From a virus, in the IMG/VR virus record IMGVR_UViG_3300009285_001844, positions 1-37,662 of that record: 37,662 nucleotides of DNA. One strand, given 5' to 3'. The position numbers and the translations under genes are program-made. This document shows positions 1 through 37,662 of this stretch, piece by piece. The number at the start of each line of letters is the position of its first letter. Positions within the stretch are counted from its first letter, which is position 1. The notes below the pieces were generated by a model that made no database searches, was not told the DNA's origin, and saw nothing but the letters and a program-made list of their open reading frames with translations.

Positions 1-154
1 CAGGAACATCTCTATCCTCTATGTAGGCGTATTTATCTATAAAATACTCTACACTTTTGGAGGATTTACGAAATTCCAACTCAACCTTTAAGGACGCTTT
101 TTCCCTTAACTTCTGAGCGGATAGTTTTTTCTTTTCCTTTTGTTGATCGGTCAT
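1..154 (-). CDS. Probable terminase large subunit, N-terminus only
   Basis: Runs off the left edge; 51 codons visible from an ATG preceded by AAGGTGATC. The peptide starts with a lysine-rich helix (MTDQQKEKKK) and then has a segment 'VEYFIDKYAYIEDRDVP', which resembles the stretch just ahead of the ATPase domain of phage large terminases (F-I-x-x-Y-x-Y-I). No Walker motif is in view. It lies downstream of a terminase small subunit on the same strand with two small genes between, which is the expected place. The family call is inference from a short segment and position. Confidence 0.5.
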   Translation of the reverse strand, partial: MTDQQKEKKKLSAQKLREKASLKVELEFRKSSKSVEYFIDKYAYIEDRDVP

Positions 155-177
155 AAGATCACCTTGTTATTTATCAG

Positions 178-645
178 TTAACTAAACGGTATAACATTGT
201 AGTCAATACCGTTGATGTATGCCCATTTGACTAGATCCATGAGTTTAGGTTTGTCACATATCCAATCACTACTGACATATACCTGCATGTAACTTTCATT
301 TGCTACCACAAGTGCTTCTTTGAAATGTTCTTCTGTTACAGAGAACCAACCTTTATCACACTCAATTTTAGGGTTGGCATTATTCAATATTTGCTTTGCC
401 GCATCTAAATATTCAGGGCGACATAGAATGATAGTTGGTTCAACTTCATATATAGTGTCAGTGTTTTTATTAACAGAATTACGTAACATTGAAGTAATGT
501 TACTTCTCATTAAATCACTCTGTTCTTTAGTCAACTTTAATGGATTAGGTTCAACCGTAAACGGTATACACATAGATGTATCAATACTTGACTTAGCGGT
601 ACTGTCTGATTTAAGAGTTTGATAATGTATGTCGTTGCTACACAT
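178..645 (-). CDS. Hypothetical protein, 155 aa
   Basis: ATG with a good SD (GGAGGTG) eight bases upstream; ends 24 bases before the probable large terminase gene. The N-terminal 45 residues are Ser/Thr-rich and polar, the rest alternates short predicted helices and strands; no signal peptide, membrane segment or cysteine cluster. I do not recognise the family. Its place between the two terminase genes suggests an accessory phage gene co-transcribed with packaging genes. Confidence 0.7.
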   Translation of the reverse strand: MCSNDIHYQTLKSDSTAKSSIDTSMCIPFTVEPNPLKLTKEQSDLMRSNITSMLRNSVNKNTDTIYEVEPTIILCRPEYLDAAKQILNNANPKIECDKGWFSVTEEHFKEALVVANESYMQVYVSSDWICDKPKLMDLVKWAYINGIDYNVIPFS

Positions 646-665
646 GATAACACCTCCGTTCTCGA

Positions 666-851
666 TTAATCGTACTTAGGAAACTTAACTGAATCATTGT
701 CAACTAGACTTTTTGCCTTATCTCTTGCTATGTCGATAATATTGTCATAACCAATATCGAGTAAGGCGAATCTGCTGAATGATATATTGATGTTGATGTA
801 TTCTCTGTCTATTTCCTCAGATACAGAAACATCTATTTCATTGCCTATCAT
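666..851 (-). CDS. Hypothetical acidic protein, 61 aa
   Basis: ATG preceded by AAGGAGAG at seven bases. Very acidic, Ile/Asp-rich, with alternating hydrophobic residues ('REYININISF') that suggest a small beta-rich fold. Lies 20 bases upstream of the 155-aa gene and should be on the same transcript. Function not recognised. Confidence 0.65.
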   Translation of the reverse strand: MIGNEIDVSVSEEIDREYININISFSRFALLDIGYDNIIDIARDKAKSLVDNDSVKFPKYD

Positions 852-1288
852 TTGAGTTCTCTCCTTATTACGTAGTTAACTGACTTTTGGTAGTTTATGA
901 AATGCGTAACTGTTTAGATGGTGATAGCATAAGGTACAGGTACCACCGCCAGGAGTCCCGCCAATCCATACCGGGGGGTGTTTGACCCCCACCCCCTCTT
1001 TTTGGCGAATATCCTGCTAAATACGTGCGCTCGCGCTCCTGCTCATGTATGCGCTGCGCTCTGTGCGTACAATACAGTGTCACAACCCTGCGCCTGTGAA
1101 GTGGAGCAGGTACGGTGAAATGTCCACCACAGCAGGACAATTGGCGTTTTTGGTACCAGTAATAGTACCTGTAAACAGAGAAACCCAGCAACTACGCACG
1201 TTACAAGGTTCCTGCTAGTTGACATAATATTTATTATCGGACCTGCGATAGGTACAGCGCGTACATATCTATACTGCTTTCGGGGTAA
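852..1288. other. 437-base non-coding gap with repeated AGGTAC words
   Basis: No convincing gene: the open frames here lack a ribosome binding site and have Arg/Cys-rich, unprotein-like composition. The gap is GC-richer than its surroundings and contains a GGGGGT-GTTTG-ACCCCC hairpin (about 974-990). The word AGGTAC recurs at 932, 938, 1108 and 1250 and inverted (GTACCT) at 1165, with GGTACC at 940-ish and 1152. It separates the terminase small subunit from the genes leading to the large subunit, so a packaging (cos or pac) recognition region is one reading. That role is inference. Confidence 0.4.
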
Positions 1289-1720
1289 CTAATCCTCCAG
1301 CAACTTTTCGAGTTCCTCGTCCGACATCCCAGCTATGCGAACATCTACAGGGCCGCCGTCAGCGCCCGTGAGCTCCATTGATACGTTTTCCCTATACTTC
1401 TGCGGCATAGCTCCTTTGGTGGCGAATATAAGCAATGTATCTGAGTATTTCCGCACCGTTCCGCACTCCTGACCTTGATAGAATACCGGCTCCAGAACTC
1501 CCTCGACGGCTCTACGCCTGACTTCCTGCTCTAGTCGGTCACAGGCTTGTTTCTCAGCTTCCCGGAATCGTTCGACGTATTCAGCATTTTCCATCCATTG
1601 ATAATGAGATGTCCGGCTAATTCCGGCCAATTCGGCTGCATGTGTAACCGTTCCCACTTCTGCATATGCGGCCAAGAACGCTTCCCTTTTAGCCTGAACA
1701 GATTTGTCATGGTCGCTCAT
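1289..1720 (-). CDS. Phage terminase small subunit
   Basis: DNA-recognition subunit that binds the packaging site and hands DNA to the large terminase. Residues 1-50 form a helix-turn-helix ('TVTHAAELAGISRTSHYQWM'), followed by a long charged helix (E-K-Q-A-C-D-R-L-E-Q-E-V) and the motif 'DTLLIFATKGAMPQKYRENV', which is characteristic of this family in Bacillota phages. Length 143 aa is typical. I chose ATG 1720 because GAGGTG sits nine bases upstream; a GTG at 1732 is in the same frame but overlaps that SD. Gene order (regulator, small then large subunit) supports the call. Confidence 0.88.
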   Translation of the reverse strand: MSDHDKSVQAKREAFLAAYAEVGTVTHAAELAGISRTSHYQWMENAEYVERFREAEKQACDRLEQEVRRRAVEGVLEPVFYQGQECGTVRKYSDTLLIFATKGAMPQKYRENVSMELTGADGGPVDVRIAGMSDEELEKLLED

Positions 1721-1771
1721 TTTACATTTCACCTCGATTTACTTAGATATTCTTATGTAAGATACAATAAA

Positions 1772-2293
1772 CTACTTCTTTGTCTCTGCATACTTCGCTT
1801 TCACCCAGTCCGGCAAATAACAATCCAGTTGATTCCTGAATATCAGATATAGATTCAAAGGTATCCTGTTGCTGCTGAAAAAATAAATAGGGTTGACATA
1901 GAAATGTACTTCTTTCTTTTCTCCAGCTTCTACATTCACCTTTGCCATGATTCCCAGATCAATCATTTTACGCACAAACTTCTTTGCCTGGTATTCTTTT
2001 AGTTCTATCACTTCGCCAATTTGCTTTTCATTGTACGGACGTATTCCACCATTTCCGCGGTATCCGAGCATATTCGTATTTGACCAAATTTTCTTTGCCA
2101 ACGTTGCCATTTGTCCGCGTTCTTTCATCGTTGTCTCAGGTGGGAAGTCTATATCCAAAAAGGATTTTGCGAAACCTTTCCGCGCCCAAAACAGATAACC
2201 TTTTTCCTCGTCAAAAGACGATGCTATGTAGCGCACATTTTTTCCGCGCAACTCTCCTGTTTCCTCTTCTATGTAGCGTGTTTCTTTGAGCAT
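1772..2293 (-). CDS. Winged-helix DNA-binding protein, RepL/MarR-like
   Basis: 173 aa from an ATG with AGGTGG seven bases upstream. The start 'ETRYIEEETGEL' is a pattern seen in plasmid RepL-type and related phage proteins. The middle has a winged-helix signature: 'NEKQIGEVIELKEYQAKKFV' (helix-turn-recognition helix) followed by 'MIDLGIMAKV' and a beta wing, then 'FYVNPIYFF'. This fits a MarR/RepL-like fold that binds DNA either as a regulator or a replication initiator; sequence alone does not decide. It is monocistronic, with a long untranslated leader carrying a terminator-like hairpin, so its expression is probably controlled by premature termination. It separates terminase from the inverted cassette to the right. 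Confidence 0.6.
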   Translation of the reverse strand: MLKETRYIEEETGELRGKNVRYIASSFDEEKGYLFWARKGFAKSFLDIDFPPETTMKERGQMATLAKKIWSNTNMLGYRGNGGIRPYNEKQIGEVIELKEYQAKKFVRKMIDLGIMAKVNVEAGEKKEVHFYVNPIYFFSSNRIPLNLYLIFRNQLDCYLPDWVKAKYAETKK

Positions 2294-2477
2294 TTTACCA
2301 CCTGATTTCTCGTTGGTTTTTCGTACTATTTCGAAAGTCAAAACACGCAAAAAAACCAACAGTAAAAAACAACTCAAACCGTTGGTATTTCTGGCTTTGC
2401 AGGTTTTGGTCACGAAAAGATGCATATAAAAGATATATAGGTATCTTTGCATGGTCGGTTTTTCTCTCGCTTCTATA

Positions 2478-2504
2478 CAAAACAAAAAGCACCCTCTCGG
2501 ATGC
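2478..2504 (-). terminator. Intrinsic terminator or attenuator in leader
   Basis: Minus strand reads GCATCC-GAGA-GGGTGC followed by TTTTTGTTTTG: a six-pair stem (one G-U), a GNRA-type loop and a T tract. It lies about 185 bases upstream of the winged-helix gene and downstream of a promoter-like sequence, with no intact gene before it, so attenuation is more likely than simple termination. Confidence 0.6.
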
Positions 2505-2582
2505 TCCACAAACAGTATTCGTCTACCTAAAACAGTAGGCAGACACAAATAAAAAAACATGGTATAAAACTCCCACTATATC

Positions 2583-2611
2583 ATTTTATCACGGTTAAAC
2601 CCCGAAAACAA
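2583..2611 (-). promoter_or_regulatory. Candidate promoter for the winged-helix gene
   Basis: Minus strand TTGTTT, 17 bases, TAAAAT. The -35 is weak and the -10 is five of six. Transcription would begin near 2575 and read a roughly 280-base leader containing an inverted repeat GTCTGCCT...AGGTAGAC (2512-2535) and the terminator-like hairpin at 2478-2504. The whole gap 2294-2870 otherwise holds only the plus-strand control region at 2818-2851. Confidence 0.4.
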
Positions 2612-2817
2612 GAAAAACTTTACGTTTTCCGCATATCCATAGAAAATAGATACACTTTTCTCTTCTCCACACCCTCCACAACAAAAACAGCTTCGCCACA
2701 GCGCCCATACAGCCACACAAAACACATTGCAGGTATGTTTGTACCTCCAATTTGTGTATGGTCACTACAAGCACGTTTGCAGGGGTTTTCGTGTTGTTTC
2801 TATAGTAGCGGAAAAGC

Positions 2818-2851
2818 TGGGTTGCCATATGGATATCCAGTATGTTATACT
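2818..2851 (+). promoter_or_regulatory. Promoter overlapped by two RHH-type operator boxes
   Basis: TTGCCA (2822-2827) and TATACT (2846-2851) with 18 bases between, or TTATAC with 17, form a plus-strand promoter 20 bases ahead of the RHH gene. It overlaps TGGGTTGCCA (2818-2827) and the perfect palindrome TGGATATCCA (2830-2839), whose starts are 12 bases apart, about one helical turn. Two further copies (TGGGTATCCA) follow the gene. This arrangement suggests autorepression by the RHH protein. Confidence 0.6.
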
Positions 2852-2870
2852 ATCATTGGAGGTGATTCAA

Positions 2871-3071
2871 ATGTCAGCAAAGCGGAAAGAAAAATATAGA
2901 GAAGGCTGGGAAAGTTTTAATTTGCGCCTGTCTATAGAAGATAAAGCAAAACTAGCCGAAATATCAACAAATACGCGGGTTCCAGCATCGGAAATAGCCA
3001 GAACTGCTATCAAAAAAGAAATTGCGGAAATTCAAAAAACGCTGAAAAAGGCAGATACGGCTAGTATCTAG
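2871..3071 (+). CDS. Ribbon-helix-helix regulator, 66 aa
   Basis: Small DNA-binding protein with the CopG/Arc-like plan: a short N-terminal strand ('SFNLRLS'), helix A ('EDKAKLAEISTN'), a turn ('TRVPASEIAR') and helix B ('TAIKKEIAEIQKTL'). Such proteins bind as dimers, the strand entering the major groove, and normally repress their own promoters. ATG 2871 has a near-perfect SD (GGAGGTGATT). It is the first gene of the plus-strand cassette, and the palindromic boxes before and after it are the natural candidates for its binding sites. RHH antitoxins look similar, but no toxin-like gene follows. Confidence 0.75.
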   Translation: MSAKRKEKYREGWESFNLRLSIEDKAKLAEISTNTRVPASEIARTAIKKEIAEIQKTLKKADTASI

Positions 3072-3085
3072 TAGGCTGGATAAGC

Positions 3086-3144
3086 TGGGTATCCATAAAT
3101 AGCTGAATATGACGTTAAATCGGGCTAGACGGTATGGGTATCCA
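3086..3144 (+). promoter_or_regulatory. Two TGGGTATCCA boxes after the RHH gene
   Basis: Exact copies of TGGGTATCCA at 3086-3095 and 3135-3144, one mismatch from the palindrome at 2830-2839. They sit between the RHH gene and the next gene, the second just upstream of a TATAAG hexamer (3153-3158), so they may control a second start site for the cassette. Confidence 0.5.
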
Positions 3145-3204
3145 CATGATAGTATAAGCACATGGAACACAGCAACAAAATAACAACGAGAGGGGATGCA
3201 CTGA

Positions 3205-3429
3205 ATGAGCATAACTAACGTAAGGGAACTGGTTAACAACAAACTATCCCTGTTGGACATAAATAATAAGCACTGCAAAGGCGAAACCGGAGTAACCAGA
3301 ATTGACCACGAACTATCCGGGATAAAGCAGGCACTCAGGATAATGGGATTCGACCTAGAGATAAGAAAAAACCCCTACTTTTGGGAAAACGGCGAACCAT
3401 CTACTTATAAGATTGATTTTGTTGAATAA
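3205..3429 (+). CDS. Hypothetical protein, 74 aa
   Basis: ATG with GAGAGGGG upstream. Basic N-terminal half, with a pattern of two amphipathic helices ('TRIDHELSGIKQALRIMG') and a polar tail. No recognised domain. Second gene of the inverted cassette; followed by two small hairpins (3431-3444 and 3472-3483, the latter CCCC-TTC-GGGG) before the next ribosome binding site. Confidence 0.7.
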   Translation: MSITNVRELVNNKLSLLDINNKHCKGETGVTRIDHELSGIKQALRIMGFDLEIRKNPYFWENGEPSTYKIDFVE

Positions 3430-3522
3430 ACTCTTTGCGGAGAGTCTAAACAGCCTTAAGCCGCAAGCGTTCCCCTTCGGGGGAGGTGGCAAGTTAAAAC
3501 TAAATACGAGGGGGATACACAC

Positions 3523-3741
3523 ATGAAAATTCACAACGGCGAGAACATCGACATCACGGTAGTTACCGACTTAGGCGAAACTGTAATACCTGCTAAAACC
3601 ACAGTTGAAGTCGAAATTCCAGAGGATGCAATCTTAAACCTGCACGACCACACCATGTATGTGCAGGAAGAAGGGAACTGGTACAGTAAGACGGAACAAT
3701 GCTACACAGGCGCAGACATGGAAATCTACCTGGAAGGTTAG
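3523..3741 (+). CDS. Hypothetical acidic protein, 72 aa
   Basis: ATG with GAGGGGG upstream. Net strongly negative, with alternating hydrophobic residues suggesting a small all-beta protein ('DITVVTDLGETVIPA', 'TTVEVEIPEDAIL'). Small acidic phage proteins of this kind include anti-restriction and inhibitor proteins that mimic DNA, but nothing specific supports that here. Confidence 0.7.
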   Translation: MKIHNGENIDITVVTDLGETVIPAKTTVEVEIPEDAILNLHDHTMYVQEEGNWYSKTEQCYTGADMEIYLEG

Positions 3742-3746
3742 TCGAA

Positions 3747-3762
3747 ACCGGGTTCGCCCGGT
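3747..3762 (+). other. Intergenic hairpin with UUCG loop
   Basis: ACCGGG-TTCG-CCCGGT, a perfect six-pair stem closed by an exceptionally stable tetraloop. It is followed by AGCAGG (3764-3769) ... CCTGCT (3780-3785), a second stem. No T tract follows, so it is not a classical terminator. One of a series in this cassette. Confidence 0.65.
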
Positions 3763-3865
3763 CAGCAGGAATTTGTCTACCTGCTCTGAGGATGACAGAC
3801 AAAGCGCACCGCACACGCATAACTCCTTTAGAGAGGGGTTTTGTTGAGGCAAAGGAGGAATATCA

Positions 3866-4096
3866 ATGACAACAACAATAATGCTACTAGACGAGCAAGG
3901 CAACATTTCCGAACTGGCAGTTTACACCTTGCCGGCAAAGCAAGCGTTAATTGCTTACCGCCAAAAGTTTGAGTTCAAAAACGGCAATACCTGGACTTAC
4001 CCCAGCGAGGATGCAGTAATTCGTGAAATGCGAGGGGGTGAATACTGCTACTTCCGAGGTGATGCCAACATTTTCACCAGGTCCGCGACTACCTAA
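3866..4096 (+). CDS. Hypothetical protein, 76 aa
   Basis: ATG with AAAGGAGG at eight bases. Mixed alpha/beta pattern: 'TTTIMLLDEQGNISELAVYTL' looks like two strands with a turn, then 'PAKQALIAYRQKF' a helix. Two aromatic clusters near the end. Not recognised. Its stop codon lies in the loop of the next hairpin (GCGACT...AGTCGC, 4085-4102). Confidence 0.68.
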   Translation: MTTTIMLLDEQGNISELAVYTLPAKQALIAYRQKFEFKNGNTWTYPSEDAVIREMRGGEYCYFRGDANIFTRSATT

Positions 4097-4138
4097 AGTC
4101 GCAGTTTTACCCAAATCCTTTTGCGAGGAGGGTTTACT

Positions 4139-4441
4139 ATGCAATTTCAAAAAATCCAGAACAAGATTGACGCTCAGAACTTTTGCCAAAACATCAAAAA
4201 AATCCGCACTTCCGAGGGCGAACCAGTTGCCCAGCGCAACGAGGGAGGGGATCTGGTTATAAACCTCACGTCGGGCGCAAACAGTGTATATAGCATTTAT
4301 ATTTACCCCGACCACTGGGACTGTAGTATCCAGGGCGAGGGCATGAGCGCACCGGCAGAAACCATACCAAACGAAGTTGACTGGATATACAAAAGGCGCG
4401 AAATGGTCAACCGCTCGTTCCTGCCGATTTGGGACATATAG
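4139..4441 (+). CDS. Hypothetical protein, 100 aa
   Basis: ATG 4139 chosen because GAGGAGGG lies seven bases upstream; an in-frame start 18 bases earlier overlaps that SD. N-terminal helix ('KIQNKIDAQNFCQNIKKI') then a beta-rich part with 'SVYSIYIYPDHWDCSIQGEG'. No recognised family. Followed by the hairpin CCTACC...GGTAGG (4454-4471). Confidence 0.68.
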   Translation: MQFQKIQNKIDAQNFCQNIKKIRTSEGEPVAQRNEGGDLVINLTSGANSVYSIYIYPDHWDCSIQGEGMSAPAETIPNEVDWIYKRREMVNRSFLPIWDI

Positions 4442-4506
4442 TCTTTCGTGGTGCCTACCTTCCGGGGTAGGTAGTATGAAACACTATTTTGAGGGGAGGA
4501 ACCATA

Positions 4507-4911
4507 ATGTTAGCAACAGCCGAAAACATGCACCACAGCCCCACACAGGGGAGCAAAACGCCGGAAGGTACAAATACACCCAGACTAAACAAATATCGTG
4601 TCAGACTGCATTTTAGGGAAATTATGTGCGCCGGTCAGGTTATCCCAAAGGGCACCAGTACAGAGATAGTTTGGGGAGCTTCGCCGCTGGATGCAATTAT
4701 CCACACAGTAGATCGTTACCGCGATCCCGAAATGGTTTTAGTGTGGGCCGAGGTGGTTGACTGGTATCCGGTTAGGGTCTATTTACCTGCAAATTGGGGA
4801 AGTCCTGCATTTGTTCACGACGACGAAATTTTGGCCAGCAGTCGGCAAGATGCTTGCGCCAACGCTGTTTGGAATTGGCCAAAAGCGGAGAGGGTGGAGG
4901 TGATCGGATAA
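4507..4911 (+). CDS. Two-repeat protein of a ~45-residue module
   Basis: 134 aa from ATG 4507 (GAGGGGAGG upstream). After a polar N-terminal segment it contains two copies of one module. Copy 1, residues about 28-82, starts 'KYRVRLHF' and ends 'VWAEVVDW'; copy 2, residues about 83-134, starts 'YPVRVYLP' and ends 'KAERVEVIG'. Both carry a central 'WGASPLDAI..TV' or 'LASSRQDACANAV' segment. The next gene is a third, free-standing copy. The module looks like beta-alpha-beta with conserved aromatic residues; no known family comes to mind. Overlaps the next gene by one base (TAATG), so translation is coupled. Confidence 0.7.
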   Translation: MLATAENMHHSPTQGSKTPEGTNTPRLNKYRVRLHFREIMCAGQVIPKGTSTEIVWGASPLDAIIHTVDRYRDPEMVLVWAEVVDWYPVRVYLPANWGSPAFVHDDEILASSRQDACANAVWNWPKAERVEVIG

Positions 4912-5045
4912 TGAAAAAATACAGGGTAAGGTATTATTGTAAGGATTATTCGTGGGTCATTTCCGTGCTATCGGTTAACCCTCTAAGTGCTTGCATATAT
5001 ACTGTCTTATGGAATAAGGCAGAATGGGCGGAGGTGGTGGGATGA
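4911..5045 (+). CDS. Single-module paralogue, 44 aa
   Basis: Starts in the TAATG overlap with the preceding gene; SD GGAGGTG lies inside that gene. 'KKYRVRYYCKDYSW' then 'NPLSACIYTV' then 'KAEWAEVVG' repeat the plan of both modules of the 134-aa neighbour. Looks like a recent duplication product or the ancestral single unit. Confidence 0.65.
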   Translation: MKKYRVRYYCKDYSWVISVLSVNPLSACIYTVLWNKAEWAEVVG

Positions 5046-5155
5046 TGACTAAGTTAGTTTATCTTAGAATTTACGGGAGTTTAACCGCTAAGTTTCCTTA
5101 CCCTGCCCCCTTAGAGAGGGGTGGCGATAGGGAAATTGAGAGGGAGGATGATATT

Positions 5156-5365
5156 ATGGGATTTACATATGACGAGTTCATCAAGAAATATGCGGACGCC
5201 GAGAGGGAAGCGAGAAGAAAGTTAGTAGACAAACTTTTAAATTCGGATAACAGTTTTATGTATGTCGAAGATTTATCCAGCGGTCAAAATGGTTGGACGT
5301 TGGGACTAAGAGATCGCAATGAATTCTGGTTGGAATGGTTGTACCGCGTAAACATAGTAGACTAA
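5156..5365 (+). CDS. Hypothetical charged protein, 69 aa
   Basis: ATG 5156 chosen for the SD AGGGAGGATG nine bases upstream. The frame is also open back to ATG 5042, which overlaps the previous stop as ATGA and would add 38 residues; that extension has poor protein character and contains a TTAGAGAGGGG sequence also seen in the 3742-3865 gap. Long charged helix ('EFIKKYADAEREARRKLVDKLL') then a Trp-rich C-terminus. Function unknown. Confidence 0.65.
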   Translation: MGFTYDEFIKKYADAEREARRKLVDKLLNSDNSFMYVEDLSSGQNGWTLGLRDRNEFWLEWLYRVNIVD

Positions 5366-5381
5366 CATTTATTTTTTTTGC

Positions 5382-5423
5382 TTGACAGGTGATTCACCAA
5401 GCTATATAATAAGTGCATCACCT
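5382..5423 (+). promoter_or_regulatory. Consensus promoter with palindromic operator
   Basis: TTGACA (5382-5387), 17 bases, TATAAT (5405-5410): an exact sigma-70/sigma-A consensus. The spacer contains GGTGATTCACC (5388-5398), a perfect five-plus-five palindrome, and ATCACC recurs just after the -10 (5417-5422), inverted to the first GGTGAT. A promoter this strong needs repression, and the RHH/zinc-ribbon gene that follows is the obvious repressor. Confidence 0.8.
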
Positions 5424-5438
5424 AAGCAGGAGGGCAAC

Positions 5439-5765
5439 ATGACTATACCTAAAGACAAAATACGCATCAGCATAACCTTCCCCAAGCCGCTTGCCCGAAA
5501 ACTGAAGGAGCAGGCAAAGAGGGAAGGGAAGGGAATTAGTGAGGTAGTTGTTAGAAAATTTATGCCGGGAGAACCGGCGAAGGAGGAAAAAAAGATGAAT
5601 ATAGACTTAAATAAGATTTGTGATTGTGGTGCAGAACTACATTTTGACAGCACGATTGATGGCAACGAGCGCGAATATATGCAAACCGGGGAGCATCTTC
5701 ACAAAACCGTTTGCCCGAACTGCGGTGAACGCTGGCAGTTTAGGGAGTCCGATATTGTTGACTAG
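5439..5765 (+). CDS. RHH domain fused to a zinc ribbon, 108 aa
   Basis: ATG 5439 with AGGAGGG at six bases. Residues 1-45 are an RHH fold: strand 'RISITFPKPLARKLKEQA' with helix, then 'EGKGISEVVVRKFM'. After a charged linker (PAKEEKKMN), residues 60-108 hold two Cys pairs, 'CDCG' and 'CPNCG', consistent with a four-Cys zinc ribbon. The RHH part should bind the palindromes over its own consensus promoter; the ribbon may contact protein or nucleic acid. A re-initiation start inside (ATG of 'MNIDLNKICDCG', SD AAGGAGG) could also give the zinc ribbon alone. Confidence 0.75.
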   Translation: MTIPKDKIRISITFPKPLARKLKEQAKREGKGISEVVVRKFMPGEPAKEEKKMNIDLNKICDCGAELHFDSTIDGNEREYMQTGEHLHKTVCPNCGERWQFRESDIVD

Positions 5766-5800
5766 CAGGGTTTAATCCCCTGCCGAGCGTCTAACGGACG
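5765..5800 (+). other. Paired intergenic hairpins
   Basis: GCAGGG-TTTAATC-CCCTGC (5765-5783, beginning inside the stop codon) followed by CGTC-TAACG-GACG (5788-5800). No T tract; the SD of the next gene follows 20 bases later. Confidence 0.55.
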
Positions 5801-5835
5801 TTGGGTAGGAGATTAAAAACTAAGGAGGTAGTATA

Positions 5836-6054
5836 ATGTTACATCTGCCATCAGGGGAAAAACTGAAACATAAACTAGAAAAGGTAAACGTCATGTCATA
5901 CACTGGGAAATGTTGCAAGAGATGTATTCACTACAAAAGTAAACATGCTGGATTTGAAACATGTGGCACAAGACCGTGCTACATATACATCTCTTGTGAA
6001 TTCTGCAGTATGGTTAAATGCATATGTTTCAAACCAGAATCACCGACAGATTAA
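5836..6054 (+). CDS. Cys-rich miniprotein, 72 aa
   Basis: ATG with AAGGAGGTA nine bases upstream. Nine cysteines between residues 26 and 64, arranged as CCKRC, CGTRPC, CEFC and CIC, with His and Tyr around them, suggest one or two bound zinc ions. An internal ATG at residue 20 ('MSYTGKCC') is an alternative start but has a weaker SD. Unknown function. Confidence 0.65.
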   Translation: MLHLPSGEKLKHKLEKVNVMSYTGKCCKRCIHYKSKHAGFETCGTRPCYIYISCEFCSMVKCICFKPESPTD

Positions 6055-6071
6055 CAAAAGGAGGGACTAAA

Positions 6072-6152
6072 ATGCAATACAAAATAACCTGCGGTTACAT
6101 GCCGCACGAGGCGCAATGTCACCGCAACGGGCAGTGTGAGGGGGTGAAATAA
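6072..6152 (+). CDS. Very small Cys/His peptide, 26 aa
   Basis: ATG preceded by AAGGAGGGAC; three Cys and two His in 26 residues (C-x8-C-x5-C). Its last codons contain the SD of the next gene, so the two are coupled. Too short for certainty, but the strong SD and the tight spacing argue that it is translated. Confidence 0.5.
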   Translation: MQYKITCGYMPHEAQCHRNGQCEGVK

Positions 6153-6154
6153 CC

Positions 6155-6355
6155 GTGAAACCACCAGAATGTCGCACTCTAGTTAGTATGGGAGTAACTG
6201 CTCAAACTGTACCGTCTTGTGTTTGCGCTATGTCAACCGACTGCCCAGGTTTTTGCTCACAGCCAGAATTTCGCGGTTGGTTGGGCGGTTGTTGCCCGGA
6301 ACTTTGCCCTTGGAAGAAAGGGCATTTAGACGAGGAGGTGAAAAATAATGATTAG
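6155..6355 (+). CDS. Cys-rich miniprotein, 66 aa
   Basis: Starts with GTG two bases after the preceding stop; SD GAGGGGGTG. Eight Cys, including CVC, CPGFC, CCPELC and a single near the N-terminus; Trp-rich between. Likely metal-binding or disulphide-bonded. The C-terminal 'DEEVKNND' overlaps the SD and start of the next gene by eight bases. Confidence 0.62.
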   Translation: MKPPECRTLVSMGVTAQTVPSCVCAMSTDCPGFCSQPEFRGWLGGCCPELCPWKKGHLDEEVKNND

Positions 6356-6572
6356 TGTAGCAATTCTAACAGGGCCGTTTGGTCACAAAACTTTATTCCT
6401 TGGCAAAACTGCCGAGGAAATGATCGCCTCTCACAAAGGCGATGATGAAAACTGTACCCTTGAAATTAGAGAGGTACACGACATTGCCGGTAGCTTAGTT
6501 GTTAGTCTCAACCAGTCCGAGGTCGTTACCTCAAATACCCGCATTTGCAACATGCCGAACTGCGGAGTTTAG
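6348..6572 (+). CDS. Hypothetical protein, 74 aa
   Basis: ATG within the end of the preceding gene, SD GAGGAGGTG. The first strand 'MISVAILTGPFGHKTLFLG' and a following helix 'TAEEMIASHKG' suggest a small alpha/beta domain; two Cys at the C-terminus (ICNMPNC). Not recognised. Followed by an eight-pair hairpin CTGCTCAC/GTGGGCAG (6583-6605). Confidence 0.66.
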   Translation: MISVAILTGPFGHKTLFLGKTAEEMIASHKGDDENCTLEIREVHDIAGSLVVSLNQSEVVTSNTRICNMPNCGV

Positions 6573-6582
6573 TTTCTTGTAA

Positions 6583-6605
6583 CTGCTCACGTCGCATGTG
6601 GGCAG
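6583..6605 (+). other. Intergenic hairpin, 8-pair stem
   Basis: CTGCTCAC-GTCGCAT-GTGGGCAG with one G-U pair. Lies 10 bases after a stop and about 20 bases before the next SD, in the same relative position as the other hairpins in this cassette. Confidence 0.55.
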
Positions 6606-6641
6606 GACGGGAGAAATTAAATTGAGGGAGGAATTGAAACT

Positions 6642-7109
6642 ATGAAAACTATCCAGATGTCCAGAAAGAATTTTTTCCCGTACCGTGTAAAGGCATTTGA
6701 TAAGTGGGTAATGCCTGCCGAGATTAAGGAAATAGAGTCACTCAGGGTTTTTGAGGAAGGAAGTTGCTGTAATTTTCCGTTCGCGTTCTGTTTCTTAAAT
6801 CCAACCCAGGAGGATCTGGAGTTAGTGGAAAACTACCTCCATGAGCAGGTTAAGTCTAAGTTGCCTGGATTCGTCTATAAAGATAGTTACAGCGCAGCAG
6901 AAACCAGTGTAGGTTGTGGAGCAAATAAACCGAGCGTCTACAAGATCAAAGCAGATCGAGTTTTAGAGAAAAACCCAGTCAGAGAGTTCCGCGCACCATA
7001 TTATAGTTGGGACGTTAGAGAAAGCAGTTACCCTTGTGTTCAGGAAAAAATAGAGTTTTTTGCGCAAATCCTGGAGTGGATTTATATTGGAGATTGCGAA
7101 CTACTATAA
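6642..7109 (+). CDS. Hypothetical protein, 155 aa
   Basis: Largest gene of the inverted cassette. ATG with GAGGGAGG nine bases upstream. Basic N-terminus, 'PTQEDLELVENYLHEQVKS' helix, aromatic middle ('APYYSWDVRE'), hydrophobic C-terminal helix 'KIEFFAQILEWIYIG'. Five scattered cysteines, no metal-site spacing. No family recognised. Confidence 0.72.
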   Translation: MKTIQMSRKNFFPYRVKAFDKWVMPAEIKEIESLRVFEEGSCCNFPFAFCFLNPTQEDLELVENYLHEQVKSKLPGFVYKDSYSAAETSVGCGANKPSVYKIKADRVLEKNPVREFRAPYYSWDVRESSYPCVQEKIEFFAQILEWIYIGDCELL

Positions 7110-7120
7110 AAAATCTGGTT

Positions 7121-7143
7121 TGTGGTCAACCGCGAAAACCACA
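7121..7143 (+). other. Intergenic hairpin
   Basis: TGTGGT-N11-ACCACA, immediately before the SD GAGGGAGG of the next gene, so the stem could modulate ribosome access. Confidence 0.5.
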
Positions 7144-7158
7144 GAGGGAGGAATAAAG

Positions 7159-7338
7159 ATGAAAAGAATAACGGAATGTAAGCATCTTGTCAATGATCGT
7201 GAGTGCAATATTTCACATCCATTCCAGTGTGAAATAACTTTTGGCGTAATATGCTGCTTTACCTGCTCACTTAAAACACAGTGTTTTAGAGTCTGCAACA
7301 CTGTTAAAGAGGTATTGCAAGGGGAGGAAGAAAAATGA
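7159..7338 (+). CDS. Cys-rich miniprotein, 59 aa
   Basis: ATG 7159 with GAGGGAGG eight bases upstream. Eight cysteines (C7, C16, C24, then CCFTC, CFRVC) plus two His point to a zinc site. Ends in an ATGA overlap with the following gene, whose SD (GGGGAGG) is within this one. Unknown function. Confidence 0.66.
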   Translation: MKRITECKHLVNDRECNISHPFQCEITFGVICCFTCSLKTQCFRVCNTVKEVLQGEEEK

Positions 7339-7637
7339 AAACTGCAATAAGGATAGAGGGCATAACACTACTTAGTATACGCGGTAAATTGCTCGCAATG
7401 GATTATAGTCATATGCCTTACAGTAAGGTAGGCAAAGCAAGATTTTGGGTGAAGGAGGTATCAGTAAACTCTGCACCCGAAGAAATTACGAAGTTAAAAG
7501 AAATGGGGTTGAAATTTTCGTTCTGCGCCTTGTCTACGTCGGGGATAACCATTAGATCCCTGAAAGACAGGGACGTTAAAGAAGTCATCGGAGAGGAGGT
7601 TATTGAAAAACTATTTGAACTTCAAGGACAGCGTTAG
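7335..7637 (+). CDS. Hypothetical protein, 100 aa
   Basis: ATGA overlap with the upstream gene. Strand-helix pattern: 'IRIEGITLLSIRGKLLAMDY', then 'EITKLKEMGLKFSFCALS', then a C-terminal helix 'DVKEVIGEEVIEKLFEL'. Not recognised. Followed by a nested hairpin: CTTTCG/CGAAGG outside (7639-7644, 7671-7676) and TCTCCTG/CAGGGGA inside. Confidence 0.68.
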   Translation: MKTAIRIEGITLLSIRGKLLAMDYSHMPYSKVGKARFWVKEVSVNSAPEEITKLKEMGLKFSFCALSTSGITIRSLKDRDVKEVIGEEVIEKLFELQGQR

Positions 7638-7638
7638 T

Positions 7639-7676
7639 CTTTCGTTATCTCCTGCCTTGTCAGGGGATGCCGAAGG
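7639..7676 (+). other. Nested intergenic hairpin
   Basis: Outer CTTTCG/CGAAGG and inner TCTCCTG/CAGGGGA stems with a CCTTGT loop, about 38 bases, directly after the stop codon. No T tract. Confidence 0.55.
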
Positions 7677-7699
7677 ATTAAAACAAGGGGGATTTTTAG

Positions 7700-7864
7700 A
7701 TGTATACATGCGAATTTTACACAGGTAAACGTCTTATATTTGCGCTTAATCTATGTTTTGTGCCGCAAATCGGTATGTTTATTCATACCGTAGACACTGC
7801 GGTTAAAGTTGCCGGAGTTTCATATCACCACAACCTAAATATGTTTAAAGTTTACGTAGACTAA
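7700..7864 (+). CDS. Hypothetical miniprotein, 54 aa
   Basis: ATG with AAGGGGG ten bases upstream. Aromatic and beta-rich: 'YTCEFYTGKRLIFALNLCFV' then 'GVSYHHNLNMFKVYVD'. It fits the spacing of its neighbours and is followed by the hairpin GGTCGG...CCGACC (7876-7898). Function not recognised. Confidence 0.6.
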   Translation: MYTCEFYTGKRLIFALNLCFVPQIGMFIHTVDTAVKVAGVSYHHNLNMFKVYVD

Positions 7865-7875
7865 AATAAATAGCC

Positions 7876-7898
7876 GGTCGGGGCTAAAAATACCGACC
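7876..7898 (+). other. Intergenic hairpin
   Basis: GGTCGG-N11-CCGACC between the 54-aa and 110-aa genes, followed within seven bases by the SD AAGGAGG. Confidence 0.55.
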
Positions 7899-7912
7899 AT
7901 GAAGGAGGAAAA

Positions 7913-8245
7913 ATGAACATTATCAACCTTACCCCACACGACGTAAAGTTGTGTTACGGCGGCGAAGAGTATGTTTTCCCTAATGCCGGAACGGCTGCTC
8001 GTGTTGCTTCAAGATCAGAATTTTCTCATACCGTCAATGGTCTGCCCGTACACAAAACCATTTACGGGAGCATTGAAAACCTTCCCGAACAGGTGGAAGG
8101 AACAATCTATATAGTTGCCCTACTTGTCGCTCAGGTTTTGGGCGGTTCCAGGTCAGACGTTATTTGCCCCGACACTGGCCCTGATTCGGCAGTTAGGGAC
8201 GGTAAGGGGTTGATAGCAGGAGTCAAAAGGTTTATGATACCTTAG
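7913..8245 (+). CDS. Conserved phage protein of the 'NLTPHDV' family
   Basis: 110 aa. The opening 'MNIINLTPHDVKLCY', the middle 'AGTAARV' and 'YGSIENLPEQVEGTIYIVALLVAQVL', and 'RSDVICPDTGPDS' form the pattern of a small protein found in many phages and actinobacterial genomes, in which a beta-rich N-terminus is followed by 'G.IYIVS..VA.A...R.D...P'. No biochemical role is established that I know of. SD AAGGAGG six bases upstream. The only member of the cassette with a family I recognise. Confidence 0.72.
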   Translation: MNIINLTPHDVKLCYGGEEYVFPNAGTAARVASRSEFSHTVNGLPVHKTIYGSIENLPEQVEGTIYIVALLVAQVLGGSRSDVICPDTGPDSAVRDGKGLIAGVKRFMIP

Positions 8246-8294
8246 TTATTAAAACGGTTCGGGGTGAACCTTAAACCCCAGGGGAGGAATAATT

Positions 8295-8675
8295 ATGCAA
8301 GATAAGATTAATAAATTAGTTGGAGATATCTTGTCAGGAATTATTAAAAGTCCTGACATTGAGGACATCATTAAGTTTGAAGTAGGTTTACCGCTCGGTA
8401 GACATATCATGGAAATATCAGTAGAGCAGGCAGTTGACGCTATTAAGAAACATCATGTGGAGATATTTAAGTTGCTTAATCGCCCTAAATTTTACTCTTT
8501 CCAAGGTATTGTTATGGAAGAGGTTTGCCCCGTCTGCAATGGCGATCCTGATAATTCACCAGACAAGAATGACCGCGGTAGGTGTAATAGATGTTTGTGG
8601 AGAGGTAAAATACTTACTCCCGAAGGTAAGAAATTAGTTGATTTTCTTACGAATTATTTACCTTTTTCGCAATAA
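8295..8675 (+). CDS. Zinc-finger protein, 126 aa
   Basis: ATG with GGGGAGG nine bases upstream. The first 75 residues are helical ('DKINKLVGDILSGIIK', 'EQAVDAIKKHHVEIFKLL'); residues 79-103 hold CPVC and CNRC pairs in a treble-clef/ribbon spacing, then 'WRGKILTPEGKKLVDFL'. Last gene of the plus-strand cassette. The ribbon resembles those of DnaJ-like or phage nucleic-acid-binding proteins; function unknown. Confidence 0.68.
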   Translation: MQDKINKLVGDILSGIIKSPDIEDIIKFEVGLPLGRHIMEISVEQAVDAIKKHHVEIFKLLNRPKFYSFQGIVMEEVCPVCNGDPDNSPDKNDRGRCNRCLWRGKILTPEGKKLVDFLTNYLPFSQ

Positions 8676-8681
8676 CAGCAA

Positions 8682-8703
8682 AGCAGGGGATCTCTCCCCT
8701 GCT
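8682..8703. terminator. Hairpin between convergent operons
   Basis: AGCAGGGGA-TCTC-TCCCCTGCT, a perfect nine-pair stem with a four-base loop, exactly between the ends of the plus cassette and the long minus operon. There is no clear T tract on either side, so termination efficiency is uncertain, but position and stability fit a bidirectional terminator. Confidence 0.6.
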
Positions 8704-9143
8704 CACCGCAATAATCCCCTTCTAACCGCCAACGTCCGTCCCTGCTCCAATATCACCTGCCAGCGATTATAAACCGTTCTCATACTTACCCCAAGTTCCA
8801 TGACAATTAGTTTTTTCACCGAACTTCCGCGCACATAATCCTTATGCGTCCGCTTTAATCCCAACAGTAGTTTATCATCATCATTCAAACCTGCTACCAA
8901 TTCCTTAACTACCTGCAACCACGTTTCCGTTACCGCTAACGATGCCAATGCGATCCCTGCCGATGCCGTCCTATTGCCTGTCGTGCTACCTCTTGGCATA
9001 CCGTCGGGAGGTGGGGGAGAGTTTTCGAGTATTCTCTCCCGGTCCTGCTCGTACTGATGTTTTATGTCGTGATAGTTGATTAGATAGTTAGCGACTATTA
9101 GTTTTTCTTGTTTGAACGGATCAGCGAGAGGTATTTTACTCAT
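8703..9143 (-). CDS. ArpU/RinA-like phage late-gene regulator
   Basis: 146 aa. Central helices 'ALASLAVTETWLQVVKELVAGL' and a C-terminal sigma-region-4-like helix-turn-helix 'MELGVSMRTVYNRWQVILEQG'. Small proteins of this plan (ArpU, RinA and relatives) lie at the end of the early operon in Bacillota phages and activate terminase and structural genes. Here the gene is the last of the long minus operon and is linked to the transporter gene by an ATGA overlap. In related phages the terminase small gene follows directly; here the inverted cassette intervenes. Confidence 0.65.
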   Translation of the reverse strand: MSKIPLADPFKQEKLIVANYLINYHDIKHQYEQDRERILENSPPPPDGMPRGSTTGNRTASAGIALASLAVTETWLQVVKELVAGLNDDDKLLLGLKRTHKDYVRGSSVKKLIVMELGVSMRTVYNRWQVILEQGRTLAVRRGLLR

Positions 9144-9655
9144 TTACGACCTCCCATTTTTACCATACCTGCCCCGACTGCCTGCATAGTTAACTTTATC
9201 AGCGATTGTCCAATTATCGCCATCGGAACTACTGACCAAGGCATAAATCCCATACCCCAAGGTGATAGTCCAAGCACAATAAACACCGTACTGTCAAGTA
9301 TTCCTCCAACGAAACCTGACCACCACACACGCCAGTGGACCGGCAGTTTTAACCTCGTGTAAATCTCAGTGTCGGTTGTTTCGCTTACCGCAAATGCTAT
9401 TATAGAAGCAATGACCACGGGTAAACCCTGTCCCATTGTTGCCGATTGTATCAGTGATAAAAGAAGTGCTACACTTATGAACGCATATGTCATATATCTG
9501 CCATGTTTTTGTTGCACTAAGTCCCTGAGAATAAAAGTTGCCCCTATCGTAAATGTGCCTAAACTTATTAAAAATGGGCCAATGTTTACGGGTGCGAAGG
9601 TGCTAGATAACCAATTTCCGGCCAAAATTGCCGCTACGTAAAGAAATACTATCAC
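9140..9655 (-). CDS. Queuosine-precursor transporter, YhhQ/VUT family
   Basis: 171-aa integral membrane protein with about five to six hydrophobic helices: 'MIVFLYVAAILAGNWLSS', 'FLISLGTFTIGATFILRDL', 'ALLLSLIQSATMGQG', 'VVIASIIAFAVSETTD', 'WWSGFVGGILDSTVFIVLG'. The 'FILRDLVQ..G' segment and 'VSETTDT' with 'G..DS..F' are hallmarks of the YhhQ (QPTR/VUT) family, which takes up 7-deazaguanines such as preQ0. Starts inside the end of the DpdA-like gene (ATGA, 9652-9655) and ends overlapping the ArpU-like gene, so all three are translated together. Pairing with a transglycosylase supports precursor import for DNA modification. Confidence 0.82.
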   Translation of the reverse strand: MIVFLYVAAILAGNWLSSTFAPVNIGPFLISLGTFTIGATFILRDLVQQKHGRYMTYAFISVALLLSLIQSATMGQGLPVVIASIIAFAVSETTDTEIYTRLKLPVHWRVWWSGFVGGILDSTVFIVLGLSPWGMGFMPWSVVPMAIIGQSLIKLTMQAVGAGMVKMGGRK

Positions 9656-10509
9656 GCTATGCCCTCCAAATAATCCCTAAAGTTTATTGTATTGATTAAT
9701 GCTAAGTCCCTCGGATGATAGTTAATATACTTGTCTTGTCTGGTGTATTTCGCTTCCCATTTGCCAGTGTCGGGACTAAATACACCACCAAAAACTGATC
9801 TGCGCTCTGCTGATGAACTGTCAACGCTGAGATTAAAATCATATGGTCTTGCTATTTCTACCCATCTTTCAAGTACAGGTATAGCAGTTACCCCGAACAG
9901 GTGAATATCGGTTATGCCGGCATCTTTTATTAGCGGAAATGACTTCTCCTGTATTTCAAAAAATTGCGGTTGTAGTGTTTTTCTCGCCCCGATTATACAA
10001 AACCCACCCATCCCAATACAGTCCTGCGGTTGCGCTATGCGTAACACCTCTTTTAGACAGGTCAAATATTGTTCTGTAGTCGTACCCTGATTAGACAAAA
10101 CTAACTGACGAGGTGCTAATTTATCCCGTTGACTAACTAAATACTGTGCAGCTCCCACAGTGTCTTTGACGTATTCCCAACCGTTGTCCTCGTCAACGCG
10201 ACATTTTACCTTTTTACCTTCTTTCAACTGCTCGTCAACTAACCTGTCATAACTGACTATTCGCTGAGACACAAAACCTGCCGCCTGCTCAAAATTGAGT
10301 TGACGATTAAGTGCTTCTTCATACGTCAGTCTTTTATCCTTATCAACATCTTGGAACGCTCCTGAGTCAAGGAGGACGTTCACCCCCCCCCTATATATTC
10401 TCACCGTCTTATATATAGGGTTAAGGCAAAGGTTGTCAGTTATATACTCAGGAACCCACGGGCGGCGGTTAAGTCTGTTATTGTTTTTAGATACATAAAA
10501 CTTTAACAT
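9652..10509 (-). CDS. dpdA: DpdA-like DNA guanine transglycosylase
   Basis: 285 aa, TIM-barrel member of the tRNA-guanine transglycosylase superfamily. Motifs align in order: 'LLDSGAFQ' (47-53, general acid/base Asp, like DSGGFQ in bacterial TGT), 'SYDRLVD' (86-92), 'GMGGF' (166-170, like GGLAVGE), 'HLFGVTAIP' (203-211) and 'SVDSSSAERRS' (228-238, the Asp in the position of the TGT nucleophile). The C-terminal CxCxxC zinc site of true TGT is absent and the protein is about 90 residues shorter, as in phage DpdA proteins, which swap guanine in DNA for a 7-deazaguanine. No precursor synthesis genes (FolE, QueD, QueE, QueC) are in the window; the coupled transporter could supply the base. The exact modified base cannot be read from sequence. 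Confidence 0.8.
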   Translation of the reverse strand: MLKFYVSKNNNRLNRRPWVPEYITDNLCLNPIYKTVRIYRGGVNVLLDSGAFQDVDKDKRLTYEEALNRQLNFEQAAGFVSQRIVSYDRLVDEQLKEGKKVKCRVDEDNGWEYVKDTVGAAQYLVSQRDKLAPRQLVLSNQGTTTEQYLTCLKEVLRIAQPQDCIGMGGFCIIGARKTLQPQFFEIQEKSFPLIKDAGITDIHLFGVTAIPVLERWVEIARPYDFNLSVDSSSAERRSVFGGVFSPDTGKWEAKYTRQDKYINYHPRDLALINTINFRDYLEGIA

Positions 10510-10712
10510 TGTTGATCACTTTGTTGCCTTTTTCTCTGCCCCGACCACAGATTAGCGCGAGGCCTGCGAAAATGACTCCGGCAAAAGTTACTGCCATTGC
10601 TGCGGAAATTTGCTCTGCCGTTGAATGAGTGCTGTTTCCAAAGCGGTAAATGTATTTCCAGTGAGCAACCGTAAACTAAAAGTACAGTTTCAATAACAAT
10701 ACTACGCAACAT
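10487..10712 (-). pseudogene. Small membrane protein gene with probable +1 frameshift
   Basis: From ATG 10712 the first frame encodes 'MLRSIVIETVLLVYG', a membrane-like start, then becomes Arg/Ser/Gln-rich and stops at 10503. One base further along, the other frame gives 'VAHWKYIYRFGNSTHSTAEQ' and then a clear membrane helix 'AMAVTFAGVIFAGLALICGR' with a basic tail, ending at 10487. A single extra G near 10668 would explain this. Either the gene is broken, the sequence has an indel, or the ribosome shifts. It sits between two coupled genes of the DpdA operon. Confidence 0.5.
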
Positions 10713-10894
10713 CAAACCCCCTTAACCAAATAAGGTCTAACCGCCCTCAATACGAGGTATTGCGGTATATGCGGCAACTTCTCCTGCATAAAATTCATCC
10801 TAGTTGAGTTATCCTTCATCCCTGCTAACTTTTCCCGGTGAGTCTCGCAGAACGCGATAAACTCACTGGTTAGTTGGTTTTCTTGATCGGTCAT
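10712..10894 (-). CDS. Hypothetical helical protein, 60 aa
   Basis: Starts at ATG 10894 (MTDQENQL) just upstream of the previous gene's end, or at TTG 10912; neither has a good SD, so re-initiation after the preceding stop at 10902 is likely. Two amphipathic helices ('LTSEFIAFCETHREKLAGM', 'MNFMQEKLPHIPQYLVLRA') resemble small phage proteins that interact with replication or regulatory partners. No specific family recognised. Confidence 0.55.
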   Translation of the reverse strand: MTDQENQLTSEFIAFCETHREKLAGMKDNSTRMNFMQEKLPHIPQYLVLRAVRPYLVKGV

Positions 10895-10901
10895 ATTATT
10901 G

Positions 10902-11507
10902 TTAATTATCAAACCAGAAAACCATTCTTAGCTTATCTGGGTTTTCTTTCAAATATTCCTCATTAAGCCAGTGTGTTTCATGAACTCTCCTTACCATAGA
11001 ACTAATAAGTGAATCAAGAATATTATCTTCGTATTCCCATTCTCGGTAAACAAATCCTAATTTTTCATTTGCCCAACCGCACCACATGGTAGGCATTTCT
11101 CCCTTATCTACCTTTTCAGCTTCTTCTTGTGACATATATCCCTGGTATTTTGTCTTAATCTTACTGTCTGCATATTGCTGTAATTCTCTTAACGTAAAGT
11201 AACTATGAGAGTGCCCATCCCCGCCCCATCTTCTACACTCATTAATGACCATTTGACAGCAATCATCGGGCATTCCTTTTGGTTCCGATATGGGTGCTAT
11301 GCCGTTATAATTTCTCACATCTGCCAATGTTGCAAATAGTTCGTAGTCTCTATTTCTATATGCATGGCAAATTTCATATTGTTGCTCACAGTCTTCTTCG
11401 TCTCCAGGATAATATGGATTTAGTTTAAATAAATCAGCACTTACCCATTCTTCTATGTCGTTTATATGTTTTTTAACCTCTAAGTAAACATGAATATCGC
11501 AACCCAT
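10902..11507 (-). CDS. Conserved phage 'MGCDIH' protein, 201 aa
   Basis: Begins 'MGCDIHVYLEVKK', the invariant opening of a family widespread in phages and bacteria, followed by 'WVSADLF', 'YRNRDYELFATLADVRN' and 'GIAPISEPKGMPDD', all typical. The conserved Cys, Asp and His near the N-terminus suggest a catalytic or metal site, but I know of no assigned function. Lies three bases downstream of the RuvC-like gene on the same strand. Confidence 0.75.
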   Translation of the reverse strand: MGCDIHVYLEVKKHINDIEEWVSADLFKLNPYYPGDEEDCEQQYEICHAYRNRDYELFATLADVRNYNGIAPISEPKGMPDDCCQMVINECRRWGGDGHSHSYFTLRELQQYADSKIKTKYQGYMSQEEAEKVDKGEMPTMWCGWANEKLGFVYREWEYEDNILDSLISSMVRRVHETHWLNEEYLKENPDKLRMVFWFDN

Positions 11508-11510
11508 AAT

Positions 11511-12041
11511 CTATTTTCCTCCCCTTGCTTTTCTCTTCCTGACCTCCGACTTGCCATGCAGAGCGTCAATAACCTCCTGCTGATATGCGGTCAGTTTATC
11601 GGTTAGTCCTAAATATGCCCTGCCGATTTCAGCCAATATATAAGCGTCCGTTTCGTCATTCTCCTTAAATTCCTTACCCCAACGCTTATATACACCTACG
11701 GCAACCTTTTCCTTGCTTGCATTGTGATCGCCTACTGCAAACTTCTTTAGTTGATTAGGTGTAACTTCCAATAATTTCATTCCGCTATCAACAATCATCA
11801 GGCGCAATACTCCACCCAATTCACCCTTAGCATGGGCAAAATCTCCCTTACTGAAAGCATATCCTTCGATAACCGCTAAGTCTGCGCCCTCGATAACCTG
11901 CTTAACATAGTCGCGCACATAGATTAGTCTCGGTATCCCGGTTAAATTATTCTTTACTGCTGTAGTTATCGGTTCATTATTGCAATGCAATATTGCTATC
12001 CCTGTACTCGTTAAGGACGCATCAATTCCGCATACTTTCAA
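11511..12041 (-). CDS. RuvC-like Holliday junction resolvase
   Basis: Resolves branched DNA before packaging. RNase H-fold acidic residues are all present: Asp7 in 'KVCGIDASLTSTGIAI', Glu59 in 'LAVIEGYAF', and Asp129/Asp132 in 'NDETDAYILAEIG'; 'VTPNQLKKFAVGDHNASKEKV' matches the lysine-rich DNA-binding segment of phage RuvC proteins. Length 176 aa is normal. I chose TTG 12041 because GGAGGGTG lies eight bases upstream inside the previous gene and the protein then starts right at strand 1; an ATG at 12074 would add eleven residues. Confidence 0.85.
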   Translation of the reverse strand: MKVCGIDASLTSTGIAILHCNNEPITTAVKNNLTGIPRLIYVRDYVKQVIEGADLAVIEGYAFSKGDFAHAKGELGGVLRLMIVDSGMKLLEVTPNQLKKFAVGDHNASKEKVAVGVYKRWGKEFKENDETDAYILAEIGRAYLGLTDKLTAYQQEVIDALHGKSEVRKRKARGGK

Positions 12042-12042
12042 A

Positions 12043-12246
12043 TTAACACCCTCCAAAATCCTTAAATCCTTCATATTTCCACTTAGGATGATCCATGTTC
12101 GGCCTAAAATGCCTACACGACTTAAACCTGCCGTTCTTGTGCAAGCAGTTTTTACTTAGTACCCTAATCCACCCCATCTTGCCGGGGTGGAGTTTTGAGA
12201 GACACCACCCACAATGGGGAGTTTTCTTTACTTTGCGTTTTTTCAT
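12043..12246 (-). CDS. Basic zinc-binding miniprotein, 67 aa
   Basis: ATG 12246 overlaps the preceding stop as ATGA. Very basic start (MKKRKVKKTPH) then CGWC, a lone Cys in 'SKNCLHKNG' and 'KSCRHF', with His residues, which could make one zinc site. Probably nucleic-acid binding; family not recognised. Contains the SD of the RuvC-like gene at its end. Confidence 0.65.
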   Translation of the reverse strand: MKKRKVKKTPHCGWCLSKLHPGKMGWIRVLSKNCLHKNGRFKSCRHFRPNMDHPKWKYEGFKDFGGC

Positions 12247-12497
12247 CCGAACATCAACCAATCCCGAAGTCCCACCGGAAAGCGTTTACGCTCTTTCGGT
12301 TTTTTATCTATTTTAGGCACAGTTATTAAGTCAGACTTTTTCAAACTGCCCATACCGTTTGTATTTCTCCATCTGCGGATATTCTCTCTACTACGATTAA
12401 ATTCATTACGGAGGAATAGATTATATATATCGTTAATCGTTAAGTTGCGACTCGCTATTTCCTTTTCCTCTGCGCTCCAAGGAGTTCCTTTAGACAT
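12243..12497 (-). CDS. SANT/GcrA-like helix-turn-helix protein, 84 aa
   Basis: 'PWSAEEKEIASRN' followed by 'LTINDIYNLFLRNEFNRSRE' and 'NIRRWRNTNG' match the three-helix Myb/SANT or GcrA-type DNA-binding domain; the C-terminal half is basic and proline-rich. SD AAAGGGAG. Likely a sequence-specific DNA-binding regulator inside the replication operon. The ATGA overlap links it to the zinc miniprotein downstream. Confidence 0.62.
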   Translation of the reverse strand: MSKGTPWSAEEKEIASRNLTINDIYNLFLRNEFNRSRENIRRWRNTNGMGSLKKSDLITVPKIDKKPKERKRFPVGLRDWLMFG

Positions 12498-12501
12498 AAA
12501 A

Positions 12502-12670
12502 TCAACTCCCTTTAATCTCCGTTCTACCGAAACTCAACTTAGTTACGATAGTTTTCGTTTCCATGATGTGATCCTCATAGCACCGGGAGCATTTTACTGT
12601 CGTTGCCCCCGATGAGAATACGTTGGCCTGATTTTCCTTTCCGCACTCGCATGTCCATTTTTGCGATCAT
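12502..12670 (-). pseudogene. Zinc-ribbon gene with probable frameshift
   Basis: An ATG at 12670 overlaps the MazG-like gene's stop as ATGA and has a GAGG SD, exactly the style of this operon, but its frame stops after 31 residues. Moving one base at a run of five A (after 'MIAK') gives 'WTCECGKENQANVFSS' and 'VKCSRCYEDH', a clear four-Cys zinc ribbon that ends five bases before the next gene. One extra A in the homopolymer explains this. The ribbon frame is also contiguous, through a TGA, with the upstream gene, but frameshift is simpler. Confidence 0.5.
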
Positions 12671-12915
12671 TTGTAATATCCTCGCTCATGGTTCTTCTGT
12701 ACTACCTTGCCGAATAATGCTTCAACGTCTACGCCCTCAAATTCCAACCTACGAAAGTAAGTTTCCAGAGAGTGAAACAAGTCTACTTTTTCCATCAATC
12801 TATCTTCTGGATATGTTGCTAATTTAACTTCTCTCCACTCAGATTCAACGTGTTTCCATTGCTCTGATGCTGTGTTTAGTTTGACAAATTTAATCTGTGG
12901 GAAGTGACCTTTCAT
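12667..12915 (-). CDS. MazG-like / all-alpha NTP pyrophosphohydrolase, 82 aa
   Basis: Four-helix pattern with 'ESEWREVKLATYPEDRLMEKVDLFHSL' (Glu-rich metal-binding helices, E..E and E.VDLFH) and the ending 'VVQKNHERGYYK', a signature of the MazG-like superfamily. These enzymes hydrolyse (d)NTPs to monophosphates; phage versions may clean up nucleotide pools. It lies close to the thymidylate-synthase-like gene. Coupled by ATGA overlap at both ends. Confidence 0.65.
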   Translation of the reverse strand: MKGHFPQIKFVKLNTASEQWKHVESEWREVKLATYPEDRLMEKVDLFHSLETYFRRLEFEGVDVEALFGKVVQKNHERGYYK

Positions 12916-13097
12916 TTACTTTTCTCCCTCTTATCACAGTCTATATGGCAGAACATTGGTTTTCTTATAGCACCAGTAAGCGTATTGATAGAGTTAGCAT
13001 GTTCTGGATTAGTGCAAATTTCACATTTTCGCTGCTCTGCCGCTTCTCGGCAAAACTTAGGCCAAGGAGCGTTTTCGAGTTCCTCGATGAAGTTCAT
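12912..13097 (-). CDS. Cys-rich miniprotein, 61 aa
   Basis: Acidic N-terminal helix ('MNFIEELENAPWPKF'), then 'CEICTNPEHANS' and 'MFCHIDCDKREK', four Cys and two His with ribbon-like spacing. Probably zinc-binding. SD GGAGGG. Overlaps the MazG-like gene by four bases. Function unknown. Confidence 0.65.
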   Translation of the reverse strand: MNFIEELENAPWPKFCREAAEQRKCEICTNPEHANSINTLTGAIRKPMFCHIDCDKREKSK

Positions 13098-13098
13098 G

Positions 13099-13482
13099 TT
13101 AACCCTCCCAATAACAGAAGTTATTTTCCTTACACTCTTTGGTCTTGGATAATACTAGATTACAATAACTTAAATTGGAAAAGTTTTGTTTATTACAACT
13201 CGAACACATTTCATCTGGTATAATTTCCAGTTTTGGTTGTACCTTCTCCAACTCCACACCGGCCAAAATATGCGAGTAGTCGGAAACTTTCTTCAAATCC
13301 TCAAGGTTGCGCGTATGCTTAAAACGTGTTGCGTACTTAACTATATTGCCGATACAAAAGTCCTCGATGATGCCCTTAGAAATCATTAAGTCTATGGGTT
13401 CAACACCACCGCCTTTATAGTGCGCGGAACCTTCTGTTTGACAGTATTCGCGCCCTAATTTGCGTACATTATATATTGACAT
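13099..13482 (-). CDS. DUF3310 protein with Cys-rich tail
   Basis: Residues 18-77 carry the DUF3310 pattern: 'SAHYKGGGVEPIDLM', 'GIIEDFCIGNIVKYATR' and 'RNLEDLKKVSDYSHIL'. This domain occurs in many phages, sometimes called nucleotide-kinase-like, without a proven activity. The last 40 residues add six Cys (CSSC, YC, EC, FC), an unusual zinc-binding extension. One-base junction with the downstream gene and overlap with the thymidylate-synthase-like gene at 13482. Confidence 0.75.
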   Translation of the reverse strand: MSIYNVRKLGREYCQTEGSAHYKGGGVEPIDLMISKGIIEDFCIGNIVKYATRFKHTRNLEDLKKVSDYSHILAGVELEKVQPKLEIIPDEMCSSCNKQNFSNLSYCNLVLSKTKECKENNFCYWEG

Positions 13483-14207
13483 TACTCAATATCTCCTTCG
13501 TCGGGATTGTCTATGATGATAGGGTCTGTCTTATCCCTAAACCTAACTAACTGCTTAACCTGATCCCAGGCATAGTCGTAAACGTGTGCGCCCTTAGAGG
13601 AAATTATCATGCCGCCATCCCTTACCCCAATTTCTGCCGCCATGTATTCTTTTAAGAGTTGCAACCCTCCCAGATTCTCAGGTAATGCGGCAAATATATC
13701 CCATGACCTAAAGTAGATTATGAAATGTAGCATACCGTCTTTAATCCGGCAATCGATCATCCTCAGGCAAGGCGGGTCATTCAGATAAATATCTAAAGGT
13801 TGTCCCACTTCAATAATAGCTTGGTTGGTGTCTGGAGTTATTTTTAGAATCTCTATGACATTCTGCAAACTAATACTTATGCGCTCTCCGTAGGTGTAAT
13901 CCTCATTGTCGGCAACCTCAGCACCAATAATGTAATCGGCAAAATACTTCTCAATTTTATCCATATCTGTAGGAGGCGCAACACTCAAACCCTCCGGCAT
14001 AATCGGTGTTAGCGGTCTATTGCCTGGATTAGTAATAACCGCCATAAAATAGTCAAGTTCCTTGCGCTTATGTTGATTCTCAAAACTTCCATGTTGTACA
14101 AGGTATTCCCGATTATCGCCTCCGCTATGAGCATGGTATAACTCAGAAAGCGACCTGTACCATACTTCCGGTATATCGAAACAAGTTAAAATTGTCGGTT
14201 TTAACAA
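13482..14207 (-). CDS. Thymidylate synthase family protein, archaeal-type
   Basis: 241 aa from TTG 14207 (GGGGGAG upstream, inside the preceding gene). The C-terminal half follows the ThyA plan: 'PPCLRMIDCRI' puts Cys147 at the nucleophile that attacks C6 of dUMP or dCMP, 'IYFRSWDIFAALPENLGG' matches RS.D.F.G.P.N, and 'KGAHVYDYAWD' matches the H-x-Y segment. The N-terminal 'NEDYTYGERI' is like methanogen-type ThyA. The His after the Cys (PCH) is replaced by Leu. It may methylate dUMP or hydroxymethylate a pyrimidine as in phages with modified bases; sequence does not decide. Neighbours include MazG-like and PAPS-reductase-like proteins. Confidence 0.75.
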   Translation of the reverse strand: MLKPTILTCFDIPEVWYRSLSELYHAHSGGDNREYLVQHGSFENQHKRKELDYFMAVITNPGNRPLTPIMPEGLSVAPPTDMDKIEKYFADYIIGAEVADNEDYTYGERISISLQNVIEILKITPDTNQAIIEVGQPLDIYLNDPPCLRMIDCRIKDGMLHFIIYFRSWDIFAALPENLGGLQLLKEYMAAEIGVRDGGMIISSKGAHVYDYAWDQVKQLVRFRDKTDPIIIDNPDEGDIE

Positions 14208-14208
14208 A

Positions 14209-14310
14209 CTACTTCTCCCCCTTCTTAGGTAAATTTTTCTCGGCAGCAGACTTGAATTCTTTGTAAAGTGTCTGCCGGTCTTGCTTTGGTCTGCTCACTT
14301 TTCTGCCCAT
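14209..14310 (-). CDS. Basic peptide, 33 aa
   Basis: ATG 14310 overlaps the previous stop (TGATG), SD AGAGGTTG. Lys/Arg-rich helix ('GRKVSRPKQDRQTLYKEFKS'). Its end holds the SD of the thymidylate-synthase-like gene, so its translation may set the rate of that gene. Function unknown. Confidence 0.55.
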   Translation of the reverse strand: MGRKVSRPKQDRQTLYKEFKSAAEKNLPKKGEK

Positions 14311-14501
14311 CAAATCAACCTCTCAAATCTCCGCATTAACTTAAATCCCCTAAAAACATAGTCGGTAAATTCCTCCAAACTCCTATTCCAAACTACGCCG
14401 GTACTGCGCGCACGATATTTCACGTTGTCATTTTTGACCGAAACAATATCGTATACGCTGCCCTTAAAATGTCTGTATGTTTGCCCTTGTTTTGGTGTCA
14501 T
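14310..14501 (-). CDS. DUF1653 protein, 63 aa
   Basis: 'GQTYRHFKGSVYDIVSV', 'YRARSTGVVWNRSLEEF' and 'RRFERL' match the DUF1653 domain, a small SH3-like barrel common in bacteria and phages, with no proven activity. ATGA overlap with the PP-loop gene upstream. Length is typical. Confidence 0.78.
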   Translation of the reverse strand: MTPKQGQTYRHFKGSVYDIVSVKNDNVKYRARSTGVVWNRSLEEFTDYVFRGFKLMRRFERLI

Positions 14502-15184
14502 GCTGAATCCCTTTCTTTGCGACTAATTAACTGCCTCAATGTTTCTCCTTGCCGGACAGTGTAACCAATCTCATTTTCCAGATCTGCAATTTTACTAAAT
14601 AAGTCAGGGTAGAATTTACTCAACTGAACCCACTCGTCAATAGTATTAAAAATGCATCCATAACAACCAAGTCTAGTAAAATGCTTATACACCGGATTGG
14701 GCACAAGTCCCGCCTGTCTAATCCCCGTAAATATATCTCCGGTTGTTAGGTTTAATAGCGGACGACAACCGCCAATTCTCAATTTTTGGTTATAATAATG
14801 TTCCTGATAAGTTGACCTCTTTTTACTTTCCTCTCTGCGCTCACCTGTTAGCATTATGTCATCGTATCGGTCTATACCTGCGCTAGTTATCCATTTAGTT
14901 AATGGTGCTTGTTTTAAGTCTGACGTACAAAATCTATTTCTAGCATCAGGAAACTTACTTCTATGTCGGCAGTAAGAAAAATAATCCCACTTATCGCTTT
15001 TAATGCGATGTATTTTTATACCCAACTTTATTTCGAGATAGTTCAGGTATTCGTATGTTTCTGGAAACTCACAACCAGTGTCAGCACTAACAAAGATACA
15101 ATTTTCTCGACCATATCTATAAAGAGCATATGCCGTTAAATAAGTAGAGTCTTTGCCTCCCGACACACTTACAACCACTCTCAT
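14498..15184 (-). CDS. PAPS-reductase-like PP-loop protein
   Basis: 228 aa adenine-nucleotide alpha-hydrolase fold with PP-loop 'VSVSGGKDS' (residues 5-13), 'VSADTGCEFPETYEYL', 'NRFCTSDLKQAPL' and a C-terminal 'GLVPNPVYKHFTRLGCYGCIF' with CYGC. This is the phosphoadenosine-phosphosulfate-reductase family as found in phages; relatives include DndC, which works in DNA phosphorothioation, but no Dnd partners are present. It may therefore activate a nucleotide or act on sulfur for another modification. It follows a 308-base gap that may carry structured RNA. Confidence 0.8.
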   Translation of the reverse strand: MRVVVSVSGGKDSTYLTAYALYRYGRENCIFVSADTGCEFPETYEYLNYLEIKLGIKIHRIKSDKWDYFSYCRHRSKFPDARNRFCTSDLKQAPLTKWITSAGIDRYDDIMLTGERREESKKRSTYQEHYYNQKLRIGGCRPLLNLTTGDIFTGIRQAGLVPNPVYKHFTRLGCYGCIFNTIDEWVQLSKFYPDLFSKIADLENEIGYTVRQGETLRQLISRKERDSA

Positions 15185-15492
15185 ATACCTGCGCCACCAT
15201 AACCTGATTTATCAGATTAAGTGGGATTGCAGGACCGTATTGACATCCTACGGCAACGAACCGCTATAGATAACCCTAACCATGCTCAATTTTACGTCTA
15301 GCACATATGGCGCCCGGTGTATCTCCGGAACTTCTACGGACATCCTCTCGACTGAGGGTAGTTATCTGTTGACTGATTTAGTCTCAATGTCCGATTTCGA
15401 CAACCCTTAGTAGGGATATTGAGTTATATGAGAGATTTTGTATGTTTTAATGTGCATTAAATCACCCTAATTTTCTCCCCTTCTCAACTACA
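15185..15492. other. 308-base gap, leader of the PP-loop gene
   Basis: Only short frames: 16 codons from an ATG at 15456 (SD GGTGATT) and 31 codons beginning near 15341 without SD spacing. A long-range pairing spans 15266-15369. A remnant of a frameshifted gene is possible, since several short frames abut, but I cannot reconstruct one. No promoter is convincing. Confidence 0.45.
15266..15369 (-). ncRNA. Candidate structured leader RNA
   Basis: Nine consecutive pairs (15266-15274 with 15361-15369, one G-U) extended after a two-base bulge by CCCT/AGGG (15274-15277 with 15355-15358) close a roughly 80-base domain holding CCGG-TGTATCT-CCGG (15314-15328) and GGCGCC. It does not match riboswitch cores I know. 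Orientation is set to the minus-strand transcript. Confidence 0.35.
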
Positions 15493-15756
15493 TTATACCG
15501 TAAACAGTAGACGTACCCATCGACAAAACCTTCTCCATGCTGTATTTTGCAGTCTGTCGATAATTACCTGCGCCTCGTCCAAGTTTTTGCTTAGCAACTT
15601 AATCTGGTAGTCGAAACTATCAAGTCTTAAATTTTCCTCGCGCAGATAGTTGTATGCACCACTCAAAACTGCAAATCTAGTTTGTAAAACACTTACTTCG
15701 GTTTTCAACTTACCTATTTCCTGTTCCCTCTTTACTGCGCTCTTCCTCCCTACCAC
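15493..15756 (-). CDS. Coiled-coil protein, 87 aa
   Basis: GTG 15756 chosen for GGAGGTGG at proper spacing. Residues 8-65 form heptads ('EIGKLKTEVSVLQTRFAVLS', 'SKNLDEAQVIIDRLQ'), and the end 'WRRFCRWVRLLFTV' is an amphipathic or membrane-touching helix. The first codons overlap the preceding gene by 47 bases. Function unknown. Confidence 0.62.
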   Translation of the reverse strand: MVGRKSAVKREQEIGKLKTEVSVLQTRFAVLSGAYNYLREENLRLDSFDYQIKLLSKNLDEAQVIIDRLQNTAWRRFCRWVRLLFTV

Positions 15757-15934
15757 CAACCACCTCCAAATTTATCGTGCTAATTGGTGCGCCCCTGCCA
15801 ACATCAAACCACACGTAAGCACATTTGCCGTAAATATTTCTAACCTCGCCAATATCACCAATGGCAAATTTGTGCTTAGTTTTCCTGACTCCTTTCGGCA
15901 TCCTGACAACTTTTACCGTGTCGCCTGTAGTCAT
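15710..15934 (-). CDS. SH3/KOW-like small protein, 74 aa
   Basis: Start ATG 15934 in an ATGA overlap with the previous gene; an ATG six bases upstream has its SD too close. 'GDTVKVVRMPKGVRKTKHKF' and 'IGDIGEVRNIYGKCAYVWF' give the G-D-V/G-x-V beta-barrel signature of KOW/SH3-like proteins. The charged tail (GGREEERSKEG) lies in the overlap with the next gene. Role unknown. Confidence 0.65.
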   Translation of the reverse strand: MTTGDTVKVVRMPKGVRKTKHKFAIGDIGEVRNIYGKCAYVWFDVGRGAPISTINLEVVGGREEERSKEGTGNR

Positions 15935-16323
15935 AGACATTCACCCTTACCGCTATTGCGCCAAATCATCACCCCTGCGGTTGCACTCACCAACAAGATA
16001 GGGTTTTCAAAACTCTGCTCAATGCTCCAAGGTTTTTCCGGCAACTTGACATTTCCTTCGATTTTATGTCTAGTAAAGAGGTTTACAAACCTATTGTCTC
16101 TACCTCGCTGCACATAGGAAGTCGGACCTGTATATCTATCCGGCACAACAAGGTATCTAGCACCCTTATTCGCTCTCGACATACCGTGTTTTTTCATATA
16201 TGCGCCCAATTGTTGCTCCGACATTAGCAAGTTTTCACCGATGTTAGCGCAGGACGCTTTGGCTGCCCATTGCTTCATATACGCCAATTCTTCTTTAAGT
16301 AAAACCCTTGACGGTCTTGCCAT
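15931..16323 (-). CDS. HTH-like hypothetical protein, 130 aa
   Basis: ATG 16323 with AAAGGGGG nine bases upstream. N-terminal 'EELAYMKQWAAKASCANIGE' and 'LLMSEQQLGAYMKKHGMSRANKG' look like a helix-turn-helix that checks the end of a DNA target, followed by a small beta segment with 'YVQRGRDNRFVNLF'. No further similarity seen. It precedes the SH3-like gene with ATGA coupling. Confidence 0.6.
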   Translation of the reverse strand: MARPSRVLLKEELAYMKQWAAKASCANIGENLLMSEQQLGAYMKKHGMSRANKGARYLVVPDRYTGPTSYVQRGRDNRFVNLFTRHKIEGNVKLPEKPWSIEQSFENPILLVSATAGVMIWRNSGKGECL

Positions 16324-16432
16324 TTCAAACCCCCTTTTACTCCCCAATCACGACAACAGGTATAAAAGCATGTCCTGTAGTTTTACGTCGCTGTACGGAG
16401 TCGCTACTGCGGTTATTTTGGATTATGGTTGA

Positions 16433-18037
16433 CTAATTGACATGCAGTTTAACTATCTGACTAAATATCCAATCAGGTATCAGCATAACCAATGAATTGC
16501 CAATCGCCTTGTAACGTGCCGTGTCACTCGCTCCGGGAATATTGGTCCAACCGTCCGGCATCGCCATTAAGCGCTCCGTTTCGATTGGCAGGAGTCGCCT
16601 TACCGCATAACCAACCCTAACAGGATTTTGATAGTTAAGCGAATAACCACCTGTGTTTTTGCTTTGCAGTGTTCCGCTTAATTCCTCGGTTTCGTAAAGG
16701 TTTCTGACATCTACAGCACAAACTAAATTATCCACATCGGCACGGTATGACAGATTACCTTTTGCAAGCAGAGCGTTTGCAGGTTCGGGATAACAGATAA
16801 CTAAATCAGTTTCATTCCCCTGCCCTGCTGGTCTGTTTGTCCCTGCTCCGCTTGCGCAAATAGTTCCTATGTTGGGTTTCGGAGCGTTCCTAATGCCATA
16901 AGCAACCGCATGATCCGCCCGACAATCAAGCGTATAGCACGGACCATCTGACACACCTAAACCGTTTTGTTTCTTATCTCCGCTCATGGTTGCGGATTGA
17001 ATAACGTATGCTTTAGGTTCAAGTATTGCAATACCGCCCTGATTTTTAGAAGGTTCTGGAACTGACGTATCCAAACAGTAACAGGTATCAATAAATCTTC
17101 CTCCACTATGGGGGTTGCTTGACTTCATCGAGTTACTTCCGAGTGCATCAAAAGAGTATGCCATCGGTTGCGCTATACATGGTTGCCGTTGCCCCCCCTG
17201 TGCTGTGTTAAGAGTTGGGCAGATTCCGCTTTCGTGAATTCTTGGTACTCCGTCCTGACTTCGTGGTTCAAAGAGGATTGTTGTCTCAATGCCATTTCCA
17301 ACACTTCCGGCAACTTCTTTCCTCGTTTCTCCGCTCGTCTCAAAATCCCCTGACATGCTTTCGCGCTCAAAAAGTATTTCGCCGGCACGTTGACCTCTAA
17401 AATCTGCGACAAGAAAGATTCTCTTACGACGCTGGGCGACTCCCCAGTATTGCGCATCGAGTGTTCTCCAAGCAACACTATGCCCATTCCCTCTGACCAT
17501 TCCGGCTTTTGCCCACTTTCCAGACTTAGGCATTGGAATTTCGGCCGCTGTGATTTCTTCAAGCACGGTTCTAAAATCCTGTCCCGAGTTGCTGCTAAAT
17601 GTTCCGGGTACGTTCTCCCATATTGCGTATCGAGGGTATTCTCCATTTGTCACAAACCTCATTTCTCTAATTATCCGTATCGCCTGACTAAACAATCCTG
17701 ATCGTTCTCCTGCCATCCCCTCACGCTTACCTGCTACGCTTAGATCCTGACATGGACTGCCGAAAGTGATTATATCCACAGGTTTAACTAAAACGTCTTT
17801 AGATGTATTTATATAAAAATTACATTTAGTACCTTTGAAATGTGTGATATAGGTACATAATCCTATATCTTTAATATCGCCAAGGTGTTTCATGTCGGGA
17901 AATCTTAACCGACTAACCGCCATCGGAAATTTTTCTATCTCACTCGCCCAAACTGCCTTAATTCCGTTGCGTTCTGCGGCTAGTGGGAACATTGCCACTC
18001 CGTCAAATAGTGAACCCATCGTCATTTCGTTAATCAA
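16433..18037 (-). CDS. dcm: C5 cytosine DNA methyltransferase
   Basis: Transfers methyl from SAM to cytosine C5. From TTG 18037 (GGAGG seven bases upstream; TTGA overlap with the previous stop), 534 aa. Motif I 'MGSLFDGVAMFPLAAERNG' (7-25), motif IV 'GSPCQDLSVAG' with catalytic Cys96, motif VI 'ENVPG' (141-145), motif VIII 'QRRKRIF' (202-208), motif X 'RYKAIGNS' (about 508-515). Between VIII and X lies a Gly/Ser/Asn-rich segment of about 300 residues, much longer than in bacterial Dcm and typical of phage orphan enzymes; it holds the target-recognition region. No restriction endonuclease partner is adjacent, so protection of phage DNA is likely. Confidence 0.93.
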   Translation of the reverse strand: MINEMTMGSLFDGVAMFPLAAERNGIKAVWASEIEKFPMAVSRLRFPDMKHLGDIKDIGLCTYITHFKGTKCNFYINTSKDVLVKPVDIITFGSPCQDLSVAGKREGMAGERSGLFSQAIRIIREMRFVTNGEYPRYAIWENVPGTFSSNSGQDFRTVLEEITAAEIPMPKSGKWAKAGMVRGNGHSVAWRTLDAQYWGVAQRRKRIFLVADFRGQRAGEILFERESMSGDFETSGETRKEVAGSVGNGIETTILFEPRSQDGVPRIHESGICPTLNTAQGGQRQPCIAQPMAYSFDALGSNSMKSSNPHSGGRFIDTCYCLDTSVPEPSKNQGGIAILEPKAYVIQSATMSGDKKQNGLGVSDGPCYTLDCRADHAVAYGIRNAPKPNIGTICASGAGTNRPAGQGNETDLVICYPEPANALLAKGNLSYRADVDNLVCAVDVRNLYETEELSGTLQSKNTGGYSLNYQNPVRVGYAVRRLLPIETERLMAMPDGWTNIPGASDTARYKAIGNSLVMLIPDWIFSQIVKLHVN

Positions 18038-18222
18038 CTCACTACCTCCACCGCTGCCACGCAATACCCCGGCGACATTCCATCCCGGTAATCGTGTAAA
18101 ACACCCCGGCGATCTTTGAACATATTCCGGTATTTCTCGTCGTACCATTTCCGGTTGCTCTCGTTCGGCAGGTCAACGATGATTTTTAGTTTAGGTTGTT
18201 TGTGGCGTTTCTGTTTCGGCAT
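18034..18222 (-). CDS. Hypothetical basic protein, 62 aa
   Basis: ATG with AAGGAGGATA nine bases upstream. Lys/Arg-rich first 15 residues, then 'LPNESNRKWYDEKYRNMFKDR'. Overlaps the upstream gene by 32 bases and the methyltransferase by four. Function unknown. Confidence 0.62.
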   Translation of the reverse strand: MPKQKRHKQPKLKIIVDLPNESNRKWYDEKYRNMFKDRRGVLHDYRDGMSPGYCVAAVEVVS

Positions 18223-18517
18223 TAGTGGTATCCTCCTTCTTTTTATCCACTAAATACTGCTCTGAAATATGTTTTTCGGGTATCCTCAGCACAGCGAAAA
18301 CTCCGAAATCAGTAAGGTCGGCAGAACTATTTAAAGCACCCTCCGGTATTACGAGTTCAACGGTTATCCGGTGATACTTCTTTTTCTTGGTCGGTGAATA
18401 TACGCTGATAGGATTGACAGGCGGTAACACTAAGAGACTGTCGGGATTAGCACCCTTGATAGTTTCCACTATCTGCTTAATCTGATCCGGCGATGCGTTA
18501 ATGCGGCATGTTCTCAT
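18191..18517 (-). CDS. Hypothetical protein, 108 aa
   Basis: ATGA overlap with the gene upstream. 'SPDQIKQIVETIKGANPDSL' helix, then beta-rich 'YHRITVELVIPEGALN' and 'DFGVFAVLRIPEKHIS', with a Thr/Glu tail. No family recognised. Confidence 0.65.
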   Translation of the reverse strand: MRTCRINASPDQIKQIVETIKGANPDSLLVLPPVNPISVYSPTKKKKYHRITVELVIPEGALNSSADLTDFGVFAVLRIPEKHISEQYLVDKKKEDTTNAETETPQTT

Positions 18518-18921
18518 TTGACTTCCTCCTCATACATCTTCTTTACCATTTCTAAAAACTTCTCGGCATTTTTCAGCCGGCGGCGTAAATCGCTGACTAA
18601 CTTCTTAGCATCTTCAAGAGGGTATTTTTTAGCCTTACAGAGAGTCATTCCGGATCCGCAATAATAACCTCTAGCATCAATGCCTTTCTTAACTGGTTGA
18701 TATGTGGCAATGCTATGTTCTGCAATTAACTCTGCCGTTATGCCCATTTCATTTGGTCTTATGGGATACATAACCCTTTTGGGACTATTAATATAACCAA
18801 GAACAATTATATCTCCCTGCTTAAATCTCTCATTTAACGGCACAAAACAGTTTTCCGCTTCTTCCGGTGTTTCGTATTCTTTATCACATACCGGACAATG
18901 GTATTTAACTATTGGTTCCAT
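18514..18921 (-). CDS. Zinc-finger protein, 135 aa
   Basis: SD AGGAGGATTGCT. N-terminal 'YHCPVCDKEYETPEEAENC' is a C2-type finger or ribbon half site followed by a beta domain; residues 100-135 are a coiled coil ('LVSDLRRRLKNAEKFLEMVKK'). Located between dnaC and the methyltransferase. Could bind DNA or a replisome partner; unknown. Confidence 0.68.
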   Translation of the reverse strand: MEPIVKYHCPVCDKEYETPEEAENCFVPLNERFKQGDIIVLGYINSPKRVMYPIRPNEMGITAELIAEHSIATYQPVKKGIDARGYYCGSGMTLCKAKKYPLEDAKKLVSDLRRRLKNAEKFLEMVKKMYEEEVK

Positions 18922-18976
18922 AGCAATCCTCCTAAATTCAGATAAATCCTACTGCTTACGGTTGGTCGGGGCGTGG

Positions 18977-19687
18977 TTAAGTAGCATCATTCCACTTAGC
19001 AAGTCTTTTCTGCATCCTTATGTCGTCGTCTGCCTCAATCTTTATCGGTTGGCAGAGTTGAATAATTCTACTTGCTGCACGTTCGCCGATTGTCTTGTCC
19101 ATATCCTTTAAATCAAGATTAGTCGTTATGACCGTCGGCAGGTTAAAGTTGATCCTGTGGTTTAAAATAGTGAACAGTTTCCCCTGCGCCCATTCTGTGT
19201 ATTGATGCGCCCCCAGGTCGTCAAGTATTAGCACCTGTACTTCTCTCGCAGTATCGAGTAAATCCTTTTCGTTGTACTCCGGTTGACCTTCGCCTTTGTT
19301 GTATGTACTCTTAATTTGGTCTAACAGGTCCGGTACTACGGTGAAAAGGGTTGCTATGTTTTTGCGGATAAGTACGTTTGCTATACAGCAGGCCAAGTAA
19401 GTTTTCCCATGCCCTGCACGTCCGGTAAGCATTAGTCCATCGGTTGCTTGTCCATTGACTACCGAGTTAGCGAAGTCCTGCGCTAATTGAACCGCTTTTT
19501 TGATGTAGACTATATTCTTTTTGTAATAGTCATAATTAAAATTAGCGAAAGAACTTGACAGCATTTGCTTTGAAAGTTTGCTGTCCTTGAATTTGTTTAG
19601 TATTTTGCGTTTTACCATACAGTCGCAGATTTTAAAGGTTGTACATTCTACCTGCACTATTCCGCGATCTCCGCATATATCACACAT
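18977..19687 (-). CDS. dnaC: DnaC-like helicase loader ATPase
   Basis: Loads the replicative helicase at the phage origin. N-terminal four-Cys zinc site ('CDICGDRG', 'CDCMVKRK'), Walker A 'GRAGHGKT' (89-96), Walker B 'VLILDDLGA' (152-160), sensor 'TVITTNLDLKDM' and an arginine finger in 'GERAASRI'. Length 236 aa is typical of DnaC/IstB-type proteins; the absence of an adjacent transposase makes IstB unlikely. Lies 11 bases downstream of the replisome organiser, the normal phage arrangement. SD AGGTGATT before ATG 19687. Confidence 0.9.
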   Translation of the reverse strand: MCDICGDRGIVQVECTTFKICDCMVKRKILNKFKDSKLSKQMLSSSFANFNYDYYKKNIVYIKKAVQLAQDFANSVVNGQATDGLMLTGRAGHGKTYLACCIANVLIRKNIATLFTVVPDLLDQIKSTYNKGEGQPEYNEKDLLDTAREVQVLILDDLGAHQYTEWAQGKLFTILNHRINFNLPTVITTNLDLKDMDKTIGERAASRIIQLCQPIKIEADDDIRMQKRLAKWNDAT

Positions 19688-19698
19688 ATGTTAATCAC

Positions 19699-20454
19699 CT
19701 AATTACCGTATAATCTATCGTATCTCTCGCGCCTTGCTTTTTCTTCGGGGGTTTCTTGAGGTGGTTCTATATCTGGTTTTACTTGCACCAACCACTTATC
19801 GACGTTTTTTTCATTTCTAGTGATATACTCGATAGTGGCATAAACTTTCTTATTATCGTTAATGCCCATCATATGCTTATCCGCTTTCATTGCTAGACTT
19901 GCCTGCTTTAGTTGATCTAAGGTGAATTCCTTTAAGCGAGTATTAATTTTATCTTTGTAAGTTGATGGTTTATAGTTAGTTTTAAATTTTTCATTGAACC
20001 ATTCAACAAATAATATATATTGTTCTTTTTCTTTTTTTTGTTCTTCTTTTTTTTCTTTTTCTTTTTCTTCCCCTGAGTCTATAGATAGACTATCCATAGT
20101 GTATTCTTTAAACGGTAAGTGCTTTATTTTAGCCACTTCCGACATGATACACTGTAGGACTTTTGGGCTTTTAGAAGAGTTATATTTAAACCAATTTCTA
20201 AGCAAAACTTCTTTAGTTTCTTCACAGTAATCTATTTTTCCGTATTCAATAAACCTTTTAATTAACTTCTCAACTGTCTCGCGGTTATAACCAGTTTCCA
20301 GCTCCATAACCCTTCGGGATACCTCGTAGACTCCACACTGTCTAGTTTTAGAGTTTGTCATAAGGTAAAGATAGAAGTATTTTTCTTCTGGAGTTAAATC
20401 AAGGACAAATGTATCCTGCCAAAAGGAAACTTGTATTTGTCTATATACTGCCAT
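19699..20454 (-). CDS. Replisome organiser with DnaD-like N-terminal and conserved phage C-terminal domains
   Basis: 251 aa. Residues 1-100 form a winged helix with 'VSFWQDTFVLDLTPEEKYFYLYLMT' and 'QCGVYEVSRRVMELETGY', typical of phage replication initiators; residues 127-146 are a Glu/Lys linker; residues 150-215 ('WFNEKFKTNYKP', 'IEYITRNEKNVDKWL') match the conserved phage C-terminal domain. It should bind the origin and recruit the DnaC-like loader encoded next. The Glu/Lys linker corresponds to an A/G-rich tract around 20030-20065. Confidence 0.82.
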   Translation of the reverse strand: MAVYRQIQVSFWQDTFVLDLTPEEKYFYLYLMTNSKTRQCGVYEVSRRVMELETGYNRETVEKLIKRFIEYGKIDYCEETKEVLLRNWFKYNSSKSPKVLQCIMSEVAKIKHLPFKEYTMDSLSIDSGEEKEKEKKEEQKKEKEQYILFVEWFNEKFKTNYKPSTYKDKINTRLKEFTLDQLKQASLAMKADKHMMGINDNKKVYATIEYITRNEKNVDKWLVQVKPDIEPPQETPEEKARRERYDRLYGN

Positions 20455-20468
20455 CTATTGCCTCCCAA

Positions 20469-20975
20469 TCAGAAAATAATCGTTCCGCTATTCAATAAAC
20501 AAACCAATTGGTTGATTTCTTCATTAGAAAAATACTGCTTTAAATACATATACTTATCAAATACCTTAGTTTTGCTGATTTTATCGTTGCTATCTCCGCA
20601 ATAAATAACATTATCAATTATTTTTATGGGTATACCATTATTTTTACAGAAAAATATTAATTCATCGCCCTCTACTATTGGACTAACTAGCATTAATTTG
20701 TGATTATTATATCTACTATAATAGTTATAACCCCTCTTTATTTCCTTAATCATACCTAAATATCTCTCTAATTGAGGAATTATTTTAATTGTTGCTATAT
20801 TTTTTACTTCAATAAAACAAAGTATATCTTTATCCAATCCAATAAAATCAGGACGACTTCCTGCTACTAATTCCTCTCTTGAAATAAATTCAAACCCAAA
20901 TATAGATTCAAAGTTATTTTCTATATAGTTGTGTAGTTGTTTTTCGTGTGTATAATAGAATTTTTTGTCGTTCAC
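20469..20975 (-). CDS. Predicted PD-(D/E)XK nuclease, 168 aa
   Basis: GTG 20975 with GAGGTGG seven bases upstream. 'EELVAGSRPDFIGLDKDILCFIEVKN' places Asp and the E-x-K pair of the PD-(D/E)XK fold as in NucS/DUF91-like and Hjr-like nucleases, preceded by a helix 'EKQLHNYIENNFESIFG'. AT-rich compared with neighbours. It is the first gene of the replication operon and sits directly behind the divergent promoter region, so it is among the earliest proteins made. Possible roles are recombination, host DNA attack or defence. Confidence 0.65.
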   Translation of the reverse strand: MNDKKFYYTHEKQLHNYIENNFESIFGFEFISREELVAGSRPDFIGLDKDILCFIEVKNIATIKIIPQLERYLGMIKEIKRGYNYYSRYNNHKLMLVSPIVEGDELIFFCKNNGIPIKIIDNVIYCGDSNDKISKTKVFDKYMYLKQYFSNEEINQLVCLLNSGTIIF

Positions 20976-20993
20976 TCTTACCACCTCAGTAAT

Positions 20994-21067
20994 ATTATAC
21001 CACACTTCGACATACTTTGCAATACAATAGCCTACTTCTTGCCATTTCGTATTGAGTATGATATTAT
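20994..21067. promoter_or_regulatory. Divergent promoters with inverted operator repeats
   Basis: Minus: TTGCAA (21017-21022), 17 bases, TATAAT (20994-20999). Plus: TTGCCA (21039-21044), 17 bases, TATTAT (21062-21067). CATACT...CAATAC (21011-21025) is inverted as GTATTG-AGTATG (21049-21060), one arm on each -35 or spacer. The RHH protein encoded next on the plus strand probably represses both. Confidence 0.75.
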
Positions 21068-21087
21068 TTATGCGGAGGTGTATTAAC

Positions 21088-21249
21088 GTGAAAGTTAAAA
21101 CTACAATATCAATCGACGAAGAATTGCTTAAACAAATTAAGGATATTTCCATTAAAGAAAATAGAAATGTAAGTCAACAAATAAGTAAGGTCATGGGTGA
21201 TTACATTAACGCCCTCTCTCACAAGGAGCAACCCCGGCAACGGGGTTAA
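21088..21249 (+). CDS. Ribbon-helix-helix regulator, 53 aa
   Basis: GTG 21088 with GGAGGTG eight bases upstream. 'KVKTTISIDEELLKQIKDIS' (strand and helix A) then 'NRNVSQQISKVMGDYINAL' (helix B) is a textbook RHH fold. Divergent from the replication operon and alone on its transcript, ending at 21249 tail-to-tail with the zinc-finger gene. Most likely represses the replication operon and itself through the inverted repeats at 21011-21060. An antitoxin role is less likely because no partner gene follows. Confidence 0.78.
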   Translation: MKVKTTISIDEELLKQIKDISIKENRNVSQQISKVMGDYINALSHKEQPRQRG

Positions 21250-21252
21250 CTC

Positions 21253-21549
21253 CTATATCGACTCAGACAATCTTCTTTCTACACTTCTTCTTTTGTTATA
21301 GATAGACATTTTCTTTATAAGAACTTCTCTGTTAGCGAGAAAATAAGCTCTGGACTTTTCCTTAAGTAACTCAGCATTATCGATCTGATACTGACTCATA
21401 TACTTTGCCCTACAGTTTTTGCATAGACTATGAAAACCGTCCCTAGACTTACTCATTCTATGAAAATGTTCAGAGGTTAACGGGTAAGTCTCTCCGCACT
21501 TACGACATAATTTAATCACTCTAAATTCCTCCACTTCCACCCTCGCCAT
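21253..21549 (-). CDS. Zinc-finger protein, HNH-like ribbon, 98 aa
   Basis: 'LCRKCGETYPLTSEHFHR' and 'HSLCKNCRAKYMSQY' hold two Cys pairs separated by about 25 residues, a common ribbon in phage proteins and at the N-terminus of some HNH nucleases. No HNH catalytic motif follows; the rest is a basic helix. Last gene of the recombination operon; ends three bases from the convergent RHH gene. Confidence 0.65.
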   Translation of the reverse strand: MARVEVEEFRVIKLCRKCGETYPLTSEHFHRMSKSRDGFHSLCKNCRAKYMSQYQIDNAELLKEKSRAYFLANREVLIKKMSIYNKRRSVERRLSESI

Positions 21550-21698
21550 TCAACTTCCTCGGCCAAACTCGACCAATTCATGCCGCAATGCTCCGATAAC
21601 TTCTGAAGGTTATCAAGATAAACGACATTTTCTTCCCAGTCAATAAAGTAGTCAATACCTGCCAGTTTCAGCGTACTTCTCGGATCTCTAATGTCCAT
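21516..21698 (-). CDS. Hypothetical protein, 60 aa
   Basis: ATG with GAGGGGG upstream. 'TLKLAGIDYFIDWEENVVYLD' and 'LQKLSEHCGMNWSSLAEEVEW', acidic and Trp-rich. Overlaps the zinc-finger gene by 34 bases and follows the Spo0E-like gene by two bases. Unknown. Confidence 0.6.
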   Translation of the reverse strand: MDIRDPRSTLKLAGIDYFIDWEENVVYLDNLQKLSEHCGMNWSSLAEEVEWRGWKWRNLE

Positions 21699-21700
21699 GC

Positions 21701-21856
21701 TTACCCCCTCATATACTGCACAATCAACTTGTCCAACTCCTGCGAAACTTCCAACGCTTCGATAGAGTCACGACCAAACCTATCTGCTGCGCTATACATT
21801 TTACGTTGCCCTGCTTTAATCTGCTGCATCAATGCTTGTCTTTCTGATTCGGACAT
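21701..21856 (-). CDS. Spo0E-like aspartyl-phosphate phosphatase, 51 aa
   Basis: Starts at ATG 21856 with GGGAGGTAA. Two helices: 'RQALMQQIKAGQRKMYSAA' and 'DSIEALEVSQELDKLIVQYM'. The motif S-x-E-x-L-x-x-S-Q-E-L-D-K-L-I is the signature of Spo0E-type phosphatases, which dephosphorylate the sporulation regulator Spo0A. In Bacillus the Asp of 'SQELD' is required for activity and is present here. Length fits the small family members. A phage copy could hold the host in vegetative growth; the host inference of a spore former follows partly from this gene. Confidence 0.8.
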   Translation of the reverse strand: MSESERQALMQQIKAGQRKMYSAADRFGRDSIEALEVSQELDKLIVQYMRG

Positions 21857-21920
21857 TTGATTACCTCCCGTTAAAAGTTTCTGCCTACCGGATACAGTAG
21901 GTTAGGATAAATTAATCACC

Positions 21921-22118
21921 CTACTTTAAAGCATCCTGCATCGCATCCATAAATCCAAATGAATCCCAAGAAGCAATATCACCGTTCAAGTGATAACCGG
22001 CAACTCCGTCACTATCTGAAACAATGTCGTTGATGGTGTTTAGAACAATCATTAGACGTTCTTTTTCTTTCCGCAACCTCTCAACCTCTGCGGCAAGTAT
22101 TCTTTCTGAACTCACCAT
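21921..22118 (-). CDS. Coiled-coil hypothetical protein, 65 aa
   Basis: ATG with GGGGGTTG upstream. 'EVERLRKEKERLMIVLNTIND' is a heptad helix; the C-terminus 'SWDSFGFMDAMQDAL' is acidic. Small proteins with a leading coiled coil like this are common in phage early operons without known role. Confidence 0.62.
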   Translation of the reverse strand: MVSSERILAAEVERLRKEKERLMIVLNTINDIVSDSDGVAGYHLNGDIASWDSFGFMDAMQDALK

Positions 22119-22214
22119 ACAACCCCCTATTCATCTTATCAACTACTTAGACTACCTAAATTACATTTACTCTTGCGTACAGTCCTTAAAATGCTGTTTC
22201 CGGTCATTCTGTGA

Positions 22215-22448
22215 CTAACTAATTGCCTCCACATTAGACCAAAGTATATGCTCATTTAGTCCCCTGCCGCGAACGCTGCCGTACACATTCAACCTCGTAC
22301 CGTCGGGGTGGTGGTAAATTTCCTTGAACAATTTATCGTCAAACGCCAGGTCGATGGGACATTCCTTCTCGATAACTTCACGCATTACCTCGTCACCGCC
22401 GAGTAGAGTTAATCTACCGCTTTCAACCTCAACTGTTACGAATGGCAT
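22215..22448 (-). CDS. Hypothetical protein, 77 aa
   Basis: SD GGAGGAGG ahead of ATG 22448. Beta-rich N-terminus ('FVTVEVESGRLTLLGG'), then acidic helix and 'HHPDGTRLNVYGSVRGRG'. No family recognised. About 95 bases of gap separate it from the coiled-coil gene downstream; nothing notable there. Confidence 0.65.
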   Translation of the reverse strand: MPFVTVEVESGRLTLLGGDEVMREVIEKECPIDLAFDDKLFKEIYHHPDGTRLNVYGSVRGRGLNEHILWSNVEAIS

Positions 22449-22760
22449 TTAATCGTCCTCCTCCGGTACTTCTGTATAGTCAAAACCTAAACAATCTTTT
22501 ATCTGAGTTCTTAGATTTTCAAAAACAACACCGTTAGGGCAATAATGATTTCTAATCGCTACACATGGCATACATGTCTTAAATGTACTTATTTTGCCAT
22601 CCCATTTTCCGGTTATTTTTTCATATATACTATTAACCACAATTTTATCCCTACACTCGCAACAGGTATGTTCTTTGCGTGCTTTAGGGTATGATTTATT
22701 ATAAAACTCAGCGACGCTATAATCATCGTCATAAATGCTACAATCACACGACATGCCCAT
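22449..22760 (-). CDS. Conserved Cys-rich phage protein, 103 aa
   Basis: Starts 'MSCDCSIYDDDYSVAEF' after MG; contains 'PKARKEHTCCECRDKI', 'YEKITGKWDGKISTFKTCMPC' and 'RNHYCPNGV', the pattern of a zinc-binding phage protein family with no known function. Eight or more Cys in three clusters suggest two zinc sites. Start ATG 22760 overlaps the previous stop (TAATG). Confidence 0.68.
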   Translation of the reverse strand: MGMSCDCSIYDDDYSVAEFYNKSYPKARKEHTCCECRDKIVVNSIYEKITGKWDGKISTFKTCMPCVAIRNHYCPNGVVFENLRTQIKDCLGFDYTEVPEEDD

Positions 22761-22942
22761 TAAATCGCCCTCCCTCTAACCGCACCCTGTACCCATCGGG
22801 CAACCACGACATTTCTCCTTGCCGATATACGCCCATCAGAGTAACCTTTACAGTATAATTTATGTTCGTGCTTGCCGACAGGAGGCAGTTTGTGACCGCC
22901 CAAATAACCTGCGCGAAAACCTTGATCGTATGGGTTGTCCAT
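22760..22942 (-). CDS. Small basic protein, 60 aa
   Basis: 'YDQGFRAGYLGGHKLPP' and 'LYCKGYSDGRISARRN' repeat a G-Y/F-x-A/D-G pattern found in small phage proteins and, loosely, in ribosome modulation factor. SD AAAGGAGGC. Similarity is too weak for a functional call. Confidence 0.6.
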   Translation of the reverse strand: MDNPYDQGFRAGYLGGHKLPPVGKHEHKLYCKGYSDGRISARRNVVVARWVQGAVRGRAI

Positions 22943-22962
22943 GTGTTGCCTCCTTTGTTGGT

Positions 22963-23094
22963 TTATTTAATCTGTTCGCGCCCCTGTTTCTTTAATTCCT
23001 TATTGGCGCAATAGGGACACAAAGCAACGCTCATACCGACCCTATCAATAGAAAATTTAGCATCTGAAGTCTTGCAGTCATAACATTTAGCCAT
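22963..23094 (-). CDS. Zinc-ribbon miniprotein, 43 aa
   Basis: 'KCYDCKTSDAKFS' and 'ALCPYCANKE' give a C-x2-C ... C-x2-C ribbon in 43 residues. SD GGAGGATG eight bases upstream of ATG 23094. Confidence 0.68.
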   Translation of the reverse strand: MAKCYDCKTSDAKFSIDRVGMSVALCPYCANKELKKQGREQIK

Positions 23095-23173
23095 TATTAT
23101 CATCCTCCAACCATTTTCCTAAGTCATCACTATACTTTTCTAATACCTCAATAATCTGCTCGATAATATTCAA
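23087..23173 (-). CDS. Acidic peptide, 28 aa
   Basis: TTG 23173 right after the MBL gene's stop, SD GGTGG, acidic helix 'NIIEQIIEVLEKYSDDLGKW'. Overlaps the next gene by eight bases and contains its SD. Plausible leader or small protein. Confidence 0.45.
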   Translation of the reverse strand: MNIIEQIIEVLEKYSDDLGKWLEDDNNG

Positions 23174-23174
23174 T

Positions 23175-23885
23175 TTACTTACCACCGGCAATATAGACTG
23201 GTTTTCCTGTTAACTCCTGTATCTCCCTTTTAAACCTCTCAGGGTCAGCGTTATTTTCACTTAAATGTATCAAATGAATCTCTCGCACCTTCGATAAATC
23301 ATTCGCCCTAAGAAATTCCTTAACATTTTCAAGAGAGAAGTGACTTTTTAGTAACCTGTTTTTTAGATCCGTCAGTATCAGTCCGGCATCCACATTTGCC
23401 CTTAAAATATCGTCGGCATAATTACACTCTATGGCAATATGCGTTAGTCCTTGAAACTTATACCGCACATAAAAGGTATCCGTAGCAAAAAGAAACTTAA
23501 TATCGGCAAACCTGCTTACTAACAAAAATCCTAACGGTTCGGCGGCATCATGCTCTGTATCGAAGGGCAATACTGTCCATGTGCCTATGTCTATTTGCTC
23601 CTTACTTTTCAATGCACTTAATCGGTGTCCAGACAGTCCTAAAGCGTCAATAGTTCCCTGTGAGGTATAAACGTCTATGCCTGCTTTTAAAACGTCTTTA
23701 ACGGCTTTAGAATGGTCCATATGTTCGTGAGTAACAAGACAACCGGCAATTTCAGAAGTCTTAAAGTTTAATCCGCGCTGAATATTCTTAAAAGAAATTC
23801 CACATTCTATAATTAGTGGGGTACTGCCATCAGAAATTCTGTAGCAGTTACCCTTACTTCCGCTTGCTAAAACGGTAATCTCCAT
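23175..23885 (-). CDS. MBL-fold metallo-hydrolase, YycJ/WalJ-like
   Basis: 236 aa from ATG 23885, two bases after the RecT stop. The opening 'ITVLASGSKGNCYRIS' and the metal motif 'VTHEHMDHSKAV' (H-x-H-x-D-H) with later His ('DTEHDAAEP') and Asp ('LFATDTFYV') belong to the YycJ branch of metallo-beta-lactamase proteins. Related 5'-nuclease-like enzymes occur next to recT in phage recombination operons, so a role in processing DNA ends is plausible. Phosphodiesterase activity is inferred from the fold. Confidence 0.82.
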   Translation of the reverse strand: MEITVLASGSKGNCYRISDGSTPLIIECGISFKNIQRGLNFKTSEIAGCLVTHEHMDHSKAVKDVLKAGIDVYTSQGTIDALGLSGHRLSALKSKEQIDIGTWTVLPFDTEHDAAEPLGFLLVSRFADIKFLFATDTFYVRYKFQGLTHIAIECNYADDILRANVDAGLILTDLKNRLLKSHFSLENVKEFLRANDLSKVREIHLIHLSENNADPERFKREIQELTGKPVYIAGGK

Positions 23886-23886
23886 C

Positions 23887-24711
23887 CTAAAAATCAGGGC
23901 CGTCAGTAGGGGGTGGTGTATCTTTGCCTTCCTCTGCTTGTCCGGCATTTTCACTAAACTCAACATCAATAGTTTCGGCATTAGCGTTCTGCTTAATTTC
24001 ATCCTGCGCCTGCGCCTCTGCGGTTCTTTCGTCGGCAGAATCGGCAGTAAAAGCGTTAACCATTTCGACCGACATAACTCCATAGTGACTTAAAATACTT
24101 CTCAGCATTGTTTTAAGTGCCATTTCGTCAAAGTTACTCTGCCAGGGCGAAGAACTGTAAGTAAATGACTTACTATATCTTTTGGCATGGGCAGTAACCT
24201 TTTCTTTACTCCAATAAAGCGGTTTTTTGAACCCGTTAACTGTTTCGATGTAGGCAAAGTAGCCAATTATTTTGTCACTCTTGGCCTCGCCGGATAAATC
24301 CATTTCTCCGGTCAATTTGTTGTGACCTTTTAATTCTCCCTCATACACCACATCAGCATTAATAAACTTATACTGACCTGTTCTCATTGCTAACTGAATA
24401 TACCCCTTGTATCCAATTTGAAACTGCGGTTCGCTGTTGCCCTTGTTTTTATAAGGAACAATATAGGCAAACCCAAGGTTTTTATTTATGGGTAGTTTTA
24501 ATGTTGCTGCCTTTAGTGCTTCGGCAATAACGGCATGAGGTTCACACGCCTGCAATTTAGTGTCATTGCTATAAATGTCGATCAGTGAAGCAACGAACAA
24601 AGACGAACCTTCTTTGAGTGCGTTTTTAAACTGTTCCTGCACACTACCAACATTGATCATTGCTTTTAACTTTGCTACTGGTTTAACCGCTACTGCATTT
24701 TGTACTGCCAT
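23887..24711 (-). CDS. recT: RecT single-strand annealing recombinase
   Basis: 274 aa; 'LPINKNLGFAYIVPYKNKG', 'QFQIGYKGYIQLAMRTGQY', 'GYFAYIETVNGFKKPLYWSKEKV', 'SPWQSNFDEMALKTMLRSIL' are the conserved RecT core. It anneals complementary strands during phage recombination. Acidic low-complexity C-terminus (residues 235-274), as in other RecT proteins, for binding host SSB or nuclease partners. The stop of the SbcC-like gene abuts its ATG. No RecE-like exonuclease is seen; the SbcC-like ATPase and MBL protein may replace it. Confidence 0.93.
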   Translation of the reverse strand: MAVQNAVAVKPVAKLKAMINVGSVQEQFKNALKEGSSLFVASLIDIYSNDTKLQACEPHAVIAEALKAATLKLPINKNLGFAYIVPYKNKGNSEPQFQIGYKGYIQLAMRTGQYKFINADVVYEGELKGHNKLTGEMDLSGEAKSDKIIGYFAYIETVNGFKKPLYWSKEKVTAHAKRYSKSFTYSSSPWQSNFDEMALKTMLRSILSHYGVMSVEMVNAFTADSADERTAEAQAQDEIKQNANAETIDVEFSENAGQAEEGKDTPPPTDGPDF

Positions 24712-26658
24712 TTATAAAACCTCCACCCGTAAATTTTTGTCCCTACTTACAATCAATCTAATTAACTGAGCATCCACTGGCAATAATTCATTGACCGCCT
24801 CTGCATTGTCAACTATTATCGGCGCATTAAATTTGTAGTGTGCTGCTAGTGTATTTATGATGTCCAGTCCCACATTAATACGTCCGGCATTATTCAGAGA
24901 TTCAAAAGGTACACCACCGTAAGTTACCGAACACATTGGTTCAATTGCACCATTAACTAATACATTGAACATCTTAAAACGTGCCATCTTAAAGAAGTTA
25001 TTTATTCTTACCTCCAGTATAGAAACTTTGGTCTTGATAAACTGATCGCATAGGTAAGACTCTCTTTCAAGTTTCTCGTATTCACCGGCAAGTTTCTTCT
25101 CCTGCGCCATCAGTTCTTCTATGCGTATTTGTCCTTTAGTGTGTGTCTCAATGTCTTTAACTTGTCCTTGATAGACATTAAGTTCCTGCTCAATAAATGC
25201 CGCCTCAGATTTAGCGGTAAGCAATAAGTCATGGTTACTGGTTTTTAACTGCTCAATCTTATTTATCAGTTCTGACTTTTCTTTACCTGCCGCCATATAC
25301 TCGGTATTGGCGGTTATATCGGTAACGCCTGCGCTTAGCTCGTCAAGTTCGGTTTGTAGTGTAGTTTCTTGACTAAGTAAAGTTATTTTTTGAGACTCAA
25401 ATCTTTCGATTTCTTCTCTTAGATAAATATTTTCGTCTTTTAAATCAGCGACAATTTTACTATACTTTTTCCCATCAGTAGAAATGTTGGTCAATTTAAC
25501 TGCCTTTAAGTGATTAAAGTTGGCAATAGCGCACGATCTGGCGTTTTCTATTTCTTCTTCTGGTAACTCCTGTTTGCATGTAGGACAAATGCTTTCCATG
25601 ACAAGGTTAAATTGCTCGTCATTTGTCGCAGTCCATAAATTTCGGAGTTCCTTTATTGTATTTTCTCTGCTGGTTACATTTTCGGTATTTGCTTCAATAA
25701 TGCGGTTCTTGCTTTTAATGTTTTGCTCTACTTCTTGTAGTCTGCCCTTAACCTCCAACAGTTCTGACCGCTTGGCAAAGGTTAACTCATGCTGCTTTTT
25801 CTTATGCTCATTTTGAATGTCGAGAATCTTACTTTCCAATTCCCTTAATTCCTTAACCTTTTCGGCAACCTCGCCGCCGCTTTGGATTGTCATTATTTCC
25901 TGCCGCTTAGTCTCTAATTTAGCCTTTAGATCGATAACCTTACCTTCAATCTCAAAACCATTTAACTCTAATACGTCAGGCAAGGAACGGTTAACCTCAT
26001 TTATGCGAATAGGAATATCTTTCAATTCACCGTTAATCTTGGCCTTTTGTGCAGCAACAACCTTTCTATGGTCGTCTAATAATCTGCCGTTAAGGATGCT
26101 CGGTAAATCTACAAGTGCTTTATCTGAGGAAATGACTTCATCATCCGAAACGTCACCGCAAACCTGCAAGATTATTTCCCTGCGCTTCTCCCAATGCAAT
26201 TGCTCGTTGAAGAATAAAGGACTGGTCAATAGTCTAAAAATATCCTCGTTGACTATCTCGGCAATTTTGGCGGCAAAAACTTTTTCATTAACCGGCACAT
26301 CGTCAATAAAATGGTCGGTTGTATGTCCGGTGAATGTGGCGGTTGCTTGTCCCTTTTTCTTAGTCCACTTCTCCTTGTAGACTTTTTTAAGTTTCAACTG
26401 CTTGCCGCCTACATCAAAAGTTCCTTCTACCTCATGCTCTAGTCCATGAATGACATTGCCGTTACTGTCAAGCGTCTTAATTTCAAACTTTGCTCTGCCT
26501 AACGAATCTTTGCCGAATAGTAACCAGTTAAATGAATCGGCAATAGTTGTTTTCCCAAGTCCATTGTCGGCATAAACAGAAACATCTTTGCCGCCTGCAT
26601 TCAACTCAAATTCCTTAATGCCCTTGAAATTTCTTAACACAAGGTTTTGTATTTTCAA
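24712..26658 (-). CDS. SbcC/Rad50-like SMC ATPase
   Basis: 648 aa from TTG 26658 (AAGGAGG upstream). Walker A 'ADNGLGKTT' (30-38) in an ABC-type head, coiled coils from about 240-345 and 395-520, and a zinc-hook-like 'CPTCKQELP' (358-361) at the turn, as in Rad50/SbcC. The C-terminal head has 'ISMLIVDNAEAVNEL'-like Walker B text ('APIIVDNAEAVNELLP') and a short signature region. It should tether or process DNA ends together with RecT; no separate SbcD gene is present, so the MBL-fold gene downstream may supply the nuclease. Half the length of bacterial SbcC. Confidence 0.8.
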   Translation of the reverse strand: MKIQNLVLRNFKGIKEFELNAGGKDVSVYADNGLGKTTIADSFNWLLFGKDSLGRAKFEIKTLDSNGNVIHGLEHEVEGTFDVGGKQLKLKKVYKEKWTKKKGQATATFTGHTTDHFIDDVPVNEKVFAAKIAEIVNEDIFRLLTSPLFFNEQLHWEKRREIILQVCGDVSDDEVISSDKALVDLPSILNGRLLDDHRKVVAAQKAKINGELKDIPIRINEVNRSLPDVLELNGFEIEGKVIDLKAKLETKRQEIMTIQSGGEVAEKVKELRELESKILDIQNEHKKKQHELTFAKRSELLEVKGRLQEVEQNIKSKNRIIEANTENVTSRENTIKELRNLWTATNDEQFNLVMESICPTCKQELPEEEIENARSCAIANFNHLKAVKLTNISTDGKKYSKIVADLKDENIYLREEIERFESQKITLLSQETTLQTELDELSAGVTDITANTEYMAAGKEKSELINKIEQLKTSNHDLLLTAKSEAAFIEQELNVYQGQVKDIETHTKGQIRIEELMAQEKKLAGEYEKLERESYLCDQFIKTKVSILEVRINNFFKMARFKMFNVLVNGAIEPMCSVTYGGVPFESLNNAGRINVGLDIINTLAAHYKFNAPIIVDNAEAVNELLPVDAQLIRLIVSRDKNLRVEVL

Positions 26659-26660
26659 AG

Positions 26661-26876
26661 TTAATCCTCCTTATTTTTACAACCATTTTCTAACCACTCA
26701 ATAAAAGACCTCTTTGTCACCAAATATTTCTTGCCATATTTTTTGCCCGGAAAACCTTCTAATTCAAACCACTCATAAGCTGTTCTTGCGGCAACTCCCG
26801 CTATTCTACCAACCTCTTTTGGCCCTAAAACATCAGGTGCGTCACTAATACTAAGTCTATCACTAGCAGTTTTCAA
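26661..26876 (-). CDS. Excisionase-type HTH protein, 71 aa
   Basis: TTG 26876 with AGGGAGG nine bases upstream. 'LGPKEVGRIAGVAARTAYEWF' and 'GKKYLVTKRSFIEWLENG' follow the winged MerR/HTH_17 plan of excisionases and phage DNA-binding proteins. Could be a directionality or regulatory factor; no integrase gene is in the window. Ends three bases before the SbcC-like gene. Confidence 0.72.
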   Translation of the reverse strand: MKTASDRLSISDAPDVLGPKEVGRIAGVAARTAYEWFELEGFPGKKYGKKYLVTKRSFIEWLENGCKNKED

Positions 26877-26890
26877 AACAATAACCTCCC

Positions 26891-27067
26891 TTAAAATGGT
26901 ATTGTATCCGGTTCACTCTCCGCCGCCTCATAACAATCCGATACAGGACACATCAGGCGGTAGTCTTGCGTTTCCCTCTCGACCAAAATCCCTGCAACCA
27001 TTTCCATATCGGTTTCGGGGATAGTAACTTCCACCAACTTACTTCCACAGAATGGACACACGGACAT
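26891..27067 (-). CDS. Zinc-ribbon miniprotein, 58 aa
   Basis: ATG 27067 with GGGAG at eight bases. 'SVCPFCGSKLVEV' and 'RLMCPVSDCYEAAE' form a four-Cys ribbon around a long loop. It overlaps the end of the 92-aa gene by 115 bases in another frame; composition and the two Cys pairs favour this reading for the shared region. Confidence 0.68.
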   Translation of the reverse strand: MSVCPFCGSKLVEVTIPETDMEMVAGILVERETQDYRLMCPVSDCYEAAESEPDTIPF

Positions 27068-27231
27068 TTGAACGACTCCCTTGTGTATAAATCCGGCACA
27101 CTCGCCTGCTCCAAACAGTACGCCGACACTCTTTCAAGTGTTTCCGCGACTAATATTGCTTGTCCCTCACGGATACCCTGCGCCCACGATGCGGTATGTT
27201 TTGCTAGTTCTGAATAATCGCTTGTGTTCAT
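26953..27231 (-). CDS. Hypothetical protein, 92 aa, C-terminus doubtful
   Basis: ATG 27231 in an ATGA overlap with the previous gene. The first 50 residues ('YSELAKHTASWAQGIREGQA', 'ETLERVSAYCLEQ') look like a real helical protein. From about residue 55 the frame runs through the zinc-ribbon gene and becomes Trp/Lys-rich without sense. A lost stop through an indel near 27070-27110 is likely. Confidence 0.5.
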   Translation of the reverse strand: MNTSDYSELAKHTASWAQGIREGQAILVAETLERVSAYCLEQASVPDLYTRESFKCPCVHSVEVSWWKLLSPKPIWKWLQGFWSRGKRKTTA

Positions 27232-27431
27232 GATTCTTTGTTGGTGATTATAGTTAGTTCTTCCTGTAGAAAACATCTTTCAAGACTATCCCAAGTTGCC
27301 ACCATATCGTCTAATATAACGTCACATAACTGCTGAAAACGCCCTTCTCTAGCACATATAACAGTACCCTTGACGTTTACTATATCCGTGTCTGGTTCAT
27401 TAACAACAACCCGATCCCACTCCTTAAACAT
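27228..27431 (-). CDS. SH3-like hypothetical protein, 67 aa
   Basis: ATG 27431 with AAGGAGG ten bases upstream. 'EWDRVVVNEPDTDIVNVKGTV' and 'CDVILDDMVATWDSLERCF' give a small beta-barrel pattern. ATGA overlap downstream and eight-base overlap upstream. Unknown function. Confidence 0.62.
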   Translation of the reverse strand: MFKEWDRVVVNEPDTDIVNVKGTVICAREGRFQQLCDVILDDMVATWDSLERCFLQEELTIITNKES

Positions 27432-27585
27432 CCTGCTTGTCCTCCTTCGCTTCAAATGAATAACACGGATTGCATCCCGGCGTGAAAAACTTTATGCCGC
27501 ATTTCTCGCATTTAAACGGTATATTTCCTTCGACTTCTTTCCAAAACTTACAGTTAGCGCAGGTTTCAACTATTGCATTACTCAC
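27424..27585 (-). CDS. Zinc-ribbon miniprotein, 53 aa
   Basis: 'ETCANCKFWKEVEG' and 'FKCEKCGIKFFTPGCNPCYSF' hold six Cys, a common ribbon type in phages. Start uncertain: GTG 27585 has GGGTG five bases upstream; GTG 27597 also fits. Confidence 0.65.
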   Translation of the reverse strand: MSNAIVETCANCKFWKEVEGNIPFKCEKCGIKFFTPGCNPCYSFEAKEDKQDV

Positions 27586-27601
27586 CGATGCACCCACTTT
27601 C

Positions 27602-27772
27602 TTAATCTTGCTCGCAAATTGCAGCGTGTATTTTATCCATGACCGCAAGCAATTCGGTAGTCACATTATCGTCCAATTCATGTACCTTTACCGCAACTTC
27701 CCTCAAATCACAATAAGTCTGACACAGGAAAGCGGTTTCGTGCATATTGTGAAGTTTTTTATCTAAGTTCAT
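27602..27772 (-). CDS. Hypothetical acidic protein, 56 aa
   Basis: ATG 27772, SD GAGGTGAC. Helical throughout with 'LHNMHETAFLCQTYCDLREVA' and 'NVTTELLAVMDKIHAAI'. No family recognised. Confidence 0.6.
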   Translation of the reverse strand: MNLDKKLHNMHETAFLCQTYCDLREVAVKVHELDDNVTTELLAVMDKIHAAICEQD

Positions 27773-27781
27773 TTAGTCACC

Positions 27782-28168
27782 TCAATCCGTTAATGCTCCA
27801 TAATTAAAACCGTTATCGTATGGAAAATTATTGTCACATAAAGCATGAATATTCCAATAAGACCACATATACTGATCTGTTCTGATAGTCCAACCAGTTT
27901 CATTCTGATTAAATCTATGTGAGAAGTGATAAACCAAAAGGTCTTTATGGTTGTGCTCCTTCTCTTTAATAGTTATAGTAATCGGAACTATCTCACATTT
28001 ACGACCGTACTTGTTGAAATCAGCAGCAGCGTCTTTTGCATCTTCTAAGTAGCGGTATTTCATTGCCCTGGAAATGTCACCACACGAGGAAAGGGTATTA
28101 TATGATGCTGCCCGGTATGTTCCATCTGCAAACCTAACTACAAAATAATCTTGCTCAAAAAGATTCAA
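27782..28168 (-). CDS. Hypothetical protein, 128 aa
   Basis: ATG with GAGGTG upstream. 'DYFVVRFADGTYRAAS' (beta hairpin), 'MKYRYLEDAKDAAADFNKY' (helix), then a His/Trp-rich second half ('DQYMWSYWNIHAL'). Reads like a small two-domain phage protein of unknown function. Confidence 0.66.
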   Translation of the reverse strand: MNLFEQDYFVVRFADGTYRAASYNTLSSCGDISRAMKYRYLEDAKDAAADFNKYGRKCEIVPITITIKEKEHNHKDLLVYHFSHRFNQNETGWTIRTDQYMWSYWNIHALCDNNFPYDNGFNYGALTD

Positions 28169-28195
28169 AAATCAAACACCTCAATCTGTTAATGT

Positions 28196-28432
28196 CTAGA
28201 ATAACTTTCTTTCGATGTGCATTTGATAGATTTGATCGGCAGTGTAGCAACCGTAACTTTCAGGTAAACCACAGAAATTGTAGTCAGGACAAACTACACA
28301 GCAATGGTCGTAATTCTTTCCACAAGTCCTTCCGTCATTTATGCCCTGCCATATACAGGTATTACCTTCGCCCATATCATCGCAGTAGGTTTTGTATGCC
28401 TTGCGTTCGATAACGACATACGGATTAGTCAT
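28196..28432 (-). CDS. Cys-rich protein, 78 aa
   Basis: Nine Cys: 'TYCDDMGEGNTCIW', 'TCGKNYDHCCVVCPDYNFC', 'GCYTAD'. Spacing is closer to a multi-site metal binder than a simple ribbon. SD AGGGGTGAG. First gene after the Cro-like repressor, in the same direction. Confidence 0.65.
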   Translation of the reverse strand: MTNPYVVIERKAYKTYCDDMGEGNTCIWQGINDGRTCGKNYDHCCVVCPDYNFCGLPESYGCYTADQIYQMHIERKLF

Positions 28433-28474
28433 AACTATCTCACCCCTAAAAATAATTCAAAAAAACTTCAAAAA

Positions 28475-28490
28475 TGTGATGACGGTCACA
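28475..28490. promoter_or_regulatory. TGTGA-N6-TCACA palindrome, CRP/FNR-like or terminator stem
   Basis: A perfect match to the CRP/FNR-type half-sites and spacing. On the minus strand it is followed by TTTTT and lies 24 bases after the Cro-like gene's stop, so it may equally be a weak terminator or attenuator stem before the 78-aa gene. Confidence 0.45.
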
Positions 28491-28513
28491 GACTTATAAA
28501 AAAATGTGTGCTA

Positions 28514-28747
28514 TTATGAATTCAGCAAGTCGGAACCGGATTCAGTTTCTAATAGATACAGTAAGTCGCAACCAAGGGCATCAGCGATACGTTGCAGCGT
28601 ATTGACTGACGGGTTAGAATTAAGACCGTTTTCAATCTTGCAAATATTAGGTTGTGTTATGCCAGTTTTTTCTGAAATATCGTCCTGGGTTAAATTCAAT
28701 GATTTACGACGTTTAATGATATTTAACCCAATCGCTGTTAAATCCAA
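28514..28747 (-). CDS. XRE-family Cro-like repressor, 77 aa
   Basis: 'NIIKRRKSLNLTQDDISEKTGITQPNICKIENGLNSNPSVNTLQRIADALGCDL' pattern: a single lambda-repressor-like HTH with almost nothing else. Small size and its place as first gene of the leftward operon suit a Cro role opposite the larger XRE gene at 28963. SD AAAGGAGG. Operator-like inverted repeat CAGTAA-AATG-TTACTG begins 17 bases upstream of the start codon. Confidence 0.85.
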   Translation of the reverse strand: MDLTAIGLNIIKRRKSLNLTQDDISEKTGITQPNICKIENGLNSNPSVNTLQRIADALGCDLLYLLETESGSDLLNS

Positions 28748-28764
28748 ACTACTTGTCCTCCTTT

Positions 28765-28911
28765 CAGTAAAATGTTACTGCAAACAGTATAACTATGCAA
28801 AAAAATAAGTTCTTTCAACTATGTCCATTATATACTTTAAAAAGTATAAAGTCAACTGAATTAAGTATATTTTCCCGTGAAATTGTCGCTACCAACAACA
28901 ACCTGTATACT
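28765..28911. promoter_or_regulatory. Lysis/lysogeny control region with palindromes
   Basis: Between the two XRE genes: CAGTAA-AATG-TTACTG (28765-28780) with an extra CAGTAT half-site at 28785, next to a minus-strand TATACT -10; and TATACTTTAAAAAGTATA (28831-28848), a perfect palindrome with half-sites AAGTATA (28863-28869) and TATACT (28906-28911) downstream. Two different operator sequences suggest that each repressor has its own sites. Confidence 0.65.
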
Positions 28912-28962
28912 GAATTGAGGACGGGAAATATAATTAAACATATAATAAAGGGGGAATATCGG

Positions 28963-29364
28963 GTGGAAATTAAATATAAGTTGTATAATCTCAGGAATAA
29001 CAGGGGTTTAAGTATGGATGAATTATCACTAAGAACAGTTACAGCAAGAGAACCAAAGGCCATATCAACTAACACCATTGCCGAAATTGAAAGCGGAAAA
29101 AGGCAAAGTCCTGGCATTAAAGTTATTGAGAGACTTGCTACCGCATTAAATGTATCACCTATGTACTTTTTTTCCGAAAACGCTCGTACTGTTTTTGACA
29201 TTTCACAGGTTAACGAGGTATTAACCGACGAAATAAAGCAAATGCTACTTGATAAGGAAACATTGCCTTACCTGTTGCTGGCTAAAAAGGCGTACACCGA
29301 ACAAATACCGCCTGAGATTGTCGAAGAATTATTAAAAACAATCACTAAAGTAAGAAATATGTAA
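28963..29364 (+). CDS. XRE-family CI-like regulator, 133 aa
   Basis: GTG 28963 with AAGGGGG at eight bases. Residues 5-75 are a lambda-type HTH ('YNLRNNRGLSMDELSLRTVT', 'ISTNTIAEIESGKRQSPGIK', 'LATALNVSPMYFF') with an insert of about seven residues between helices 2 and 3. Residues 80-133 are helical, probably for dimerisation; no LexA-like peptidase domain. Divergent from the Cro-like gene, so the likely maintenance repressor of the leftward early operon. Confidence 0.8.
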   Translation: MEIKYKLYNLRNNRGLSMDELSLRTVTAREPKAISTNTIAEIESGKRQSPGIKVIERLATALNVSPMYFFSENARTVFDISQVNEVLTDEIKQMLLDKETLPYLLLAKKAYTEQIPPEIVEELLKTITKVRNM

Positions 29365-29401
29365 TAACTTTGTCGGAATTATGAGAAACTAACTTCTTGA
29401 A

Positions 29402-29452
29402 TTTGCGAATGTTTGCGTGTATTATTATAAATACAAAACAAGTGTTCGCAAA
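29402..29452 (+). promoter_or_regulatory. Promoter flanked by inverted repeat TTTGCGAA/TTCGCAAA
   Basis: TTGCGA (29403-29408), 17 bases, TATAAA (29426-29431). TTTGCGAA (29402-29409) and TTCGCAAA (29445-29452) are perfect inverted copies, the first on the -35, the second at about the transcript start; a further GTTTGCG lies between. It drives the 68-aa gene and is probably repressed by a dimeric regulator. Confidence 0.65.
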
Positions 29453-29462
29453 AAAAAGGGGG

Positions 29463-29669
29463 ATGATTGTTATTCGAGTAAATGCAGTTGCAGACTACGG
29501 CGGTCTTTTCCATTGTGTGGTTGACGGTGAAAATATTACCGTTGACAAGAACATCACCCATGAAGGTATCAATGAGGTAAATAAGATAGTAAGGTATGGT
29601 CATACGAAGCAGGATATGTCCCTGGTTGATGCCAGGGAAGAATACGCCTGCGCCGGGTCTGTAAGGTAA
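29463..29669 (+). CDS. Hypothetical protein, 68 aa
   Basis: ATG 29463 with AAAGGGGG just upstream. 'IVIRVNAVADYGGLFHCVVDGENITVDKNI' beta-rich, then 'INEVNKIVRYGHT'. Own promoter and terminator make it a one-gene unit. In a prophage such an independently expressed gene could be a lysogenic (moron) gene; unknown function. Confidence 0.65.
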   Translation: MIVIRVNAVADYGGLFHCVVDGENITVDKNITHEGINEVNKIVRYGHTKQDMSLVDAREEYACAGSVR

Positions 29670-29674
29670 AACAA

Positions 29675-29702
29675 AAACCCCTTCCATCGCGGAGGGGTTT
29701 AA
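29675..29702. terminator. Intrinsic terminator
   Basis: AAACCCCTTCC-ATCGC-GGAGGGGTTT with one bulged T, six bases after the 68-aa gene's stop. A and T flanks on both sides allow function in both directions. Confidence 0.8.
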
Positions 29703-29711
29703 TAATGTATT

Positions 29712-29732
29712 GCATTACTTACCGGGTAATGC
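29712..29732. repeat. Inverted repeat GCATTAC-N7-GTAATGC
   Basis: Seven-pair perfect stem between two terminators; no T tract. Could be an operator or part of a compound terminator. Confidence 0.45.
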
Positions 29733-29756
29733 TAAAATTATTGTCAATTAAAGCCG

Positions 29757-29794
29757 AAAACCACCCCTCCCGGCCAAGGTGAAGGTGGTTTTTA
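29757..29794 (+). terminator. Second intrinsic terminator
   Basis: AAAACCACC ... GGTGGTTTTTA: nine-pair stem and T tract on the plus strand, about 55 bases after the first terminator. Confidence 0.7.
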
Positions 29795-29907
29795 TCCAAA
29801 AGCGGAGGCGTTGCCCCTGCCTGCTTTGCTGTTTATTATTTTACGCAAATGCAGCCAAAATGTCAAGACTCTCCGCTGTGGAAATTTTAGATGTGGAGGG
29901 AAAATTG

Positions 29908-30795
29908 ATGGGACAGGCACTTGCGAAGTTAGAAAGTTTCTATGAGAATGTAGGAAGTAGGAACGGATTTAGTGAGAAATTGCATAGAAAATTCATAGAA
30001 AATTCGCACATATATAATAATCTTGATAATGATGATTATGATTATAAGGTTTTAATTAATAAGAGTAATGCAATTAAGATGTATTTAGCTAGAAATTTAG
30101 ATAGAAATAAGATAGAAAACACGGAGGAAGTGGGAAAAGTGACAATCAGATTAGTAGGAAAAGCAGAAAATGAATATCTCAGCGTAGAAGAAGCGGCCAA
30201 GTATCTTGACTGTACTACAAAGACTATTAGAAACCGCATAAATAAAGATGGTATGCCCTATCTATGGGATAGAAACAAGAAGATGATCAGCATAGAAAAC
30301 CTGGAAAAGTGGCAGCATGGAAAACCTGATGGCGTTGAAATTCCATCAATAGAAGAGGTAGAAGAATTAGAGCAGGACATAGAAATAGAAGTGGAAACTG
30401 TGGATAACTCTAATGAGGTAGAATATATTCCTTCCGTTGTAGAAAATTTCGTTACCCGTGACGAATTAAACGCATACACCTCCGCTATAAAAGATTTTAC
30501 TATTGCCTTGTCCGACATTAAGCAGGAAAGTAGGCATGAATTAGATAAACAGAGAGAATATTTTGAGAAACTTTTGGCGCAGCAACAGGAATTGACCGTA
30601 TCCATGTTTGAGGAATTAAAGAGAGAAAAGGACATGGAGAAAAAAGAAGTCCTGACCGTCATAGAAAATGTTAAGAATGATAGTTATAGTAATGCTGAGA
30701 ATATCCTAAAGGAATATGAGTGGATTAAGAAACAGAATGAAGATATTTTGGCGGCACAAAGTAAGCGGTCCTGGTGGAAGTTCTGGAAAAAGTAA
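29908..30795 (+). CDS. HTH_17 and coiled-coil protein, DUF3967-like tail
   Basis: 295 aa from ATG 29908 (GGAGGG, seven bases). Residues 1-80 helical, unknown; residues 85-135 excisionase-like winged HTH ('EYLSVEEAAKYLDCTTKTIRN', 'MISIENLEKWQHG'); Glu-rich linker; coiled coil from about 190-285; ending 'SKRSWWKFWKK', the Trp/Lys end of DUF3967-type proteins common on Bacillota plasmids and phages. Such proteins may act as DNA-binding regulators or in plasmid maintenance; no experimental role known to me. Transcribed apart from both neighbours, behind two terminators. Confidence 0.72.
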   Translation: MGQALAKLESFYENVGSRNGFSEKLHRKFIENSHIYNNLDNDDYDYKVLINKSNAIKMYLARNLDRNKIENTEEVGKVTIRLVGKAENEYLSVEEAAKYLDCTTKTIRNRINKDGMPYLWDRNKKMISIENLEKWQHGKPDGVEIPSIEEVEELEQDIEIEVETVDNSNEVEYIPSVVENFVTRDELNAYTSAIKDFTIALSDIKQESRHELDKQREYFEKLLAQQQELTVSMFEELKREKDMEKKEVLTVIENVKNDSYSNAENILKEYEWIKKQNEDILAAQSKRSWWKFWKK

Positions 30796-30811
30796 AACCG
30801 CCAAAGCGGTT
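30796..30811. terminator. Convergent terminator hairpin
   Basis: AACCGC-CAAA-GCGGTT directly after the stop of the plus gene and before the end of the minus operon; the minus strand continues TTTTACTTTTT, so it is best for the minus operon. Confidence 0.7.
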
Positions 30812-30812
30812 A

Positions 30813-31376
30813 TCACTTACCCATAATTTCATTTGCCTTTTTAATTGCTTCACCAATAATACTGCTCACGGTTACTATTTCACATGGTTCCTTGCCCTGC
30901 AATTTATCAAATTCATGCTTTAATTCAGATATGATTGTCATTATAAATAGTCCGTCAAATAATCCTTTGCACCTATAATCATATGATATGCTTTCTGTAA
31001 TCACGTCATATGTAATCTTAAAAGATGTACCTCTTTTACTAAACTTCATAGTTCTTTTTGAGATTGTGCTTTTTACGTAACCTCTCTTGCGGCACAATTC
31101 TTTAAATAATTCGGCATTTACCTTTTGCTCTTCGGTGAAACCTTTGAACCTTGGTTTTTTAATGCCGCGCAACTTATCCATTTTTTCTTCTTCTGATAAT
31201 CCTTCAGATATACAGTCTAATTCTTTTGCATGAACAATTCCCCATGTTAATGTTTCATCTTTATTATGTGAAGGATATACTACATAAAATTTTTCACCTT
31301 CTAAAATATGTTGACCACATATTTTACATCTCTCATTCCAAGAGAATTTACCCATTGTCATTTTTCTTAATCCCAT
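30813..31376 (-). CDS. Zinc-finger protein, 187 aa
   Basis: ATG with AGGTAGG upstream. 'RCKICGQHILEGEKFYVVYPSH' and a lone 'DCISEG' could form a PARP/LIM-like zinc site at residues 15-60. The middle 'FTEEQKVNAELFKELCRKRGY' is helical and the end has an amphipathic helix 'SIIGEAIKKANEIMG'. Last gene of the 34.6-kb operon. No family recognised. Confidence 0.65.
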   Translation of the reverse strand: MGLRKMTMGKFSWNERCKICGQHILEGEKFYVVYPSHNKDETLTWGIVHAKELDCISEGLSEEEKMDKLRGIKKPRFKGFTEEQKVNAELFKELCRKRGYVKSTISKRTMKFSKRGTSFKITYDVITESISYDYRCKGLFDGLFIMTIISELKHEFDKLQGKEPCEIVTVSSIIGEAIKKANEIMGK

Positions 31377-31391
31377 AAATACCTACCTTCT

Positions 31392-31514
31392 GATGCCCAA
31401 CTCGTCAAAAAAGTTGAGCATCTTATTAATCGTGTTTCTCGTGTCGATGAATTTATCGAGCATTGGCGGTCAGAGAAGAAATTGCCGTGGTGGAGGAAGT
31501 TGTTAAGAGTTTAA
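31392..31514 (+). pseudogene. Fragment of a DUF3967-type coiled-coil protein
   Basis: Forty codons without a start: 'LVKKVEHLINRVSRVDEFIE' then 'SEKKLPWWRKLLRV'. The coiled coil ending in WWRK resembles the end of the 295-aa gene at 29908 (WWKFWKK). It lies on the opposite strand in a gap of the minus operon. Probably a remnant; chance open frame cannot be excluded. Confidence 0.35.
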
Positions 31515-31515
31515 T

Positions 31516-31695
31516 TTATTCAATTCTATTATCTTCAATTACTGCACTAAACTTATCATCAGAATACGTCTTTAGATCATAAGCAAAATCACAACTTCCG
31601 ACAGGAGAAGAATAAGACTCGCTTTGTCGGTCGTACTGCCAGTCATTGTCTTTTAATATTTTTCTTCTTTTGCGCCATCTTTTATCTATATCCAA
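31516..31695 (-). CDS. Hypothetical protein, 59 aa
   Basis: TTG 31695 with GGGGTGATT. Basic N-terminus ('KRWRKRRKILKDNDWQYDRQ') and acidic C-terminus. Fits between its neighbours in the operon. Unknown. Confidence 0.55.
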   Translation of the reverse strand: MDIDKRWRKRRKILKDNDWQYDRQSESYSSPVGSCDFAYDLKTYSDDKFSAVIEDNRIE

Positions 31696-31705
31696 ATAAT
31701 CACCC

Positions 31706-31894
31706 CTACAATTTACTTGTCAATCGGTTAATATGTTGCTTGAACCTGTTAATCTCAGGGTACATACTATTCAACGTGTTACTTACCTCGCCAACCATTT
31801 CCGCTAACCGATCATCCTTCCTGTCCTGTAATACTTCTCTTACATACGCCAATTTCTCTCGGCACGTATGTATTTTGGATTTAAGGTTGCTCAT
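31706..31894 (-). CDS. Coiled-coil protein, 62 aa
   Basis: SD GGAGAAGG. 'CREKLAYVREVLQDRKDDRL' and 'EINRFKQHINRLTSKL' helices; otherwise featureless. Overlaps the zinc protein upstream by 14 bases. Confidence 0.6.
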   Translation of the reverse strand: MSNLKSKIHTCREKLAYVREVLQDRKDDRLAEMVGEVSNTLNSMYPEINRFKQHINRLTSKL

Positions 31895-32195
31895 TATTCT
31901 CCTTCTCCTTACCGCATTTCTTGCATATATAAGATTTTGACGAAAGAATCATCCACACATCAGAGTTATTCTTTATTGATTTACCGCAATCATCACAGTA
32001 CATTTCTTTCATCCTATAATCACATTTAATGCTTCTCGGTTTTTTAACTTCGGCAGAATTTCTTTGCCAACTAATTTCAGCATAATCACAGTAATTTGTT
32101 GCCCTTGACGGCAACTTCTTATTTAGTATTTTGGCTAATGATGGGGCAACACCGGCAGAATAACGATAGTGTATGCATGTTTGGCATTTACTCAA
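31881..32195 (-). CDS. Double zinc-binding protein, 104 aa
   Basis: N-terminal 'KCQTCIHYRYSAG' with 'YCDYAE' and 'IKCDYRM' resembles the Cys-rich phage module 'C.TC.HY'; C-terminal 'YCDDCGKSI' and 'ICKKCGKEK' is a standard ribbon. Two sites joined. SD AGGGGGAGG. Role unknown. Confidence 0.66.
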   Translation of the reverse strand: MSKCQTCIHYRYSAGVAPSLAKILNKKLPSRATNYCDYAEISWQRNSAEVKKPRSIKCDYRMKEMYCDDCGKSIKNNSDVWMILSSKSYICKKCGKEKENNEQP

Positions 32196-32209
32196 CGGTT
32201 AACCTCCCC

Positions 32210-32440
32210 CTAATCCGTAATGACTAAACTATCATTCTTACACATAGGACACCTGTTTTCATCCCCACCCTCACCGTCATACATAAAGTAACCGCCCTGC
32301 ATATTTATCTTAAACACAGCACTCTTATAGTCCATGTATCCTGTAGTGTAGTCGCAATCTTCACAGTAAATATCGACCATTGCTTTGCCCTGCTCTTCAA
32401 TCTCTGCCTCAGTAATGTTATTTAGGAGTTGATTGCTCAA
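32210..32440 (-). CDS. Zinc-ribbon protein, 76 aa
   Basis: TTG 32440 with GGAGG, overlapping the previous stop as TTGA. 'IYCEDCDYTTGY' and 'NRCPMCKND' form a ribbon around an acidic insert. An ATG at 32380 is possible but lacks an SD. Confidence 0.64.
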   Translation of the reverse strand: MSNQLLNNITEAEIEEQGKAMVDIYCEDCDYTTGYMDYKSAVFKINMQGGYFMYDGEGGDENRCPMCKNDSLVITD

Positions 32441-32559
32441 CGACTAACCTCCTTCAAGGTACTACTAACCACGACAGACACATGTTCCGATCTGCCATCC
32501 TGAGCAATATACTTCGCCCATTTCGGTATTGAGTAGAATTTAATTTGACTATTCACCAT
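32437..32559 (-). CDS. Small protein, 40 aa
   Basis: ATG 32559 with GGGTGG upstream. 'NSQIKFYSIPKWAKYIAQDG' then 'SEHVSVVVSSTLKEV'. Its end carries the SD for the next gene and a TTGA overlap. Unknown. Confidence 0.5.
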   Translation of the reverse strand: MVNSQIKFYSIPKWAKYIAQDGRSEHVSVVVSSTLKEVSR

Positions 32560-32887
32560 TACCACCCACCCCCAAGCACTTCTCCAGTAACCCACGCAAG
32601 GTTGCAGAAGTTTCATTATCCCACGTACTAAACCACAGTAAAAACTTTTCCTCGGCATGAGTAGGAGTAATACCGACACCTTTTAAAATCTTCACAAGGG
32701 CATTGTAGCGAGCAATCGGAGGACTGCAATAGTTTTCTATCTCAACAAGTCTTTTCTCCCTGATGCTATGCCCATACGAACACTCAGGGCAAACGATGTT
32801 GTTGTCCAACCGTGCATAATACACTATATCGCCATCAGTAAATTGTTTGCCGCACGACTGGCAGTTACGAATTGGTGTTGTTTTCAT
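32549..32887 (-). CDS. Zinc-ribbon protein, 112 aa
   Basis: ATG 32887, SD GGAGGTG. 'NCQSCGKQFTDGDIVYY' and 'IVCPECSYGHS' is a LIM- or ribbon-like zinc site; the rest is helical ('YNALVKILKGVGITPTHAEE'). Unknown function. Confidence 0.68.
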   Translation of the reverse strand: MKTTPIRNCQSCGKQFTDGDIVYYARLDNNIVCPECSYGHSIREKRLVEIENYCSPPIARYNALVKILKGVGITPTHAEEKFLLWFSTWDNETSATLRGLLEKCLGVGGNGE

Positions 32888-32888
32888 T

Positions 32889-33095
32889 TTACACCTCCAA
32901 TTCACCAAAACATTTCTCGTATTGGTCGCATTTATTACAATTCATACCCTCATATCCGCATCTTTCAGAGTATCCGCATTTTTCACAATGAAACGGTGGA
33001 TAGCAATAACCTATGTCGTTGGAAACTCCTTCTGAGTACATTGCTTCGCCACACTTAGGGCATGGTTCCTGTATTACCTGGTCGTATACACCCAT
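32889..33095 (-). CDS. Cys-rich zinc protein, 68 aa
   Basis: Ten Cys: 'PCPKCGEAMY', 'HCEKCGYSERCGYEG', 'NCNKCDQYEKC'. One ribbon plus a second knuckle. SD GGAGGAAG; the ATG overlaps noth­ing but lies one base after the previous stop (TGAATG style). Confidence 0.68.
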   Translation of the reverse strand: MGVYDQVIQEPCPKCGEAMYSEGVSNDIGYCYPPFHCEKCGYSERCGYEGMNCNKCDQYEKCFGELEV

Positions 33096-33209
33096 TCATA
33101 CTTCCTCCCCACATTTATCGCATTTCCCCTCTGCCCTCTCCGCAGCGGTCAACTTTCTACCGCACCCAAGGCAGTGTTCCGATTCTGTTTTGTTGTAGTC
33201 GAAGGTCAT
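33096..33209 (-). CDS. Zinc-ribbon miniprotein, 37 aa
   Basis: 'EHCLGCGRKLTAAERAEGK' and 'CDKCGEEV': a C-x2-C-x13-C-x2-C ribbon with little else. ATG 33209, weak AGGAAG SD. Ends where the SD of the following gene begins. Confidence 0.62.
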   Translation of the reverse strand: MTFDYNKTESEHCLGCGRKLTAAERAEGKCDKCGEEV

Positions 33210-33216
33210 GTTAACT

Positions 33217-33480
33217 TTACTTCTTCCTTTCAATAGTTATTCTAAATACCATAGAGCAGTTACTACACTTAATTTCATCATAAACAGATAATATCCCCTG
33301 TTCAATGTTTTTGTCTGCACAATATGGGCAATACCATTCAAATGAATCTTTCTCTAAGTCGATCGGTTCAATGCGCACCAACTCGTCAATCTGCCCAATG
33401 AATGACTTGTTTTCTTCCTTTAATGCGGCAACTTTGCGTTCTAGTGTCTGACTGTGCTTCATAAGTTCTTTGTATTTCAC
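33217..33480 (-). CDS. Coiled coil plus zinc ribbon, 87 aa
   Basis: Residues 5-40 are a leucine-zipper-like helix ('HSQTLERKVAALKEENKSF'); residues 50-78 hold 'WYCPYCADKN' and 'IKCSNCSMVF'. ATGA overlap with the gene upstream. Could be a small dimeric nucleic-acid-binding protein. Confidence 0.68.
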   Translation of the reverse strand: MKYKELMKHSQTLERKVAALKEENKSFIGQIDELVRIEPIDLEKDSFEWYCPYCADKNIEQGILSVYDEIKCSNCSMVFRITIERKK

Positions 33481-33812
33481 TCTACTTCCTCCCCTCCGTC
33501 AATGATGCGCCTAATCCTCCGCAACTTACCAAGAGTGATATTGTTCTTATAAGGACACCCAATCTTCCTCTCTATGTATCTTAGAACGGAAGTAAACTCC
33601 TGCTCATCAAGATACTCCTGCATTGACAGGCATATCTTAAATCCAGGACTATCAATGCACCTAAGAGATTTAATCTCACATTTGAATAGTCTAGAAGTGT
33701 TATTTATAGCAATGTAAAAATAACTCCTTCCAACCTTCATAACCTCATATTCATTCGGTTCTTTGTTGCTGCTGTAGTGGTCTTTCACATAAACCCTCTG
33801 ACCTACTTCCAT
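33477..33812 (-). CDS. SH3/KOW-like protein, 111 aa
   Basis: 'VGQRVYVKDHYSSNKEPNEY' and 'VMKVGRSYFYIAI' look like a small barrel; the C-terminal part is basic ('LGKLRRIRRIIDGG'). Start overlaps the previous stop by one base. Unknown. Confidence 0.62.
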   Translation of the reverse strand: MEVGQRVYVKDHYSSNKEPNEYEVMKVGRSYFYIAINNTSRLFKCEIKSLRCIDSPGFKICLSMQEYLDEQEFTSVLRYIERKIGCPYKNNITLGKLRRIRRIIDGGEEVE

Positions 33813-34252
33813 TAGTCCTTCTCCCTCACCTTTAATTTACTAGCAATATCAATCATAGATTTATACCAATCACAACTATCTGTAATAGCGCAATCAGCAC
33901 AGGCATGGTCACTTCTCGCCCTAACAACACATGGTGTCATGACTAGAAAACTACGAACAAGTTGAAAGAAGAATTCGTTAGAATCTCCCTTCTTATTCTG
34001 AAATACTTCAACACTACTAACAATGTCAACATACTCCCTAACTTTAACGATAAGAAACTGCTTAATGCCACCTGCCGCCTCAACATCTTCCTCCATGTCA
34101 CTGTCGGAGCTATAGACTTCATATCATAGGAAATTTACTATATCGGCAAAACCATTTGTGTAATACATGAACTGAATACCTTCGCCGCATAGTTTTGGAT
34201 TATCCTCGCAAATCTCGGAGTTTAATTCTACAATAGCATCAATAATGTTCAT
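33812..34252 (-). pseudogene. Gene interrupted by one in-frame TGA
   Basis: ATG 34252 has an excellent SD (GGAAGGAGG) and encodes 42 residues ending 'TNGFADIVNFL' at TGA 34124-34126. The same frame continues without a gap: 'YEVYSSDSD' and then a 94-residue part (33812-34096) starting 'MEEDVEAAGGIKQFLIVK', which has no SD at its own ATG. Read together it is a 146-residue protein in the size range of its neighbours, with Cys ('CADCAITDSCDWY') near the end. Either a nonsense mutation, readthrough, or sequence error; TGA is a normal stop elsewhere in the window. Confidence 0.6.
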
Positions 34253-34277
34253 TAACTTTCCTCCTTCCTTCTTATTG

Positions 34278-34412
34278 CTAACTTTTCACCCCAATTAGCG
34301 CAGGTATCATAAACGCCCATAAACAATTAGCATTATGCGTTAAATATGGTGCGGCAATAACGCAGACACTAACACCAATCCATGCAGTAGCAAGTGTTCC
34401 GTATGGGTTCAT
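34278..34412 (-). CDS. Small membrane protein, 44 aa
   Basis: ATG 34412 overlaps the stop of the RHH gene (ATGA). 'YGTLATAWIGVSVCVIAAPYL' and 'CLWAFMIPALIGV' are two membrane helices. SD AAAGGATG. Unknown function. Confidence 0.62.
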   Translation of the reverse strand: MNPYGTLATAWIGVSVCVIAAPYLTHNANCLWAFMIPALIGVKS

Positions 34413-34552
34413 TGGTTATCATCCTTTCTATTATCCAACCATTCATCAATAATCCGACGAATTAACTCTGAAACTTTTAACTTCTGCTTACATGCCTCCT
34501 TCTTTAATTTACCGTGTCTTTCATCATCCATAAAAATACTTCTGCGCTTCAA
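34409..34552 (-). CDS. Ribbon-helix-helix protein, 47 aa
   Basis: TTG 34552 with GAGGTGA at seven bases. 'KRRSIFMDDERHGKLKKEA' (strand, helix A) and 'LKVSELIRRIIDEWLDN' (helix B, S-E-L-I-R) is a clear RHH domain. First gene of the third minus operon and so probably its autorepressor, the fourth RHH unit in this window. Confidence 0.72.
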   Translation of the reverse strand: MKRRSIFMDDERHGKLKKEACKQKLKVSELIRRIIDEWLDNRKDDNQ

Positions 34553-34571
34553 TTCTGCTCACCTCACATAT

Positions 34572-34600
34572 ATTATATACCGTTTAGACATACAATGCAA
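34572..34600 (-). promoter_or_regulatory. Promoter of the third minus operon
   Basis: Minus strand TTGCAT, 17 bases, TATAAT, ending 20 bases before the RHH gene's start codon. Strong -10 and ideal spacing. Confidence 0.75.
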
Positions 34601-34632
34601 CACTTTTCTACCGTATCCAGCACAAAGTTACT

Positions 34633-34657
34633 CAAAAAAAATAACCCTTTCGGGTTA
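34633..34657 (-). terminator. Intrinsic terminator
   Basis: Minus strand TAACCC-GAAA-GGGTTA followed by eight T. Lies ten bases after the stop of the 65-aa gene and just upstream of the next operon's promoter, cleanly separating the two. Confidence 0.85.
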
Positions 34658-34666
34658 CAGACTTTC

Positions 34667-34864
34667 CTATTCCCATTTAATATCAATCGCATCTAATACT
34701 TCATCGGGCATATTCTCGGCAAATACCTCGCATATAGCAAGTAAAGACATACAAACATCCATTGCCTTGTCGAATTCCTCGACGCCATTTTCATAGTCAG
34801 TATCAAGTTTATCTATTTTGGCATGGAAAATTTCAAATACCTTAGAAAAATCTTCTCTTTTCAT
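34667..34864 (-). CDS. Acidic hypothetical protein, 65 aa
   Basis: ATG 34864 with AAGGAG nine bases upstream. Helical: 'EDFSKVFEIFHAKIDKLD' and 'EEFDKAMDVCMSLLAICEVF'. Strongly acidic; unknown. Confidence 0.65.
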   Translation of the reverse strand: MKREDFSKVFEIFHAKIDKLDTDYENGVEEFDKAMDVCMSLLAICEVFAENMPDEVLDAIDIKWE

Positions 34865-34984
34865 TAAAAACAACTCCTTTTAAATTATTCGTCATACTGA
34901 TCGTTCTCCATTCGTTAACCTATTCGCACCCCTACACACCTAAAGAACGGATAACACCTTAAAAACCCAGCAAATACAGCAAAA

Positions 34985-35107
34985 TGGACAAGCGTAAAAT
35001 TCCGGTATATAATCAGGAGGAACGACGGATTAATGGCAGCAGCGCGAAACGTGGACAAGTTGACTGACCGACTAACCGACCAAACAACCGACCGACTAAC
35101 TCGTTAA
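34985..35107 (+). promoter_or_regulatory. Strong plus-strand promoter and repeat-bearing short transcript
   Basis: TGGACA (34985-34990), 17 bases, TATAAT (35008-35013). About 20 bases later a 24-codon frame (35033-35107) starts ATG-GCA; it encodes 'KLTDRLTDQTTDRLTR' from direct repeats GACCGACTAAC (35055 and 35090 region) and AACCGACC. The transcript would run antisense into the membrane-protein genes. The 230-base gap 34865-35103 holds nothing else I can name. Confidence 0.5.
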
Positions 35108-35325
35108 TTAATGAACTTCCCAAAGTCAATTATCTCCTGCACCCTACTAACAATAATATCCAGTCCTAAGAACACAACTAATAGCAATATCATTTGTCCT
35201 ATACTTCTCCTATTTGTCACCTTACAGACGATAAAACCAATTAGACCAACCAACGCCAACAGCATCAACTCAGGCAAACACACACATACAATGACAAAAA
35301 CTATAACCTGTATAATAGTAAACAT
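35104..35325 (-). CDS. Three-helix membrane protein, 73 aa
   Basis: ATG 35325 with GTAGGTGATG upstream. Hydrophobic helices 'IIQVIVFVIVCVCL', 'LMLLALVGLIGFIVC' and 'MILLLVVFLGLDIIV', with a basic loop 'KVTNRRS'. Eight bases after the upstream membrane gene. Small membrane proteins of this sort accompany type IV-like transfer and FtsK genes on mobile elements. Confidence 0.65.
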   Translation of the reverse strand: MFTIIQVIVFVIVCVCLPELMLLALVGLIGFIVCKVTNRRSIGQMILLLVVFLGLDIIVSRVQEIIDFGKFIN

Positions 35326-35333
35326 AGCATCAC

Positions 35334-35630
35334 CTACACAAATATTCTTGATACGTGATCTAATAAATCTAAGGCAACCCCGATAACTAATATTATGGCC
35401 AGAAAAGTTGCTACTATTTTTATCACGGCACAAAAGTTACCCTTGCCAACAGCACCGGCAACCATTTCAGCAACCCAACTCCCTACCGCTATTACCATGA
35501 GAATGACTATCTTGTTACCTACACCACCCCAGCCAAAAGTTTTAGACATCGTATTTCGCAAACCTTCCGACAATGCAAACGCAACCATTGGAGATAGTAG
35601 TAACCCGATTATTGCCGCAATATACCTCAT
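35334..35630 (-). CDS. Membrane protein, 98 aa
   Basis: Three hydrophobic helices ('YIAAIIGLLLSPMVAFAL', 'IVILMVIAVGSWVAEMVAG', 'IVATFLAIILVIGVAL') with a Gly/Trp loop 'KTFGWGGVGNK'. Resembles in size the small pilin- or channel-like proteins of conjugative elements. ATGA overlap with the relaxation-type gene. Confidence 0.66.
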   Translation of the reverse strand: MRYIAAIIGLLLSPMVAFALSEGLRNTMSKTFGWGGVGNKIVILMVIAVGSWVAEMVAGAVGKGNFCAVIKIVATFLAIILVIGVALDLLDHVSRIFV

Positions 35631-36271
35631 CCCAGCACCTCCCGGCGTAAATTTCCCACAAGATAACTTCTAAACTCCAACCCGTTTTTATTCTCCGACT
35701 TAATCATTTTGTTAATTTCCTTTAACTTTCGCTCGTCGTTAGTGACTATTAAAACGGCAGGAAACCGCTTAGTATGCTTTACCCACCATTGATCTGGTAA
35801 ATTATCGTACAACTTATTATATTTCCGCACCTTATCAAACTCGTTACCCGGATGATGAATGTCCATTTCGATAAACAGAAACCTAAACTGACCCGTGATT
35901 GTATTTTTAATAGCAATAAAGCAATCTGTAATTAGTATTTTCATGTCATAATTGAAGTCTACGGAGTAAATTTCCTCCCATGACTTCAATTGTCGCTCTA
36001 TCCAGATAACCGCCCAATTAAGCAATACGGTATGCTCTATCTGTTTAATTTCCTTCTGGAAGTATGCGTATGGTTCTTCTGGCGAATAACGGAAACGTCG
36101 TAACCTTAACTGATCGGTCAACCTCTTTAATCTTTGCTGACATTTTCTTTTACCAGATGCGGTCAATGGGAATAGTAATACCTGTACCTGTTCGGCGTTA
36201 AGACATTTATGACTACCTACGCGCCATGCTATTTCGTTATCGCGGCAATAGCCGTGTTTTCTGTGAGACAT
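35627..36271 (-). CDS. Replication-relaxation family protein
   Basis: 214 aa from ATG 36271 (GAGTGG upstream). 'EIAWRVGSHKCLNAEQVQVLLFP' begins a winged helix followed by 'CQQRLKRLTDQLRLRRFRY'; the C-terminal half 'KILITDCFIAIKNTITGQFRFLFIEMDIHH' has the acidic/basic nuclease-like core of the replication-relaxation family. Such proteins are encoded beside FtsK/TraG-like ATPases on Bacillota plasmids and integrative elements, presumably for replication initiation or mobilisation. Overlaps the FtsK gene end by 35 bases. Confidence 0.7.
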   Translation of the reverse strand: MSHRKHGYCRDNEIAWRVGSHKCLNAEQVQVLLFPLTASGKRKCQQRLKRLTDQLRLRRFRYSPEEPYAYFQKEIKQIEHTVLLNWAVIWIERQLKSWEEIYSVDFNYDMKILITDCFIAIKNTITGQFRFLFIEMDIHHPGNEFDKVRKYNKLYDNLPDQWWVKHTKRFPAVLIVTNDERKLKEINKMIKSENKNGLEFRSYLVGNLRREVLG

Positions 36272-36890
36272 TGCACCACTCGTTAAAAACATCCATATCC
36301 CTGCCTTTCAATAGATTTTTTGCCTGTTTGACTGGCAGGTGCATTGTCTGTACTTCCTTGGTATCCATACCAAACTTATATATCGCCCTGCCTTTTATTC
36401 CCGGCAAATGTGCGGCAATAGAGCAATTTTCACCTAGCACCATGCGACTATTTAATTCGTCGGCAACTTGAAAGCATAACCTCGCTTGGAACATTGCCCT
36501 TGTGTCGCCCGGCAAAACCTTTGTTGACGGTCTTTGTGTTGCCGCTATTACAGATATTCCAACCGCCCTAGCAAGTCTGGTTATGCGGTCAACTAACTTG
36601 ATTGTATCCTTGCAAGATATTTCTGCTAGTTCGTCAATCACGACAACAATAAATGGTAATGGTTCTTTCGCTGTTTTATTGTAGTCTTGAATTTTAACTA
36701 CCTTTGCCTTTTCTAATGTCCTTATACGCTGCTCCATGCCTTTCTCGACAGACTGCATCAACAATAACGCTTCTTCCTCTGTCTTTGCTAATGCCGCATA
36801 ATCCTTCAAATAGGCGAATTCTAACCGCTTTAGGTCAATAATTCCTATTCGTGCTACTGGCAGCAATGAAGCAATAAGGACATGCAGAAA
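36237..36890 (-). CDS. FtsK/SpoIIIE-type DNA translocase, truncated
   Basis: C-terminal part of an FtsK motor: 'RIGIIDLKRLEF', Walker B 'PFIVVVIDELAEI' (71-83), 'RITRLARAVGISVIAATQRPSTKVLPGDTRA' and the RecA-like C-terminus 'FQARLCFQVADELNSRMVLG'. Reading upstream the frame continues 'FLHVLIASLLP', which normally follows the P-loop GSGKSN, but before that the peptide is unrelated and no Walker A exists, so the gene is cut near 36,885. Such ATPases move DNA during conjugation or segregation. The true start is missing. Confidence 0.85.
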   Translation of the reverse strand, partial: FLHVLIASLLPVARIGIIDLKRLEFAYLKDYAALAKTEEEALLLMQSVEKGMEQRIRTLEKAKVVKIQDYNKTAKEPLPFIVVVIDELAEISCKDTIKLVDRITRLARAVGISVIAATQRPSTKVLPGDTRAMFQARLCFQVADELNSRMVLGENCSIAAHLPGIKGRAIYKFGMDTKEVQTMHLPVKQAKNLLKGRDMDVFNEWCNVSQKTRLLPR

Positions 36891-37013
36891 GTGCCGAAGC
36901 TCTACGGCAAAAACGTGAGTGCCCAGTGCATCGATGCGGTGGAAACGGTGCTGAAGAAGGGCGAGGTGTTCCGGTCAGATGAGGAACGACTGGGTAAACG
37001 AGAGGGGAATTAA
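36870..37013 (+). CDS. C-terminal fragment of an unknown protein
   Basis: Frame open from 36870 to TAA 37011: 'NKDMQKVPKLYGKNVSAQC' and 'AVETVLKKGEVFRSDEERLG'. GC-richer codons than anything to the left. No start with SD; probably the end of a gene whose beginning was lost at the join. Family not recognised. Confidence 0.45.
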   Translation, partial: SNKDMQKVPKLYGKNVSAQCIDAVETVLKKGEVFRSDEERLGKREGN

Positions 37014-37075
37014 GAATTACGAATTAAGCAACGGAGCATCTTCTTCCTTGATTCTTTATTCATTATTCTTAATTC
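37007..37075. repeat. Inverted repeat GAATTAAGAAT/ATTCTTAATTC
   Basis: Perfect 11-base arms at 37007-37017 and 37065-37075, with extra partial copies (GAATTAAG at 37021) between. Lies in the gap between the fragment and the membrane gene. This repeat style is frequent in candidate-phyla genomes as I recall. Confidence 0.6.
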
Positions 37076-37082
37076 TAGCCAC

Positions 37083-37662
37083 ATGCTCCAATGTCTCCGT
37101 GAACGGCTCACGCTCCTGCTCCTGGCTCTTCTGCCGCTGCACGCGCTTCTGGTGACCGTGGGCACGAGGCTCGTGATGGGCAAAGGCCACGCGCCGCTCC
37201 CGTACCTTGCGCTCTGGAAAGAGGCATTGTTGGGAGTGATTCTGCTGTTGATCGTGGCGGAGGTAGCCGCATCTTTCCGGTGGACTTCGGACTTCGGACT
37301 TCGGACTTCGGGTAGCAGATGGGATGTTATTGATGGATTGATCGTTGCGTTGCTGGTGCTCGGGCTCGTCGTCACGGCATTCACGCATGGAGATCTGAAG
37401 CTCGCACTGCTGGGGTTCCGGTACGACTTCATTCCGCTTGTTTCTTTCCTCGTCGCGCGTCGAGTGCAGTGGTCGGAAGCGTTTCAACGGATGGCGCTTA
37501 AGGTTCTTCTTGGAATCGGTGTCATTGTTTCCGCGTATGGCATTTTCACAGCGTTCTTGCCGATGAAATTTTTTCTGTGGCTCGGCTATTCCCCGGCACA
37601 CTCGCTCTACTTTGCCGACGGTCCGCTGGCCGCATTCCAACAAGTGAGCGAGACGGCGCTTC
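37083..37662 (+). CDS. Partial membrane protein, O-antigen-ligase-like
   Basis: Open from ATG 37083 through the right edge, 193 codons. Hydrophobic helices 'LTLLLLALLPLHALLVTVG', 'LLGVILLLIVAEVAASF', 'VIDGLIVALLVLGLVVTAF' and 'VLLGIGVIVSAYGIFTAFL', with a polar loop 'GFRYDFIPLVSFLVARRV', a pattern of O-antigen ligase/polymerase-type membrane proteins, here short of the catalytic loop. GC-rich codons differ from the phage part. The minus-strand frames over this region are shadows. Confidence 0.6.
   Translation, partial: MLQCLRERLTLLLLALLPLHALLVTVGTRLVMGKGHAPLPYLALWKEALLGVILLLIVAEVAASFRWTSDFGLRTSGSRWDVIDGLIVALLVLGLVVTAFTHGDLKLALLGFRYDFIPLVSFLVARRVQWSEAFQRMALKVLLGIGVIVSAYGIFTAFLPMKFFLWLGYSPAHSLYFADGPLAAFQQVSETAL
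37282..37302. repeat. Tandem repeat GGACTTC x3
   Basis: Three exact copies of a seven-base unit inside the membrane-protein gene, giving 'SDFGLRTS'. The same kind of short tandem unit is common in some candidate-phylum genomes. Confidence 0.6.

Follow-up and report, generated by a model that had tools for sequence, protein, structure and literature searches.

A probable inverted accessory operon of small phage genes with predicted self-cleaving ribozymes and extended hairpins in its intergenic gaps

We found that a viral DNA stretch of 37,662 nt (IMG/VR record IMGVR_UViG_3300009285_001844, analysed whole and here called the window) carries a block of small genes, inverted relative to its neighbours, in which predicted ribozymes and long hairpins lie between the genes. 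Judged from sequence comparison, the block is fairly probably an inverted accessory operon that resides in this phage group and whose transcript would be cut by ribozymes and most likely RNase III into short mRNAs. This reading builds on what was directly observed in the window and its relatives, namely the position of the block, the turnover of its genes, the ribozyme and hairpin sequences and the covariation within them.

The block comprised 19 short open reading frames at 2871–8675, encoding 26–155 aa, all on the + strand and each preceded by a strong, purine-rich Shine–Dalgarno sequence. As the initial annotation had described, it lies between a terminase small gene (TerS) and a regulator, both on the – strand. 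The flanking features were:

1292–1732, – strand: TerS, matched by tblastn to annotated TerS genes (e.g. of phage PaMx28) and 74–95% identical in relatives
2470–2632, – strand: non-coding leader towards TerS, conserved at 78–90% identity in eight relatives
8682–8703, no strand assigned: hairpin of 9–10 bp between the convergent c19 and regulator genes
8706–9143, – strand: regulator resembling sigma region 4, at most ArpU/RinA-like (E=0.023 to PHROG 36 'transcriptional regulator')

With the tblastn matches to annotated genes, the earlier label of TerS is firm. Its leader contained a terminator-like hairpin (2507–2486, – strand). The end hairpin previously assigned to the block does exist at 8682–8703, but its T-rich tail is on the – strand and thus on the side of the regulator. 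The ArpU/RinA label of the latter is weak, with PHROG 36 as above, no Pfam or NCBIfam match and an AlphaFold (AF2) model (pLDDT 83) whose best PDB matches were sigma –35-binding domains at non-significant E-values; no such regulator was found when sought in bacterial genomes. The same gene order was covered by other contigs, from TerS to c16 (L011), c05 (L012) and c09 (L013) and from c16 through the regulator (L002), and is therefore no assembly artefact. Conserved members of the block were under purifying selection (dN/dS 0.06–0.34), showing that the reading frames with homologues are real genes. Cys-rich products had been claimed and were confirmed for c10 (9 Cys in 72 aa), c12 (8 in 66) and c15 (8 in 59), as were several acidic ones.

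Control of the block was reflected in two promoters, two candidate repressor genes and a set of palindromes:

2822–2851, + strand: cassette promoter P1, TTGCCA-18-TATACT, with the palindrome (operator) TGGATATCCA at 2830–2839 in the spacer
2871–3071, + strand: c01, ribbon-helix-helix repressor of 66 aa, presumed autoregulator (PHROG 876 E=5e-4; Pfam RHH_3 weak; dN/dS 0.15)
3086–3144, + strand: two more operator copies, TGGGTATCCA, starting at 3086 and 3135 upstream of c02
5382–5410, + strand: second promoter, TTGACA-17-TATAAT (12/12 consensus), whose spacer contains the palindrome GGTGATTCACC
5439–5765, + strand: c09, presumed to be the second autoregulator, with a ribbon-helix-helix and a CxC...CxxC domain (Pfam RHH_1 match under the cut-off, E=0.004)

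The motif TGGRTATCCA occurred in the window only at 2830, 3086 and 3135, with 0.13 matches expected; L003 and L015 showed the arrangement of the second promoter too, but with different palindromes. Because the operators sit in the promoter spacers, the two ribbon-helix-helix repressors probably bind there and control the cassette promoters, and the earlier proposal that the block has its own controlled promoters is thereby upheld. The remaining genes, all on the + strand, were:

3205–3429, + strand: c02, orphan of 74 aa
3523–3741, + strand: c03, 72 aa, with a ribozyme on either side; 93% identical in L018 (dN/dS 0.12)
3866–4096, + strand: c04, 76 aa, second commonest cassette family (six cassettes; dN/dS 0.14–0.17)
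4139–4441, + strand: c05, 100 aa, ~70% identical in L016
4507–4911, + strand: c06, 134 aa, from the family present in the most cassettes (7)
4911–5045, + strand: c07, 44 aa, like half of c06 (by eye)
5156–5365, + strand: c08, 69 aa, with 57% identity to its L003 homologue across 69 aligned residues (dN/dS 0.15)
5836–6572, + strand: c10–c13, a close-set group of four small genes, two of them (c10 and c12) Cys-rich
6642–7637, + strand: c14 (155 aa), c15 (Cys-rich) and c16
7700–8245, + strand: c17 and c18, the latter PHROG 30542 (function unknown, E=3e-24)
8295–8675, + strand: c19, with a C-terminal anti-TRAP-like zinc-binding domain (matches to Pfam Anti-TRAP, E=2e-6, just under its cut-off, and to NCBIfam RtpA, E=2e-6, also under its cut-off)

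The AF2 model of c06 was of low confidence. Searches of Pfam, PHROGs and PADLOC yielded for the most part regulators and families of no known function, the PADLOC matches being single and weak, and gave no convincing match to known anti-defence or toxin families for any cassette protein; the products might plausibly have small roles against the host or in counter-defence.

An inverted block of ~5–7 kb was found in every relative whose sequence runs from TerS through the regulator (the window, L003, L004, L015 and L018), and a partial one in L009, L010, L014, L016, L020 and L024. These 11 blocks encoded 123 proteins that fell into 88 families, 69 of them singletons, with almost none known except ribbon-helix-helix and HTH regulators. 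When the relatives were compared for the same block as core genes, its position was thus conserved in all of them, whereas its contents were not. Together with the promoters and operators of the block, this turnover supports the earlier description of it as accessory, variable and separately controlled. A more distant contig, from a Syntrophomonadaceae MAG, had an inverted block of small genes upstream of its TerS as well, though a shorter one. The closest genome relative was a Syntrophomonadaceae MAG, but the best phage matches of TerS were to phages of proteobacterial hosts. The sequences of the relatives derive mostly from a few metagenomes, so that some junctions could be assembly errors.

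Two gaps of the window, on either side of c03, contained predicted self-cleaving ribozymes:

3430–3491, + strand: predicted Pistol ribozyme (Rfam RF02679, 46.5 bits vs gathering 34.5)
3741–3796, + strand: predicted type II hammerhead ribozyme, beginning at the c03 stop codon (descriptor match; covariation in 8 phages)

Folding energies (MFE z-scores) of both gaps were not extreme. The Pistol copy agrees in sequence and structure, above the curated score, with the known class (RF02679; Weinberg et al. 2015; Harris et al. 2015, PMC4604425), which occurs near phage genes, mostly in Firmicutes, but here it lies within a defined inverted cassette beside terminase and its P3 is shorter than the consensus. 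By eye, its P1-loop pseudoknot with the P2–P3 junction was formed by UUGCGG/CCGCAA in the window and by other paired letters in L003, L024 and L042. Further copies above the gathering score were found in L003, L024, L038 and L042. L024 carries a Pistol that breaks off in the P3 loop and is fused there to promoter DNA, a junction within an RNA element.

The window hammerhead had the complete CUGANGA...GAAA core, paired stems I–III and an open stem II, as required for RF02276, and no descriptor match of equal score was found in 2.1 Mb of shuffled sequence. It stayed below the Rfam gathering score and was not listed for RF02276 even at E≤5; its variable core position is occupied by G, and stem II is preceded by one additional U. 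Homologues in L015, L020 and L033 were above gathering, and our model R2 gave the window copy, itself a member of the R2 training set, 78.9 bits. In the alignment of 8 hammerhead II sequences, all 18 pairs were 100% formed and 5 covaried, including in the pseudoknot between loop I and the 3′ tail, whose 6 pairs were formed in 8/8 sequences, one of them with three pair types. By homology and structure, rather than by Rfam score, the window copy is thus predicted to be a hammerhead II. Type I hammerheads in L015, L016, L020 and L024 are leads only: they were seen by eye, the descriptor matched only L016 and gave a few matches of similar score on shuffles, and Rfam listed none in these four; degenerate type I-like sequences were found in L004 and L018.

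Prophage genes flanked by ribozymes are already known, and the present cassette is a richer variant. Prophage hammerheads flank single genes or short blocks, and tandem hammerhead arrays cleave, one triple array having been tested in E. coli (Perreault et al. 2011, PMC3088659). Common to that system and ours are ribozymes between small phage genes of inconstant identity and long phage RNAs proposed to be processed into single-gene mRNAs; in contrast, one gene of our cassette (c03) has a Pistol on one side and a hammerhead II on the other, other gaps hold long hairpins, and the same downstream RNA is preceded by different ribozyme classes in different relatives.

That RNA is an undescribed structured element of ~114 nt, found in ten related loci and absent from the window. 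The whole RNA lay closely behind a hammerhead II or Pistol in 9/10 loci, with a long hairpin downstream, and it covaried; in L033 it was truncated and fused to a gene. Neither it nor the block region had any nucleotide match in 50,697 phage records. We tentatively suggest that the ribozymes may be exchangeable processing modules that free this new phage-encoded RNA, and that the cassette may be an RNA-jointed platform for gene exchange.

Further gaps of the window held extended hairpins or short elements:

4439–4486, + strand: E9, 20 bp extended hairpin from the c05 stop codon, common to L009, where the upstream gene differs
5085–5143, + strand: E10, 24 bp extended hairpin, common to L004 and L009 between different genes
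5767–5821, + strand: E11, ~20 bp extended hairpin, with a conserved core in seven distinct sequences
6570–6619, + strand: E12, extended hairpin after c13 (z=-3.6), 95% identical in L018 between different genes
7107–7150, + strand: E13, short element, possible H-type pseudoknot (pairing by eye), common to L004 and L018 between different genes
7635–7680, + strand: E14, 19 bp extended hairpin from the c16 stop codon (z=-3.5)
8253–8288, + strand: E16, short element, possible H-type pseudoknot (pairing by eye), common to L003, L009 and L018

All 15 pairs of E14 were formed in 6 of 6 aligned sequences and 2 covaried; covariation of E11 was weak because its sequences are too alike. A pseudoknot model of E11 was set aside: its basal pairs are also part of an extended hairpin of greater length, and pair counts did not discriminate between these models. 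Across the relatives, stems of at least 15 bp were found in 36/85 gaps, against a mean of 2.9 and a maximum of 6 in dinucleotide shuffles, and in 2/114 coding segments. Most long hairpins began 0–18 nt past a stop codon and ended 13–21 nt ahead of a start. Stems were 19–24 bp in the window, in line with the ~20 bp of duplex expected of an RNase III site, and mostly 17–24 bp across loci, about two helical turns, with frequent 1×1 mismatches. Where gaps resembled each other, 116/150 pairs had different gene families on both sides.

The early operon of phage T7 has RNase III sites between its genes, and it likewise has, in the gaps that separate small genes, extended hairpins about two helical turns long; here, in contrast, ribozymes are mixed in and RNase III is a candidate enzyme. 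Variable accessory regions are also known as the morons of temperate phages, with which the block shares variable orphan genes, a fixed position, own promoters and an end hairpin, but it has nineteen genes in one block and RNA elements in most of its longer gaps.

In the operon that we favour, a long cassette transcript would be self-cleaved by the ribozymes on both sides of c03, and host RNase III would most likely cut the 17–24 bp hairpins between a stop codon and the next ribosome-binding site, so that a single polycistronic RNA would give rise to separate short mRNAs, their ends defined and protected by hairpins. The RNA elements would probably also be sites of gene exchange between phages, through recombination at these joints, and for that reason contents would turn over while joints persist. 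The block could alternatively be a mobile accessory cassette that entered the site between regulator and terminase in one piece and carries host-takeover or counter-defence proteins, as initially proposed. Its small orphan genes, strong turnover, repressed promoters of its own and the anti-TRAP-like zinc domain of c19 are compatible with this, but every spanning relative had a block, and insertion into an otherwise empty site is not supported; no empty site was found among the relatives compared, no direct or inverted terminal repeats of note flanked the block and no recombinase was found within it. With no convincing defence or anti-defence family match either, we consider such a mobile cassette improbable.

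It is even more doubtful that the ribozymes and hairpins have little function as RNA and are for the most part either joints for recombination at the DNA level or degenerate remnants. Elements common to phages with different flanking genes, the truncated Pistol of L024 and the degenerate hammerhead-like sequences would fit that view; however, compensatory changes keep every hammerhead pair, the 114-nt RNA and E14 covary too, and long hairpins are far above shuffles. The hairpins alone could instead be translational or stability elements, that is, operators bound by a protein or protectors of mRNA 3′ ends, leaving cleavage to the ribozymes. Their stems do adjoin the ribosome-binding site, and c19 is similar to anti-TRAP, which is associated with control through RNA, but their lengths and mismatches resemble RNase III substrates as established for T7 early mRNA, and we regard this role, although conceivable, as unlikely.

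The operon with a cleaved transcript bears on the open question of why phages carry self-cleaving ribozymes. This phage group provides natural swaps of ribozyme class in front of one and the same RNA, while the surrounding genes change, and mRNA processing, small-RNA release and a role as recombination joint should therefore be separable by simple tests. The 88 small-protein families are, in addition, a source of anti-host or counter-defence candidates.

The initial annotation's inverted cassette of 19 small genes was confirmed, with 19 ORFs of 26–155 aa lying on the + strand at window positions 2871–8675, every one of them behind a strong ribosome-binding site. As for its flanking genes, the identity of the terminase small subunit gene (TerS) is certain, whereas the ArpU/RinA label first given to the regulator is only possibly right, as the sequence match to that family is weak and the predicted fold is all-helical, with best but non-significant matches to sigma −35-binding domains. 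The features discussed are as follows.

1292–1732 (−): TerS
2470–2810: two conserved, nearly contiguous non-coding stretches on the TerS side
2871–8675 (+): cassette, genes c01–c19
3430–3491: predicted Pistol ribozyme (Rfam)
3523–3741 (+): c03, 72 aa
3741–3796: predicted hammerhead II ribozyme
6570–6619: E12, extended hairpin after c13
8706–9143 (−): sigma-region-4-like regulator gene
9143–10509 (−): queuosine-precursor transporter (Vut_1, E = 4e-13) and a 285 aa protein
14501–15184 (−): PAPS-reductase/DndC-like PP-loop protein

Every relative spanning the site (relatives come from a handful of metagenomes) carries an inverted block there, and the 123 proteins of 11 blocks (ORFs of relatives called by a simple purpose-written script) fall into 88 families, 69 of which are singletons; the position is thus constant and the contents accessory. 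The accessory part of the proposed mobile accessory cassette therefore stands, while its insertion as a mobile unit is not supported. Most widespread are the families of c06 (seven blocks) and c04 (six), dN/dS for conserved members is 0.06–0.34, and Pfam, PHROGs and PADLOC matches are mostly to regulators and families of unknown function. Palindromes, probably bound by ribbon-helix-helix products, sit in the spacers of two promoters beside two such genes. A 97 aa cassette protein of contig L003, 8133–8426 (+), resembles by eye a small ADP-ribosyltransferase (YHAT...GF), with no match in a Pfam search; a similar gene follows the truncated RNA of L033 (below).

A 59.9 kb contig (L002) overlaps the window, itself a virus record of 37.7 kb, at 99.9% identity, and near-identical contigs L011, L012 and L013 span TerS to c16, c05 and c09, respectively. 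In a distant relative, five small ORFs make up an inverted block of 1.7 kb that lies upstream of TerS and yielded no Rfam ribozymes. Of relatives in named genomes, the closest one found lies in a Syntrophomonadaceae MAG (TerS 58%), which hints at a Bacillota host.

Outside the cassette, the transporter adjoins the 285 aa protein, which by eye is like tRNA-guanine transglycosylase/DpdA, with no supporting family match, and the two together would suggest 7-deazaguanine modification of phage DNA; the PP-loop protein (NCBIfam PRK13795 E = 1e-20, DndC 1e-6, QueC 0.03) possibly belongs to the same route. The two non-coding stretches lie about 0.7–1.4 kb apart in L004, L014, L018 and L024; in the first, which is possibly the leader of a late operon, a terminator-like hairpin lies on the − strand.

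Rfam placed Pistol ribozymes in the window and in L003, L024, L038 and L042, and hammerhead II above its cut-off in L015, L020 and L033, with none reported for the homologous window segment. A descriptor search detected hammerhead II in that segment and in relatives, with no shuffle matching at equal score, so that c03 is flanked by two predicted ribozymes. All 18 pairs form in all eight distinct sequences, five being changed on both sides (kindred sequences enter such covariation counts several times), and the loop I–tail pseudoknot is preserved. A model built from these eight, which match by construction, never matched a contig more than once and had no other match in 300 kb, L039 being an independent match. 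L017 carries a RAGATH-18 RNA at 11078–11141 (+), 62 bits, outside the cassette; IS607 TnpB nucleases are guided by RAGATH-18-derived RNAs (PMC11061315).

The relatives further share a structured RNA of about 114 nt at ten loci (L042 and L043 being identical), with 96.7% of 27 predicted pairs formed, nine changed on both sides, and a covariation score reached by 0 of 500 shuffles; Rfam listed no family for it in L042. It is preceded by hammerhead II in L014, L015, L016, L018 and L039 or by Pistol in L003, L024 and L042/L043, and followed by a long hairpin. In L020 neither of these ribozymes stands immediately upstream; the slot, about 540–640 (−), is instead occupied by a different compact sequence that could form several helices and has no Rfam match at E ≤ 5, possibly another ribozyme class. 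The copy in L033 is truncated, and the RNA is absent from the window as if by deletion, the post-hammerhead flank passing straight into one half of the hairpin that follows.

Stems of 19–24 bp are present in four window gaps, and a fifth gap has a more interrupted stem (E12). Over 11 cassettes, stems of at least 15 bp occur in 36 of 85 gaps (shuffles: mean 2.9, maximum 6), compared with 2 of 114 coding segments. Most of the gap stems lie immediately 3′ of a stop codon and immediately 5′ of a ribosome-binding site, similar to the known RNase III sites of phage T7.

Different genes lie on both sides in 116 of 150 pairs of similar gaps, the pairs not being mutually independent. Because elements are common to differing genes and junctions fall within elements (L024, L033 and the window, with assembly error possible for each), the RNA elements may double as recombination joints. 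At 7392–7488 of oriented L024, Pistol is broken off in the P3 loop and fused to promoter DNA, 51 bases across its start being identical to the window Pistol. Window 1–1369 is 100% identical to oriented L024 1878–3246, up to mid-TerS, after which the two contigs diverge sharply, through either a recombination breakpoint or an assembly error.

For prophage hammerheads, Perreault et al. (2011, PMC3088659) proposed processing of transcripts into short mRNAs, with tandem arrays cleaved in vitro and one triple array when expressed in E. coli. On the simplest reading of the present sequences, a single operon transcript would likewise be converted into short mRNAs through ribozyme self-cleavage and hairpin-directed cleavage.

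Follow-up and report, generated by a model that had tools for sequence, protein, structure and literature searches.

DpdA and YhhQ in described phages and bacteria

A survey published in 2019 recorded 76 phages that encode DpdA but no preQ0 synthesis genes, proposed that the base is supplied by the host or taken up, and noted phage homologs of YhhQ (PMC6884629). The dpdA-only phages of group 3 give a mixed picture, which speaks against the modification proposed below: dADG was measured in Salmonella phage 7-11, and Mycobacterium phage Orion contains none, in a statement of PMC8306585 that cites PMC6884629; dADG has also been measured in phage MED16 (PMC8306585). The phage described here resembles this group in that a DpdA-like enzyme is encoded without preQ0 synthesis genes, but the DpdAs of group 3 belong to other subfamilies, and MED16 has no reported YhhQ.

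Pairs of dpdA and yhhQ genes have been deposited for several unrelated phages. In Vibrio phage PS25B.1, the enzyme precedes the transporter, the same order as in our locus, and the two genes overlap by 29 bases; in Pectobacterium phage PEAT2 the genes also overlap, but, unlike in our locus, the transporter comes first. The pair is further found in Mycobacterium phage StevieRay and other cluster P phages, as well as in Flyfo siphovirus Tbat1_6, with the transporter first in both StevieRay and Tbat1_6. The DpdAs of PS25B.1, PEAT2, StevieRay and Tbat1_6 belong to other subfamilies and are 200-262 aa long, compared to 285 aa here. The initial annotation of our locus considered a self-contained import-and-insert pair unusual; given these adjacent or overlapping pairs, and given that scavenging was proposed in 2019 (PMC6884629), the strategy is not new. 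In bacteria, dpd islands (dpdA-C, dpdD-K) include YhhQ in about 9% of the cases (PMC11888242), and fusions of TGT with QPTR-family transporters are on record (PMC11130926). What is new here is a well-supported DpdA-like clade (support 100/100) that lacks a Pfam or NCBIfam model and includes archaeal members.

The predicted transglycosylase and its modeled fold

The window, that is, the entire stretch of 37,662 nucleotides analyzed here (IMG/VR record IMGVR_UViG_3300009285_001844), contains three coupled genes, for a predicted transglycosylase, a predicted transporter and a putative transcriptional regulator (Table 1). The transglycosylase and transporter open reading frames have the positions and lengths given in the initial annotation, both on the minus strand, and the DSGAFQ, GMGGF and SVDSSS motifs attributed to the transglycosylase are all present. 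The reported lack of the TGT zinc site was also borne out: the protein contains no CxCxxC, compared to CDCYTC in E. coli TGT; neither the zinc site of tRNA TGTs (CxCxxC...H) nor the C-terminal zinc subdomain was found.

Table 1. Features of the predicted modification locus, in window coordinates
Feature	Coordinates	Strand	Description
DpdA-like transglycosylase (predicted)	9652..10509	(-)	285 aa, ATG start, zinc-free; TGT-fold model, conserved motifs
Conserved residues of the transglycosylase			D48 (DSGAFQ), D88 (SYD), Q141 (NQG), G168-G169, H203 (HLFG), D230 (SVDSSS)
Predicted queuosine-precursor transporter, YhhQ/QPTR family (Vut_1, COG1738)	9140..9655	(-)	171 aa, GTG start
Putative phage transcriptional regulator	8703..9143	(-)	146 aa, last of the three coupled genes
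Enzyme-transporter overlap, GTGA	9652..9655	(-)	transglycosylase stop and transporter start
Transporter-regulator overlap, ATGA	9140..9143	(-)	transporter stop and putative regulator start
Candidate membrane peptide ORF	10487..10597	(-)	36 aa; 3' end overlaps transglycosylase start; possible gene at most

Comparison of the enzyme with Pfam yielded no match of note (the best, at 0.057, was to an unrelated family), and there was no match in NCBIfam. The profile of PHROG 887 (queuine tRNA-ribosyltransferase) matched at 3.8e-4, over residues 165-257 only. In a set of 13 phage proteins, BLASTP aligned the enzyme with DpdA of phage 9g (E 1.5e-5), and profile-profile comparison with five phage DpdAs gave a probability of 87 for the C-terminal half. 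A sequence search of the PDB returned chance-level matches only (1xcr, 0.045), tblastn against 50,697 phage records gave no match, and scanning genomes with this one protein as the query recovered no relatives. Family alignments were needed to detect relatives, and two alignment-based scans of viral contigs recovered proteins about 28-52% identical to the enzyme.

An AlphaFold2 model built from three near-identical sequences had a pLDDT of only 47 and was discarded, whereas one built with a 28-sequence alignment reached a pLDDT of 93.9 and a pTM of 0.92. In a Foldseek search of the PDB with the latter model, the 13 best matches were all TGTs or DpdA, headed by 2pot (3.6e-10), with the solved structure of DpdA, the DNA preQ0 insertase 7ui4, ranking third (4.2e-9); the first non-TGT barrel appeared only at 1.7e-4. 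The comparison with DpdA that the initial annotation had proposed thus came out in its favor. VIA-align aligned the model with Zymomonas mobilis TGT, including preQ0 complexes, with a Z-score of 23 over 249-251 residues at 2.7-2.8 A, and matches in a viral structure library were phage queuine tRNA-ribosyltransferases and a protein of Vibrio nt-1. The model therefore supports a TGT-superfamily fold, a (beta/alpha)8 barrel, with DpdA-like features.

All the residues listed in Table 1 are invariant among 12 diverse family members, and the model places them at or just past the ends of strands E44-47, E83-85, E135-140, E164-167, E201-205 and E226-231. The Asp residues of DSGAF and SVDSS, the absence of which would have spoken against the annotation, are kept across the family; D48 and D230 align with 9g-type DpdA, corresponding to the Asp of DSG(A/G)F and the nucleophilic Asp of (V/C)DSS. 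H203 aligns with His196 of phage 9g DpdA, a conserved residue that marks the 9g type and is missing in DpdA2 (PMC6884629). With respect to E. coli TGT, HHalign and MAFFT fixed DSG(A/G)F alone as an equivalent motif, and the remaining equivalences follow motif order and strand-end position in the model.

Thus, the enzyme shares with 9g-type DpdA (PMC6884629) the TGT fold, the absence of the zinc site, the conserved His, and the DSGAF, GG, HxFG and DSSS motifs in identical order. It differs in that the two are only about 23-25% identical, SYD and NQG replace LDG and FHAG of the 9g protein, and the record described here lacks synthesis genes. By eye, NQG is closer to IIQG of E. coli TGT than to FHAG, which, along with tRNA TGTs being the best folds by Z-score, would fit an enzyme that acts on tRNA, namely, a reduced TGT that alters queuosine or preQ1 in host or phage tRNA and is fed by the transporter; bacterial TGT-QPTR fusions and neighbors indeed serve tRNA queuosine salvage (PMC11130926). 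Such an activity appears improbable, however, because the zinc site and the C-terminal zinc subdomain are missing and because the family includes the DNA-type fusions and neighbors described below.

Neighbors, fusions and phylogeny of the enzyme family

In a 151,782-base record (L027), the region directly upstream of the enzyme relative encodes QueD (PF01242, 3.2e-33), QueC (5.9e-77), a DUF6884 protein (6.4e-43) and, in the place of QueE, a radical-SAM protein (3.8e-12). A DUF6884 gene is likewise located upstream of the relative in another record (L028). This domain has been reported as that of DpdC (PMC11888242). The family shares the proximity of QueD, QueE and QueC with 9g-type DpdA, and the proposed DpdA chemistry and the DUF6884/DpdC neighbors with bacterial dpd islands; unlike in those islands, genes for DpdB, DpdC and restriction are absent from the window. 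In a third record (L033:3848-6586, same as L078), a 912-aa open reading frame combines the transglycosylase domain with ParB_N and HTH_ParB. In L027, L028 and L033, the family is accordingly associated with genes for preQ0 synthesis, DpdC or ParB-like proteins, but no such association is seen in the window itself. ParB-like genes also adjoin other phage DpdA genes.

A single open reading frame of 1056 aa in yet another record (L074:5608-8778) encodes the transglycosylase domain, Mom (4.8e-12) and C5 DNA methylase (3.8e-29), so that this viral protein unites three DNA-modifying domains. The relative in L029:4001-4877 is split into two open reading frames, of 163 and 103 aa, and therefore looks broken or misassembled. 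It is the fusions with ParB, Mom and the DNA cytosine methylase and the DpdC-type DUF6884 neighbors that point to DNA, rather than tRNA, as the target of the family.

In a tree of 39 proteins, the family forms one clade (support 100/100), apart from the 9g, 7-11, PEAT2 and StevieRay types, within which the window enzyme groups with those of L027 and L028, its nearest sampled neighbors (96/100). Because some of the reference rows have long branches, the tree was used for clade separation alone. From the family neighbors, the fusions and the position in the tree, the enzyme likely acts on DNA, and a preQ0-type base is the likely donor.

Low similarity, the separate clade and the long branch also mean that the substrate and the base could differ from those of DpdA. 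The enzyme might insert preQ1, queuine or an unknown base resembling a purine, and represent a separate functional class, as would suit the distinct clade, the lack of a Pfam or NCBIfam model, the motif differences and the Mom fusion of L074. We consider this doubtful given the L027 relative, whose neighbors QueD, QueE, QueC and DUF6884 make up a route from preQ0 to ADG.

Relatives 44-46% identical to the enzyme are encoded in two archaeal MAGs (L079 and L080). In each, adjoining genes encode a UvrD helicase and a PD-(D/E)XK nuclease, and the L080 locus further includes a DNA methylase and a type III restriction-like helicase; these loci are possibly defense islands that use a modified base. 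Two more archaeal genomes (L082 and L083) encode the enzyme without helicase-nuclease neighbors in the short stretch covered. In a phylum search, the family was detected in 3 of the 293 genomes related to archaeal MAG G020. More speculatively, the family could be a separate class of DNA transglycosylases of bacterial viruses and a few archaea, differing from DpdA in the base or target site and built into Mom/cytosine methylase or ParB modifiers; archaeal members may then mark self DNA for helicase-nuclease restriction, and the window would hold a salvage version with a dedicated importer. The fusions and neighbors of this divergent clade suggest further DNA modifications.

The predicted transporter and gene coupling

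The 171-aa protein was identified in the initial annotation as a YhhQ/VUT membrane protein, in agreement with its matches to Pfam Vut_1 (PF02592; 4.4e-13, 50.3 bits, above the curated cut-off of 27.2) and, over nearly the full length, PHROG 4899 (4e-30). TIGR00697, "queuosine precursor transporter", gave 6.6e-10 and 39.1 bits, below the equivalog cut-off of 50.95 (37.4 and 41.8 bits in relatives), so we treat the protein as a family member to which this model does not assign a function. Over 133 residues, it shares 26% identity with E. coli YhhQ (1.5e-5); its identity to YhhQ-like proteins of phages is 27-35%. Among phage proteins, the most closely related ones include the "putative preQ0 transporter" found in Seuratvirus-type phages and the dpdA-adjacent transporters of PEAT2, StevieRay and PS25B.1. 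Because cargo differs among QPTR proteins, with preQ0/preQ1 transported in E. coli and queuine in Chlamydia (PMC11130926), that of the window protein is a guess within preQ0, preQ1 and queuine.

The enzyme and the transporter were initially described as overlapping by ATGA. The four-base coupling holds, but the first junction reads GCGTGATAG, and the overlap is thus GTGA; ATGA is the overlap of the transporter and the regulator, as the second junction reads AAATGAG. Coupling to the regulator, also noted initially, is established by this overlap, and the "late regulator" designation remains tentative, being drawn from weak matches to PHROG 36 and PHROG 248, which recur in two relatives; no NCBIfam model matched the regulator.

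The order of enzyme, transporter and regulator is kept in the relatives. In relative L003, both overlaps are identical to those of the window, and in L007 the enzyme-transporter overlap is ATGA. The genes upstream differ between L003 and the window (for example, the L003 open reading frames include no PHROG 10141-like gene ahead of the enzyme), but the three genes remain together. Comparison of the window with L003 gave dN/dS ratios of 0.09 (enzyme), 0.13 (transporter) and 0.19 (regulator); the three are therefore real genes that evolve under purifying selection.

Proposed source of the base

The initial annotation inferred that the base is scavenged, in view of the absence of FolE, QueD, QueE and QueC genes. 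In the window, the QueD, FolE and radical-SAM (QueE) profiles indeed found no match, and the same profiles were without a match in a near-identical record of 59,949 bases (G001). The QueC profile gave a single match in G001, below the cut-off, to a gene of the PAPS-reductase family (window 14498-15184, minus strand). This gene was rejected as a QueC substitute, considering that it matches PAPS_reduct at 3.5e-21 and QueC at 0.022. A search of the window for a DUF6884 (DpdC-type) gene gave no match.

Among 16 records that encode the enzyme family, the transporter is present in four, all closely related, and missing in 12. All four transporter-bearing records lack every synthesis gene tested, and QueC above the cut-off occurs only in G004 and G008, both without the transporter. 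Replacement of synthesis by import would fit this pattern across the records, which are linear and may be partial.

Taken with the fold, the motifs, the family context, purifying selection, the coupling and the lack of synthesis genes in the available sequence, this leads us to propose, with a probability of roughly 70%, that the two genes form a salvage-type DNA-modification module, consisting of a DpdA-kind enzyme and a base importer. In the proposed mechanism, which extends these observations to DNA as the substrate, the identity of the base, the direction of transport and a protective role, the Asp of SVDSSS, inside the TGT barrel, would attack a deoxyguanosine of the phage DNA at its sugar, releasing guanine, and a 7-deazaguanine base, most likely preQ0 and possibly preQ1, would be inserted instead. 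The co-translated YhhQ-family protein would import this base, so that the phage would not need to make it and would depend less on a host that possibly lacks the synthesis pathway. DNA modified in this way would be protected against restriction by the host.

Alternatively, preQ0 made by the host could be used on phage DNA, with the transporter topping up the pool or serving host tRNA queuosine, as separate pathways. Many dpdA phages infect preQ0-making hosts, and the 2019 survey saw no correlation of YhhQ with a group of phages (PMC6884629); moreover, Dp-1 and Seuratvirus-type phages carry YhhQ alongside synthesis genes. This arrangement nevertheless seems unlikely, in that the four-base coupling of exactly the enzyme and the transporter is conserved in close relatives, and dpdA-yhhQ adjacency recurs in unrelated phages. 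With the two genes of the proposed salvage module in E. coli, the source of the base in dpdA-only phages becomes answerable.

Other features of the window

A C5 cytosine DNA methylase (PF00145, 2.7e-36) is encoded at 16433-18148 on the minus strand, and the phage may therefore carry two kinds of DNA modification. The right end of the window (about 37000-37662) contains long overlapping open reading frames on both strands, with SPKSEVRS/TSDFGLRTS-like repeats, as well as a hydrophobic plus-strand open reading frame that is unlike the remainder of the window; this end may be chimeric or of low complexity.
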